A stretch of DNA of 44,163 bases, taken from contig CAIWTN010000120.1 in NCBI GenBank assembly GCA_903915625.1, positions 1 through 44,163 of the forward strand, in the 5' to 3' direction. The notes under the pieces were generated by a model, which did no database searches, was not told where the DNA came from, and saw only the letters and a program-made list of their open reading frames with translations. The translations under genes were made by a program, and so were the position numbers. This DNA is from an uncultured Pseudomonadota bacterium (GTDB taxonomy: Bacteria > Bdellovibrionota_B > Oligoflexia > Oligoflexales > CAIYRB01). This document shows, in pieces, positions 1 to 44,163 of this stretch (position 1 is the first letter of the stretch; each line of letters opens with the position of its first letter).

Positions 1-1
1 C

Positions 2-991
2 ATGATTATCTGCGCTATGTACACCACTATGGGTTTTTTATTTATTATCCTTGCTCCGGTGTATAACGGCCTAGCTCTTGCCCTTGCTATGGAACACTTG
101 GCATTGGCCTATTTTTCCTGGGGACCAGGTCATCCGGATAGCCGCACTTTGTCGTGGATGTTGATCCTCTTATCATTCGATTCTTTTGCTGTTGGGTTTC
201 ATATCCTGAATTATCAAAGGATGCGACGCCATGCAGCTTTAGAACTGTCCGCGCACGAACTTCAAATTCAGAACGAACGCTTGAGAGTCGAGTCGATTGA
301 AAAAGACATGCGACTAGCCCAACAAATTCAGGATTCGCTGTCCCCGAAATCGGACACCATCAGCTCGGGACGCACTACAGTGAAATTCTTTCATCGGAGA
401 TACGACATACTCGGCGGCGATTGGATGGGCGCCCGCATGCTCACTAATAATGATTTAGTTTTGGCTGTAGCCGATGTCTCAGGCAAGGGAATTGCGGCAT
501 CAATAGTCGCGCAAGCCATTCACACCTTATGGGTGCAAGCACTGGTGCAGGAGACTTTTGACCCCGAAAAATGGCTACATGATGTAAATAATACTTTAAT
601 TATGATGGGACACACCGAGCTTCATACGGCCACTATTGGACTAGCGCTCTTAAACGAACACCGCGTTACTTATTATTCCTGCGGACACGTGCCGCTTTTC
701 TTGATTAAGAAAACAAATAAAACTACTGAATATGTGCCACTTTTATCTCGAGGAAATCTGGTCGGTTTTACTAATGAGCTCGACCTCAGACCAGTGTCCG
801 CTGCATGGGACCAAAGCGGCACAGATTCTATCCTACTAGGTACGGACGGCATCTTTGACCGGGGTGCAAGGACTAAGATGGAAAAGATAGACGATTTGCT
901 AAAAGACATTGAGGCAAATGGCTCAGCTGCGCTTAACAAGGATGACGTTCGCGACGATAAGTTACTGATTTGGGTCAAGCGAGCTGCGTGA
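2..991 (+). CDS. SpoIIE/PP2C-type serine phosphatase with membrane N-terminus (5'-partial)
   Basis: This is a PP2C-like protein phosphatase of the SpoIIE/RsbU type, expected to dephosphorylate a Ser/Thr-phosphorylated regulator such as an anti-sigma-factor antagonist. Hydrophobic segments at the N-terminus (about residues 1-75) are followed by a helical, probably coiled-coil linker (about 75-115). The catalytic domain then shows GGDW, ADVSGKG, GTDGIFD and DDK, which supply the metal-binding Asp residues. The gene runs off the left edge. A full paralogue at 39377-40780 has about 140 more N-terminal residues, so the true start lies outside the window. A minus-strand gene converges at its 3' end. 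The substrate cannot be told from the sequence, because no antagonist or anti-sigma gene is adjacent. Confidence 0.88.
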   Translation: MIICAMYTTMGFLFIILAPVYNGLALALAMEHLALAYFSWGPGHPDSRTLSWMLILLSFDSFAVGFHILNYQRMRRHAALELSAHELQIQNERLRVESIEKDMRLAQQIQDSLSPKSDTISSGRTTVKFFHRRYDILGGDWMGARMLTNNDLVLAVADVSGKGIAASIVAQAIHTLWVQALVQETFDPEKWLHDVNNTLIMMGHTELHTATIGLALLNEHRVTYYSCGHVPLFLIKKTNKTTEYVPLLSRGNLVGFTNELDLRPVSAAWDQSGTDSILLGTDGIFDRGARTKMEKIDDLLKDIEANGSAALNKDDVRDDKLLIWVKRAA

Positions 992-1006
992 CCTAAACAG
1001 GGTAGT

Positions 1007-1309
1007 TTATTTGCGACTCGCGCCGAAAACTCGTCCCAAGTATTCCTCAAGTTTATTAAATGAACCGGTCCAGCCCTGTGTCATGCCTGCTCTCGCGTTG
1101 ATGAATGTCTCTAGTTCCTCAGGCAGCACAGTACCATGAGGCTCCCAGCTTAGATTCACTCGCGTTTGATCCGGATTTTCTTCTGCAAAAGTGACTGTCC
1201 ACCACTCTGCTAACTGCCTGGGATCGCTCCATGCGTCCCAAACGGCCTTAATTGGAGCATCACAAAGACGGATTATTTTGATGTCCGTAGTCTTTAAATC
1301 GTAGGTCAT
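1007..1309 (-). CDS. AHSA1/SRPBCC-family protein with internal deletion
   Basis: This 100-residue protein has both ends of an AHSA1-like (SRPBCC, Bet v1 fold) protein but is only about two thirds of the usual 140-160 residues. The N-terminal part, with VWDAWSDPRQLAEWW, is typical of the first helix. It jumps directly to the strand and final helix, TVTFAEE...WEPHG...MTQGWTGSFNKLEEYL. The central strands that form the ligand cavity, about 50 residues, are missing in frame. The reading frame is intact and the start is ATG. The product is therefore either a minimal protein or a decaying gene that has not yet acquired a stop. A second damaged member of the family lies at 2556-2769. Function is unknown. 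Confidence 0.72.
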   Translation of the reverse strand: MTYDLKTTDIKIIRLCDAPIKAVWDAWSDPRQLAEWWTVTFAEENPDQTRVNLSWEPHGTVLPEELETFINARAGMTQGWTGSFNKLEEYLGRVFGASRK

Positions 1310-1363
1310 GGCAGCTCCCTAAATACCATTAATGTCACCCACAACTTAGCTAGGATATCGTGA

Positions 1364-1490
1364 TTACAACTACCAAGCCAACCGGACCCTTAAATTAGCT
1401 TAATACTGTGAAAGGCTCGTCAACTTACATCCACTTGTCTCCCTTCATGCCACTAAAGTAGTTGTAACAAAACGCCGATCAACAAGTGGA
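1364..1490 (+). repeat. Two interleaved inverted repeats overlapping a promoter
   Basis: TTACAACTAC (1364-1373) is the exact complement of GTAGTTGTAA (1458-1467). TCCACTTGT (1430-1438) is the exact complement of ACAAGTGGA (1482-1490). The arms alternate A-B-A'-B', a pseudoknot-like order. A' sits in the spacer of the FliA-like promoter and B' directly follows its -10. They could be operator half-sites or fold in a transcript from further upstream. Confidence 0.5.
1454..1481 (+). promoter_or_regulatory. Sigma-28 (FliA)-type promoter for the 1517 gene
   Basis: TAAAG (1454-1458), a 15-bp spacer and GCCGATCA (1474-1481). The -35 and seven of eight -10 bases match the FliA consensus (GCCGATAA). 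The predicted start near 1488 leaves a leader of about 29 nt. The spacing is identical to the other FliA-like sites in this window. Confidence 0.68.
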
Positions 1491-1516
1491 CAGCCATGTC
1501 GGAGGCATGAAAATAC

Positions 1517-2116
1517 ATGGGAATCAGTGGATTATTTCGACCATTATCAAATGGCGGCTATAAGCGCATGGGTCAGAGATTTACTCCCAAATTCATCGGG
1601 CGCCTGGCAAAAAACACAAGAGATTCTGTTGCTGATTCTTTGAATCGATCCCTGGACACAACCATCACATTACCAATCAAAGCTGACGTGTTAATTGATA
1701 CAGTTATCAAAACCACAGTCGAAGCTCTGATCGACATCGTCCTCGACGAAAGCAGCTTAAAGCTAAGTAGATTAGTGGCGCATCTGGACGAAAGTCTACA
1801 TATCAAAGAGGATCTTGATGTAAATATAGATATCCCTCTGGCAGCGACGGTTAAAGCCTATAACATGGTCAACGTCCCAGTTGCTGCGACAATACCGTTG
1901 GCAATGAAGGTTCCGATCGATCATCATGTCAAGATCAGTGCCAAGATCACTCCTCAAATTGAGAAACTCTCGGCCCCATTACATAAGGTGCTGCACATTC
2001 CAATAGCGTTGCCTATAAAGCAGCACATTCAAATAGATACTAAGATCACGATACCGCTCCGAAATCTGATCGCTGCTCAATTTGCTGCGATGTCTCAGCG
2101 TCGGAGACCGCAATGA
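1517..2116 (+). CDS. Unknown protein with alternating hydrophobic Pro/Ile/Val repeats
   Basis: I do not recognise a named family. The 199-residue protein has a basic N-terminus without a clear signal peptide. From about residue 45 to 185 it shows a recurring pattern of short alternating polar/hydrophobic stretches with Pro and charged turns, for example TTITLPIKADV, NIDIPLAATV, VPVAATIPLAMKVPI and LHIPIALPIKQHIQI. Two helical insertions interrupt it. Such a pattern suggests amphipathic strands lying on a membrane surface or stacked in a beta structure. The C-terminus is basic. ATG at 1517 is chosen because GGAGG lies 11 nt upstream. An overlapping ATG at 1507 is in another frame and ends quickly. 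A FliA-like promoter precedes the gene, linking it to flagellar-phase expression. Confidence 0.7.
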   Translation: MGISGLFRPLSNGGYKRMGQRFTPKFIGRLAKNTRDSVADSLNRSLDTTITLPIKADVLIDTVIKTTVEALIDIVLDESSLKLSRLVAHLDESLHIKEDLDVNIDIPLAATVKAYNMVNVPVAATIPLAMKVPIDHHVKISAKITPQIEKLSAPLHKVLHIPIALPIKQHIQIDTKITIPLRNLIAAQFAAMSQRRRPQ

Positions 2117-2156
2117 AGTATGCGTCGTCCTGAATCAATCTTTCCCGTAAGTGTTG

Positions 2157-2546
2157 CTATTTAATCTGCTTACGAAGCGGCAAAAGATTCCATAGTCGCG
2201 GCTCACGTAGATAAACACCGAGCCAAATCAGTATCCCAAGAGTAGCCTGCATATACACGGGCTGATCCACGCGCAGATGCGTGAGTATAGCTCCGCCAAG
2301 ATAGCCTGTAAAAAGTATGGCCCCCAATATCGATGTTGCTGGAATCAAATAAGTGAGTAAACAGATTCCCTCTAGAATAGCAATTGGCCGTAAAATCGAA
2401 GCTGGAAGGCCAATACCTGCCATTTGTTCGACGATTTGGGGATAAAACGTTTCAGGTAATAATTTAACCAATACGTTAAATGCGAAGAATGAGCCTAGCA
2501 AGGACGATAAGATAATTCCGGCCCAATGCAGCTTTTTACTTTCCAT
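2157..2546 (-). CDS. DoxX-like small membrane protein
   Basis: This 129-residue protein has four hydrophobic segments (about 8-28, 50-70, 73-92 and 100-115) and the pattern of the DoxX_2 family. Typical features are the short loop after helix 1 with KLLP, RPIAILEGICLL in helix 2, GAILFTGYLGGA in helix 3, and a final helix ending in WNLLP. Members are inner-membrane proteins of poorly defined, possibly redox-related, function. In many genomes they stand beside SRPBCC genes. Here a broken SRPBCC gene ends 9 bp before its ATG on the same strand, which matches that association. The start is ATG at 2546. Confidence 0.8.
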   Translation of the reverse strand: MESKKLHWAGIILSSLLGSFFAFNVLVKLLPETFYPQIVEQMAGIGLPASILRPIAILEGICLLTYLIPATSILGAILFTGYLGGAILTHLRVDQPVYMQATLGILIWLGVYLREPRLWNLLPLRKQIK

Positions 2547-2555
2547 GATTTTTTC

Positions 2556-2769
2556 TCACTTCGTCCATAAGTTAATAAGCTGATCCAATACCTTACCCCA
2601 ACCCGCGTGGAAGCCCATTTTCTCATGCTGTGCGCGGCCGACTTCGGCAGTATGGGCCACTACAGCTCTGTACAATGTGCCCTCATCAGTCTTGGTCAAA
2701 TCTATCGAAAATCAAATGACGCTTGGAATCAATTTTAAGATCCTCTGTCATCCGAGCCTTACTGATTCA
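2556..2769 (-). pseudogene. Remnant of an AHSA1/SRPBCC gene (frameshifted, 5' part lost)
   Basis: On the minus strand, one frame encodes a typical C-terminal third of an AHSA1-like protein. Key words are DEGTLYRAVVAHT, QHEKMGFHAGWGKVLDQL and a stop at 2556-2558. Reading back, the frame breaks near 2703, where removing one base from a T run would join it to an upstream stretch reading EDLKIDSKRHLI. That stretch is preceded by an in-frame stop near 2769. Only about 65 of some 150 residues remain. It sits directly upstream of the DoxX-like gene, probably its former operon partner. Confidence 0.7.
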
Positions 2770-2920
2770 GAAATGATGCTGATATGCAGAGGATTTTAGC
2801 ATGCTCGCGAGAAGAAACCGATTTTATTCTGGCAAGTCAAATCCTCGGGCAAAAAATCTCTAGCCTCAATTGCGATATCTCAAGCAGAAGTTTCCCGAAG
2901 TCCGAGCAGCCTAGTGTTTA
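2770..2920. other. Non-coding gap
   Basis: This stretch separates the SRPBCC remnant from the end of the outer-membrane protein gene. No convincing ORF, hairpin or promoter was seen. It may contain the unrecognisable 5' part of the decayed gene. Confidence 0.4.
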
Positions 2921-4285
2921 CTAAAGAGTGAACCGCAGCCCACCCACGGCCCCAATCTTGCGGTAATAGTAAGCACCCGGCAGCTCGCCGGTCTCGTCAA
3001 CGCCAATTGAGGCTTCGGTAAAGGTAAGACCACCCTCAAGTATTAGTTGCCAATACTGAGCTGGAGCGTTTGGCTTCTGGCTGACTGGCAAGAAACCTAT
3101 CTGGAGACCACTCGAAAGCGCGTAGTATGGAGCAAGCGGAGCAAGCCCAGCTACCGATTGTAAAAATTCACTGGTGCCGTAACCAATTAACGGATTTGTC
3201 CCGGTGCTACCAGGGCCGACTGCGCTTGGCTCAAATCTAAATCCACCCAAAGCATTTATCCGCCGATTCAGGTGGAGAATAACTCCGCTACGCACAGCAA
3301 TTGTGTCTTGAACGTCGCGGCGTTGTTTTTTTAGGCTAACCAAAGAAATGGTTTCTTGCGATGAGTCCTGACGCGTGTAGCGCAATTCACCCATCAGCGT
3401 TAAGCGAGGTATGAGATGTAATCGGATGCCAGCTAATCCTGAGCCAAACGAGGTCTGAGAGTTCAGGCCGGATGTTAGTGACTTAACCGTCGCCTGTGAG
3501 TCATCGCCCTGCAAAAGTGGAGACTCAACTTGCAGATCCGCTTTCATCATCTGCAAAGCAGTTGCTGCGAAGCCAAGCCCAACGCGCCCACCTGCAAATT
3601 CAATCCGTGCACCGATATTGGCATTCGCAATGGACCCAGTGCCGCTCACTGTTGCTAATGGTGATCCCTTTTCGGCTTCGGTCATTACAGCGGTGAACCG
3701 TGCGGCAATATATTCGCCGCCAAAACCAATGCCAAATTGGTCATTGAAGCGATAACCCATGGCTAAATTAGCAACACCGAGTAACTCTGCCTTGATTTTG
3801 GCATTAAGATAAAATGGCTGATTGAGAAGGATCACAGGCAGCTTCTTCTTTTCAATCTCGAACTTATAGGGCACAGGAGGAATGACAAAACCACCTAGGC
3901 CTAACTTGGGGGTTGGCTTAAAAACTAAACCCGGTCGGGTGGTTGGTATGCTTATCCCATTATTATTTACTGTAATTGGGTCCAGCCCAGGGTAGCGCAC
4001 GGCAATAGTCTCTGATTTTAACACCTCGCCCATAGCAGCAAAGCTTGTGTTAGGCAGAAACGAGGCATTCGCGGGATTATCTCCCACTGCCTCTGCGTTG
4101 TTTATAGCAGCCGAGAAGTCACCAAGTAGTGGAGTACCAAATGCATGGCTGCCATCTAACCAGAGCAGTAGCGCAAGCGCTGCTATAAGCTCGTAGGAAT
4201 TAAAATCACGTAAAACAAAGGCTCGTAAGCCCAGTATCGACAGCCCCGCCTTGGACCGGCAACGTCCCTGTCTACACCTAGACAA
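2921..4285 (-). CDS. Outer-membrane beta-barrel protein, FadL/OmpP1-like
   Basis: A 454-residue protein with a long basic N-terminus, a hydrophobic signal segment (about residues 34-47) and a likely cleavage at HAF-G. The mature start, with GDNPANASFLPNTSFAAMG, resembles the N-terminal hatch region of FadL/TodX transporters. The rest consists of alternating strands rich in Gly and aromatic residues, ending with GGLRFTL, a typical barrel C-terminus. It may move hydrophobic compounds across the outer membrane; the ligand is unknown. The start is TTG at 4285. No ATG is available, and GGAGG lies 6 nt upstream, inside the last codons of the preceding lipoprotein gene. The 2-nt gap implies translational coupling. 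It is the last gene of the four-gene operon. Confidence 0.75.
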   Translation of the reverse strand: MSRCRQGRCRSKAGLSILGLRAFVLRDFNSYELIAALALLLWLDGSHAFGTPLLGDFSAAINNAEAVGDNPANASFLPNTSFAAMGEVLKSETIAVRYPGLDPITVNNNGISIPTTRPGLVFKPTPKLGLGGFVIPPVPYKFEIEKKKLPVILLNQPFYLNAKIKAELLGVANLAMGYRFNDQFGIGFGGEYIAARFTAVMTEAEKGSPLATVSGTGSIANANIGARIEFAGGRVGLGFAATALQMMKADLQVESPLLQGDDSQATVKSLTSGLNSQTSFGSGLAGIRLHLIPRLTLMGELRYTRQDSSQETISLVSLKKQRRDVQDTIAVRSGVILHLNRRINALGGFRFEPSAVGPGSTGTNPLIGYGTSEFLQSVAGLAPLAPYYALSSGLQIGFLPVSQKPNAPAQYWQLILEGGLTFTEASIGVDETGELPGAYYYRKIGAVGGLRFTL

Positions 4286-4287
4286 AC

Positions 4288-5166
4288 TTAACCTCCGCTG
4301 AAGTTGTATTCCTTCACTGTCAGCGTAATCGTAACTTCACCGACCAATTCAGCCAAACTATCGGCTGACTTACCTTCAATGAACCCATTGACGCCTTCGA
4401 GAGTGATGATGATCTTTGGAATCATAATCGGCCGCGTATTCCAGCGCCACTCCCATTTTTTAAAAAGCAGACCATATTTTGACGGAACCCCTTGGAAGCC
4501 GTCAGTTTCCATGGTCCAGTGCATGACTTTATCGAAGCCCTTGGTGAGATATTTATTTTGATAAAACCCGTCCACTTCAAGGACCTTGGTGGTAAAGGTG
4601 CCTTCGGCTTTGAGTGGCTGGCCACTCTCCGGTTTGGCCACTGTCACAGTAGAAGGAGTGACACGACTCAGTCCAGCAAACTTGCTCGTATCCTGAACTA
4701 TCGGTCCGACTATGAACGGCCGTGGTGGATCGAAAGTGGCACCGGCAATTTCGGCGATAGACAGAATTTGGCCGTCGCTTGACAACTTATCTAAGCCAAC
4801 GGATGACGCCGCTCCCTTCAGCTGACCATTTAGTAACTTCGCAATATCTAGAGTCAGCGAGGCACATGTGGCTTTAGAATCGCGAAGGCCGAAGGTAAAG
4901 TCACCCATGATATCCATGGTAATTTGCCCTTCGCATGGCTTCGCTCCAGACGCAGTCTCGATATCCAAAAAATAGGTTGCCGTTGCTACCGGCTTTTTGG
5001 AATTAGCGTCCTCTGCTAACTTCCCGTTGGCAGAAGATACTGCACCAGAGAAGGTTCCTTTCTTTTGCAAATTACTGGCAGATTTCACTAAAGCCTCGTC
5101 GGCACTATAACAGCTTACGGCGAGACTCCCGGAAAGCAAAATGATTGTTAATAAGCCATAGTTCAT
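4288..5166 (-). CDS. Lipoprotein, paralogue of the operon's first gene
   Basis: A 292-residue lipoprotein with signal peptide and lipobox LAVS-C (Cys about 19). I do not recognise a named family. It shares a clear pattern with the 6025-7149 protein: a Cys pair spaced about 30-40 residues apart, then a (D/S)I(A/S)KLL stretch, GA(T)FDPPRPF against GVSYEPARPLF, and GFQGVPSKYGLLF against GFEGLDPLKGLIF, then strands rich in Ile. The two genes therefore arose by duplication. The C-terminal half looks all-beta. It overlaps the upstream gene by 4 nt (ATGA). Probably in the outer-membrane inner leaflet or periplasm, acting with the neighbouring barrel; this is inference from the operon. Confidence 0.75.
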   Translation of the reverse strand: MNYGLLTIILLSGSLAVSCYSADEALVKSASNLQKKGTFSGAVSSANGKLAEDANSKKPVATATYFLDIETASGAKPCEGQITMDIMGDFTFGLRDSKATCASLTLDIAKLLNGQLKGAASSVGLDKLSSDGQILSIAEIAGATFDPPRPFIVGPIVQDTSKFAGLSRVTPSTVTVAKPESGQPLKAEGTFTTKVLEVDGFYQNKYLTKGFDKVMHWTMETDGFQGVPSKYGLLFKKWEWRWNTRPIMIPKIIITLEGVNGFIEGKSADSLAELVGEVTITLTVKEYNFSGG

Positions 5167-6014
5167 GATTTATCCCCAACCTTAATGAGCGTATCCACCA
5201 TGGTCTTGAGTCCGGTACCAAATACCTGGTTTATGGCTTTATCAAGCGGCCCAGTTAAGCCGATGTTGTAGATTTTCATATTCACGCCCATATCGAGGTA
5301 AATATCTTTCGCATATGGGATGGCTAAAAAAACAACATCAAAGGACTGCAGGAAAGATTTTTCGTAGGAAGGATACGGCTTCGGTGTCGATATCGTCACA
5401 GCGATGCCGTTACTGAAGACTTTTCCATCGATCAAAATATCGTTTGCTACGTTGATTGCTCCCGAAAGTTCGATATTTAGCTTCACACTAAAAGTGAGCT
5501 CATCAAGGTCGAATTTTGGAGCCTGAGTGATTTTTATGACGGGCTTTACCAGATTTTCTAGCTCTTTAGTGGCACTCTCTGGCAGCTTCAACTCACCTAC
5601 GGCCAACTGGTCTCTCTGTTTCATTAAATCGGAGAGAAGTGGCAAAAGCTGCGGAATTTGCTTGTTCAGCCAAATTTGCGTACGGATTGACTTAGAAAAA
5701 ACATCAGCCTCAGCCTGATCAGCGGCTGTTTCACCACCCGGCAGATCATTGAATGTGAAAGCGCTTATTTTATCAAAATCTGTAGCTGTCAAACCTGCGC
5801 CTGCACAAGATGCAAGCTGCGGCAGCATACTTTTCGTGGTGGGTGCTTTCGCGCGGGCCCCTAGAGACTTGCAGATATCAGTCGCTATTGCACCAACCGA
5901 TTTAGGGGCTTGACTGAAAAGGCTGGACACTTCAGACGCACGCTTCAACCGAGAGCCACAGCTGACTGACAGCAGCATGACTCCGAGCATGAAAATGTGT
6001 TTTGTCCTAAACAT
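5163..6014 (-). CDS. Lipoprotein of unknown function
   Basis: A 283-residue protein with signal peptide and lipobox LSVS-C-G (Cys about 19). The first half of the mature protein appears mostly helical, with an Asp/Gln-rich stretch near residues 95-130. The second half carries alternating strands, for example FDLDELTFSVKLNIEL, and ends in a helix containing LKTMVDTLIKVG. I see no convincing similarity to the two flanking lipoproteins except lipidation and a beta-rich region. It lies between them, 10 bp after the first and overlapping the next by 4 nt, so the three are almost certainly made together. No function can be assigned. Confidence 0.75.
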   Translation of the reverse strand: MFRTKHIFMLGVMLLSVSCGSRLKRASEVSSLFSQAPKSVGAIATDICKSLGARAKAPTTKSMLPQLASCAGAGLTATDFDKISAFTFNDLPGGETAADQAEADVFSKSIRTQIWLNKQIPQLLPLLSDLMKQRDQLAVGELKLPESATKELENLVKPVIKITQAPKFDLDELTFSVKLNIELSGAINVANDILIDGKVFSNGIAVTISTPKPYPSYEKSFLQSFDVVFLAIPYAKDIYLDMGVNMKIYNIGLTGPLDKAINQVFGTGLKTMVDTLIKVGDKS

Positions 6015-6024
6015 AGTCTAACCC

Positions 6025-7149
6025 TCAATTAGTCGCCTGAGGCCCTGCCGCAGCGGCACTAAAAGTCTCACCCCGACCACCATCTTGACTGACCTGGCCG
6101 AGCCCCTCCTGATTAGTCAAACTAATCGTGATGGTCGCGGTTATGTCTTTGCTCAATCCCATCAGTATTTGATTATCGATACCTTTGCTGTTCACAGTAT
6201 TTTTGACAATCGGTGCAATCGTCTTCAGAAGACCACTCAGGGCTTCATCCGGGACCGATGTAATGACCGAGATCAGTTTGTCTGCGCGACCTTTCACTTC
6301 AATTTGTGTGATCGCGATTGGGGCGACACTCAAGCGAAAATTTAATTGGTCGAAGATCAGACCTTTGAGCGGGTCTAAACCCTCAAAACCCGATGCTGTA
6401 GTTGAAAAATACATGGACTTAGGAAAGGTGAAGCTCATTCCTGGAGGCTGATACGGAGTGTCATATTCCTTCATCTCCAGACCGAAAGTACCCTGATATG
6501 CTCTGCCGTCGAATGTTGCCGTAGTTGCAGAAGACGTACTTAGCTGTGCTAAATTTTCTTTTTTGCCCGCTAGCAAAGATGGGAACAAAGGTCGAGCGGG
6601 TTCGTAGCTCACTCCAAGTAGCGAAGTTAGAGCTAAAACATCACCGACTTTCTTGATCGGCAAACCCTCTCCCGTCGGCTTAGCTGCAAAGAATCCCCCA
6701 AGGAGTTTTGAAATGTCGATACTACTTTGAATCGCTGGACAATTGATCGGCTGCGAAGCTCCAATCACTAGAAGTTTACTAATATCGCCAGTTTTTAATG
6801 CCTCTGCAGATGGGTTGACTGCGAGATCGAGGGGACCGTTACAAGCTTCCAAGTGAATCAAATTGGCCAGGCCTAGAAAACCACCCGAACCATCGAGTCT
6901 TACCGTCACTTTGAATGATGCCTTCAGCGCACCGGATAAATCCGGTACAGCCAGCTCTCCTGGCTCGCCAGAATTGTCATCTTTATCGATTTCGGAAGGT
7001 GAATTGAGCGCTCCCCGTGCGGGTAGCGAAGCCCCGCCGAGTTTGCCGTTTTTGACGCCTTCAGGACTTTGACTCGAGCACGACGCCACTAAAGCGGCTA
7101 GAGCCAACCCAAAAATTGCTCGGAATTTGATGTAGAAGTCTTGGAACAT
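6025..7149 (-). CDS. Lipoprotein, first gene of the envelope operon
   Basis: A 374-residue protein with signal peptide and lipobox LVAS-C-S (Cys about 24), then a Ser/Gly/Asp-rich linker up to about residue 65. Its core matches the 4288-5166 lipoprotein in order: a paired Cys region, DISKLLGG, GVSYEPARPLF, GFEGLDPLKGLIF and Ile-rich strands. It has an extra C-terminal segment including GLLKTIAPIVKNTV and a Ser/Gly-rich end. The function is unknown. It heads the operon, about 68 nt downstream of a FliA-like promoter start, and is divergent from the threonine genes. Confidence 0.75.
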   Translation of the reverse strand: MFQDFYIKFRAIFGLALAALVASCSSQSPEGVKNGKLGGASLPARGALNSPSEIDKDDNSGEPGELAVPDLSGALKASFKVTVRLDGSGGFLGLANLIHLEACNGPLDLAVNPSAEALKTGDISKLLVIGASQPINCPAIQSSIDISKLLGGFFAAKPTGEGLPIKKVGDVLALTSLLGVSYEPARPLFPSLLAGKKENLAQLSTSSATTATFDGRAYQGTFGLEMKEYDTPYQPPGMSFTFPKSMYFSTTASGFEGLDPLKGLIFDQLNFRLSVAPIAITQIEVKGRADKLISVITSVPDEALSGLLKTIAPIVKNTVNSKGIDNQILMGLSKDITATITISLTNQEGLGQVSQDGGRGETFSAAAAGPQATN

Positions 7150-7223
7150 CTCACTCTCACCCAGTCTGCCTAGCGCATGTCGCTTAGCGGAAAATTGCCT
7201 ACCTTATTTACGTCCACACGCCC

Positions 7224-7251
7224 TTATCGGAACGTAAACATTAAAACTTTA
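7224..7251 (-). promoter_or_regulatory. Sigma-28 (FliA)-type promoter for the lipoprotein/OMP operon
   Basis: On the minus strand: TAAAG (7251-7247, continuing as TAAAGTTT), a 15-bp spacer, then TCCGATAA (7231-7224) followed by G. This matches the FliA consensus except for the first -10 base. The predicted start near 7217 leaves a leader of about 68 nt before the ATG at 7149. Confidence 0.75.
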
Positions 7252-7415
7252 GATGTTTTTTTGTTTATTACAAAAAAGCCGGACAACGGGCGCAGGGGGC
7301 AGGTTTCAAGATACTGTAATCAATAGATAAATTTTAAAATTCTATTCAGGCCAGCAAAGTATTGATTCTGGAGAACATTTCACTCGCCCAGGGCAAGCCC
7401 TTAAGTCACGTTAGG

Positions 7416-7424
7416 TGCTATAAT
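7416..7424 (+). promoter_or_regulatory. Extended -10 promoter for the threonine operon
   Basis: TGCTATAAT (7416-7424) is a perfect extended -10 element (TGnTATAAT). No good -35 is visible at the usual distance, as is common for this promoter class. The predicted start near 7431 gives a leader of about 32 nt, too short for an attenuator. A small GGGC-AA-GCCC repeat lies at 7391-7400. Confidence 0.6.
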
Positions 7425-7462
7425 AAATCTTAGAATTATTAACATAGGACGGACTGCCAATT

Positions 7463-10033
7463 ATGCCTGGTCAGCTGACTCAATACCGAGTGGCCAAATT
7501 TGGCGGCAGCTCTGTCAAAGATCACACAGCGATTGAGCATGTGGCAGCCATTGTACAGGCTAACCCTAACGATCTAGTCGTAGTTTTATCAGCTATGACA
7601 AAGGTCACAGACCTTCTCTTAGGTGCCGCGCAAGCAGCTGTCAGCGGTGGTTCGTTTACGAATGAACAGAAGACCTTCCGCGAGCGCCACAAACAAGCAA
7701 CTGCAGCACTCATTAAAAGCCAACAACGGCGAATCAGCATAGATGAACTCATCGATGCTGCTGCCGATGAGCTCGGAGCAATCTGCCACAGCCTTGCGAC
7801 GCTGCGCGAACTTACGCCGCGGATTTTAGATATGACAGCCGCTCGCGGCGAGCGCATCCTGGCACAAATATTCTGCGAAATCATTCGGGATCGAGGAATC
7901 GACGCGGTCTATATCGATGCTACGCGACTGATTAAAGTTGAACGTCAGTACGGCTCACCTTTTCCAGATTTAGAAGCTTCGACGAAGAACGTCGAGGAGC
8001 TAATTCTCCCATGCTTAGAACGTGGTCAGTTAGTCATAGTTCCAGGGTTTATTGGTACAGGTAGTGACGGTGAACTTGTCACCCTAGGACGCGGTGGCTC
8101 AGATCTTTCGGCCACTGTACTCGGTCATTGTCTGAAGGCACGGGACGTGACTCTTTACAAAGAAGTCGACGGATTACTCACCGCTGACCCAAGACACGTC
8201 AAAGAGGCAAGAATAGTACCCGAGCTCCACTACCGTGAAGCTGCTGAACTAGCGTATTACGGCGCCAAAGTGCTGCATCCAAGAACCATTATCCCGCTGC
8301 TAAAACACCAAATTCCACTTTCGGTCCGAAGCACCTTTAATCCCAGCCAAGCAGGAACGCGGATTGCCGGAGATGTGCCGCCAGGCGCCTTTCCAGTCAA
8401 GGCTCTAACGGCAATTCTCGAGCAGTCCCTGATTGCCATCGAGGGTAAAGGTATGATGGGAGTGCCCGGAATTGCCGCTCGCACTTTTAGCGCCCTTGCA
8501 CAGGCTGGAATCTCTGTATCAGTCATTAGCCAAGCCTCTTCGGAGGCTAATATTTGCTTTATAGTTCCGAGTGGAGAAGCACGGGCGGCCGTTAGATCCT
8601 TGAGAGAGACTTTTCGTTACGAGATCGATCACAAGTTAATTGATGATGTGCGCGCGACAGAGAATCAGGCTGTACTAGCCATTGTCGGACTGGGCATGCA
8701 AGGAACACCGGGAATTGCGGCGCGGGTATTCGCCGCGCTGGCAAGGGCCGATGCGAATGTGGAGGCGATCGCCCAAGGCAGCTCCGAACTCAACATCTCA
8801 GTTGTGATCGGCGAAGATCGCGTACCCGCCGCTCTCGCAAGCTTGCACCGAGAATTTAGGCTCGAGAAGCTTCGGGCAATGCCACCGCAGGCGGATGGCG
8901 ACGTCCACCTGGCAATCTTCGGCGTCGGTCAAATCGGTCGTACGCTGCTCCGGCAGGTTACAGCTCAAGAGTCATATTTTCGCGACAAAATGCAGCTTAA
9001 TCTTAACTGCATCGGTCTGATTGATACGTCCGGAGTCTTAGCGCGCGAAAGTGGCTTTACTCGGCGGGAAGTCGATGACCTGTTAATTTTAAAAGACCGC
9101 GGTATCCGAATCAAAGGCGATACCCATAAAAAGCGCCTGAGCCAAGCTGAGCTAGCCGCAGAGCTACAAAGTAAATTCTGGCAGCTGCCAGTTAAGAAGG
9201 GTGTGTTCGTTGACCTTACGGCAGACGACAGCGCCCCGATCATTCTCGATGCAATTCATGCTGGTTGGCACGTTGCCCTCGCGAATAAAAAGCCGCTAGC
9301 GGTCAAGCAAGAACAATTCGATGAATTGTTTTCCGTAGCCGCAGCTAAGGGAGTACAACTGCGCTATGAAGCGACCGTTGGTGCCGGGCTCCCAGTCCTA
9401 GATACCATCACTAAACTCAAGGAAGCAGGCGACGAAATAAAGACTATTCTAGGCTGTTTTTCTGGCACCCTAGGTTATCTCATGACTGAGATGGAACATG
9501 GCGCGAGCTTTTCCGACGCAGTGCGAAGAGCACACTCTCTTGGCTACACGGAACCGGATCCACGCGAAGATTTGAGCGGTATGGACGTCGCCCGAAAGTC
9601 ACTCATCCTAGCCCGGACCCTTGGCATGCGACTTGATATCAGTGATATTCGCGTCGAGCCACTCTTCCCAACTGAGCTCAGTCATGCAGATCCACAGCAA
9701 TTTCTCGACAATTTGCGCAAACTCGACCACGAATGGGAAGAGCGACTGAGGCAAGCCAAAGCGCAGCAAAAGACTATACGATTTGTTGCTCGCATCAGCC
9801 GTGAGCAAGTGACAGTTGGTTGTGAAGAGGTCGACATCGCCTCTCCACTTGGGCGGTTACAAGGTACCGATAATCAAGTAGCGATCACAACTCGTCGCTA
9901 CGCACAAAACCCGCTGATAGTTAGCGGCCCTGGAGCCGGCGCTGAAGTGACAGCCGCGGGCGTGCTGAACGACATTTTAGCGATAGCCCTAGCTTTAGAT
10001 ATTGAAACTCGCATACCTAGCCACAGGAAGTGA
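7463..10033 (+). CDS. thrA: Bifunctional aspartate kinase / homoserine dehydrogenase
   Basis: A fusion of aspartokinase and homoserine dehydrogenase, catalysing the first and third steps from aspartate to threonine and methionine. The kinase domain (about 6-300) starts with VAKFGGSSV and contains GRGGSDLSA. Two ACT repeats follow (near 323 and 404), each with the G.GM.G.PGIAAR motif of allosteric amino-acid sites. The dehydrogenase (about 480-850) starts with the Rossmann motif IFGVGQIG and has ANKKPL, GAGLPV and EPDPREDLSGMD. At 856 residues it is slightly longer than the usual 810-820. It is the first gene of thrA-thrB-thrC. The start at 7463 lies just ahead of the conserved kinase motif. 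Feedback control by threonine or lysine cannot be told apart from sequence. Confidence 0.96.
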   Translation: MPGQLTQYRVAKFGGSSVKDHTAIEHVAAIVQANPNDLVVVLSAMTKVTDLLLGAAQAAVSGGSFTNEQKTFRERHKQATAALIKSQQRRISIDELIDAAADELGAICHSLATLRELTPRILDMTAARGERILAQIFCEIIRDRGIDAVYIDATRLIKVERQYGSPFPDLEASTKNVEELILPCLERGQLVIVPGFIGTGSDGELVTLGRGGSDLSATVLGHCLKARDVTLYKEVDGLLTADPRHVKEARIVPELHYREAAELAYYGAKVLHPRTIIPLLKHQIPLSVRSTFNPSQAGTRIAGDVPPGAFPVKALTAILEQSLIAIEGKGMMGVPGIAARTFSALAQAGISVSVISQASSEANICFIVPSGEARAAVRSLRETFRYEIDHKLIDDVRATENQAVLAIVGLGMQGTPGIAARVFAALARADANVEAIAQGSSELNISVVIGEDRVPAALASLHREFRLEKLRAMPPQADGDVHLAIFGVGQIGRTLLRQVTAQESYFRDKMQLNLNCIGLIDTSGVLARESGFTRREVDDLLILKDRGIRIKGDTHKKRLSQAELAAELQSKFWQLPVKKGVFVDLTADDSAPIILDAIHAGWHVALANKKPLAVKQEQFDELFSVAAAKGVQLRYEATVGAGLPVLDTITKLKEAGDEIKTILGCFSGTLGYLMTEMEHGASFSDAVRRAHSLGYTEPDPREDLSGMDVARKSLILARTLGMRLDISDIRVEPLFPTELSHADPQQFLDNLRKLDHEWEERLRQAKAQQKTIRFVARISREQVTVGCEEVDIASPLGRLQGTDNQVAITTRRYAQNPLIVSGPGAGAEVTAAGVLNDILAIALALDIETRIPSHRK

Positions 10034-10040
10034 GACCCCT

Positions 10041-10961
10041 ATGTCGTCCTCTGTAACTGTCTTTGTCCCCGGAAGTATTGGTAACGTTGGCCCCGGCTTT
10101 GATGTACTGGGTCTAGCCATCGATGGCATCGGGGACCGCATCACGGTCGAGCTAGTCGATGGACCCAGTCGTGTCGCCGCTGTAACTGGACGCGACGCCG
10201 CCGATGTTCCTTTGGTTGCCGATCATAACTGCTGCAATGTCGCAGCGAACTCATTATTGCTGCGCCTGGGTGACCCCAGGCAGGCAGTGGTTACTATTGA
10301 CCGCGGCCTACCCTTAGCTGGTGGCCTCGGTGCAAGCGCTGCGGCGAGTGTAGGTGGTGCCTACGCAGCTGCTCTCGCAACGGGACGCGACGTTCCGATC
10401 ACAACTATTCTAACAGCGGCGCTGGATGGCGAGGACGTCGTATCTAGCCGCCACCTAGACAACATCGCACCTAGCCTCCTGGGCGGACTAACGATAGCAC
10501 GCGGCACAGAGCCTGCCGAAGCCGTGCGACTGCCAATCAAGGGCGAGTGGTGGGTGGCGGTGGTTAGTCCAGCAGTGCGCTTAACGACAAAGAAAGCGCG
10601 TTCTGTCTTGCCTCAACTTGTAACCCAGGCAGATTTCGTCAAGCAAATGTCTAACACTGCCAGCCTAGTCGCCGCATTCATGACGGGTGATCACGACTTG
10701 GCAAGCCGCTCACTAGTCGATATCTATGCCGAACCACGGCGCGCTTCACTCATCGGATCGTTTTTCGCAGTGAAACAAGCTGCTCTGAATGCAGGAGCCC
10801 TTGGTTGCACCATCAGCGGCGCCGGTCCAAGCGTCTTTGCCCTGACTAGTGATGAACATATAGCTATTAAGGCTGCAAAAGATATGCAGGCTGCTTTTTG
10901 GCCACTAGAGGCGCAATTCCACATTGGACGCGTCGCCGACAAGGGAGCCCATCGTATATGA
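10041..10961 (+). CDS. thrB: Homoserine kinase
   Basis: A GHMP-superfamily kinase that phosphorylates homoserine at its hydroxyl using ATP. The N-terminal VPGSIGNVGPGFDVLG is the classical ThrB opening. The ATP-binding loop is PLAGGLGASAAASVGGAYAA (about residues 91-110), and the C-terminal GHMP motif contains GCTISGAGPSVFAL. I chose ATG at 10041, giving 306 residues, because AGGAAG lies 10 nt upstream and family proteins begin here. An in-frame upstream start inside thrA adds unrelated residues. The gap to thrA is 7 nt, and its end overlaps the thrC start by 4 nt. Confidence 0.95.
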   Translation: MSSSVTVFVPGSIGNVGPGFDVLGLAIDGIGDRITVELVDGPSRVAAVTGRDAADVPLVADHNCCNVAANSLLLRLGDPRQAVVTIDRGLPLAGGLGASAAASVGGAYAAALATGRDVPITTILTAALDGEDVVSSRHLDNIAPSLLGGLTIARGTEPAEAVRLPIKGEWWVAVVSPAVRLTTKKARSVLPQLVTQADFVKQMSNTASLVAAFMTGDHDLASRSLVDIYAEPRRASLIGSFFAVKQAALNAGALGCTISGAGPSVFALTSDEHIAIKAAKDMQAAFWPLEAQFHIGRVADKGAHRI

Positions 10962-12256
10962 GTAGCCAGGAGATCGCTAAAACTGGCTCACAACAAGGAC
11001 CATCCGTCGCAAACGGTGCCGGGGAATGGCTGCAGTGCATTAGCTGTACTTCTGCCTACTCGGTCGAGATGGTTCGGTATCACTGTGACTGCGGTTCCCT
11101 GCTAACAGTAGCACGGCGACAACCTTGGCATGAACGCCTTACACCAGAGATTCTGCTCGCTCGCCAAATCAGCTCGGATCCACTCGATCAAAGTGGGGTC
11201 TGGTCCTTCCGTGAAGCCATCGTGAGCCTGCCCAGGCAATCGATCGTTACACACCCAGAGGGACGCACACGACTGTATTCTCGCTCCAGCTTATCTGCAT
11301 ACGCAGGAGTCGAAAGGCTAGCCTTTAAACATGAAGGCGAAAATCCAACGGGTTCCTTCAAGGACCGTGGCATGACAGTCGCCGTCTCGCAGGCCAAACA
11401 CTTAGGCCTTAAAGCCGTCGCCTGTGCCTCCACGGGTAATACGAGTGCATCGCTCGCTGCGTATGCTGCCCATGCTGGCATGCGAGCTGTAGTCTTTCTT
11501 CCAGCCGGCAAGATCTCAACCAGTAAACTTGCACAGGCACTCGGCTACGGCGCTATCTGCCTTGCGGTCGAGGGTGACTTTGATGCCGCTATGACTTTAG
11601 TACAAGAATCTGCGGATAAATTGGGCCTTTACTTAGTGAACTCATTAAATCCTATGCGCCTTGAAGGGCAAAAGACCATCATCTTCGAACTGCTAATGCA
11701 ACGTGGCTTTACGGTTCCGGATTGGATTGTCGTTCCGGCCGGCAACTTAGGTAACACGAGCGCCTTCGGCAAAGCGCTGCTAGAAGCACACGCAGCTGGA
11801 TGGATTAACCGCCTACCTCGACTGGCCTCGATACAAGCCAGTGGTGCAAACCCGTTCTATTTGAGTTACGTGGATGCTTTTCAGTCTGCCCATATCGTAA
11901 AGGCACACACCGTCGCGACCGCTATTCAAATTGGCGCGCCCGTAAACTACAGCAAAGCAAAAGCAGTGATAACCGCTACCAACGGCATCGTCGCACAAGT
12001 TAGCGATGCGGAGATCATGCGCGCCAAAGCTGCGATTGATCAGTCTGGTATCGGTTGTGAGCCCGCCAGTGCTGCCACATTGGCCGGTGTCCAGCAGCTC
12101 AGGCAGCAAGGAGTCATCCGGCCTAGCGACGACGTGGTTTGCGTCTTAACAGGCAACATGCTGAAAGATCCGGAGGCTGTTTTGGCAGCTGCGAACAACA
12201 AAGTTAGGCCGATCGCGGCTAGCTTGGCAGCAGTCGAGGCTGCTTTAAAGAGTTAG
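10958..12256 (+). CDS. thrC: Threonine synthase
   Basis: A PLP enzyme of fold type II that converts O-phosphohomoserine to threonine. With the start at 10958 it has 432 residues. ATG overlaps the thrB stop as ATGA, which fixes the start. An N-terminal Cys cluster CISC...CDCG (about residues 26-49) resembles the rubredoxin-like knuckle of one threonine-synthase class. The PLP lysine is in GSFKDRGM, and the cofactor phosphate is bound by a Gly/Asn-rich loop (PAGNLGNTSA). STGNTSASLAAYAAHAG is also typical. It completes the threonine branch. No clear terminator follows in the AT-rich gap after 12256. Confidence 0.94.
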   Translation: MSSQEIAKTGSQQGPSVANGAGEWLQCISCTSAYSVEMVRYHCDCGSLLTVARRQPWHERLTPEILLARQISSDPLDQSGVWSFREAIVSLPRQSIVTHPEGRTRLYSRSSLSAYAGVERLAFKHEGENPTGSFKDRGMTVAVSQAKHLGLKAVACASTGNTSASLAAYAAHAGMRAVVFLPAGKISTSKLAQALGYGAICLAVEGDFDAAMTLVQESADKLGLYLVNSLNPMRLEGQKTIIFELLMQRGFTVPDWIVVPAGNLGNTSAFGKALLEAHAAGWINRLPRLASIQASGANPFYLSYVDAFQSAHIVKAHTVATAIQIGAPVNYSKAKAVITATNGIVAQVSDAEIMRAKAAIDQSGIGCEPASAATLAGVQQLRQQGVIRPSDDVVCVLTGNMLKDPEAVLAAANNKVRPIAASLAAVEAALKS

Positions 12257-12399
12257 TTTAAAGCAAAAAAATCCGAAAATTAATTAATCATTTAAGCCAG
12301 TTTTTTATCACCCTCGCATCGACAGACTAAGCTCACTCAGCTAATTAACCGAATGGTCTTAAGCGGAAGTAGAGTCCAAAGGTCGAGGGTGTCTGGACG

Positions 12400-13674
12400 A
12401 TGTTCTTTTTGATGCGAGTACTAAATTCGCTCTGGCACTGCGTGAGCCTCACGCTGGTCCTGGCATGGGTCGTTGTCAATTTATGGTCGTCACCGGCTAG
12501 CGCCGAGAATGAACCAGAGCCATTTTCGATCACCATTCACGGTCATGAACGCACTCATACGGAATATATCGAAAAGCTGGTGCGAGATTGTCTCTCCGGT
12601 GCAGCCTACCCGCAGCAGCCGGGGTACCTTGATACCTACATGCGGCAGTGCCTCATTAACAGCAAGCTGTTCGAGAAGATAAAGATACAATTTTCAGCCA
12701 AGACTATTGATGTCGAAGTTCAAGAACGATGGACTCTAATCCCGATCCCTTATCTGCAGGTGAATACCGGTAATTCGCGTCAAATCGGCTTGATTATCAT
12801 CGAGACCAACTTCCGCGGTAACGGTAAAATCCTCGCTGGCGGCGCGTCCCTGTCCAACGTTGGCGCGAGCTACTTCGGTTACTATCAGGATCCAGCCATA
12901 AACTACTCGAACTGGCGTGGCGACATTCTCGCTGATCATGTAAATCAGGCACTTCGCCTTTATCGCCAACGCAATATTGTGGACAGCTTTATGGAGTCAA
13001 CCAACGGCCTGTTGGCTGGGGGTGGCTATAAAATGAGCGACCTGATTATCAGCAGTCACCTAGGCACGCGACAACGCAAGTTTACCTCGATAAATAACTT
13101 CGAGCCCCCCAAGAATCAGCGTTTCGGATACCTGAATATGCTCGCTGAGTATTCCAATAAAGACTTTCACTTTTACGGAAACCACGGTGTCTCACTCAAA
13201 ATCAACGCAACTAAGCAATTGGTACGCAACGATCAAGTACCAACAGCCGCGAACGCTGACTTTGCCTTTAGCTTTGAAAGAATCGTCATAAAACACGCGC
13301 TACAAGTGCAAGTGGTAGCAGGCAAGCTCAATGGCGGAGCCCGTGAAGATGCCTACCGACTTGGCGGCGCAAAGGGGTTCCGCGGCATCGAGCGTGTGGG
13401 GCTTTGGGCTGACCGCTACCAAGTCATTGCTCTCGATTACCAGATCCCAGTGGAGTCGTTTCCTGCCGGTACAGTCACCGTAGGTCCATTTAATGACTAC
13501 GGCATCGTCCATACGGCCGGCCCCAATGGCTATGCGACCCAATATGACTCCTTTGGAGTCGCGACCTACTTTTTCCTAACCGCAATCGCGCTGCCGGGGA
13601 TTGGGATCGAGGTTGGCATTAACAGGCAGTTCCAAGGCCCATTTGCCAACCTAACAATAGGCTTGTCTATCTAG
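12400..13674 (+). CDS. Omp85-family outer-membrane protein with one POTRA domain
   Basis: A 424-residue secreted barrel protein. The signal peptide spans residues 1-35 (cleavage near ASA-E). A single POTRA-like domain (about 42-115) has the opening ITIHGHERT, the helix pair, NSKLFEKIKIQF and a final strand before RWTLIPIP. The remaining 300 residues form a short barrel of the bacterial surface antigen (D15) type. LGGAKGFRGIE (about 321-331) corresponds to the conserved RGF loop that projects into the barrel. BamA has five POTRAs and TamA three, so this is a reduced relative with an unknown client. ATG at 12400 has GAGGG about 10 nt upstream; 12412 is an alternative. It converges with the acyl-CoA dehydrogenase. 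Confidence 0.78.
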   Translation: MFFLMRVLNSLWHCVSLTLVLAWVVVNLWSSPASAENEPEPFSITIHGHERTHTEYIEKLVRDCLSGAAYPQQPGYLDTYMRQCLINSKLFEKIKIQFSAKTIDVEVQERWTLIPIPYLQVNTGNSRQIGLIIIETNFRGNGKILAGGASLSNVGASYFGYYQDPAINYSNWRGDILADHVNQALRLYRQRNIVDSFMESTNGLLAGGGYKMSDLIISSHLGTRQRKFTSINNFEPPKNQRFGYLNMLAEYSNKDFHFYGNHGVSLKINATKQLVRNDQVPTAANADFAFSFERIVIKHALQVQVVAGKLNGGAREDAYRLGGAKGFRGIERVGLWADRYQVIALDYQIPVESFPAGTVTVGPFNDYGIVHTAGPNGYATQYDSFGVATYFFLTAIALPGIGIEVGINRQFQGPFANLTIGLSI

Positions 13675-13695
13675 GTTACATGGTGGCGGCACCCC

Positions 13696-13721
13696 CGCTA
13701 CGACCTTTGTTAGCCGTAGCG
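13696..13721. terminator. Hairpin between convergent genes
   Basis: CGCTACG (13696-13702) pairs with CGTAGCG (13715-13721) across a 12-nt loop, between the convergent Omp85 and acyl-CoA dehydrogenase genes. There is no T run, so termination is only a possibility. Confidence 0.35.
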
Positions 13722-13753
13722 AAGGCGCAACCAACTTAGCGAAAGACTGCAGA

Positions 13754-15661
13754 TTAACCAGCCACCTTCGTGGCACCTTCTGGTGCTTCTGCCCTGTAAG
13801 CATCCAGACGAGCTTGTAGCACGGAATCTTCTTCCTCAATCTCAAGCTTAAGCTGATTTAGCCGTGGCCAGGATTTATTAAGGAAACGCTCGGCATAGAT
13901 CGCGCGCGATGGATCGTCTTCAGCATCCCACACTAGACACTGAGCTAGACTGACCAGCGACTTTATCTCGCAAATACGCTCGGCGTGAAGCAGTGCTGGG
14001 CCAACATTTTCAAATTTGATCAGGTCACGGCTTAACAACTTAACCATGCGCATCAGATCTGTAGGCTTAGCCTCAGAAATCGTCGACCGGACGTTAGTCT
14101 TCAGCAGGCGAAGCAGCAAGGACATGATTGCACCGCTTTGCAACTGCTTAGCGCGGTACAGCTTCTTTCTCAATCCGTCACCTGGGCGTAGCGCCTGAAC
14201 TCGAAGACCAAGAGCGGTTTCGATAAACTTACCAGGAGCCCGAATCACGTCTTTTAGGGTATCTTTGACGCACATTAGAGCCTGAATGTGTGAGGTGCCC
14301 TCGTAAATCGCTAGAATCGGGGTCTCACGCAACCACCACTCAGCCTTATACTCGCGCGTATAACCGTAGCCACCATGCAGGGCCAGGCAGTCCTGGGACA
14401 TCTTGATGGCGCGCTCAGCACCGTACCACTTGATAAGCGGTGTCCACTTCCGAACGCGCTTGCGAGCTAGACCGGCCTTACGTTCCAACTCGTGCTTACG
14501 CTCCTCAGTCAGAGTCTTATCGACCAGTAACTTCTCGCACTGATACAGGATGGACTGGTTATAAGCGGCTTGATAACAAAGGCTACGCAGGGCCCTCGTA
14601 TCGACCTCCATATCCAGCAGCTTCTCGGCCACCATCTCATGGTGAGCAATCGGCACACCCCAAGCCTTACGTTGGCTGCAATAATCTGCCGATAGACGAT
14701 ACATGGCCTCCATGTTGCCGAGGGCCTGAAAGCCCACTGCGATTCGAGCATCGTTCATCAAGTGAAGCATATGCTGAAAGCCCTTGCCGTTCTCGCCCAG
14801 CAAATAAGCCACGGACCCGTCAAAGTTGATTTCGCAGGTAGCCGAGCCATGTAGCCCCAGCTTGTCTTCGATTTTATTGACGGTGTAGTTGAACTCAACC
14901 TTGGAGTCCTCCTGGCCATCGAGGCGGAAGGGAGGCTTGCGCAGACAAAGGAACATGTTGAGGTTGTTGAGGCCCTTGACGCCTTTGGCATTCATCGCCA
15001 GTACTAGACAGACTTGGCTACAACCGTTGGAAATAAAGCGTTTTGACCCATAAAGCTTCCAAGTGCCATCAGGCTGCTTCTCGCCGTAAGTACGAAGTGA
15101 GCCCAAGTCACTCCCAGCATCCGGCTCAGTCAAACCCATGCTGCCAGACCATTCGCCCGAGACGATGCGCGGGACGACGAAGTCCTTAATTTCTTCGCTG
15201 CCGAATTTTTCGACAATGGCAGAGATGCCACCGAACCAAACGATGTTCAGACCCGTGGAAGGACAGGCCCGCATGATCACTTCATTGGCACAGGCTTCAA
15301 CCAAAAACGGTAGCCCCATCCCGCCGTACTTAGGCTGTGCACCGAGACCTGCTGCGCCTAATTGCAGCAGTTTTTGCACATTTTCTACGATAGTCGGAGG
15401 CAGAACCACATCGCCATCTTTGAGGTAGATTGGCTCTTTCTCAACCTGCGCAGCGTTTGGTGCCAATTCTGTACCGCAGAGCTCGCCTAAAGACTCCAGC
15501 GAGGTGAGGATCAGATCCCGGTACTCATCGGCCGTGGTGCATCCTGAAATCTCGCGGTCCTCATCGGTGAGACCGGCGAAGAGTTCATTGAAATCGATCC
15601 GACGGGTTAAGTGATACCGAATGTCGGGGGTGTCGGTAACAAAATTTGCCTTCATCTGCAT
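13754..15661 (-). CDS. Acyl-CoA dehydrogenase, long form
   Basis: A flavoenzyme that introduces the alpha-beta double bond in acyl-CoA during beta-oxidation. At 635 residues it is much longer than the usual 380-400, like the 600-residue bacterial forms with an added C-terminal helical domain. The middle domain carries MGLTEPDAGSDLGSLRT, the FAD-binding region has LALHGGYGYTREY, and the catalytic Glu is in AIYEGTSHIQ (about residue 455). The tail (about 490-635) is helical. The start could be either of two ATGs two codons apart (15661 or 15655). Substrate chain length cannot be read from the sequence. It stands alone; no thiolase or hydratase gene is nearby. Confidence 0.92.
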   Translation of the reverse strand: MQMKANFVTDTPDIRYHLTRRIDFNELFAGLTDEDREISGCTTADEYRDLILTSLESLGELCGTELAPNAAQVEKEPIYLKDGDVVLPPTIVENVQKLLQLGAAGLGAQPKYGGMGLPFLVEACANEVIMRACPSTGLNIVWFGGISAIVEKFGSEEIKDFVVPRIVSGEWSGSMGLTEPDAGSDLGSLRTYGEKQPDGTWKLYGSKRFISNGCSQVCLVLAMNAKGVKGLNNLNMFLCLRKPPFRLDGQEDSKVEFNYTVNKIEDKLGLHGSATCEINFDGSVAYLLGENGKGFQHMLHLMNDARIAVGFQALGNMEAMYRLSADYCSQRKAWGVPIAHHEMVAEKLLDMEVDTRALRSLCYQAAYNQSILYQCEKLLVDKTLTEERKHELERKAGLARKRVRKWTPLIKWYGAERAIKMSQDCLALHGGYGYTREYKAEWWLRETPILAIYEGTSHIQALMCVKDTLKDVIRAPGKFIETALGLRVQALRPGDGLRKKLYRAKQLQSGAIMSLLLRLLKTNVRSTISEAKPTDLMRMVKLLSRDLIKFENVGPALLHAERICEIKSLVSLAQCLVWDAEDDPSRAIYAERFLNKSWPRLNQLKLEIEEEDSVLQARLDAYRAEAPEGATKVAG

Positions 15662-15805
15662 GGCCTAATTACCCCATGTTTATGCGGTTCGCGCACCGGA
15701 AGGTACGCCTTCTCATAATTTCTATATTCAGCATACGCCCCTAGGCGGACAAAGATCAGCTTTTTTTCTTTGCTGTCCCCCACCCGTTTGCTGTTTAATC
15801 GAGGT

Positions 15806-16414
15806 ATGTACCTCGCAAAATCACTTTGGCTCTTATATGCAGCGACAGCTTTCGCCATGCCACCGGAGTACCAGGTGAACGCGCGAGAGGGCTGCAGACA
15901 GGCTATTGCCGGAGCCTACCTTGCTGCCTATGACGAGCATGAGCGAGCAATTAATTACATTGTAACGCTCAAAGAACAGACAACGGCACTAAAGGCCGCG
16001 TCCATAAAGGCACAGACTCAAGCCAAAACTGCGGCCGCCGCTCTGGCCACGCACTCCTATGACGTAGAAACAGCCAGGCGCAATGATGATGCTGCATCTG
16101 CCGCCCGGGTCATGGAGTCGCAACTGAAAGAATACCGCACGCTACTCGATGAAGCACAGCGCAGGGTGCCCGAAGTAGCCGCTCGCGAAAAGAAAATGCG
16201 CGATCAGATCGTGAAAGTATTCAACATCGAGCGCGCCGACGATGCCACCAAAGGTGGCTACCCATTCAGACTCAACTACCGCAGCACCTGTCCCAAGTAC
16301 CGAGCACTATGCCCTTTACCGGAAAAGGAGCGCGAACACCTGATTGAGATTAAGATCGACGGTGCCGTGCCGGAAGAGTGCCAAAAGTATGCGGGGCAGT
16401 CGAAGCTTAAGTGA
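15806..16414 (+). CDS. Secreted coiled-coil protein of unknown function
   Basis: A 202-residue protein with a signal peptide (residues 1-16, cleavage near AFA-M). A long Ala/Gln/Glu-rich helical region (about 35-135) is likely a coiled coil. A C-terminal segment contains three Cys (CPKYRALC and EECQKY), and one more Cys lies near the mature N-terminus (GCRQA), so disulfides are plausible. I do not recognise the family. I chose ATG at 15806 because it begins the signal peptide. An upstream in-frame TTG at 15770 would add 12 residues, and GAGG lies too close to 15806 to be decisive. It is convergent with the next gene, with a hairpin between. Confidence 0.65.
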   Translation: MYLAKSLWLLYAATAFAMPPEYQVNAREGCRQAIAGAYLAAYDEHERAINYIVTLKEQTTALKAASIKAQTQAKTAAAALATHSYDVETARRNDDAASAARVMESQLKEYRTLLDEAQRRVPEVAAREKKMRDQIVKVFNIERADDATKGGYPFRLNYRSTCPKYRALCPLPEKEREHLIEIKIDGAVPEECQKYAGQSKLK

Positions 16415-16455
16415 TCTATCGTTAAAGTCGGACCTTAGTTAGCGACTGAAAATCC

Positions 16456-16486
16456 ACTTCCGCAGGTCTCATGATGCTGCGGAAGT
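16456..16486. terminator. 9-bp stem hairpin between convergent genes
   Basis: ACTTCCGCA (16456-16464) and TGCGGAAGT (16478-16486) form a perfect stem with a 13-nt loop. On the minus strand it is followed by GGATTTTC. It may serve as a weak terminator for either side, best for the minus-strand lipoprotein gene. Confidence 0.45.
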
Positions 16487-16504
16487 CAATCAATGCTGAT
16501 CCGA

Positions 16505-17428
16505 TTACGATTCTGAGTCTGATTCCTTCTTATCGTCGCCCTCTTTCTTCTCTTTGATTTCCTCAATTATTTCTTTTCCACCTGTAATTACACCGGTTGT
16601 CACAACACTTGCGGCGGCACCATTAGCGCCTTGGACAACTCTATCTTTTACCCACTGAGTACCCGCGCTTACTGCATCAGCTGCTTTTTCTCCGGCGGTC
16701 TTAGCCAGTGGGTGAGAAACTGGTGACTTAGCTGCACTGGAGCCAGCTTTGGCTGCGCCGTTCGCGGCACGAGCGATCGCCGGAGCAGCGCGAGCAGCCG
16801 CTGCAGCAATCGCAGCAAAAATCGGTATCAGGAACGGTAGGAGCTGCATTTTAGCGGTATCCTGATAAGTCTCGATGGTGCCCATCGCCTCCAAGAACTT
16901 CACTTGCGCTTGCAGCATACTGTCTAGTTCGACGATACCTAACGATGCTAATTTGGCATCGCTCATGTTGAGCGCTTCATGCACCATCTTCGCACCGTTG
17001 ACAATCTCGCGAGCCGTGATTGTTTTTAAATTAACTTTATATTGACTGGTAAGCTCACCTACGTTGCCGATCTTCTTAAATACACTCAAATGCTTAGCGT
17101 AGGTCGCCATATCCATACTTGGAGTAACTAGAGCCTGCCCATCGAAATTCACTTGTACATCGCGTACTGCCGACGCAGATTTTGCTAGCTGTTTTTGCAG
17201 ATCAGACCATGACTTCTTACGCCAAGTTTTGACTGCTCGTTGCCCAACCGCGTCACCGTCAATCTTCTTCAGGGCAGCTACGATGTCGTTCGCTCTAACA
17301 TCGCCCAAGAGTTCGACGTTTTTAGTTAGACTTGCGCCCTCACCTTGGCATCCTACGCTTAAAGCAAGCATCAGCGAAAGGACCTGAGCAGATAAAGCCT
17401 TACCAGGTTTTTTAGAATTCACAACCAT
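16505..17428 (-). CDS. Lipoprotein with a central Ala-rich hydrophobic segment
   Basis: A 307-residue lipoprotein: basic N-terminus, hydrophobic stretch and lipobox LSVG-C (Cys about 27). The first mature half is helical with a few polar strands. Near residues 197-230 lies a hydrophobic stretch (LLPFLIPIF, then Ala-rich AAIAAAAARAAPAIARAA) long enough to cross or insert into a membrane, followed by Gly/Ala-rich sequence. The tail is a highly charged Lys/Glu/Asp stretch (about 285-307). The combination of lipid anchor, helical bundle and amphipathic Ala-rich helix recalls membrane-active or cell-surface proteins, but I do not recognise a family. AGGAG stands 8 nt before the ATG. A near-perfect FliA-like promoter precedes it. 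Confidence 0.72.
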   Translation of the reverse strand: MVVNSKKPGKALSAQVLSLMLALSVGCQGEGASLTKNVELLGDVRANDIVAALKKIDGDAVGQRAVKTWRKKSWSDLQKQLAKSASAVRDVQVNFDGQALVTPSMDMATYAKHLSVFKKIGNVGELTSQYKVNLKTITAREIVNGAKMVHEALNMSDAKLASLGIVELDSMLQAQVKFLEAMGTIETYQDTAKMQLLPFLIPIFAAIAAAAARAAPAIARAANGAAKAGSSAAKSPVSHPLAKTAGEKAADAVSAGTQWVKDRVVQGANGAAASVVTTGVITGGKEIIEEIKEKKEGDDKKESDSES

Positions 17429-17464
17429 GCTGGTGCTCCTCTAAATTGCGCGGTGTTTTGTACC

Positions 17465-17492
17465 TTATCGGCAAGTTCTCCAAAAAACTTTA
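17465..17492 (-). promoter_or_regulatory. Sigma-28 (FliA)-type promoter, near-perfect
   Basis: On the minus strand: TAAAG (17492-17488, continuing as TAAAGTTT), a 15-bp spacer, GCCGATAA (17472-17465). Both elements match the FliA consensus fully, with a spacer one base longer than in E. coli. The start near 17458 gives a leader of about 30 nt before the ATG at 17428. Confidence 0.82.
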
Positions 17493-17545
17493 GCGAAAAC
17501 ACAAGAAAGGTCATAATTTCGGGAAATTACGCAACAAAGGATCTA

Positions 17546-17570
17546 TGCACCACTGGTCTATAGTGGTGCA
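17546..17570. repeat. Perfect 9-7-9 inverted repeat
   Basis: TGCACCACT (17546-17554) and AGTGGTGCA (17562-17570) are exact complements around a 7-nt centre. The site lies upstream of both flanking divergent genes, so it could be an operator or a hairpin in a leader RNA. Confidence 0.5.
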
Positions 17571-17782
17571 GAACGCTGACCCAAATATGACGATTTATTC
17601 AGGAAACAATTAAACCTGATGTTACGGGACGTAGGACTAAAGCCAACAACCGGGCGGTTCATTACTAAATGGCTGACCACTGATACTTACCACTGCATTC
17701 ACTCCAATAATGTTCAGATAACCTACGAATGCCTGATTAACTGCCAAATCGTTTTTGATTAGCTATTTATCCAGCAACATTC

Positions 17783-17800
17783 ACGAAGTTTTAACTTCGT
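17783..17800. repeat. 18-bp palindrome ACGAAGTT-tt-AACTTCGT
   Basis: Arms of 8 bp with a 2-bp centre, about 130 bp before the lactone-oxidase-like gene. The tiny centre favours a dimeric repressor site over an RNA hairpin. It is the second palindrome in this 500-bp gap (17429-17928), which otherwise holds the FliA-like promoter and no ORF that I can support. Confidence 0.45.
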
Positions 17801-17928
17801 AAGTCAGCTTTTCTATGGTCTCGCAGCTACAAGCTGAGAAGTGACCACCACATTTTAAAGCTGTAACATAGCAATAAGCTCATCTGGCTCCCGCCAAATT
17901 TAGCTCCCCAACAAAAACAGGCAGGTCT

Positions 17929-19533
17929 ATGAATCGCTATCTACGTGATGCGTTACTCTTTCTTATGATTAGTTCCTGTCGTTCAACCAACACTCAAGAC
18001 TCCAGTGGAATACTCCAAGCCAACGGCCTGATTAATTACAAAAACTATTCTGGCAGCATTGTCTGTCACCCCGGATCTGTCATTCAGGCAAATTCGATTG
18101 AGGATGTTCAGAAAGCTGTACGCGATGCTAGTGCACAGCATAAAACGATCCGAGCTCTGTCACTAACTGCTCCGCGCTCTTATAGCCCAGTGATTTGTCC
18201 CGAAGACGGCGACATCATCCTGAATGTTCAGGCGCTGAATAAAATCATTTCGGTTGATAAAGCTGCTCGCACAGCCGTCGTGCAACCAGGCATTCTGATC
18301 AGTGAGCTCCAAGATCAGCTGAGCCCAAAAGGATTCACCTTCCCAGTGACGCCTGACTATAACGGCGTGTCCATTGCCGGTGGAATGGCAACAGGCGCTC
18401 ACCACAGCTCGCTGCAGTTCGCTACAGAAGTTGCTGATTGGGTGGAAGAGGTAAAGATCGTTGACGGCGCAGGCGAGCTTCGCACCTTAAGCGGAGAGCA
18501 ACTCGACACTGCGCGAGTTCATCTCGGACTCCTCGGCGTTATCGTTGAGTTGAAGGTTCGCATCATCCCTCAGCACAAGGTAAAATATGGCTTTGAAAAA
18601 CTCGCCGATGATCGCCTTGAGCAGGATCTTGAATCCTTAGTTCGAGCGCATGAATATGCGCGGATCTTGTGGTTCCCTTCGAAGAAGAAGTTCATTTTAG
18701 ATCACTTTGATACAGTACCGATGAACACTCCTGGTGAGTCATCGAACAACCTCTGGACATCGACACCCGATATTTCTGCTCTGGGTGACATCCCCGTCGG
18801 CGCTCTGAATGTTGGTCAGGTCGTTCAGTGCTCGGCTGAATCACTGCGGCTAAATACCTACAAAGGTCCATTTAAAGTGGTCGATTCCGAGAAAAACGCA
18901 CCCGTAGGACTCTCTCACAAAATGATCGCAGGCACCTGCCCACCCGGTAAGTGCTCGTGGGACTTCGGAGTTAAGACACGCACCGTCGAGGTAGGAATAG
19001 CACTCGACCGAGCCCAAGACTGGATCAGAGATGTCAGAAAAATGTTTGCCGCTCGTCGCGCCTGCTTCCCCGTCCTTGGCATCTATCTGCGCTTTTCAGC
19101 GGCATCGAAATCTGCTTTAGGCGAGGCATCTGGGCGTGACACGGTTGTATTTGAAATTCATATACCGCAAACCAGCTCACCCAGTATCGAACCATCCAGC
19201 GATGTGTACGATGAAATGGTGCAGATGACTCTAGCCAAGTATGACGGTCGACCACATTGGGGCAAAAATAGCCTGCCTTACTTCTTGGACCTCGGCCCGA
19301 AACAGTATCCCCAGTGGGACAAGTTCGAGCAGCTGCGTAGTGAGCTAGATCCGAACGGTGTCTTTACGAGTCCCTTCTGGAAGGCAATCAGATCCCGCGC
19401 TTCCGCGCCGCGCGTGGCTAGGTGCGCCGTAAGTAAGCAGTGTATTTGTCAACAAGACAGCGACTGTGGGTCAGATGCTATCTGTATCCCCGGTGCTTTC
19501 TTCAAAGAAGCGCGTGTGTGTAAGCGCGACTAG
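17929..19533 (+). CDS. FAD-linked sugar-lactone oxidase-like lipoprotein
   Basis: A 534-residue protein of the VAO/PCMH flavoprotein fold, closest to L-gulonolactone / D-arabinonolactone oxidases. The lipobox is ISS-C-R (Cys about 17), so it is probably a surface or periplasmic lipoprotein. The FAD domain (about 43-210) has the Val/Pro-rich opening, DYNGVSIAGGMATGAHHSS and HLGLLGVIVEL. The C-terminal ALO domain has the characteristic HWGKN (His about 443). At the usual covalent-flavin histidine (GGHS in many relatives) the sequence reads APRSYS, with Arg83, so FAD is probably non-covalent, as in plant galactonolactone dehydrogenase. A Cys-rich tail (about 497-534; QCICQQDSDC and two more Cys) is added after the oxidase domain. 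Substrate unknown. Confidence 0.82.
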   Translation: MNRYLRDALLFLMISSCRSTNTQDSSGILQANGLINYKNYSGSIVCHPGSVIQANSIEDVQKAVRDASAQHKTIRALSLTAPRSYSPVICPEDGDIILNVQALNKIISVDKAARTAVVQPGILISELQDQLSPKGFTFPVTPDYNGVSIAGGMATGAHHSSLQFATEVADWVEEVKIVDGAGELRTLSGEQLDTARVHLGLLGVIVELKVRIIPQHKVKYGFEKLADDRLEQDLESLVRAHEYARILWFPSKKKFILDHFDTVPMNTPGESSNNLWTSTPDISALGDIPVGALNVGQVVQCSAESLRLNTYKGPFKVVDSEKNAPVGLSHKMIAGTCPPGKCSWDFGVKTRTVEVGIALDRAQDWIRDVRKMFAARRACFPVLGIYLRFSAASKSALGEASGRDTVVFEIHIPQTSSPSIEPSSDVYDEMVQMTLAKYDGRPHWGKNSLPYFLDLGPKQYPQWDKFEQLRSELDPNGVFTSPFWKAIRSRASAPRVARCAVSKQCICQQDSDCGSDAICIPGAFFKEARVCKRD

Positions 19534-19603
19534 TCACTAGCTCTTTGTAGCGCTCCATCAAAACTCCCAGCACATCGCAGTTAATCATTTCTTCGCAACG
19601 TAC

Positions 19604-19813
19604 TTAGGACCCGCCTGCCAAGCCGTCTTGGCAGGAGTCATCGTTAGAACATTCACAGTGTTGAATCGGAGCAGCCCCGACGACCTGTGGACAATAATAT
19701 TTGGCATTCATCTCGTTGCGCGCAAATACCACGCCGACTACTGCACCAACTACAGCCAGCGCTCCGCCTGTCGCCGAAGCGCCTGCGCCTGCTCCCCAAT
19801 TCGGGTAAAAAAA
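19604..19813 (-). pseudogene. Fragment with Gly/Ala-rich helix and Cys motif
   Basis: An open minus-strand frame encodes a Gly/Ala/Val-rich hydrophobic stretch (GGALAVVGAVVGVVFA) followed by HCECSNDDSC and a stop at 19604-19606. It has no credible start; the frame simply runs back through the gdh terminator. It therefore looks like the 3' end of a lost gene. Its CxCxxDxxC motif resembles the tail of the neighbouring oxidase (QCICQQDSDC). Confidence 0.35.
19614..19635. repeat. Perfect 9-bp hairpin
   Basis: CCTGCCAAG (19614-19622), a 4-nt loop CCGT, and CTTGGCAGG (19627-19635). It follows the oxidase gene by 80 bp and may help end its transcription, but no T run follows on either strand. Confidence 0.45.
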
Positions 19814-19831
19814 AGCCCGCTTGCGCGGGCT
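19807..19831 (-). terminator. Rho-independent terminator after the glutamate dehydrogenase gene
   Basis: Read on the minus strand: AGCCCGC, loop GCAA, GCGGGCT, then eight T. It lies 25 bp past the gdh stop and should end the exbB-exbD-gcl-gdh transcript. Confidence 0.9.
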
Positions 19832-19855
19832 CTTCAAAATCAAACTTCAATAGAT

Positions 19856-22800
19856 TTAGTGCTTAACGATGGGGCGCTTTTCCATCTCCAGAATGGTCAG
19901 GTCCCGCGTAGCACTCATACGCAAGATGGCTGCAATCTTGTCTTTATCTGGCAAGCTAGACTCAGCCACGCTGGTGAGTAACTTGCTGGTAAAGTTGTCC
20001 TGCGCCATATAGGTACGTGCCGCATCAAAGCGTGCTTCCGTCGGGACGTTGTCCAGCCAACCCAGACCCTCACGGTAGACGATGTAACTCGCCATATAGG
20101 CCGACAGGATGGCAATCTGATGCGCTGGCGGCAAGCGATCAAGAAGTCGCTCCTTGTAACGCTCCACCAAAATCCTAGGGACATGACGGTAAATCATTTC
20201 TTGGTAGAACGGGCTCGCTAGTACTTCTTCCTGATTTGCTGTGAGGTTCTCCAGGATGATGTCCGTGACATCATTGATCTGCCTTGAGATCGCCATCGAC
20301 AGCTCGACTAGAGTCTTCCGACCACCTTGCAAAGCATACTCTTGAAAGAGCAACTTTGCTTCCTGGTCGGCCTTCTGGCGGAGAATCTCAATCACCTGTT
20401 GGACGTAGATGTCCTTGATGGCAAGAAACTCCTCAGTCGACAACGTCAGACTGGCGATGATTTCAAATGACGAGCAAATCACACCCGTTTTATTCGCACT
20501 GGAATCCTTGATATTCAGGATGCCCTTCGTCTGCAGCTCGCTCCTCGCGTCGCTACTGAAGAAGATATTTGCTCCCTCTACCACGGCCCTACAGGTAGGT
20601 TTGCCGTCACTGCCGATAAAGTGAGTCCAGTTTTTCTCATTCACGGTATAAGGCCGACCACCTGCCGGAATAAACACATCTGCCTTAGCCACGAAGTGCA
20701 AGTTATTGCGGATGCGAATGTTCTCCGGCGTGTCCGCTTTGATCACAAATCCACCCTTGCTGCCACTGAGCATGGAGGAATTAAAATCAGCAGCCGACTT
20801 ACCCTGCTTAAACAGTCGCAGTAGTTCCGGCCAAGCTAGACCCTCGGGATCGTACGCCGCACCAAAGCCGTCAGCAATGGCGACAACCCGCGCGTTCTCA
20901 CCGTATTCACGATGGAGAATTTTCAGCTCGTTACCTGCTACGTCACCGTCTGGGCCACCGGTCATCTTGATCGTGAAGCGCTGCTCACGTGGATTGATTC
21001 CGAGATAACGCAGCATGTTTTCCAAGAATACGTTTAGACCCTCAGAGGTCACGCCGTATTCCTTGTGATTGATCCCTGCTCCCGGCTTAGATGACATGAA
21101 GGCAGCAGCATAGCGATAACCGCGACGTGCTGCTTGGATCGGAATCCACTCAATCAGATCATTAGTGATGTTCTCGTCAGGGCCGAGATAGATAATTTCT
21201 TCTTTGTCGTAATAGCTGATGCTGGCAGCAGTCGGTTCGTCCGACTCACCACGGGCGACCAGTAGATCGAGGAGTGCGTTCACCGCACCGCGCACGGCCT
21301 GCTGACGGTGTCCACCTGGCTTAAGCACCAACACGGCCTTAGAGCCACCTTCGGGAATGTCTTTGTTCTTGAGCTGCTGTGCATGGCTCAGTCCGTAAAC
21401 TTCATCGAAGATCCCAGCCAGAGCGTAGTCGAAGTCAGCGCCGTTGCGCGGCATTACGACACGAAGACCGCCACGAGAGATATCCTTCCACCGCATGTGG
21501 AAGAAGCGGTAATCTTTACCAACGATGAAAAAGATACCGAACGGCCGCATTGGATAGTACTTCGGATTCAGAGCCTCGGGAGCAATGCGGAAGGCAAGCC
21601 CCGTCTTCGTCGGAAGGAAGTAATTCGTCTTAAGCGTGTGATCAAGCATGTTGACGGCCTCAAGAAGAATGGTCTTCTCGACTTCGTCAATCACCTCTTT
21701 GGTCATCTCCAGCAGCATCACCCGCTTTTCGGCGTAGCCACCGGCGTTGCGTTCCACCTCTTTCAAAGGATCAAATTTCAAGCGAAATAGCGCGATAAGT
21801 TCCCGCGTAAACTCGCTGTATTTGAAGAAGGTCGTCCGCACTTTGTGCTGAGAGTAATAATACGGATTCTCTTTCCCGAGCATGACATGCGCCCAGGTCG
21901 CGATACTCCGTATCAAGTTGGTGGCATTAATCGACAGCCCGTAAGGAGCTTTAGTGAGATCACCGTAGTCGTCGACATCCACCCAACCGAGAGTCCTGAG
22001 CGCCTTGTTCAAGCGGAGCACTGGCACCGCACCGAAATCCACCGGTTCCTCATCATTGCGTGAAACAATGATGTGAAACACGGAAATCGGCTCGTCATAG
22101 CCTTGGGTGAATTTAACGAGAAATGCCCGTACCACGCTAAATTCATAGCGATTGATTAAATCGAGAACCGCCTCAAGGACGACCGAAGGATTGACGTTCT
22201 TCATCCCTAAGGTCAGACGGGCGTTTGGACTATTTTCCACCGGCTCAAAGAACGTATGCGCGCCCTCGTGCTCGATCATGTAGCGCACCATGCGATACAA
22301 AATCTGAATACGGCCAGCCGTTGCATACATCACGAAGTCGTTATCGAGGTTTTTGAGGTAGTGATCGACCCTAGTCAGATCATCGGGAAATTCCTCGACC
22401 AAGATACTGCGCGCAACCTTGACCTTCTCCATGATGCGGCGATTCTCGCGATCAAGGGGCTTGTGGTCTTTGCAATGAAAGGTCGAGAGAAAGAGCAATT
22501 TATCGCGGGAGAAATACAGAGATCCCATCTTTAAAGGATTGGGCGCTAAACGCCGAGCCATATCGATGAGAATCGCTCGGTCGCCACCGGGACCGATATA
22601 CGTGACTTTTGCCCGGTCGCGGTCCCAAAGTTCGACCGTCTGCTTGGTTTCAAACACATGCCCGGTGATCACGGCCGACAGATGCCGGACCTTCTCGGGA
22701 CGGGGCGTCGTTTGATAATAGGCGCGCGGCATGTTGTTAAAAAACCAGGGCGTTAGAATCGCGATACTCTGATCGAGCCCGATCCGCACTGTATCAGCGA

Positions 22801-22945
22801 TATCCTCGATGTAAGTCTCGAGATCGTCACCAGTTTTGATCTCCTCCCACGACGCCTGCTGGCTGTCGGGATGGTGCTCTGATGGCTCCATTTCTTCATC
22901 AATATCGAGTGGAACTAGTTTCTTCGTCACGCTTTTTGGCGCCAT
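19856..22945 (-). CDS. NAD-dependent glutamate dehydrogenase, large type
   Basis: Catalyses oxidative deamination of glutamate to 2-oxoglutarate. Starting at 22945 it has 1029 residues, the roughly 115-kDa class, between hexameric 50-kDa and bacterial 180-kDa enzymes. RWKDISRGGLRVVMPR is the signature shared with large GDHs. MTGGPDGDVAGNE is the nucleotide-binding region, and the substrate domain lies between. I chose ATG at 22945 because upstream in-frame sequence is merely the out-of-frame end of the glutamate-cysteine ligase gene. The gap to that gene is 22 nt. A strong terminator follows. Co-expression with glutamate-cysteine ligase suggests joint control of glutamate use. Confidence 0.92.
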   Translation of the reverse strand: MAPKSVTKKLVPLDIDEEMEPSEHHPDSQQASWEEIKTGDDLETYIEDIADTVRIGLDQSIAILTPWFFNNMPRAYYQTTPRPEKVRHLSAVITGHVFETKQTVELWDRDRAKVTYIGPGGDRAILIDMARRLAPNPLKMGSLYFSRDKLLFLSTFHCKDHKPLDRENRRIMEKVKVARSILVEEFPDDLTRVDHYLKNLDNDFVMYATAGRIQILYRMVRYMIEHEGAHTFFEPVENSPNARLTLGMKNVNPSVVLEAVLDLINRYEFSVVRAFLVKFTQGYDEPISVFHIIVSRNDEEPVDFGAVPVLRLNKALRTLGWVDVDDYGDLTKAPYGLSINATNLIRSIATWAHVMLGKENPYYYSQHKVRTTFFKYSEFTRELIALFRLKFDPLKEVERNAGGYAEKRVMLLEMTKEVIDEVEKTILLEAVNMLDHTLKTNYFLPTKTGLAFRIAPEALNPKYYPMRPFGIFFIVGKDYRFFHMRWKDISRGGLRVVMPRNGADFDYALAGIFDEVYGLSHAQQLKNKDIPEGGSKAVLVLKPGGHRQQAVRGAVNALLDLLVARGESDEPTAASISYYDKEEIIYLGPDENITNDLIEWIPIQAARRGYRYAAAFMSSKPGAGINHKEYGVTSEGLNVFLENMLRYLGINPREQRFTIKMTGGPDGDVAGNELKILHREYGENARVVAIADGFGAAYDPEGLAWPELLRLFKQGKSAADFNSSMLSGSKGGFVIKADTPENIRIRNNLHFVAKADVFIPAGGRPYTVNEKNWTHFIGSDGKPTCRAVVEGANIFFSSDARSELQTKGILNIKDSSANKTGVICSSFEIIASLTLSTEEFLAIKDIYVQQVIEILRQKADQEAKLLFQEYALQGGRKTLVELSMAISRQINDVTDIILENLTANQEEVLASPFYQEMIYRHVPRILVERYKERLLDRLPPAHQIAILSAYMASYIVYREGLGWLDNVPTEARFDAARTYMAQDNFTSKLLTSVAESSLPDKDKIAAILRMSATRDLTILEMEKRPIVKH

Positions 22946-22967
22946 TGGGAATCCTTGTTGGTCTTCC

Positions 22968-24536
22968 TTAGGTGAGTATTTTGGCCCACTCTTCTGACAA
23001 GGCTTGATAACCCGCGAACGAAGGGAACGGGGCATTCTCCTGGCGCAAAAGATCGAGCACGTCGTCGGCAGGGGTCCGTCCCCTTGCCGTAAAACGCCCG
23101 ACAAATGCATGAAGTTCCCGCTCGGCACCATCCGACTTGAAACAAGGAGGAAGAGTGGCAAAGCCAGACTGGGCCAATTCGGCCACCGCCTTTGCAAGCG
23201 TTCTTAGCGCTGGATGCGCCAAGCCGTCCTCGGCTTTGATCAGTAAATCAGCTAAGCGTTGCCGCTCAGGCAGCAGCAGCGCTAGTAAACCGTCTAATGT
23301 TTTGTCGTCATACAATAACCCGGTCCAGTAAGAGGCGGGTACACTTTGAAATGCTCTTGGCTGGCAGTCCACAGAGCGCAACTCGAGAAAACCTCGTGGC
23401 CGCACCTCTGGGAAGAGTAAAGTGAGATGCGTGACGAAATCATCAAGTGTGGGCCGCACCCCCGCAACGGGACGCTCCAACCACTCACCAAAGCTAATGC
23501 CCGGGCACTGATAATCGAGCCCAGCGATGAACACCACCTGCGCTTTCAAAGCAAATTCGAGGTATTCGTTAATCACTGCTTCGCGCGAGAGCAACTTGGC
23601 GCCGATCTGAGCATCAGACATCGCTGATAATGCCGCAATACTCGGAAGGCCAGTGTGCGTCGGATCGGTATGCCGCCAAATCCGCGTGCGATAACCGCGA
23701 ATGCCTTGATTCACTCGGTTGACCACGGGCGACAGGGCAAAAGTCGCTGCCGCAATCGGAGCCAGGAGTTGGCTGCCGAGGTAACGTTTGACTAGAGTGT
23801 CCTCGTCTGGCCCGAAATCGAGATTGACCTGAAACGTGCAGCTTTGCCGCATCATTTGCTGGCCATATGGTCCGATCGCGGCGAAGTAACGATCCATCGC
23901 CCGGTAGCGAGCCTTGGGCATCTGCAGACCAAGTTCATCGATCGTGTGCCAAGGATTCACCCCGACCTGAACTAACTGCACGCCTTGCTCGGCGAAGATC
24001 TTATCGATTTGCCCTTGCACCGTGCGCATGCGACGTAATGCATCCCCGAGACACGGATAAGGACGGGAGGAAAACTCAACCTGTCCACCTGGCTCGAAGG
24101 TGATCTGATCCTGATCGTCTAGGCCCACTCTTAACAGGAGTGGGTGTGCATCGCTGCCCCCATGTCCTACGTCTGCAGCGGTATCCTCGGCAGTCCAACC
24201 ATTCTTAGGTGCTGCCGCGCGCAACATACCGGCGATGGACACATTCGCACTAGGTGTACCCTCCTGCAGGGGCACTGAGTCCGGAATCGCGGCATTCGGC
24301 CGCGGCTTAACCGGTAGCATCTCAATCTCAAGGCCCACCTGCCCAGGCCACTTGGGATATTTTTCATGATAATCGCTGGGGCGTAGCCGAAAGGAAGTGT
24401 TAGCCAAATGCTGCCGACAAAGCTCTCTGGTCAGCACGTGGCTACCGGCAGCTCCAGCATCACCTGAGGCTACTACGGAATCCTGCGACTTGCCTGAGAC
24501 AGACTTCAATCGAACTAGCTCCCGTATTTGCGCCAT
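22968..24536 (-). CDS. Glutamate-cysteine ligase (GCS2/plant-proteobacterial type)
   Basis: Makes gamma-glutamylcysteine, the first step of glutathione synthesis. The 522-residue protein shows GLEIEM (ATP/metal site), the Glu-rich QVEFSSRP, the cysteine/glutamate region with QSCTFQVNLDFG, and WRHTDPTHTGLP typical of the alphaproteobacterial/plant GshA and EgtA group. EgtA, of ergothioneine synthesis, has the same fold, but no egtB/egtD genes are in view, so GshA is preferred. No gshB is present in the window. ATG at 24536. It lies 70 bp after exbD, with a small GC hairpin between, and 22 bp before gdh. Confidence 0.88.
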   Translation of the reverse strand: MAQIRELVRLKSVSGKSQDSVVASGDAGAAGSHVLTRELCRQHLANTSFRLRPSDYHEKYPKWPGQVGLEIEMLPVKPRPNAAIPDSVPLQEGTPSANVSIAGMLRAAAPKNGWTAEDTAADVGHGGSDAHPLLLRVGLDDQDQITFEPGGQVEFSSRPYPCLGDALRRMRTVQGQIDKIFAEQGVQLVQVGVNPWHTIDELGLQMPKARYRAMDRYFAAIGPYGQQMMRQSCTFQVNLDFGPDEDTLVKRYLGSQLLAPIAAATFALSPVVNRVNQGIRGYRTRIWRHTDPTHTGLPSIAALSAMSDAQIGAKLLSREAVINEYLEFALKAQVVFIAGLDYQCPGISFGEWLERPVAGVRPTLDDFVTHLTLLFPEVRPRGFLELRSVDCQPRAFQSVPASYWTGLLYDDKTLDGLLALLLPERQRLADLLIKAEDGLAHPALRTLAKAVAELAQSGFATLPPCFKSDGAERELHAFVGRFTARGRTPADDVLDLLRQENAPFPSFAGYQALSEEWAKILT

Positions 24537-24606
24537 TTACTCCAGCTGCACCTTACCGCACCCGAAAGTCCATGCCGCGTCTTTCGTCTGCGCGGCAAAG
24601 CCCCTG

Positions 24607-25032
24607 TTAAGGCCCACCAGCGCTGGATTCGACGTTAATTGCGAAGTCGGTTATACCGTGTTTTCTTACGGTATCAATCAATTTAATAACAGCCCCGTGC
24701 GGGGTTTCTTTGTCAGCAGAAATCACCGCATTGAGCGGCACATTGCCAGCTTTTGCCTGTTCCTGCTTAATCAGCTCGGGCACCTGCTCGATCGACACCG
24801 GCTTACCGTCCAGGTAGAGCTGGTTCTTGGCATCCAAAACAAAGGCTAAATTCTTAGTTTTGTCGTTATTTTCCCCAGTGTCGGCTTTCGGCAGATTAAC
24901 GTTGATGGAGCGATTGACCATGTAGGTCGCCGTCACCATGAAGATGATGAGCAGCACGAGCATAACGTCCACCAAAGGAGTGACGTTAATGCCGGTAATT
25001 TCATCGTCGCTGTCGCTAACACTGCCTGCCAT
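24607..25032 (-). CDS. ExbD/TolR-type proton-channel subunit
   Basis: A 141-residue biopolymer transport protein: short cytoplasmic N-terminus, one membrane helix (about 20-40) and a periplasmic domain. NVTPLVDVMLVLLIIFMV carries the conserved Asp that takes protons in ExbD/TolR. With ExbB it forms a motor that energises a TonB- or TolA-like partner, not found here. It starts 20 nt after the exbB stop. ExbD and TolR cannot be separated with confidence; the absence of tolA/tolB/pal favours ExbD-like. Confidence 0.9.
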   Translation of the reverse strand: MAGSVSDSDDEITGINVTPLVDVMLVLLIIFMVTATYMVNRSINVNLPKADTGENNDKTKNLAFVLDAKNQLYLDGKPVSIEQVPELIKQEQAKAGNVPLNAVISADKETPHGAVIKLIDTVRKHGITDFAINVESSAGGP

Positions 25033-25052
25033 AGTTATCCCGCTCCGGCTAT

Positions 25053-25682
25053 TCAGCCACGCTCGTAGGAAGAGAGTACCATTTTCATCACTGCTTCAGC
25101 ATTGGCGAGACGCCGTTTCACAATACGATTGAAGGCGTTGAATGCAATGACGGCAGGAATAGCCACCATGAGACCAACTGCCGTAGCCACTAGCGACTCC
25201 GAGATACCAGCCATCACTACCGAGGGCCCGCCAGCAGGATTATCCGACAAGTCTTTGAACGACATGATGATCCCGATAACGGTGCCGAACAGCCCAATAA
25301 ACGGCGCATTGTTGCCGAGGGTACCGAGCACCACTAGCCCGCGGTCTAGGATCTGGCGATTACCGATCAGAAAACCTTCCATGCTTTCGCGCATCGCGGT
25401 CGCGCCACGCTCGCTATATTCCATGCCGCGGAGCACGACCTGCGCTTCAATTGCTCCCCGGTTGGCACACAGACGCTTAATACCCTCAGCATCGCGCTCA
25501 ATCAGCAGGTTCGCCAACCGATTGGTAAAATCCGGAAAATTAATCCGCATCCGACTAAAAAACAGGGTGCGTTCCAGCATCACAGTCACTGACACGACGC
25601 TAAGCCCAACCAGTAACCACAGCACCCAAGCCGTGCCGAGCAGGGTAATACCCAGTAATTTATCAACAATATTAAAGCTCAT
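25053..25682 (-). CDS. ExbB/TolQ/MotA-family proton-channel protein
   Basis: The pentameric partner of ExbD: 209 residues from ATG at 25682. It has a first helix at about 15-37, a cytoplasmic domain, and two further helices (about 105-130 and 150-180) with LGTLGNNAPFIGLFGTVIGI and SLVATAVGLMVAIPAVIAFN, diagnostic of ExbB/TolQ. An upstream in-frame start at 25721 would add 13 non-conserved residues. It is the first gene of exbB-exbD-gcl-gdh. Three copies of a 10-bp repeat lie about 80-120 bp upstream and may be its control sites. Confidence 0.92.
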   Translation of the reverse strand: MSFNIVDKLLGITLLGTAWVLWLLVGLSVVSVTVMLERTLFFSRMRINFPDFTNRLANLLIERDAEGIKRLCANRGAIEAQVVLRGMEYSERGATAMRESMEGFLIGNRQILDRGLVVLGTLGNNAPFIGLFGTVIGIIMSFKDLSDNPAGGPSVVMAGISESLVATAVGLMVAIPAVIAFNAFNRIVKRRLANAEAVMKMVLSSYERG

Positions 25683-25759
25683 GCTTAGCCCACTCCACCT
25701 AATGCTGGGACCCGTGACCAAAGGGGCTCGCTAACGAGATGAAAGCGATGCTGCTGGGG

Positions 25760-25804
25760 TCTTCCCGTAAATATCTTCCCGTACCTATCTTCAATCTTCC
25801 CGTA
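25760..25804 (-). repeat. Three direct copies of TACGGGAAGA upstream of exbB
   Basis: On the minus strand TACGGGAAGA occurs at 25804-25795, 25783-25774 and 25769-25760, with start-to-start distances of 21 and 14 bp. They lie in the 168-bp gap before exbB and could be activator or repressor sites. Confidence 0.6.
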
Positions 25805-25850
25805 GGATACTAGAATGCTGACTAGTTTGGCAATTTAGCTGTAATCCTGG

Positions 25851-26426
25851 TCATCTCGGACTTTCGGACCAGCCCATTTGCTGCAGCAGCTTTTGCTCAT
25901 AAACAGCCAGGGCCAAAAGACCGTCGCCCATGGTGCGGCTGCGGACACGCGGCATGGTGACTCGGTCCTGCGCCACGTAGAGCTCGACCGCATCAACCGA
26001 CTGATCATCCCGCAGGAAGAGGTTGCGTTCGACAATCTTCTCGGCAGGAGTCAGCAACCAACCAGCGCCGGAGCGCTCGCAAAGCCAGCCCTTTTCACCC
26101 GCCCGTTTAACAAAAAAGTAAGGCCGGCCTGGCGCTAGCCGCCCACCCTCACGAAATACAGTCGGCCCGGCCTCCCTAGCATCCATCGCGGCGAAAAGGC
26201 GCTGCTTGAGGCGCACAAAGATCTCATCAGCTTGAGTGCTCTGCTCAAGGAGGGAGTAGCGCTGCTCCAGCGATACCGGTCGGTCTTTAACCAGCGCCGT
26301 ACGCCTAGCCTGCCCAGCAGATACGGACCCTGGGAGCTCCGGCAGTGCCGCGCCCCCCATAGGCGAAAACCCGCGCCGGGAGCCTTCTCGACGCCGTGTC
26401 CAAAAATTTAACCAGGGGTGGGTCAT
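25851..26426 (-). CDS. Hypothetical protein upstream of exbB
   Basis: A 191-residue soluble protein without a signal peptide. The N-terminus is Arg/Gly-rich (about 10-45), and the rest mixes helices and strands with a possible compact domain (about 65-180), including PTVFREGGRLAPGRPYFFVKR and ERSGAGWLLTPAEKIVERN. I recognise no family. ATG at 26426 is preceded by AGGA. Its start lies 52 bp from the divergent tRNA gene, so the two promoters share this short space. Confidence 0.55.
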   Translation of the reverse strand: MTHPWLNFWTRRREGSRRGFSPMGGAALPELPGSVSAGQARRTALVKDRPVSLEQRYSLLEQSTQADEIFVRLKQRLFAAMDAREAGPTVFREGGRLAPGRPYFFVKRAGEKGWLCERSGAGWLLTPAEKIVERNLFLRDDQSVDAVELYVAQDRVTMPRVRSRTMGDGLLALAVYEQKLLQQMGWSESPR

Positions 26427-26434
26427 TTAATTCC

Positions 26435-26463
26435 TTGACAGTAACGGCAAAGATCTCTAATTA
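26435..26463 (+). promoter_or_regulatory. Sigma-70 promoter for tRNA-Gly
   Basis: TTGACA (26435-26440), a 17-bp spacer and TAATTA (26458-26463). The -35 and the spacing are perfect. The predicted start near 26470 is about 9 nt before the mature tRNA. Confidence 0.75.
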
Positions 26464-26478
26464 ATCACTCACCTTGAT

Positions 26479-26555
26479 GCGGGAATAGCTCAGTTGGCTA
26501 GAGCGTCGCGTTGCCATCGCGAAGGTCGTGGGTTCGAATCCCATTTCCCGCTCCA
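26479..26555 (+). tRNA. tRNA-Gly (anticodon GCC)
   Basis: A complete cloverleaf of 77 nt including an encoded CCA. Acceptor GCGGGAA/TTCCCGC, D stem GCTC/GAGC, anticodon stem TCGCG/CGCGA with loop TTGCCAT (anticodon GCC), T stem GTGGG/CCCAT with loop TTCGAAT, and discriminator T. GCC reads the GGC and GGT codons. No hairpin terminator follows, only a pyrimidine-rich stretch. Confidence 0.97.
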
Positions 26556-26689
26556 TCAATCTTCTCTCTTTCTCTCATTTCATCTCTATTACTTTAACGT
26601 CATTTAATTGAGTGGTCAGTAGGCAGATACTGCAGCCTTTGCTATGCATTCTGATCGCTCATATTTTTACGGTGATTTGGAGAGAACGA

Positions 26690-27343
26690 ATGCTGGGACT
26701 GATTCCTCATCTAGAGGGCAAGAAACATATCATCTGGGACTGGAACGGCACGCTGCTGGACGATGTCGATTTCTGCGTAGAAATCATCGCCACGATGCTA
26801 AGCGAGCACGGCCTCCCTACCCTTGATAAAACGGCTTATCTAAAACGCTTTCGCTTCCCCATCAGCGAGTATTACGAAGAGCTAGGCTTTTCCTATGAGC
26901 ACGTGCCGTTTGCAGAGCTAAGCAAACTTTTTATTTCGCGTTATAAAACGGGAATGCAATCGCGCACCCAACTTTACTCCGGAGTGCGCGAGATCTTAGA
27001 GCAACTTAAATCGCAGGGCGTGGTTTGTTCCATGCTTTCGGCAAACCACGAAGAGGACCTCATAATTCTGCTCAAAAAGCATGGCCTACGAGATTACTTC
27101 TTCAGGGTGTTTGGTCTAGGTGATCATCACGCCGTGTCGAAAGTGCAACGTGGCCAAGAGTTAATGCAAGAGTTAAAGACCGCATTAGCTCTCGATCCCA
27201 GCACCGTGATTATGGTCGGCGATACCGATCACGATCTCGAGGTAGCAGCAGCCATGGGCATTGATGTCCTGCTGCTCTGTGATGGCCATCAGGACAGCGA
27301 CCGCTTAAAAGCGATCCACCATAAGGTCGCGACGCGAGGCTGA
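26690..27343 (+). CDS. HAD-family hydrolase, phosphoglycolate-phosphatase-like
   Basis: A 217-residue HAD-superfamily protein with a helical cap (about 25-90). Motif I is WDWNGTLLDD, where the nucleophile Asp17 is present but the usual second Asp of DxD is Asn19. Motif II is MLSANHEE, motif III includes the Lys of SKVQRG, and motif IV is MVGDTDHDLEVAAAMG. It probably acts on a small phosphate ester, though the Asn substitution may change or weaken catalysis. I chose ATG at 26690 because GGAGA stands 6 nt upstream and the HAD fold begins at once. The in-frame start at 26612 adds residues unlike the family. Confidence 0.85.
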   Translation: MLGLIPHLEGKKHIIWDWNGTLLDDVDFCVEIIATMLSEHGLPTLDKTAYLKRFRFPISEYYEELGFSYEHVPFAELSKLFISRYKTGMQSRTQLYSGVREILEQLKSQGVVCSMLSANHEEDLIILLKKHGLRDYFFRVFGLGDHHAVSKVQRGQELMQELKTALALDPSTVIMVGDTDHDLEVAAAMGIDVLLLCDGHQDSDRLKAIHHKVATRG

Positions 27344-27368
27344 GTTGCCTCTCAAGCATTGCGACACA

Positions 27369-27716
27369 TCACCCTGGCGGCCAAGACAAAGCCCTGCCAC
27401 CCAAAATGTGCGCATGGATATACTCAACGGACTGCTGTGCATCGCGTCCGTTGTTTATGACGACTCGGTAACCATTCTTCTCCAGACCCAAATGATTGGC
27501 CACTTTAGCAATAGAACTAAAGAACGCAGCGACATCGGCAACGGGCGCTGTCGCCAGCTCACTGAAGCGCGCTAGCTTTTTCTTAGGTATCACCAAGACG
27601 TGAGTCGGAGCCTGCGGGTGGACATCGCGGAAGGCAAGCACTGAGTCGTCTTCAAAGACGATCTGTGCGGGAATTTCGCCGTGCAGAATTTTGTCAAAAA
27701 TGGTTGCCTCGGTCAT
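27369..27716 (-). CDS. HIT-family (HINT-like) nucleotide hydrolase/transferase
   Basis: A 115-residue histidine-triad protein of HINT size. TIFDKILHGEIPA, the FRDVHPQAPTHVLVIPKK strand and the C-terminal HIHAH-type motif are typical. The motif reads YIHAHIL, so the first His of HxHxHxx is Tyr while the second, the catalytic nucleophile, and the third remain. HINT proteins hydrolyse adenosine phosphoramidates and aminoacyl-AMP. The start is ATG at 27716. It is convergent with the HAD gene and divergent from msrP. Confidence 0.92.
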   Translation of the reverse strand: MTEATIFDKILHGEIPAQIVFEDDSVLAFRDVHPQAPTHVLVIPKKKLARFSELATAPVADVAAFFSSIAKVANHLGLEKNGYRVVINNGRDAQQSVEYIHAHILGGRALSWPPG

Positions 27717-27834
27717 GCTCTAGATCCTCCTTGCCTAACCTTTTTAACACATCGTAATCATGTTAAAATACATAAAGTGTCTCGATGCCCTGCATTCATC
27801 CCTGCGTATGCACAAAGCGCAGATGGAAGGTCCC

Positions 27835-28794
27835 ATGCTGATAAAAATCATCGACCCAACCGCTGCCAGGGAGCATGAAGTCACCCCGCAAGCGCTATAT
27901 CTAGATCGGCGTCGGCTGATGGCATCGACAGCTCGCAGCATGATAGCGGCAGGAGTTAGCGGTGTTAGTGGCCTTATGAGTTCTATGGCATTTGCTGCCA
28001 AAGCCTACGAAAAAGTGCCTAAAGGCAGCCCTTTCGATACAAACGAAGCTCTTACCCCGTTTAAAGACGTCACTAGCTACAATAATTTCTACGAATTCGG
28101 CACCGACAAAGGTGATCCCAAGATCAATAGCGGCAGCCTTAAGCCTAGGCCGTGGAAGATTACCGTGGACGGCGAGGTAGAAAAGCCAACCTCATTCGAC
28201 ATAGACGACTTCATTAAGACCCAAAAACTGGAGGAACGAATTTATCGCCTACGCTGCGTCGAGGCATGGTCCATGGTTATACCGTGGATTGGCTTCCCTC
28301 TTGCTGATGTGATCAAGGCCGCTCGTCCAACCCGTAAAGCTAAGTTTGTCGCCTTTACCACGCTACTGGATCCGGTACAAATGCCCGGACAAAAGAGTAA
28401 AATTCTCGACTGGCCATACACCGAGGGCCTCAGACTAGATGAGGCTAGCCATCCATTAGCCTTCCTAGCTGTTGGTCTATACGGTGATATGTTACCGAAT
28501 CAAAGTGGTGCACCACTGCGTTTGGTCGTGCCGTGGAAGTACGGATTTAAAAGCATCAAATCGATCGTCAAGATCACTTTTACTTCGACGCAGCCGAAAA
28601 CCACCTGGAATATCATGGCTCCAGATGAGTACGGCTTTTACTCGAACGTGAATCCAAACGTTGATCATCCTCGCTGGAGCCAGGGCAAGGAACGACGAAT
28701 TGGTGAACTATTCAAGCGCAAGACACTGATGTTTAATGGCTACGACCAGGTCGCTAGTTTATATACGGGCCTTGATCTAAAAAAGAATTTCTAA
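27835..28794 (+). CDS. msrP: Protein-methionine-sulfoxide reductase catalytic subunit MsrP
   Basis: Periplasmic molybdopterin enzyme that repairs oxidised methionine in envelope proteins. A twin-arginine signal is present ([10 protein letters not shown], about residues 24-33), so the folded cofactor-bound protein is exported by Tat. The molybdenum-ligand Cys is in [13 protein letters not shown] (about residue 140). [17 protein letters not shown] and [16 protein letters not shown] are family hallmarks. I chose ATG at 27835 with GGAAGG 4 nt upstream, giving 319 residues; upstream in-frame ATGs add sequence before the Tat signal. It overlaps msrQ by 1 nt (TAATG). Confidence 0.95.
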
Positions 28795-29426
28795 TGAAAA
28801 AACTCAGCGCAAAGCAGCAACTTCGACTCGAAAAAAGCGGACTGCTCCTGGCCTTAATGCTACCTCTTGCGCGCATCATTTTAGATTATTTTCACGATTC
28901 TCTCGGCGCAAATCCCGTCGAAGCGATGACGCACCGGACAGGTGACGCGGCACTTCAGATCTTGCTTCTCTCACTTGCGGTAACTCCTATTCACCGGTAT
29001 TTCCGGTTTCGCCGTGCCATTCTATTTCGCCGCCTGCTCGGGCTCACCGCATTCTTTTATGCCTTAATTCATTTTTCTATTTACCTGGTCTTCGATCAAG
29101 AGCTGAGCTTCGGCGACACGTTTGCCGATGTTGCCAAGCGGCCATATATCACCATGGGATTCAGCTCCCTAGTCATCATGCTACCACTGGCCATCACTTC
29201 GACGGACAAGATGATAAAGCGACTAGGCGGACCACAATGGCGCCGACTACACAAGGCTGTCTACGCTGCTGCCGTGCTAGCAGTGATTCACTACTGGTGG
29301 CTGGTCAAGGCAGATCTGACGGCACCGACATTATATGCCGTATGCTTGATCGTACTTTTATCTACACGCTTCGCATGGTGGGCGCGCCAAAGGAACAATA
29401 AACCAGTCATTAAGCAACCTGGTTAA
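28794..29426 (+). CDS. msrQ: Heme-binding membrane subunit MsrQ
   Basis: The b-type cytochrome partner that feeds electrons from the quinone pool or flavin reductase to MsrP. The 210-residue protein has about six membrane helices of the ferric-reductase-like fold. Heme-ligand His candidates are in ALIHFSIY, the GGPQWRRLHKAVYAAAV region and AVIHYWWLVK. The ending LSTRFAWW is typical. Its ATG overlaps the msrP stop, so the two are translationally coupled. Its 3' end overlaps the convergent cyclase gene by 17 bp. Confidence 0.95.
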   Translation: MKKLSAKQQLRLEKSGLLLALMLPLARIILDYFHDSLGANPVEAMTHRTGDAALQILLLSLAVTPIHRYFRFRRAILFRRLLGLTAFFYALIHFSIYLVFDQELSFGDTFADVAKRPYITMGFSSLVIMLPLAITSTDKMIKRLGGPQWRRLHKAVYAAAVLAVIHYWWLVKADLTAPTLYAVCLIVLLSTRFAWWARQRNNKPVIKQPG

Positions 29427-31719
29427 CGATTGCATCTGGCCCTTCCACGTCCGAATCCATACCAAAATGCTGCTTCAGAAGCTCAAAAACAAATTCACCC
29501 TGCCTGCTATTGCCACCAAACAATCTGACTCCGTGCTCATACCCTCGACTTGACTGCTTACTCCACCTGACTTCGACCATAAACTCAGCGAGCAAAGCAT
29601 CGGCCAATAACTTATTCACGGATACTTCGGTCGTCGTCATCAACACCGGCACCACTGACTGACGGCCCAACAACCTGGGACCGATCATGTTAAATCCGTG
29701 ACGAGAAAAGTCGTTAACCACATAAGTGCCATGGGGAGTCTGAAATTGAACAGCTCCTCCAATCTTCATCCGGTACCTTCGATCGATAGATCTAAGGCCC
29801 AGTTGATCGAGGAAGGTCTTTTCCGCGTGAATTAGGCGATCCATCGAGTCAGCAAATGGATTATATTCATACGCATCAACCAAACGATCCTGATGTTTAA
29901 TGGCTATGGAAATTGGCACGAATCGCGCGCTATCTACTCCAGCGTTTGAAAGGTAATCAATAGTATTTTGACTCACGATGATCTTATACGGACTGCATGC
30001 CTCTTTGAGTCTACTAGCAAAGTTGACACCAGATCCAATCATGGTGAAATCAATGTGTGCCTCATCGCCGATGTTTCCAATCATAACGGGAGAAGAATGT
30101 ATACCAATACAAACTGGCATTTTAATCTGCTGCGAGGGATCAGGAGACAAGCCAACTGTCATTTCCTGAATTTTACATGCTGCCTGAAAAGCAGCAATTG
30201 CATGCTCGGTAGGTTTGCCGATCTTTTTGTAACCAAATAGACAAAGGAGGCCCGAACCAAGTGACCGGTCTATAGAACCGCCATACCCTTCAATGATAAC
30301 GATGATTTCTGCCAAAAGACCCGACATCACCCCAAACATCTCGCGATCTGACCGCGCTCGTGACATCTGCGAAAATCCAGCAATGTCAACAAACATCAAG
30401 GTAACGTGAAGCTCAGACGTGTTAAATTGTCCTGCATATGCATTACCGATCAGGCTGTTCAACTTTGTCAATTGAACGCCACCTTTTAGTGCCCCCATTA
30501 TTTTTTCGTGGCGGCTTTCAACACTCTTCAAACGGAACGTCATGGATATCGACAATATCGAACCCAACCAAATCGCTGACAGGTGATAGGAAGTCTCAAC
30601 AAATAACGAGACCGTAATCAAATTGAAGGCTGCGGTCATGAGCACTAGAAACCCTGAAATATATCCAGCTGTCCCCATAGCGAGGAAGAAGACAAATTTA
30701 TGATGCAGATAGCGCCGATAGATTAATAGGTTGCGCATCATAACCACGAGCGACACGAACAAGACGATGATTAATCCAACACCAAGGGAGACAAAAGGCA
30801 AGGCTACCCATCCTGTACCAGTTATCAAAAGCACCCAGCGATTAACTTTGATCATCTTCGGGAAGTTACGGTCCATTTTGAAGTAATCTGAAATGAATAG
30901 CATCAGAAATATCAACATCAAGTACTGCGCACTGGCAGCAATAAGAAATGCCGCATCATGACTTAGCACAAGTCCTGGAACTATGGCTCGTCCGTAGTCA
31001 GACAAATAAAAGGAAACTGGCACTATCGCCCACTGCACCATAGATTGATACGCAAAGACTCTTTGCTTTAGCACGTACCACAACATAAGGCTGTACAAGG
31101 CAAGTCCAATCAAACAGCCATGCAAAAAGCTGAAGATGAAGTCCCGCCGTTGGCTCATCTGATAGAAATCTTTAGCCGTACGCACCTTTGGAAACGAGGC
31201 AAAATGCGCCTCGGCTACGGTTTTAATATAAATTTGTCGCGGTTGATCACCAGCAACAAATGGATAATAGTAGGTCATACCTGGATATCGCCCCAGACCT
31301 TCGGCATGTTCCCACCCTGATACAAATTGACTTACAACCTTATGAGACTCGACTAAATAAAAAGCCATCTGCCGCGGAAACATCGAGCGAAGATCCACCA
31401 CAAATTCTGCGTCGCTCTTGAGATCAGAGGTCACAGGCGGCACTTCTAGACGCCACCACCGGGTATCCTTATCGCCAATTGCAGTAACCACAGGAGCCCT
31501 GTCGACGGACCGCCACGCTTGATCAGACAACTCAAAGATTTCTTCGATACTTTCAGGCTGATGCTGACCGTCTAACAGAAACCGATCTGTGGTAACGAGT
31601 TGATCGAGATAGGGATCAGGCACACAAAGAGCGACAATACTCAGCAGCAATGCCGGCAAAGGCGCTATGACAGCGCGGAATTTATTAATTTGGCCGATCA
31701 CAAAATCCCCCAATCCCAC
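29410..31719 (-). CDS. 7TM-DISM class III nucleotide cyclase homologue with PilZ-like tail, C2-like half
   Basis: Numbering is from GTG 31719; GTG 31698, with GGGGGA upstream, is a good alternative because the promoter would leave 31719 almost leaderless. Layout: signal/anchor helix (about 15-35), extracellular sensor (45-190), seven membrane helices (195-395), class III cyclase domain (437-625), PilZ-like domain (645-760). The cyclase keeps the first metal Asp (FVDIAGF, Asp445) and the transition-state Asn566 and Arg570 (GVNFASRL). The second metal Asp is Ser489 (RSLGSG), as in mammalian C2 domains. The substrate-selecting positions are Arg485 and Thr559. Alone it should be a poor enzyme. 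The paralogue immediately upstream has the opposite losses. A FliA-like promoter lies directly before it. Confidence 0.88.
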   Translation of the reverse strand: MGLGDFVIGQINKFRAVIAPLPALLLSIVALCVPDPYLDQLVTTDRFLLDGQHQPESIEEIFELSDQAWRSVDRAPVVTAIGDKDTRWWRLEVPPVTSDLKSDAEFVVDLRSMFPRQMAFYLVESHKVVSQFVSGWEHAEGLGRYPGMTYYYPFVAGDQPRQIYIKTVAEAHFASFPKVRTAKDFYQMSQRRDFIFSFLHGCLIGLALYSLMLWYVLKQRVFAYQSMVQWAIVPVSFYLSDYGRAIVPGLVLSHDAAFLIAASAQYLMLIFLMLFISDYFKMDRNFPKMIKVNRWVLLITGTGWVALPFVSLGVGLIIVLFVSLVVMMRNLLIYRRYLHHKFVFFLAMGTAGYISGFLVLMTAAFNLITVSLFVETSYHLSAIWLGSILSISMTFRLKSVESRHEKIMGALKGGVQLTKLNSLIGNAYAGQFNTSELHVTLMFVDIAGFSQMSRARSDREMFGVMSGLLAEIIVIIEGYGGSIDRSLGSGLLCLFGYKKIGKPTEHAIAAFQAACKIQEMTVGLSPDPSQQIKMPVCIGIHSSPVMIGNIGDEAHIDFTMIGSGVNFASRLKEACSPYKIIVSQNTIDYLSNAGVDSARFVPISIAIKHQDRLVDAYEYNPFADSMDRLIHAEKTFLDQLGLRSIDRRYRMKIGGAVQFQTPHGTYVVNDFSRHGFNMIGPRLLGRQSVVPVLMTTTEVSVNKLLADALLAEFMVEVRWSKQSSRGYEHGVRLFGGNSRQGEFVFELLKQHFGMDSDVEGPDAIVNQVA

Positions 31720-31726
31720 TACCCAC

Positions 31727-31754
31727 TTATCGGAGGGGAAGAAGGCCAGGCTTA
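31727..31754 (-). promoter_or_regulatory. Sigma-28 (FliA)-type promoter for the C2-like cyclase gene
   Basis: On the minus strand: TAAGC (31754-31750), a 15-bp spacer, TCCGATAA (31734-31727), followed by GTGGGT. The 13-mer CCGATAAGTGGGT recurs exactly at the promoter near 38083. The start near 31720 supports the downstream GTG at 31698 as start codon. Confidence 0.6.
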
Positions 31755-31770
31755 GCGCGCGTCAAAATGA

Positions 31771-31806
31771 GCCTAAAGACGCACCACAACAAACGTCGCT
31801 TTAGGC
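31771..31806 (-). terminator. Hairpin overlapping the stop of the C1-like cyclase gene
   Basis: GCCTAAAG (31771-31778) pairs with CTTTAGGC (31799-31806), extended by ACG/CGT beyond a bulge. On the minus strand it is followed by TCATTTTG. It could reduce read-through from the upstream cyclase gene into the downstream one. Confidence 0.45.
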
Positions 31807-34125
31807 AGTGAAAACAGCATTTTGAGAGTTATAGGTTTGGTTCACAAACAAGTTAAATAGCAACTCAAGTTGCTTAGTATTACCGCCGAGTATCTTCAGT
31901 CCATGCTCAAATCCGGACTCTGATTTACGACTCCAACGCACTTCTGCGGTAATGGACTCAAGTCTTTTACTATAGAGAAGCTCATTGAGTTCGGGTCGCT
32001 GCATGTCAATCGTGAATTCGAGAACCGATCTTTGCGCAATATATATGTCAGACACTACGCGAAATCCGTGCAATGAAAAATCTAGGACACGAAAGACGCC
32101 ACCCGCTGATTTCAACTCCACCAACGAATTAGTCACTGCAGGAATACGATTGTATCTTGATTGCATACCAAGTTGATTGAAATACAAAGACATAGCCTGC
32201 TTTAATTCACTGGGGCGACTATGAAATGGATTAAACTCAAAAGCTTGCACTAAATCATGCTGATATCTGAGACCGAAATGCACTGGGGAAAACCCCACAT
32301 CTTCCGCTCCATAACGCATTAAACGTTCATAACAGCTCGCACTAATCATCACATGAAATGGCCCACATGTGCGCTCTAAACTGGAGGCAAAATGCACTCC
32401 TTTGCCAACTATCGTGAAGTCGACGCGCATGTGTGTACCAATATTTCCGAGTAACACATTATCTGAGTGTATGCCGATACGCACCGGCAGGCTTAATTTT
32501 CTTCGCGAGGAATTGCGCGAATTGCCGTCCTCGATGGTATCTATTAATATTAGTTCTTGGATGGCTTTGGCAGCAGAGAATGCCGCATGTGCATGATCTT
32601 TACCGCCTACACTCCCCCCTTTATCACTAAAAAAGCAGAGCATGCCATCGCCTAAAGAACGGTCAACCACACCATCAAAACTCTCAATTATTTTTGTTAA
32701 CGACGCGAGCCGACCTGATAGATCAGAAAACAAATCTTCGCGATCATTCTGATCCGCAAGCAACGAGAATGACACAATATCAATAAACATGATTGAAACA
32801 TCAATTTCTCGGGTTTGTGAGACTGCACCCTGAGACAAGTCCGCTAATTGAGAAGCCACCGGACCAGAGCGTTTATTAAACAGGGATTTAGCGATATTTT
32901 TATGGTCATCCTCTAAATCGAGAATCCGCCGTGAGAGTGCGGCCGACATTGCCAGCACCCCCCAGATTAGTGCGCCGTTACTCATATAATGACTGAAGAA
33001 CGACCCCTCAATTAGTCCAAGCCATGAAGAGACGCCGATCAACACACCCGAAATCACGCCATAATAGAAATTATAATAGTAAAAAACACCCCGAATTGGC
33101 AGCTTTCGCGCCCTATAAATCAACACAGAAAAGCAAACTGAATTTAATGTACCAACGATAAAAATGCTGGCAATTGAAGGCGAAGACAAGGGTATGGCAA
33201 TCAAAATCACGATCGTCATCAAAATGAGCGATTTCTCAATCCATTCATTTCGACCAGCTCTTTTATTACGAGCTAGGTAGTAGTGATCGAAAATCAAAAG
33301 AAATAATTGAGTCAATAAAACTGATGAACACAAGAAATTTGTGTGCAAAGTTAAATTTTCATGGATGCCAGGCCAGAAAATTCCCAACTGTCCGGAAAAC
33401 AAAAAAGCAAAGGCTGCAGACATCAATTGCGCCAGGAGAAAAAAAGCATACATCGGCTGTCTTAGGGTCAAAAAAAGACCAAAATTATACAGAACAAATC
33501 CTAGAACTATGCCGATCATGACACCGTGAAGACTGCGCCTAAACAAACTAAGCATGCGGTAGTCTGAATCGATCCCAATAAAGATGGGAGCAATGATTTC
33601 TACGTCTGCCTCGATACGCAGGTACAGCATCAAATCTTTACTTGGATCTGCGGCGAAACTCAGCCGGGGATAACCATCGCCCGCAACTTGCGGTCGCTGC
33701 ATCCCCTGTGACACGGAAGACAAGAGGCGGGGGCCGTCAGTTAAATAGAAATCAGCCTTCCGCATCATGTGGTACCCGACCTCGGCTACGAGCGACTCCG
33801 TACTCGAGCTCTTGGGCACTTGAATCCGGTACCACATCACGCCAGTCGAAGTGCGCAGTCCATGATGGTGACCGCCACTAACTGCGCGCCAGTGATCTGC
33901 TGATTGCTGCATGATGTCGGTCAAAGACTGAAATTTCCCAGTGTTCGATCCATCATAAACAAAAGTCGTGTATTTGGTCGCATCATAGCCGGCAGGATCA
34001 GGGAGCAGCAGTGCAAGTAAAAGCATAATCAGCGGCGGTACCTGCGCTCGCAGATGGTAGAGCCACGACGGATAAGCTTTGTTTAGGTTCTGTTTCAAAA
34101 GACGCGGGTCCCCCCAAAGACGCAT
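31801..34125 (-). CDS. 7TM-DISM class III nucleotide cyclase homologue with PilZ-like tail, C1-like half
   Basis: A 774-residue paralogue of the next gene downstream, with the same layout: anchor helix (30-42), extracellular sensor (50-190), seven helices (200-400), cyclase (440-635), PilZ-like domain (655-770). Both metal Asp residues are present: Asp449 (FIDIVSF) and Asp493 (RSLGDG). The transition-state pair is lost: the family VNxAxR reads VHFASS (His578, Ser582). This is the residue pattern of mammalian C1. The tail has DFSLHGF (the DxSxxG motif) but only RYNRIP where PilZ usually has RxxxR. Start ATG 34125. No FliA-like site precedes it; the 131-bp gap upstream is AT-rich. Confidence 0.88.
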   Translation of the reverse strand: MRLWGDPRLLKQNLNKAYPSWLYHLRAQVPPLIMLLLALLLPDPAGYDATKYTTFVYDGSNTGKFQSLTDIMQQSADHWRAVSGGHHHGLRTSTGVMWYRIQVPKSSSTESLVAEVGYHMMRKADFYLTDGPRLLSSVSQGMQRPQVAGDGYPRLSFAADPSKDLMLYLRIEADVEIIAPIFIGIDSDYRMLSLFRRSLHGVMIGIVLGFVLYNFGLFLTLRQPMYAFFLLAQLMSAAFAFLFSGQLGIFWPGIHENLTLHTNFLCSSVLLTQLFLLIFDHYYLARNKRAGRNEWIEKSLILMTIVILIAIPLSSPSIASIFIVGTLNSVCFSVLIYRARKLPIRGVFYYYNFYYGVISGVLIGVSSWLGLIEGSFFSHYMSNGALIWGVLAMSAALSRRILDLEDDHKNIAKSLFNKRSGPVASQLADLSQGAVSQTREIDVSIMFIDIVSFSLLADQNDREDLFSDLSGRLASLTKIIESFDGVVDRSLGDGMLCFFSDKGGSVGGKDHAHAAFSAAKAIQELILIDTIEDGNSRNSSRRKLSLPVRIGIHSDNVLLGNIGTHMRVDFTIVGKGVHFASSLERTCGPFHVMISASCYERLMRYGAEDVGFSPVHFGLRYQHDLVQAFEFNPFHSRPSELKQAMSLYFNQLGMQSRYNRIPAVTNSLVELKSAGGVFRVLDFSLHGFRVVSDIYIAQRSVLEFTIDMQRPELNELLYSKRLESITAEVRWSRKSESGFEHGLKILGGNTKQLELLFNLFVNQTYNSQNAVFTA

Positions 34126-34225
34126 CGGATGCAGCGTCAGTGGATGTTAGGGTCGCCCCCGATCTTTCTGTAATTATTATTATTTTCAATAGGTTAAAGG
34201 CATGGCAGCACTACCAAGGAAGTCC

Positions 34226-34245
34226 CCCCGTTCCTGTCAACGGGG
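34226..34245 (-). terminator. GC-rich hairpin after the ABC/DUF3299 operon
   Basis: CCCCGTT (34226-34232) and AACGGGG (34239-34245) around a 6-nt loop, 12 bp past the DUF3299 stop. No T run is present, so it may act as a processing or weak termination site. Confidence 0.4.
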
Positions 34246-34256
34246 AGGTGGGCCTG

Positions 34257-34754
34257 TTAATTCGGCATCTGATATCGCTCGGCACTATCGCCTCTTATTT
34301 TGAACGAGATTTTGCCGTACTGACTATCGGACGTAGCGATATGTATGCGCCCCTTAATCCAAACGGGTCCCCACGACCTTTTAGGTGCAGCACCACTGCG
34401 CATATGCACCATCACCATTTGATTGGGCGGCGGCGCTGGCACGTGAATACAAGCCTGTGGACTAGGGACCAACAGGAACTCGGAAAGGCCCTGATCATCG
34501 TCATCCAGAGGCACAACGAATCCCGGCACCTTAACGAACTTACCATCTACTTTGGCAAGTTCCGGCGGCATACTGCCGGTCTTTAAATCAAGCTCGCGCA
34601 GGAGTCGCCAATCGACCTCGATGTAATCTCCAGGCTCGCCTGTGGATTCGTCGGCCTTCTTATCCTGATGTTTACTGACCCCGTAGATAACCATCACCGT
34701 CACAGGTAACAGCGCCATGGCAACTAACAGGGAAATTTTGAGCGAACGTTTCAT
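34257..34754 (-). CDS. DUF3299 periplasmic protein
   Basis: A 165-residue protein with one N-terminal membrane anchor or signal (about 5-26). The rest matches DUF3299: VDWRLL, FVKVPGFVVPLDDD, EFLLVPSPQACIHVPAPPPNQMVMV. The Cys-His-Pro-Pro-Asn cluster is the family's most conserved part and might bind a metal. In many proteobacteria it is encoded with the same kind of ABC exporter, as here, where it overlaps the permease gene by 4 nt. It may be a periplasmic accessory or substrate-handling factor. Function unproven. Confidence 0.85.
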   Translation of the reverse strand: MKRSLKISLLVAMALLPVTVMVIYGVSKHQDKKADESTGEPGDYIEVDWRLLRELDLKTGSMPPELAKVDGKFVKVPGFVVPLDDDDQGLSEFLLVPSPQACIHVPAPPPNQMVMVHMRSGAAPKRSWGPVWIKGRIHIATSDSQYGKISFKIRGDSAERYQMPN

Positions 34755-36016
34755 AAGCGAATCGTCAATCCATCACTGAGTGTATTGCGATAAGCGCGCC
34801 ATGCTGGAATCGCGCCTAAGATAAACGATAATCCAACAATCGCGCACAAGTACCATTGTTCTGCGCTCGATAATGGACTGATCGGAAGATAAAGACCAAA
34901 ATGCGATTCGATCACCGGTCTGAAGCCAAAAAGCAGACTATACATGGTAGCAACACCGATTGCGGCACCAAGTACAGTTAACAGAACGGCTTCTATGATC
35001 ATCAGAGCGAAGATTAACCCAGGACCCGCTCCAACCGAACGCAGGATGGCCATCTCGCGACGGCGCTCATTCAGCGAGTTGTAGATCGACACTAGTAAGC
35101 CAAGCAGACCAACCACGACGACAAAACTCGCGACCACGCGCAGTCCATTTTCTGCATAAGAAATTGCTTCCCACAAATCGTCTAGTGCTAAACCAGGTAT
35201 AATCGCCGACAGGGGCTCACCCTTAAATTCACTCCACTGACGCTGTAGACCTAAACTATCGGCCCTTGATTTTGCCCCTACTAATACTGCACTTAGCTCG
35301 CGAACAGGCAGACTCCGCTGTTGCAGGTCCGCGCTCTTAATCGCGTGTTCGGGCAAAGGCGGCGCCCCATCTTCCCAATCAGCATGAATGGCTTCCAGCC
35401 CTTGAAGGGTAATGAATACCGAGCGGTCGATAGGAGTTCCAGTGGGTTCCAGGATACCAGTGACTGAAAAAGGTTTATCGTCATGTGAGTGAAAAGAAAC
35501 CTCACCCACACCGTGACTCAGGGTCAGGTGGTCACCGATCCGGTACCCCAGCTTCGCGGCTACGGCACTGCCAACAGCCACATCAAACATGGCTTTGGGT
35601 TCTACACCGGCACCAAAACGCGGTTGCTGATTGCGACGGTAATGATAGTGCGCATAAAAATCTGCGTTTGTGCCGACCACTCGAAAGCCACGGTGACTGT
35701 CCCCCATAGAGAGCGGAATGGTCCAGGCCACATTCGGATCGGAGGATATCTTTTCGTAAGTCGCAAAGCTGATATTGTTAGTTGCATTACCCATATGAAA
35801 CACAGTGTAGAGCAAAAGTGGAACACCACCACCTCGGGCCCCAACAATCAAATCCGTTTGGCTGATCGTATTGGTAAAACTTGAGCGCGCACTTTGGCGC
35901 ACGCGTTCAACACCAATGAGCAATGCCACAGATAACGCCACTGACAAGATTGTCAGAATACTGGCCAGGCGCCGGTTCAGCAGGGACCGCCAAGCTAATC
36001 GCAGGGCTATCTTCAT
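34751..36016 (-). CDS. ABC transporter permease, MacB/FtsX type
   Basis: A 421-residue permease with one N-terminal helix (about 18-38), a large periplasmic domain (40-285) and three C-terminal helices (about 293-315, 340-365 and 390-410). LNERRREMAILRSVGAGPG is the conserved coupling region of MacB/LolC/FtsX permeases. The family works by mechanotransmission rather than by a channel, moving lipoproteins, peptides or cell-wall signals. The DUF3299 association points to the subgroup suspected in metal handling. Overlaps the ATPase gene by 4 nt. Confidence 0.9.
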   Translation of the reverse strand: MKIALRLAWRSLLNRRLASILTILSVALSVALLIGVERVRQSARSSFTNTISQTDLIVGARGGGVPLLLYTVFHMGNATNNISFATYEKISSDPNVAWTIPLSMGDSHRGFRVVGTNADFYAHYHYRRNQQPRFGAGVEPKAMFDVAVGSAVAAKLGYRIGDHLTLSHGVGEVSFHSHDDKPFSVTGILEPTGTPIDRSVFITLQGLEAIHADWEDGAPPLPEHAIKSADLQQRSLPVRELSAVLVGAKSRADSLGLQRQWSEFKGEPLSAIIPGLALDDLWEAISYAENGLRVVASFVVVVGLLGLLVSIYNSLNERRREMAILRSVGAGPGLIFALMIIEAVLLTVLGAAIGVATMYSLLFGFRPVIESHFGLYLPISPLSSAEQWYLCAIVGLSFILGAIPAWRAYRNTLSDGLTIRL

Positions 36017-36744
36017 GCGTCCACCTCGCCAGACCTAGAGGCTCTGTTTAGGTCCAATAAAGACAAGTTACGAGTAAATAGCGGTGCGAGACTGTGATCG
36101 TGACTCACGAACAGAATCGTGGCCTTTGCCTGATCTGCCGCCGCGAACAGAAGCTCGATAAATTCCTGACGACGATTGCTATCGAGAGCTGATGTTGGTT
36201 CATCCGCGATGATAAACTCAGGCGCACCAATTAACGCTCGCGCTGCGGCCACCCTCTGCTGCTGACCGACGCTAAGTTCCGTCACCGGCCGGTCCAGTAG
36301 GTTAGCTATGTTCAATTGGCGGCACAGATCTAACGCTGCAACATCGGGAGTTACCCCACCCAACCGCATCTTTCTCTCTGGGCTCAAATGACAAGGTAGA
36401 GTGATATTCTCGAGCACATTTAGATAGGGAATCAGGTTAAAGATCTGAAAAATATAGCCCAAATGGGAACTACGAAAACGGTCACGCTGAGCCGAACGCA
36501 GCGTAGCGAGATCCTGTCCCAGCACCCTAACAGAGCCACCTTGGGGCACTAAAATGCCGGCAAGAAGTCCGAGCAAGGTCGTTTTGCCGCTGCCGCTGGG
36601 CCCGTGCAGGAATACGTGTTCACTTGCAGCAATCTGGATGGCGGCAATATCGAGAACCTTAGGCCCATTTTTATAGGCGTAAGTGAGATCCTTAATATCT
36701 ACGGCGAACGGATTAGCCGTCATCATGGCATCAACCCTACTCAC
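36013..36744 (-). CDS. ABC transporter ATP-binding protein, LolD/MacB type
   Basis: A 243-residue ATPase with Walker A GPSGSGKTT, Q-loop in YIFQIFNLIPYLNVLENI, signature LSVGQQQR, Walker B FIIADEPTSALD and switch His in FVSHDHS. The FQ-x-FNLIP Q-loop is typical of the LolD/FtsE/MacB group, agreeing with the permease. GTG at 36744 is the outermost start; two ATGs six and seven codons later are equally possible because no strong ribosome site is seen. It is the first gene of the ATPase-permease-DUF3299 operon and lies 104 bp after fliG on the same strand. Confidence 0.92.
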   Translation of the reverse strand: MSRVDAMMTANPFAVDIKDLTYAYKNGPKVLDIAAIQIAASEHVFLHGPSGSGKTTLLGLLAGILVPQGGSVRVLGQDLATLRSAQRDRFRSSHLGYIFQIFNLIPYLNVLENITLPCHLSPERKMRLGGVTPDVAALDLCRQLNIANLLDRPVTELSVGQQQRVAAARALIGAPEFIIADEPTSALDSNRRQEFIELLFAAADQAKATILFVSHDHSLAPLFTRNLSLLDLNRASRSGEVDA

Positions 36745-36848
36745 GTCTGTTCTTCGGCACCGGCAGTCTTATCTATCAATACTTTATGGGTAGTCGAGTG
36801 GGCGAGGTAAATCCATAAGAATCGGTGCCGTAAGGGCCAGCCAAACAT

Positions 36849-37847
36849 TCAGACGTAGGTCTCATCTTTACTCATGATCTCGATTTTGCCTGAAGCTACC
36901 AGCGCCTGAGCCATTTCAGCAATTTGCTGCTGGGAAGCCTGCACATCTTGCAGGCGGGTCTTGGGCATCGCTGCAACATCATCCTTCAAAAGCTTTGCCG
37001 CTCGTTCTGACAGATTTTTATAAATGTGTGCAGTGACTACCTCGTCCGCTGATTTTAGCGCAAGACGCAGTGCAGCCGCCGGTACCTGAGCCAGTAGCGC
37101 CTGCATGCCACGATCACCGATTCGCACTAGATCGGCGAAGGTAAATAGACGACGGCGCACCTTCTCCGCTAATTCAGGATCACGCTGTTCCAGGCTTAGC
37201 AAAAGGCGCTCACCCTCAGACTGACCCAGTGAGTTGATCAACTGTACCAGCTTGTCTACCCCACCCAAATTTTGACTTTGCCGCACAACACCGCTCCCCT
37301 GGTCCTGCTTCAGGGTAGTGACGATGAGCTCCAAACTTTCCGCATCGACCGAGCCTAGACGGGCCAGTCGCTGAAGAATGTCCACCTTTAGCGCAGGTGG
37401 GAGGAGCTGCACAGTTTTACTAGCCAGGGCTGGCGCGCAATGTGCGACGATTAAAGTGACCGTCTGCGGTACTTCGTTCTGTAATAATGCGGCGAGAGCT
37501 TCAGGCTCCTTGGAGGCAAGTAGATGACTCAGCTCACTCGACAGGGCATCAGCATCGCTTCCTAAACGTTCCGCCTCTTGTTTATGCCCTGCCAAGCGCA
37601 GTAGTCGCTGCGCAGTGTCGTGGTCTCCGTTGATCCCTTGCGTTGGGTTCAACAGGGAGTCTTGAAATTCACTAGCGACCTCGCTCGCGACCTTAGCGTC
37701 AACGCGACCTAAACGACTCATTGCGGCAGCAATACGAGTGACTTCAAGCGGTCGCATCTGACCGACAATTTCACTGGCGAGTTCTTCACCGAGTGTCAGC
37801 AGTACTACCGCTGCTTTTTCTGCACTGGTCAGCTTTGGAGCGCCCAT
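36849..37847 (-). CDS. fliG: Flagellar motor switch protein FliG
   Basis: Rotor component that couples the MotA/MotB stator to rotation and binds FliF and FliM. The 332-residue length is normal. The N-domain begins LTSAEKAAVVLLTLGEE, and the middle domain carries the EHP-like and armadillo helices. The C-domain has the torque helix region FADLVRIGDRGMQALL and the characteristic NLSERAAKLLKDDVAAMP, then VQASQQQIAEMAQALVASGKI. No other flagellar gene is in the window, so it is an orphan or extra copy. AAGGAGG lies close before the ATG. A possible weak FliA-like site precedes it. Confidence 0.94.
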   Translation of the reverse strand: MGAPKLTSAEKAAVVLLTLGEELASEIVGQMRPLEVTRIAAAMSRLGRVDAKVASEVASEFQDSLLNPTQGINGDHDTAQRLLRLAGHKQEAERLGSDADALSSELSHLLASKEPEALAALLQNEVPQTVTLIVAHCAPALASKTVQLLPPALKVDILQRLARLGSVDAESLELIVTTLKQDQGSGVVRQSQNLGGVDKLVQLINSLGQSEGERLLLSLEQRDPELAEKVRRRLFTFADLVRIGDRGMQALLAQVPAAALRLALKSADEVVTAHIYKNLSERAAKLLKDDVAAMPKTRLQDVQASQQQIAEMAQALVASGKIEIMSKDETYV

Positions 37848-37866
37848 GCCAGTTCCTCCTTAGGAA

Positions 37867-37894
37867 TCCTCGGCAAAAACAGGATAAACCTTTA
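37867..37894 (-). promoter_or_regulatory. Possible degenerate sigma-28 promoter for fliG
   Basis: On the minus strand: TAAAG (37894-37890), a 15-bp spacer, GCCGAGGA (37874-37867). Six of eight -10 bases fit. The start would fall at the ribosome site, near 37860, so it may be coincidental. Confidence 0.28.
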
Positions 37895-38061
37895 ATTTTA
37901 AAGTATGACAGCTGGACTGTAGGCAGCTGTTATAACTGGCACTTAGTCGTCCTTATGCCTGAGCAGTATTAAAACAATCTCTGGAGGAACCATGCCTTGC
38001 TACCAGCCACTGGCGAAACCTCACAGAATTATTACGAAATATCGCTAGTAACGATCTTATC

Positions 38062-38089
38062 TCAAGCTCCGACCCCAAAATACCGATAA
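38062..38089 (+). promoter_or_regulatory. Sigma-28 (FliA)-type promoter for the polyesterase-like gene
   Basis: TCAAG (38062-38066), a 15-bp spacer, ACCGATAA (38082-38089), followed by GTGGGT exactly as at the cyclase promoter. The start near 38096 gives a leader of about 40-50 nt. The rest of the 37848-38136 gap shows no supported gene. Confidence 0.65.
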
Positions 38090-38136
38090 GTGGGTGGATT
38101 ACTGAGATAGCAACTCCTGGGCGAGGTAGAGAATAA

Positions 38137-39159
38137 TTGCGCACCATGAAGTTTACCTGGCTGTTACTTTTGACGGGACTGTATTCCTGCGGGCAGTCAG
38201 AGTCCGTTAAAAACACGCCTATTAAGCCGCGCAACGGCGCAACCTCAACAAGTAAAAAAATAGACAGCGGCGATGTCGAAGCCGATGACAGCATAGACAA
38301 GAAGAGCAAAAAAAAGAGCCTCGCCCCCTCGACAGCAGCCTCTGATACAGCGTCAGAAACTGCCACTCCCGCCCAGCCCACACTCGCCTTCATGTCTAAT
38401 CCTGAGCAAACGGGTCCTATGGCTGTAAAATCTTATACGCAAGGGCTCAGCGACCCATCCTACAGCTCCTCGATCATTTTTTATCCCGATGATGGTTCTA
38501 CCCTTAAATTTCCTGCAACGACTCTAAGTGGTGGCTACAGTAATACTAAGGAACAGATGATTTGGCTCGCGCAGCATCTGGCCAGTCACGGATTTATCGT
38601 TAGTATCTTTACTCCCACCAATACGAATTCGACTGACCCACGAATTTGGGCGACTGGCCACAGCGGATCGATAAATAAACTAAAAACTGAAAGCCTGCGC
38701 CAGGGCAGCCCCATCCAAGGTAGAGTCGATGAAACGCGCCTCGGAATTATGGGATTCTCTATGGGAGGTGCAGGAACTATAGTTGCAGTAAATTCATTAG
38801 GAACAGCAGTGCGCGCTGCTGTCCCGATTTGCGCTTATCGGCCTGGCGTTGTGAGTGCGGATGTAGCTAGCCTATTCGTGACTGGCACTGCAGATGCAGT
38901 TGCATCTCCTGCTGCGATTCAACAATCATTTGCGCAGTCTCAAGTGAGAGCACCGCTAGGCCTTGTAAACTTTGATGGACTCGGACATCAAAATATTACA
39001 AACCCAAGCTCGTTTCGTCGCCAACTTTCACGTTATGTAACTGCATGGTACCAAGTGTATCTTGCCGGCAACAAAGTTTACGAAACCTATATCGACGGTG
39101 AAAAGCTGAAGGAAGATCGAGCCGGCGGTGGCATTGCCGATTTTCAGTTGAAGAAATAA
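38137..39159 (+). CDS. Lipoprotein alpha/beta hydrolase, cutinase/PETase-like
   Basis: Numbering is from TTG 38137 (GAGG 10 nt upstream); ATG 38146 is the alternative and gives the same signal peptide. Lipobox LYS-C-G (Cys about 18), then a charged, Ser/Thr-rich linker to about residue 85. The hydrolase domain (90-325) follows the bacterial cutinase/PET-hydrolase pattern. It has GPMAVKSYT, an oxyanion-hole Tyr in GGYSN (Tyr134), LASHGFIV and then a TNTN loop. The nucleophile is in GFSMGG (Ser208), the acid in TGTADAVASP (Asp253) and the histidine in GLGHQN (His284). Usual cutinases have His or Trp before the nucleophile; here it is Phe. It probably cleaves an ester at the cell surface, perhaps a polyester or lipid; the substrate is unproven. 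Confidence 0.8.
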   Translation: MRTMKFTWLLLLTGLYSCGQSESVKNTPIKPRNGATSTSKKIDSGDVEADDSIDKKSKKKSLAPSTAASDTASETATPAQPTLAFMSNPEQTGPMAVKSYTQGLSDPSYSSSIIFYPDDGSTLKFPATTLSGGYSNTKEQMIWLAQHLASHGFIVSIFTPTNTNSTDPRIWATGHSGSINKLKTESLRQGSPIQGRVDETRLGIMGFSMGGAGTIVAVNSLGTAVRAAVPICAYRPGVVSADVASLFVTGTADAVASPAAIQQSFAQSQVRAPLGLVNFDGLGHQNITNPSSFRRQLSRYVTAWYQVYLAGNKVYETYIDGEKLKEDRAGGGIADFQLKK

Positions 39160-39307
39160 GGCTGACATATTTGATCCTCCGGAAGTGGCAAGCATACCCA
39201 CCCGTAGCAGGTGTTAATACACTGAGGTCAAAGGCCCAATACGAATTATTCAAGTAGGTAATAAAAGTTGCCGAGAGAAACCTTATTAGAATGTACTTAG
39301 AGCTCTG

Positions 39308-39335
39308 TTAAGGAACCGGTCAGTTCGACCGATCA
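39308..39335 (+). promoter_or_regulatory. Weak sigma-28-type promoter for the second SpoIIE gene
   Basis: TTAAG (39308-39312), a 15-bp spacer, ACCGATCA (39328-39335). It keeps the same spacing and the GATCA variant also seen at 1474-1481, but the match is weaker. The start near 39342 leaves 35-47 nt to the start codon. Confidence 0.45.
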
Positions 39336-39376
39336 TCAACCTGGGGATACGCCCTAGGAGTTGACTGAGCCAAATA

Positions 39377-40780
39377 GTGCCGAACTCTATGGCACCAAAC
39401 CAAACGGAATTTTATTTGACGAATCTGGACGAAAAAATTAGCGCTAGTGAATCTCAACAGCTCGCCCATCGCATGCTGCAAAACGAGATCCGAACTGTCA
39501 ATACATTTGCTCGTGCTTCTCTGCCGGTTTATCTGGCTTCTTGTATCATAATGGCAATACTTGCTCCTGCTGGCCTGAAGCTGGCTTGTACCCTACCATT
39601 TACAGCATTTGCTCTGATCAACATTTGCTGGATGCTCTACTTTCGCAACCCAAATCGAGTTGCAACTCTTGCTCAAGTACTGACACTCGGCACGATGCAC
39701 CACACGGTTGGCACTATCAGTTTCAGCATCATCCTACATTTGGCCATGACAGATCCTGAACTCGCACGCGGTTACTTGATCATGGCTGGCCTACTTTATG
39801 GTGTACTTGGTGTTTTGATGAACATAGCGAACCCAGCTAGCTCCGTCGTAAATACAATTCTCACTATTTGCCATGTTGCCAGCGGCATTCTGATCTGGCA
39901 TTTGAGCGGTTATCCATATCTACTTACTTGGGCGTTGCTTCTCGGACTCTCTGATACATTGGGATTATCCTATTTTCTGCTTCAAGCGCGCCGCAGCCGC
40001 TCCCACACGCTCATCGAAATTCGCGCCAAAGCCTTAGAGGCTCAAAATCGCGAATTAACCCAGAAGGCCATGGAGTCTGACCTTGCCCTTGCACGTCAAA
40101 TGCAGAGATCACTAGCGCCGCCACCGGAAACATTGCGTTCGGGTTTGTTCTCGCTACATTTTTATCACGTCGCTCATGGAGCTTTGGGTGGGGACTGGTC
40201 GGCAACTCGCGTGCTAAATGACGGTACCATAATCATTGCCGTCGGTGACGTCACCGGCAAGGGAATACCAGCCGCCATGGTAGTGCAAGCTGTGCAAGCC
40301 CTTTGGGCGCACTCGCTGAGCCAGCCTATATTTGAACCAGAAACCTGGATAAACAGTGTAAATCAGACTTTATTGATGATGGGTGAACGCGAGCCTCACA
40401 CGCTAACTCTCGGGGTTTTAGTCCTTGAAAAACTTAAGATGACTTATTATTCAGCAGGCCACATTCCGGTGATGATGCGTTCGCATGCTATCGGCTCCAC
40501 TGATATTCGCCTCGTCCAAGGGATCGGCAACATACTGGGACTCCAAGAAAGGAGTGATCTAACACCAGCCGTCATCCAATTCGATCCGCTCCGTACAGAA
40601 TCGATACTAATAGGTAGTGATGGGATTTTGGGGTGGGAGCTGCGGCGTCATAAGAAACTGGTCATGAATCTGTTTGATGAACTGAGCACGACCGGCCAAC
40701 CAAACTTCGAGGCTGTACCCGTAAATGACGACCAAACCCTGGTTTGGGTCGAGTATTCCCCCACTAAGCAAGCTGCGTAG
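39377..40780 (+). CDS. Membrane-anchored SpoIIE/PP2C-type phosphatase
   Basis: A 467-residue paralogue of the phosphatase at the left edge of the window. About six membrane helices (residues 45-200) are followed by a helical coiled-coil linker (about 205-245), then the SpoIIE/PP2C domain. The domain has GGDWSATRV, VGDVTGKGIPAAMVVQ, SAGHIPVMM, IGSDGILGW and DDQTLVWV, so the metal-binding Asp residues are present. The outer start is GTG 39377, with AGGAG 16 nt upstream; ATG 39389 is as likely. Role: probably a membrane-signal-controlled phosphatase acting on an anti-sigma antagonist-like protein. The same family on both ends of the window suggests a signalling network with several inputs. Confidence 0.9.
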   Translation: MPNSMAPNQTEFYLTNLDEKISASESQQLAHRMLQNEIRTVNTFARASLPVYLASCIIMAILAPAGLKLACTLPFTAFALINICWMLYFRNPNRVATLAQVLTLGTMHHTVGTISFSIILHLAMTDPELARGYLIMAGLLYGVLGVLMNIANPASSVVNTILTICHVASGILIWHLSGYPYLLTWALLLGLSDTLGLSYFLLQARRSRSHTLIEIRAKALEAQNRELTQKAMESDLALARQMQRSLAPPPETLRSGLFSLHFYHVAHGALGGDWSATRVLNDGTIIIAVGDVTGKGIPAAMVVQAVQALWAHSLSQPIFEPETWINSVNQTLLMMGEREPHTLTLGVLVLEKLKMTYYSAGHIPVMMRSHAIGSTDIRLVQGIGNILGLQERSDLTPAVIQFDPLRTESILIGSDGILGWELRRHKKLVMNLFDELSTTGQPNFEAVPVNDDQTLVWVEYSPTKQAA

Positions 40781-40805
40781 CAGCGGACAAAATAACCGCA
40801 ATATA

Positions 40806-40834
40806 TTAAAAATACTGACTAATTTTAGTATAAC
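40806..40834 (+). promoter_or_regulatory. Possible sigma-70 promoter for the thioredoxin-domain gene
   Basis: TTAAAA (40806-40811), a 17-bp spacer and TATAAC (40829-40834) in the AT-rich gap 40781-40957. The -35 is poor and this is only a candidate. The leader would be about 115 nt. Confidence 0.33.
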
Positions 40835-40957
40835 AAAAATAAAAGATGGGCTTTCGACAAATGAGAGCTGACCCGTTTTTCGATGGCCGCTACATTACCG
40901 TCTTTAAGTTGCCACTTTAAGTTCCTAACCTTTCAGGAACTAAACGGAGATACTTTT

Positions 40958-42505
40958 ATGACTAAGGCCCTTCTCATGGCCGCTTTGGTTATGATTAGTT
41001 TTGGAAGAGGAGAGCTGATCGCGATGGCGAACAGTGTAAGTCCTGTCTGGTACAAGGGATCACTCGAAGCCGGCTTTGCTGAAGCCAAACGCGACAGTAA
41101 ACCTATATTAGTTTATTGGGGTGCCGTATGGTGCCCCCCTTGTAACGAGCTAAAGAGCCAAGTCTTCAGTCAACCGCGCTTTGCTGAATTGATGAAGCCT
41201 ATGATTGCTATCGCTCTAGACGGTGATAGCGAGCAGGCTCAAGCTTGGGGCGACAGCTTGCAGGTGCATTCCTACCCCACTGTGCTTTTACTTTCATCTG
41301 CCGGTAAAGAGCTGATGCGTTTACCTACTAGCGTAAGTATGGCGGAATTCGAGACGGCTTTAACGGCTGCTTTGAATGACGGCCAAAATTTTGCTGAGGC
41401 TTTAAAACGTGGCTTGGACGGCAAGGCCACTCAAGCTGACTGGCGCATGCTGGCATACTACAACTGGGCTGAATCGGCTCCTGCACCAGAAACCACGTTC
41501 GACCTACTGGCGACACAAGCCAAACTTTTGGACCGCATAGCTGAGAGCCCAAGCTCTACCTACCTAGTGGCAGAGCGTGCATTACTGAGCGCACATTTTT
41601 TAAATAGCTGTCTCAGCACTGCACCGGAGGAGCGCAAAAAATATCATGCCGTTGGTAGAACTCAGCTCAAATGGCTACTGGATCATTCGGCAGCCGCACA
41701 GGCAGCGCGCTCAACCTTAGCCTATAATATTGAGATCCTTGCCTGGTTATATCCAGACAACGATAAAGAGTCGCAAAAGATCGACCAACTTTGGTCCAAG
41801 GCAGCGAAGCAAATTGCCGAAAATCCCGAAACTTCGATCGATGTCAGGCTCTGGGCGCAATGCGAGCCTCTGCAACTGTTTCGCCTTAGGCACAAAGGTG
41901 CGCCTATTACTCCAGCATTAAAACGGCTAGTCATAGACGCTGTAGCCACTGCAGATAGATCCGCTAAATCAAGCTATGAGCGCCACTCCTTCGTCTCTGG
42001 CGCGGCTTCGCTTCTGCAAGATGCTGGTGCCGTAGACGCAGCCAGAAAGCTGCTAGATCGGGAACTGCTCCATACCAACACGCCATGGTATTACCAGTCT
42101 GCCTATGCAAGTTTGGAAAAGTCAGCAGGCCGTGATGCAGAAGCATTAGCAAGAATTCAAAAGGCGAGAGAATCCGTAATCGGGCGCGCCAGCAAACTGC
42201 AATGGATCACCGCAGACTTAGCGATGACTGCCAGCACTTCATCACCAGATCAACGGGAACGCCTGGTCCGCCTCGTCCGGGAATATTATCAAGAGGCCAT
42301 GCAGCTTCATGACAGCTTCAAAGGCCGCAACAGCAAAACTGCAGCCCGCGTTATTGAACAGCTTAAACCCTGGTTAGCCCAACCACACGTCAGGCAAGTA
42401 GTCGAGCAGTATGCGGCCAAGTGCAAGACCGCGGACGCCCCCGAGGGGTGCAGTGCTCACTTTGCTGCATTAGGGCTCCCAAATGACGGCAGCACGGCGA
42501 AATAA
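40958..42505 (+). CDS. Secreted thioredoxin-fold protein with helical repeat domain
   Basis: A 515-residue exported protein. The signal peptide covers about 1-23 (GRGELIAMA-N). The thioredoxin-like domain (about 27-140) has WGAVWCPPCNELK, a CPPC redox centre, and the cis-Pro in HSYPTVLLL. It resembles DsbD-gamma/TlpA-type domains. The remaining 370 residues are helical and repeat-like, with several alpha-hairpins resembling TPRs, suitable for protein binding. A Cys pair near the end (CKTADAPEGC) may be structural. ATG at 40958 with GGAGA upstream starts the signal peptide; an in-frame ATG at 40883 adds 25 unlikely residues. Redox role is inference. Confidence 0.78.
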   Translation: MTKALLMAALVMISFGRGELIAMANSVSPVWYKGSLEAGFAEAKRDSKPILVYWGAVWCPPCNELKSQVFSQPRFAELMKPMIAIALDGDSEQAQAWGDSLQVHSYPTVLLLSSAGKELMRLPTSVSMAEFETALTAALNDGQNFAEALKRGLDGKATQADWRMLAYYNWAESAPAPETTFDLLATQAKLLDRIAESPSSTYLVAERALLSAHFLNSCLSTAPEERKKYHAVGRTQLKWLLDHSAAAQAARSTLAYNIEILAWLYPDNDKESQKIDQLWSKAAKQIAENPETSIDVRLWAQCEPLQLFRLRHKGAPITPALKRLVIDAVATADRSAKSSYERHSFVSGAASLLQDAGAVDAARKLLDRELLHTNTPWYYQSAYASLEKSAGRDAEALARIQKARESVIGRASKLQWITADLAMTASTSSPDQRERLVRLVREYYQEAMQLHDSFKGRNSKTAARVIEQLKPWLAQPHVRQVVEQYAAKCKTADAPEGCSAHFAALGLPNDGSTAK

Positions 42506-42544
42506 TGCCATTAATGACAAAGCCGCAGGATCATCATACGATAT

Positions 42545-42558
42545 CTTCTTTAAAGAAG
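42545..42558. repeat. 14-bp perfect palindrome before dedA
   Basis: CTTCTTTAAAGAAG (42545-42558) is fully self-complementary, ending 13 bp before the dedA start. It could be a dimer-bound operator; the lack of a loop makes an RNA hairpin unlikely. Confidence 0.4.
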
Positions 42559-42571
42559 CTGGGAGCTGAAA

Positions 42572-43243
42572 GTGGACTTACTACACACCGCCATCGATCT
42601 TATTAGACATCTAGACGTTCATTTGAATGCTTTGCTGGGGTCACTCGGCGCATGGTTCTACGTACTATTATTTCTAATTATTTTCGCAGAAACTGGCCTA
42701 GTGGTTATGCCATTCCTACCGGGTGATTCGCTCCTATTTGCTGTCGGTGCTCTTGCTTCGATCCCGGACTCACCACTGCAGCTGCCACTGTTAGCTCTAA
42801 CGTGCTTTGTCGGCGCCCTTCTAGGTGATGTCACCAACTACAGTGTCGGAAGGTTTTTTGGGCCACGGCTATTTAGCAAAGAAGCCTCACGCATCTTTAA
42901 CCGCAGGTATCTGACTGATACCGAGGCATTCTACGAGAAGCATGGCGGCAAGACGATAATCATCGCGCGCTTCGCACCAATTATCCGCACATTTGCGCCT
43001 TTTGTGGCTGGGATAGGCCAGATGAAGTTCGTGCGCTTTATCTCTTTTAGTATTGTCGGAGCGGCACTGTGGATTGTGCCATTTTTATCGGGTGGATATT
43101 GGTTCGGCAACAACCCAGTCATGAAATCAAACTTTCACTACGTGGTCGTAGGCATTATTGCATTATCTGTCACGCCCGCTTTATTGCAAGTACTCAAGGC
43201 AAGACGCGCTGCACGCCTTACCGCAACTACGGCTCAGCGGTGA
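42572..43243 (+). CDS. DedA-family membrane protein
   Basis: A 223-residue polytopic protein of the DedA/SNARE-associated family, inner-membrane proteins linked to undecaprenyl-phosphate or phospholipid recycling and proton homeostasis. Marks are FAETGLVVMPFLPGDSLLF (Glu and Pro-Gly-Asp of the re-entrant loop), GALLGDVTNYSVGRFFG and the region FYEKHGGKTIIIARFAPIIRTFAPFVAG with the essential Arg residues. It starts at GTG 42572 with GGGAG 6 nt upstream. Its last 10 bp overlap the end of the convergent ClC gene. Confidence 0.93.
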   Translation: MDLLHTAIDLIRHLDVHLNALLGSLGAWFYVLLFLIIFAETGLVVMPFLPGDSLLFAVGALASIPDSPLQLPLLALTCFVGALLGDVTNYSVGRFFGPRLFSKEASRIFNRRYLTDTEAFYEKHGGKTIIIARFAPIIRTFAPFVAGIGQMKFVRFISFSIVGAALWIVPFLSGGYWFGNNPVMKSNFHYVVVGIIALSVTPALLQVLKARRAARLTATTAQR

Positions 43244-44163
43244 AGCTTTTGATGACTGGAATTCGACACACCTGCTGAAGTTACAAAAGCCACTGTCGAA
43301 GCAATCAGCCCCGGCACCACCAGTGCCGCACTACCGGTTGCTTCGGCAACAAAGACTGCAGCAAATAGCAGACTGTTGTAACTTGCACCCGTAAAAGCTG
43401 CGATCCCCATCAGGGTGAAAAGACCGGGTTGCATGGACGGAAAGAGCGAATCACAAGCAGCACCAAGAGCGGCACCTATCGTTGCAGATGGGATAAAAAG
43501 CCCTCCCACCCCACCACAGCCGAAGGTAATCACAGTAGCAAGCATCTTAACCACAAAAATGAACAAGCAGATTTGCAGCGTATAATCGCCGTGCAGTAGC
43601 CGACGGGCTTCAGGTAAACCAGCCTGCAGAGTGACTGGCTCACCAACGACATAGGAAGATACGTAGGCGAGCAAGCTTAAAAGCACTCCACCAAGCAAAT
43701 AAAAATAAAAACGAGGAATTTTACTCGCGTTAGTTATGCGCTTGATCCCAGACAAAGCACCTAGAAATAGATGCGAGGAAAGACCCGCCACCAAGCCCAG
43801 GGGGACGCACACAATTAGATCCCGCCAATTCAATATATAGGCTACATGAATCGGGAAATACGGTGTTGCCGAACCAATTGCCGTAAACGTCAGGTAACTC
43901 ATTGCCGACGCAACTAAGCCATGCAGCAGAGCCTCATGAGCCATGTCATGCTTATAAGGTGACTCGACTCCCATGATGGCACCGGTGAGCGGCGCTCGAA
44001 AAATAGCCGAGATTCCTGCCGCGGCACCCGCAAGCATGGTGATCTCAACCTTTGCGTGCACGAATCTCCACCGCCTTAGACGGTTTAATTGAGTCTGGAT
44101 AAATCCACCTATAATGGCTCCCACCCACTTACTTGCGCCTTCCATACCGGCACTACCGCCAAA
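43234..44163 (-). CDS. ClC-family chloride channel/transporter (5'-partial)
   Basis: The C-terminal two thirds of a ClC chloride channel or H+/Cl- exchanger; the frame is open through the right edge. At the edge it reads GGSAGMEGA, the family's GxEGP filter, with the gating Glu kept and Pro replaced by Ala. Further marks are AGAAAGISAIFRAPLTGAIMGVE and GGVGGLFIPSATIGAALG (the GxFxP filter). At least six helices are visible. No CBS domain follows, so it is the short bacterial form. Exchanger or channel cannot be decided from this part. Confidence 0.92.
   Translation of the reverse strand, partial: FGGSAGMEGASKWVGAIIGGFIQTQLNRLRRWRFVHAKVEITMLAGAAAGISAIFRAPLTGAIMGVESPYKHDMAHEALLHGLVASAMSYLTFTAIGSATPYFPIHVAYILNWRDLIVCVPLGLVAGLSSHLFLGALSGIKRITNASKIPRFYFYLLGGVLLSLLAYVSSYVVGEPVTLQAGLPEARRLLHGDYTLQICLFIFVVKMLATVITFGCGGVGGLFIPSATIGAALGAACDSLFPSMQPGLFTLMGIAAFTGASYNSLLFAAVFVAEATGSAALVVPGLIASTVAFVTSAGVSNSSHQKLHR

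Follow-up and report, generated by a model that had tools for sequence, protein, structure and literature searches.

What kind of hydrolase is encoded at the end of a lipoprotein signal peptide in this bacterium, and why should it lie behind a promoter of the flagellar type? A preliminary description of the window (the whole stretch of DNA analyzed, 44,163 nucleotides) had read the gene as a PETase/cutinase-like surface lipoprotein, with a FliA-like promoter that would tie ester cleavage to motility. The gene and the N-terminal features of its product are as follows.

38137..39159, + strand: lipoprotein PET-hydrolase-like gene, 340 aa, TTG start, alternative ATG at 38146, stop codon ending at 39159
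38137..38190, + strand: lipoprotein signal peptide and lipobox, predicted lipidated Cys18 (codon 38188-38190), Gly and not Asp at +2
38191..38385, + strand: polar linker, about 65 residues, 88% S/T/K/A/D/P/E/G/Q/N

A GAGG-type ribosome site lies just 5' of the TTG at 38137. Since the three closest homologues have a TTG in the same position and the gene of the congener G005 lacks an ATG at the position equivalent to 38146, the TTG rather than the ATG is probably the true start. The short signal peptide ends in LTGLYS-C18, and a signal peptide, a lipobox ending in Cys (KFTWLLLLTGLYS-C) and polar residues following it were all recognized by pattern. The linker is rich in S/T/K/A/D, and the hydrolase domain starts at approximately residue 80. 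A lipobox is present in all complete homologues from the same order and in the Desulfatitalea (Desulfobacterota) proteins; copy 1 of Pseudomonas mangrovi carries an ordinary signal peptide. The lipid anchor with a polar linker that had been proposed for this protein is thus borne out. Besides Cys18, only one Cys, a free one, is left in the mature protein, and the sequence thus predicts that no disulfide can form.

The hydrolase domain and its active site are laid out as follows.

38374..39156, + strand: alpha/beta-hydrolase domain PF12740 (PETase), from Pfam and AlphaFold2, best fold match GlacPETase 8x6v
38533..38556, + strand: GYSNTKEQ loop, with oxyanion-hole Tyr134 and the branch signature [FY][ST]N.KE
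38752..38769, + strand: nucleophile elbow GFSMGG, with the invariant Ser208 (38758-38760)
38836..38838, + strand: Tyr234, at the position of the IsPETase clamp Trp185
38893..38895, + strand: catalytic Asp253, invariant column, aligned with IsPETase Asp206
38986..38988, + strand: catalytic His284, invariant column, aligned with IsPETase His237

PF12740 (PET hydrolase-like) matched with 104.4 bits against a cut-off of 28, over positions 12-243 of the 263-position profile, and was the sole Pfam family above its cut-off; chlorophyllase, S9 peptidase, PAF acetylhydrolase and AXE1 all fell below theirs. The nearest NCBIfam model, BHET hydrolase, scored 84.8 bits and is far below its equivalog cut-off of 520. 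By sequence, the nearest solved structure was GlacPETase (PDB 8x6v, E 8e-48; Qi et al. 2024, Appl Environ Microbiol), followed by LCC (3e-22). An AlphaFold2 model of the domain, built on an alignment of 13 homologues, had a pLDDT of 93.5 and a pTM of 0.92, with pLDDT <50 in its first 6 residues only. Foldseek again placed GlacPETase 8x6v first (TM 0.92), then PETases and cutinases (TM 0.77-0.90), and the top 50 matches were PETase-like folds.

All of the motifs listed in the preliminary description were recovered (GGYSN, LASHGFIV, TPTNTN, GFSMGG, GTAD, and GLGH), four of which supply oxyanion Tyr134, Ser208, Asp253, and His284 (GGYSN, GFSMGG, GTAD, and GLGH, respectively). The Ser208-Asp253-His284 triad is invariant in the 13 homologues and aligns with Ser160, Asp206, and His237 of IsPETase, while Tyr134 and Met209 correspond to IsPETase Tyr87 and Met161. 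The residue before the nucleophile is His in LCC and Trp in IsPETase, and here it is Phe207. This Phe had been singled out as unusual; its presence was confirmed but it is no oddity, as GlacPETase and 12 of the 13 homologues likewise have Phe, which is the rule in this branch.

Could the protein instead be a dienelactone hydrolase, or an alpha/beta hydrolase outside the cutinase group? The superfamily fold is all that such an enzyme would have in common with ours. Pfam gave no dienelactone hydrolase match at E 0.1, the nucleophile is Ser and not Cys, PF12740 was found in all 13 homologues, and the closest folds are the PETase-like ones given above. This reading, which had been named as one that would overturn the PET-hydrolase-like assignment, is refuted at the family level and we give it a negligible probability.

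The phylogeny with characterized PET hydrolases that had been suggested as a check groups the enzyme with GlacPETase. In this tree, which has few references and some long branches, it falls in a clade with GlacPETase, Pseudomonas mangrovi, and Desulfobacterota proteins (support 96/95), apart from types I/II and III. The loop following the oxyanion Tyr is SNTKEQ; GlacPETase and the 13 homologues all keep its K and E, which LCC, IsPETase, PmC, and HaloPETase1 lack. With the clade, the GFSMGG elbow, and the [FY][ST]N.KE loop all shared, the enzyme is a lipid-anchored new member of the GlacPETase branch.

PETase types I, IIa, IIb, and III have been defined by Turak et al. (PMC12442448). The single Cys, the Tyr at the Trp position, and the Phe before Ser set the enzyme apart from type I (LCC), which has a conserved disulfide, Trp opposite the aromatic clamp, and His before Ser; types IIa and IIb (IsPETase) have two conserved disulfides and an extended loop, and no Cys pairs occur here; GFSMGG instead of GHSQG and Tyr instead of Thr distinguish it from type III (HaloPETase1). 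Judging by its active-site residues and the lack of a disulfide, the enzyme fits none of these types.

Family membership is not to be equated with activity on PET. The label “PETase/cutinase” holds for the family, but with Tyr in place of the clamp Trp it cannot be read as PET activity. One possibility is that the enzyme is a general scavenger of lipids or esters (lipase-like, or feruloyl- or acetyl-esterase-like) with no polyester role, so that “PETase” is a matter of family naming. This is consistent with the Tyr at the clamp position, as in type III enzymes without a clamp, and with the breadth of PF12740, which includes lipases such as 1jfr (TM 0.84 to the model). No tannase- or MHETase-like gene that would point to PET catabolism was found in the genome, although the same search gave none in control genomes either. 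The model, however, keeps the PETase fold, and GlacPETase, the closest characterized relative, is described as PET-active in two papers (PMC13234336, PMC12976661). We regard the scavenger role as a serious contender, at slightly under even chances.

The second question concerns expression. Upstream of the gene lies the following site.

38062..38089, + strand: sigma28 (FliA)-type promoter, TCAAGCTC-N12-ACCGATAA, 12/16 matches to TAAAGTTT-N12-GCCGATAA

Taken alone, a match of this quality could be due to chance, with the gene expressed from another promoter: its P is 0.012 within its own 150-nt upstream region, and with 24 matches of at least 12/16 in the 44 kb window such sites are not rare. 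Against this, the same site recurs at the same distance and in the same orientation in three other species, in two of which the gene has different neighbors and the match is 14-15/16. The homologous sites score 13/16 (N12, P 0.002) in G005, 15/16 (N11, P 0.00025) in G003, and 14/16 (N11, P 0.00025) in G004; the window species therefore has the poorest match among them. The -35 box lies 74-81 nt before the start codon in each of the four genus members carrying the gene, so that TAAAGTTT-N11/12-GCCGATAA occurs at a conserved place in four species. Because of this conservation, including the two species with different neighbors, we accept the 12/16 promoter as real and consider a chance match improbable. 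Scans for sigma70 promoters and terminators near the gene gave about chance level. Homologues in other genera (G022 and G027) showed no convincing FliA-type site, which suggests that regulation by this site is a genus-level trait. A further FliA-type site (13/16, 37867-37894, - strand) precedes fliG (36849-37847, - strand), and a similar one is found in G005 (L021, near 15116).

Across the genome, TAAAGTTT-N12-GCCGATAA was found at 144 sites with ≤3 mismatches (30 for a reversed control) and at 47 sites with ≤2 mismatches (2 for the control). When the ORFs behind the best 30 sites were read, they proved to be mostly lipoproteins. These were called by one fixed pattern classifier, not SignalP; it had been loosened before the counts, a first version having proved so strict that it overlooked known cases, the PETase-like gene among them, and it remains on the strict side, as a lipobox is visible by eye in several of the proteins that it rejected. 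On this basis, 22 of 29 distinct ORFs downstream of sites encode lipoproteins, compared to 21 of 260 background ORFs (8%; taken from 331 kb of this genome; p 8e-19). Similar enrichment was obtained in G003, a second species of the genus (14/22, p 9e-11), and in G010, from another family (9/15, p 5e-7). Viewed from the opposite side in the sampled stretches, a site of at least 14/16 precedes 3 of 21 lipoprotein genes and 1 of 239 other ORFs (p 0.002; none for the reversed motif), and a lipobox can be seen by eye in the lone exception (L084, 7443-8435). In other members of the genus, site counts are 47-69 against 1-5 control matches, while in a second order of the class the site count was at background. 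Two further members of the regulon occur in the window itself.

17465..17492, - strand: sigma28-type promoter, perfect 16/16 match to TAAAGTTT-N12-GCCGATAA
16505..17428, - strand: lipoprotein gene behind the 16/16 promoter
7224..7251, - strand: sigma28-type promoter, 15/16
6025..7149, - strand: lipoprotein gene behind the 15/16 promoter

The PETase-like enzyme most likely belongs to this sigma28-type lipoprotein regulon. The surprise lies in the regulon; the enzyme itself, though new, is of a known kind. The lipoprotein genes behind such promoters (G000, L039-L068; G003, L130-L149; G010, L150-L164) are mostly of unknown function, and most members have no Pfam domain, the exceptions being fasciclin, trypsin, CAP, kelch, and cytochrome-like domains.

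Which sigma factor would read these promoters? A canonical fliA lies in the flagellar cluster, after flhF- and flhG-like genes and before a CheY-like gene (neighbors named by eye). A second FliA/WhiG-family sigma factor (258 bits; L070/L087, G000:C230:5705-6379) is encoded on a 6.4-kb contig, adjoins a WYL-type regulator by eye, and is absent from the other five members of the genus. The regulon is unlikely to need this paralogue as a sigma factor of its own: G001-G005 manage with one FliA-type factor each above cut-off, yet have as many sites. For the same reason, canonical FliA is the likely reader of the lipoprotein promoters. Eight flagellin-domain genes occur in the genome (L183-L190). 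The upstream region was read for seven of them, of which one has a 13/16 site and none a better one, so the promoter class is not simply a flagellin promoter. The preliminary description was therefore right about the promoter, conserved at -74 to -81 in four species, but the tie to motility is looser than it proposed: this promoter type marks lipoproteins and most flagellin genes lack the motif. We tentatively propose, at not quite an even chance, that the flagellar sigma28 factor or its promoter class has become the dedicated controller of a large surface lipoproteome in this genus and at least one further family of its order, mostly uncoupled from flagellins and with a membrane-tethered polyesterase among its outputs. 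If confirmed, a promoter class devoted mainly to lipoproteins would explain the joint deployment of dozens of anchored proteins, and a simple promoter rule could then be used to find surface proteins whose function is unknown.

The PETase-like gene was found in four of the six genomes of the genus and in three genomes from elsewhere in the order (two copies in one, no more than a fragment in another), and not in the remaining genomes searched. One congener is a LacPavin sediment MAG. The fragment (G033, L027 5127-5591, 154 aa) lacks the N-terminal half, has no upstream continuation in other frames, and is probably a decayed gene. Elsewhere, Desulfatitalea alkaliphila (L013) has tandem PETase-like lipoprotein genes (4381-5340 and 5809-6657), and Pseudomonas mangrovi has two copies on two contigs. 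No relative was found in viral contigs, and PADLOC gave no match that would suggest a defense role. Gene neighbors are kept only in G005; in G003 and G004 the gene adjoins MerR and other genes, which rules out a function read from the neighborhood (fliG, ABC transporter). In three genomes, DUF1552 (HXXSHH) genes lie a few kb from the PETase-like gene (L022 4135-7091, L023 343-3300, L027 2414-3727), beside a DUF1587/1592/1588/1585 protein in L022 and with a similar protein in L023. The window also encodes (31801-34125, - strand) a protein that joins a 7TMR-DISM sensor to adenylate/guanylate cyclase and PilZ domains, two cyclic-nucleotide signaling parts that are not usually combined.

Another possibility is that the enzyme serves predation or surface attack, cleaving the lipids or esters of other cells and being made alongside further lipoproteins used in attack. 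The attack phase of Bdellovibrio is under the global control of FliA, which governs two thirds of attack-phase promoters through TTAAG-N16-CCGATA, the same spacing, and whose targets include surface proteins and proteases beside flagella (PMC3627812); the regulon described here contains a trypsin-like protease, fasciclin, and CAP lipoproteins. However, most regulon members have no known domain, and the patchy presence of the gene within the genus would be odd for a core predation enzyme. We consider this role rather unlikely.

From the computed family, triad, fold, lipobox, promoter conservation, and lipoprotein enrichment we infer, with reasonable confidence, that the protein is a serine esterase from the GlacPETase branch, held by a lipid anchor and expressed from a sigma28-type promoter together with a co-regulated lipoprotein coat. 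Transcription would start from the FliA-type promoter, presumably read by FliA, as for several dozen lipoprotein genes sharing it in the genus. The protein would be exported by Sec and lipidated on Cys18, and sorting to the outer membrane is most likely given the Gly at +2; it would presumably be exposed at the cell surface. The linker, being long and polar, would keep the catalytic domain at a distance from the membrane. Carboxylic esters would be cleaved by Ser208-Asp253-His284, with the backbone amides of Tyr134 and Met209 forming the oxyanion hole, in an open groove that has Tyr134 and Tyr234 on its sides. Candidate substrates are natural polyesters, cutin for example, and the lipids of other organisms.

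Compared to known enzymes, the closest likeness is to GlacPETase, which shares GFSMGG and the SNTKEQ loop and is the best match in sequence and fold. The two differ in that they are 36% identical, that the clamp position is Phe in GlacPETase and Tyr here, and that the domain has two Cys in GlacPETase and one here; unlike our enzyme, neither the GlacPETase chain nor its complete Pseudomonas mangrovi relative has a lipobox in the available sequences. Our enzyme shows that GlacPETase does not stand alone, and a lipid-tethered sub-branch is added to a family watched for plastic degradation. LCC and IsPETase (types I and II) share the fold (TM 0.83-0.87), the triad, and the oxyanion Tyr and Met, but are 23-29% identical; their clamp Trp is Tyr here, their His/Trp before Ser is Phe, and the disulfide and the TARQSS/TADASS loop are absent. 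The type III enzymes HaloPETase1 and PmC share the family and the Tyr at the Trp185 position, while their GHSQG, the Thr replacing the oxyanion Tyr, and their two disulfides are all absent here (PMC12442448).

For the regulon, a lipoprotein-dominated set of targets is not described in PMC3627812, where the word “lipoprotein” does not occur, or in the other open-access literature searched. Like that of Bdellovibrio FliA, the regulon is large, extends beyond flagella, and includes surface proteins and proteases, and N16 in the Bdellovibrio notation is the 12-nt spacer in ours. In contrast, the targets here, as predicted from sequence, are overwhelmingly lipoproteins and the flagellin genes mostly lack the motif. 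If confirmed, the lipoprotein regulon would extend the Bdellovibrio FliA program to another lineage.
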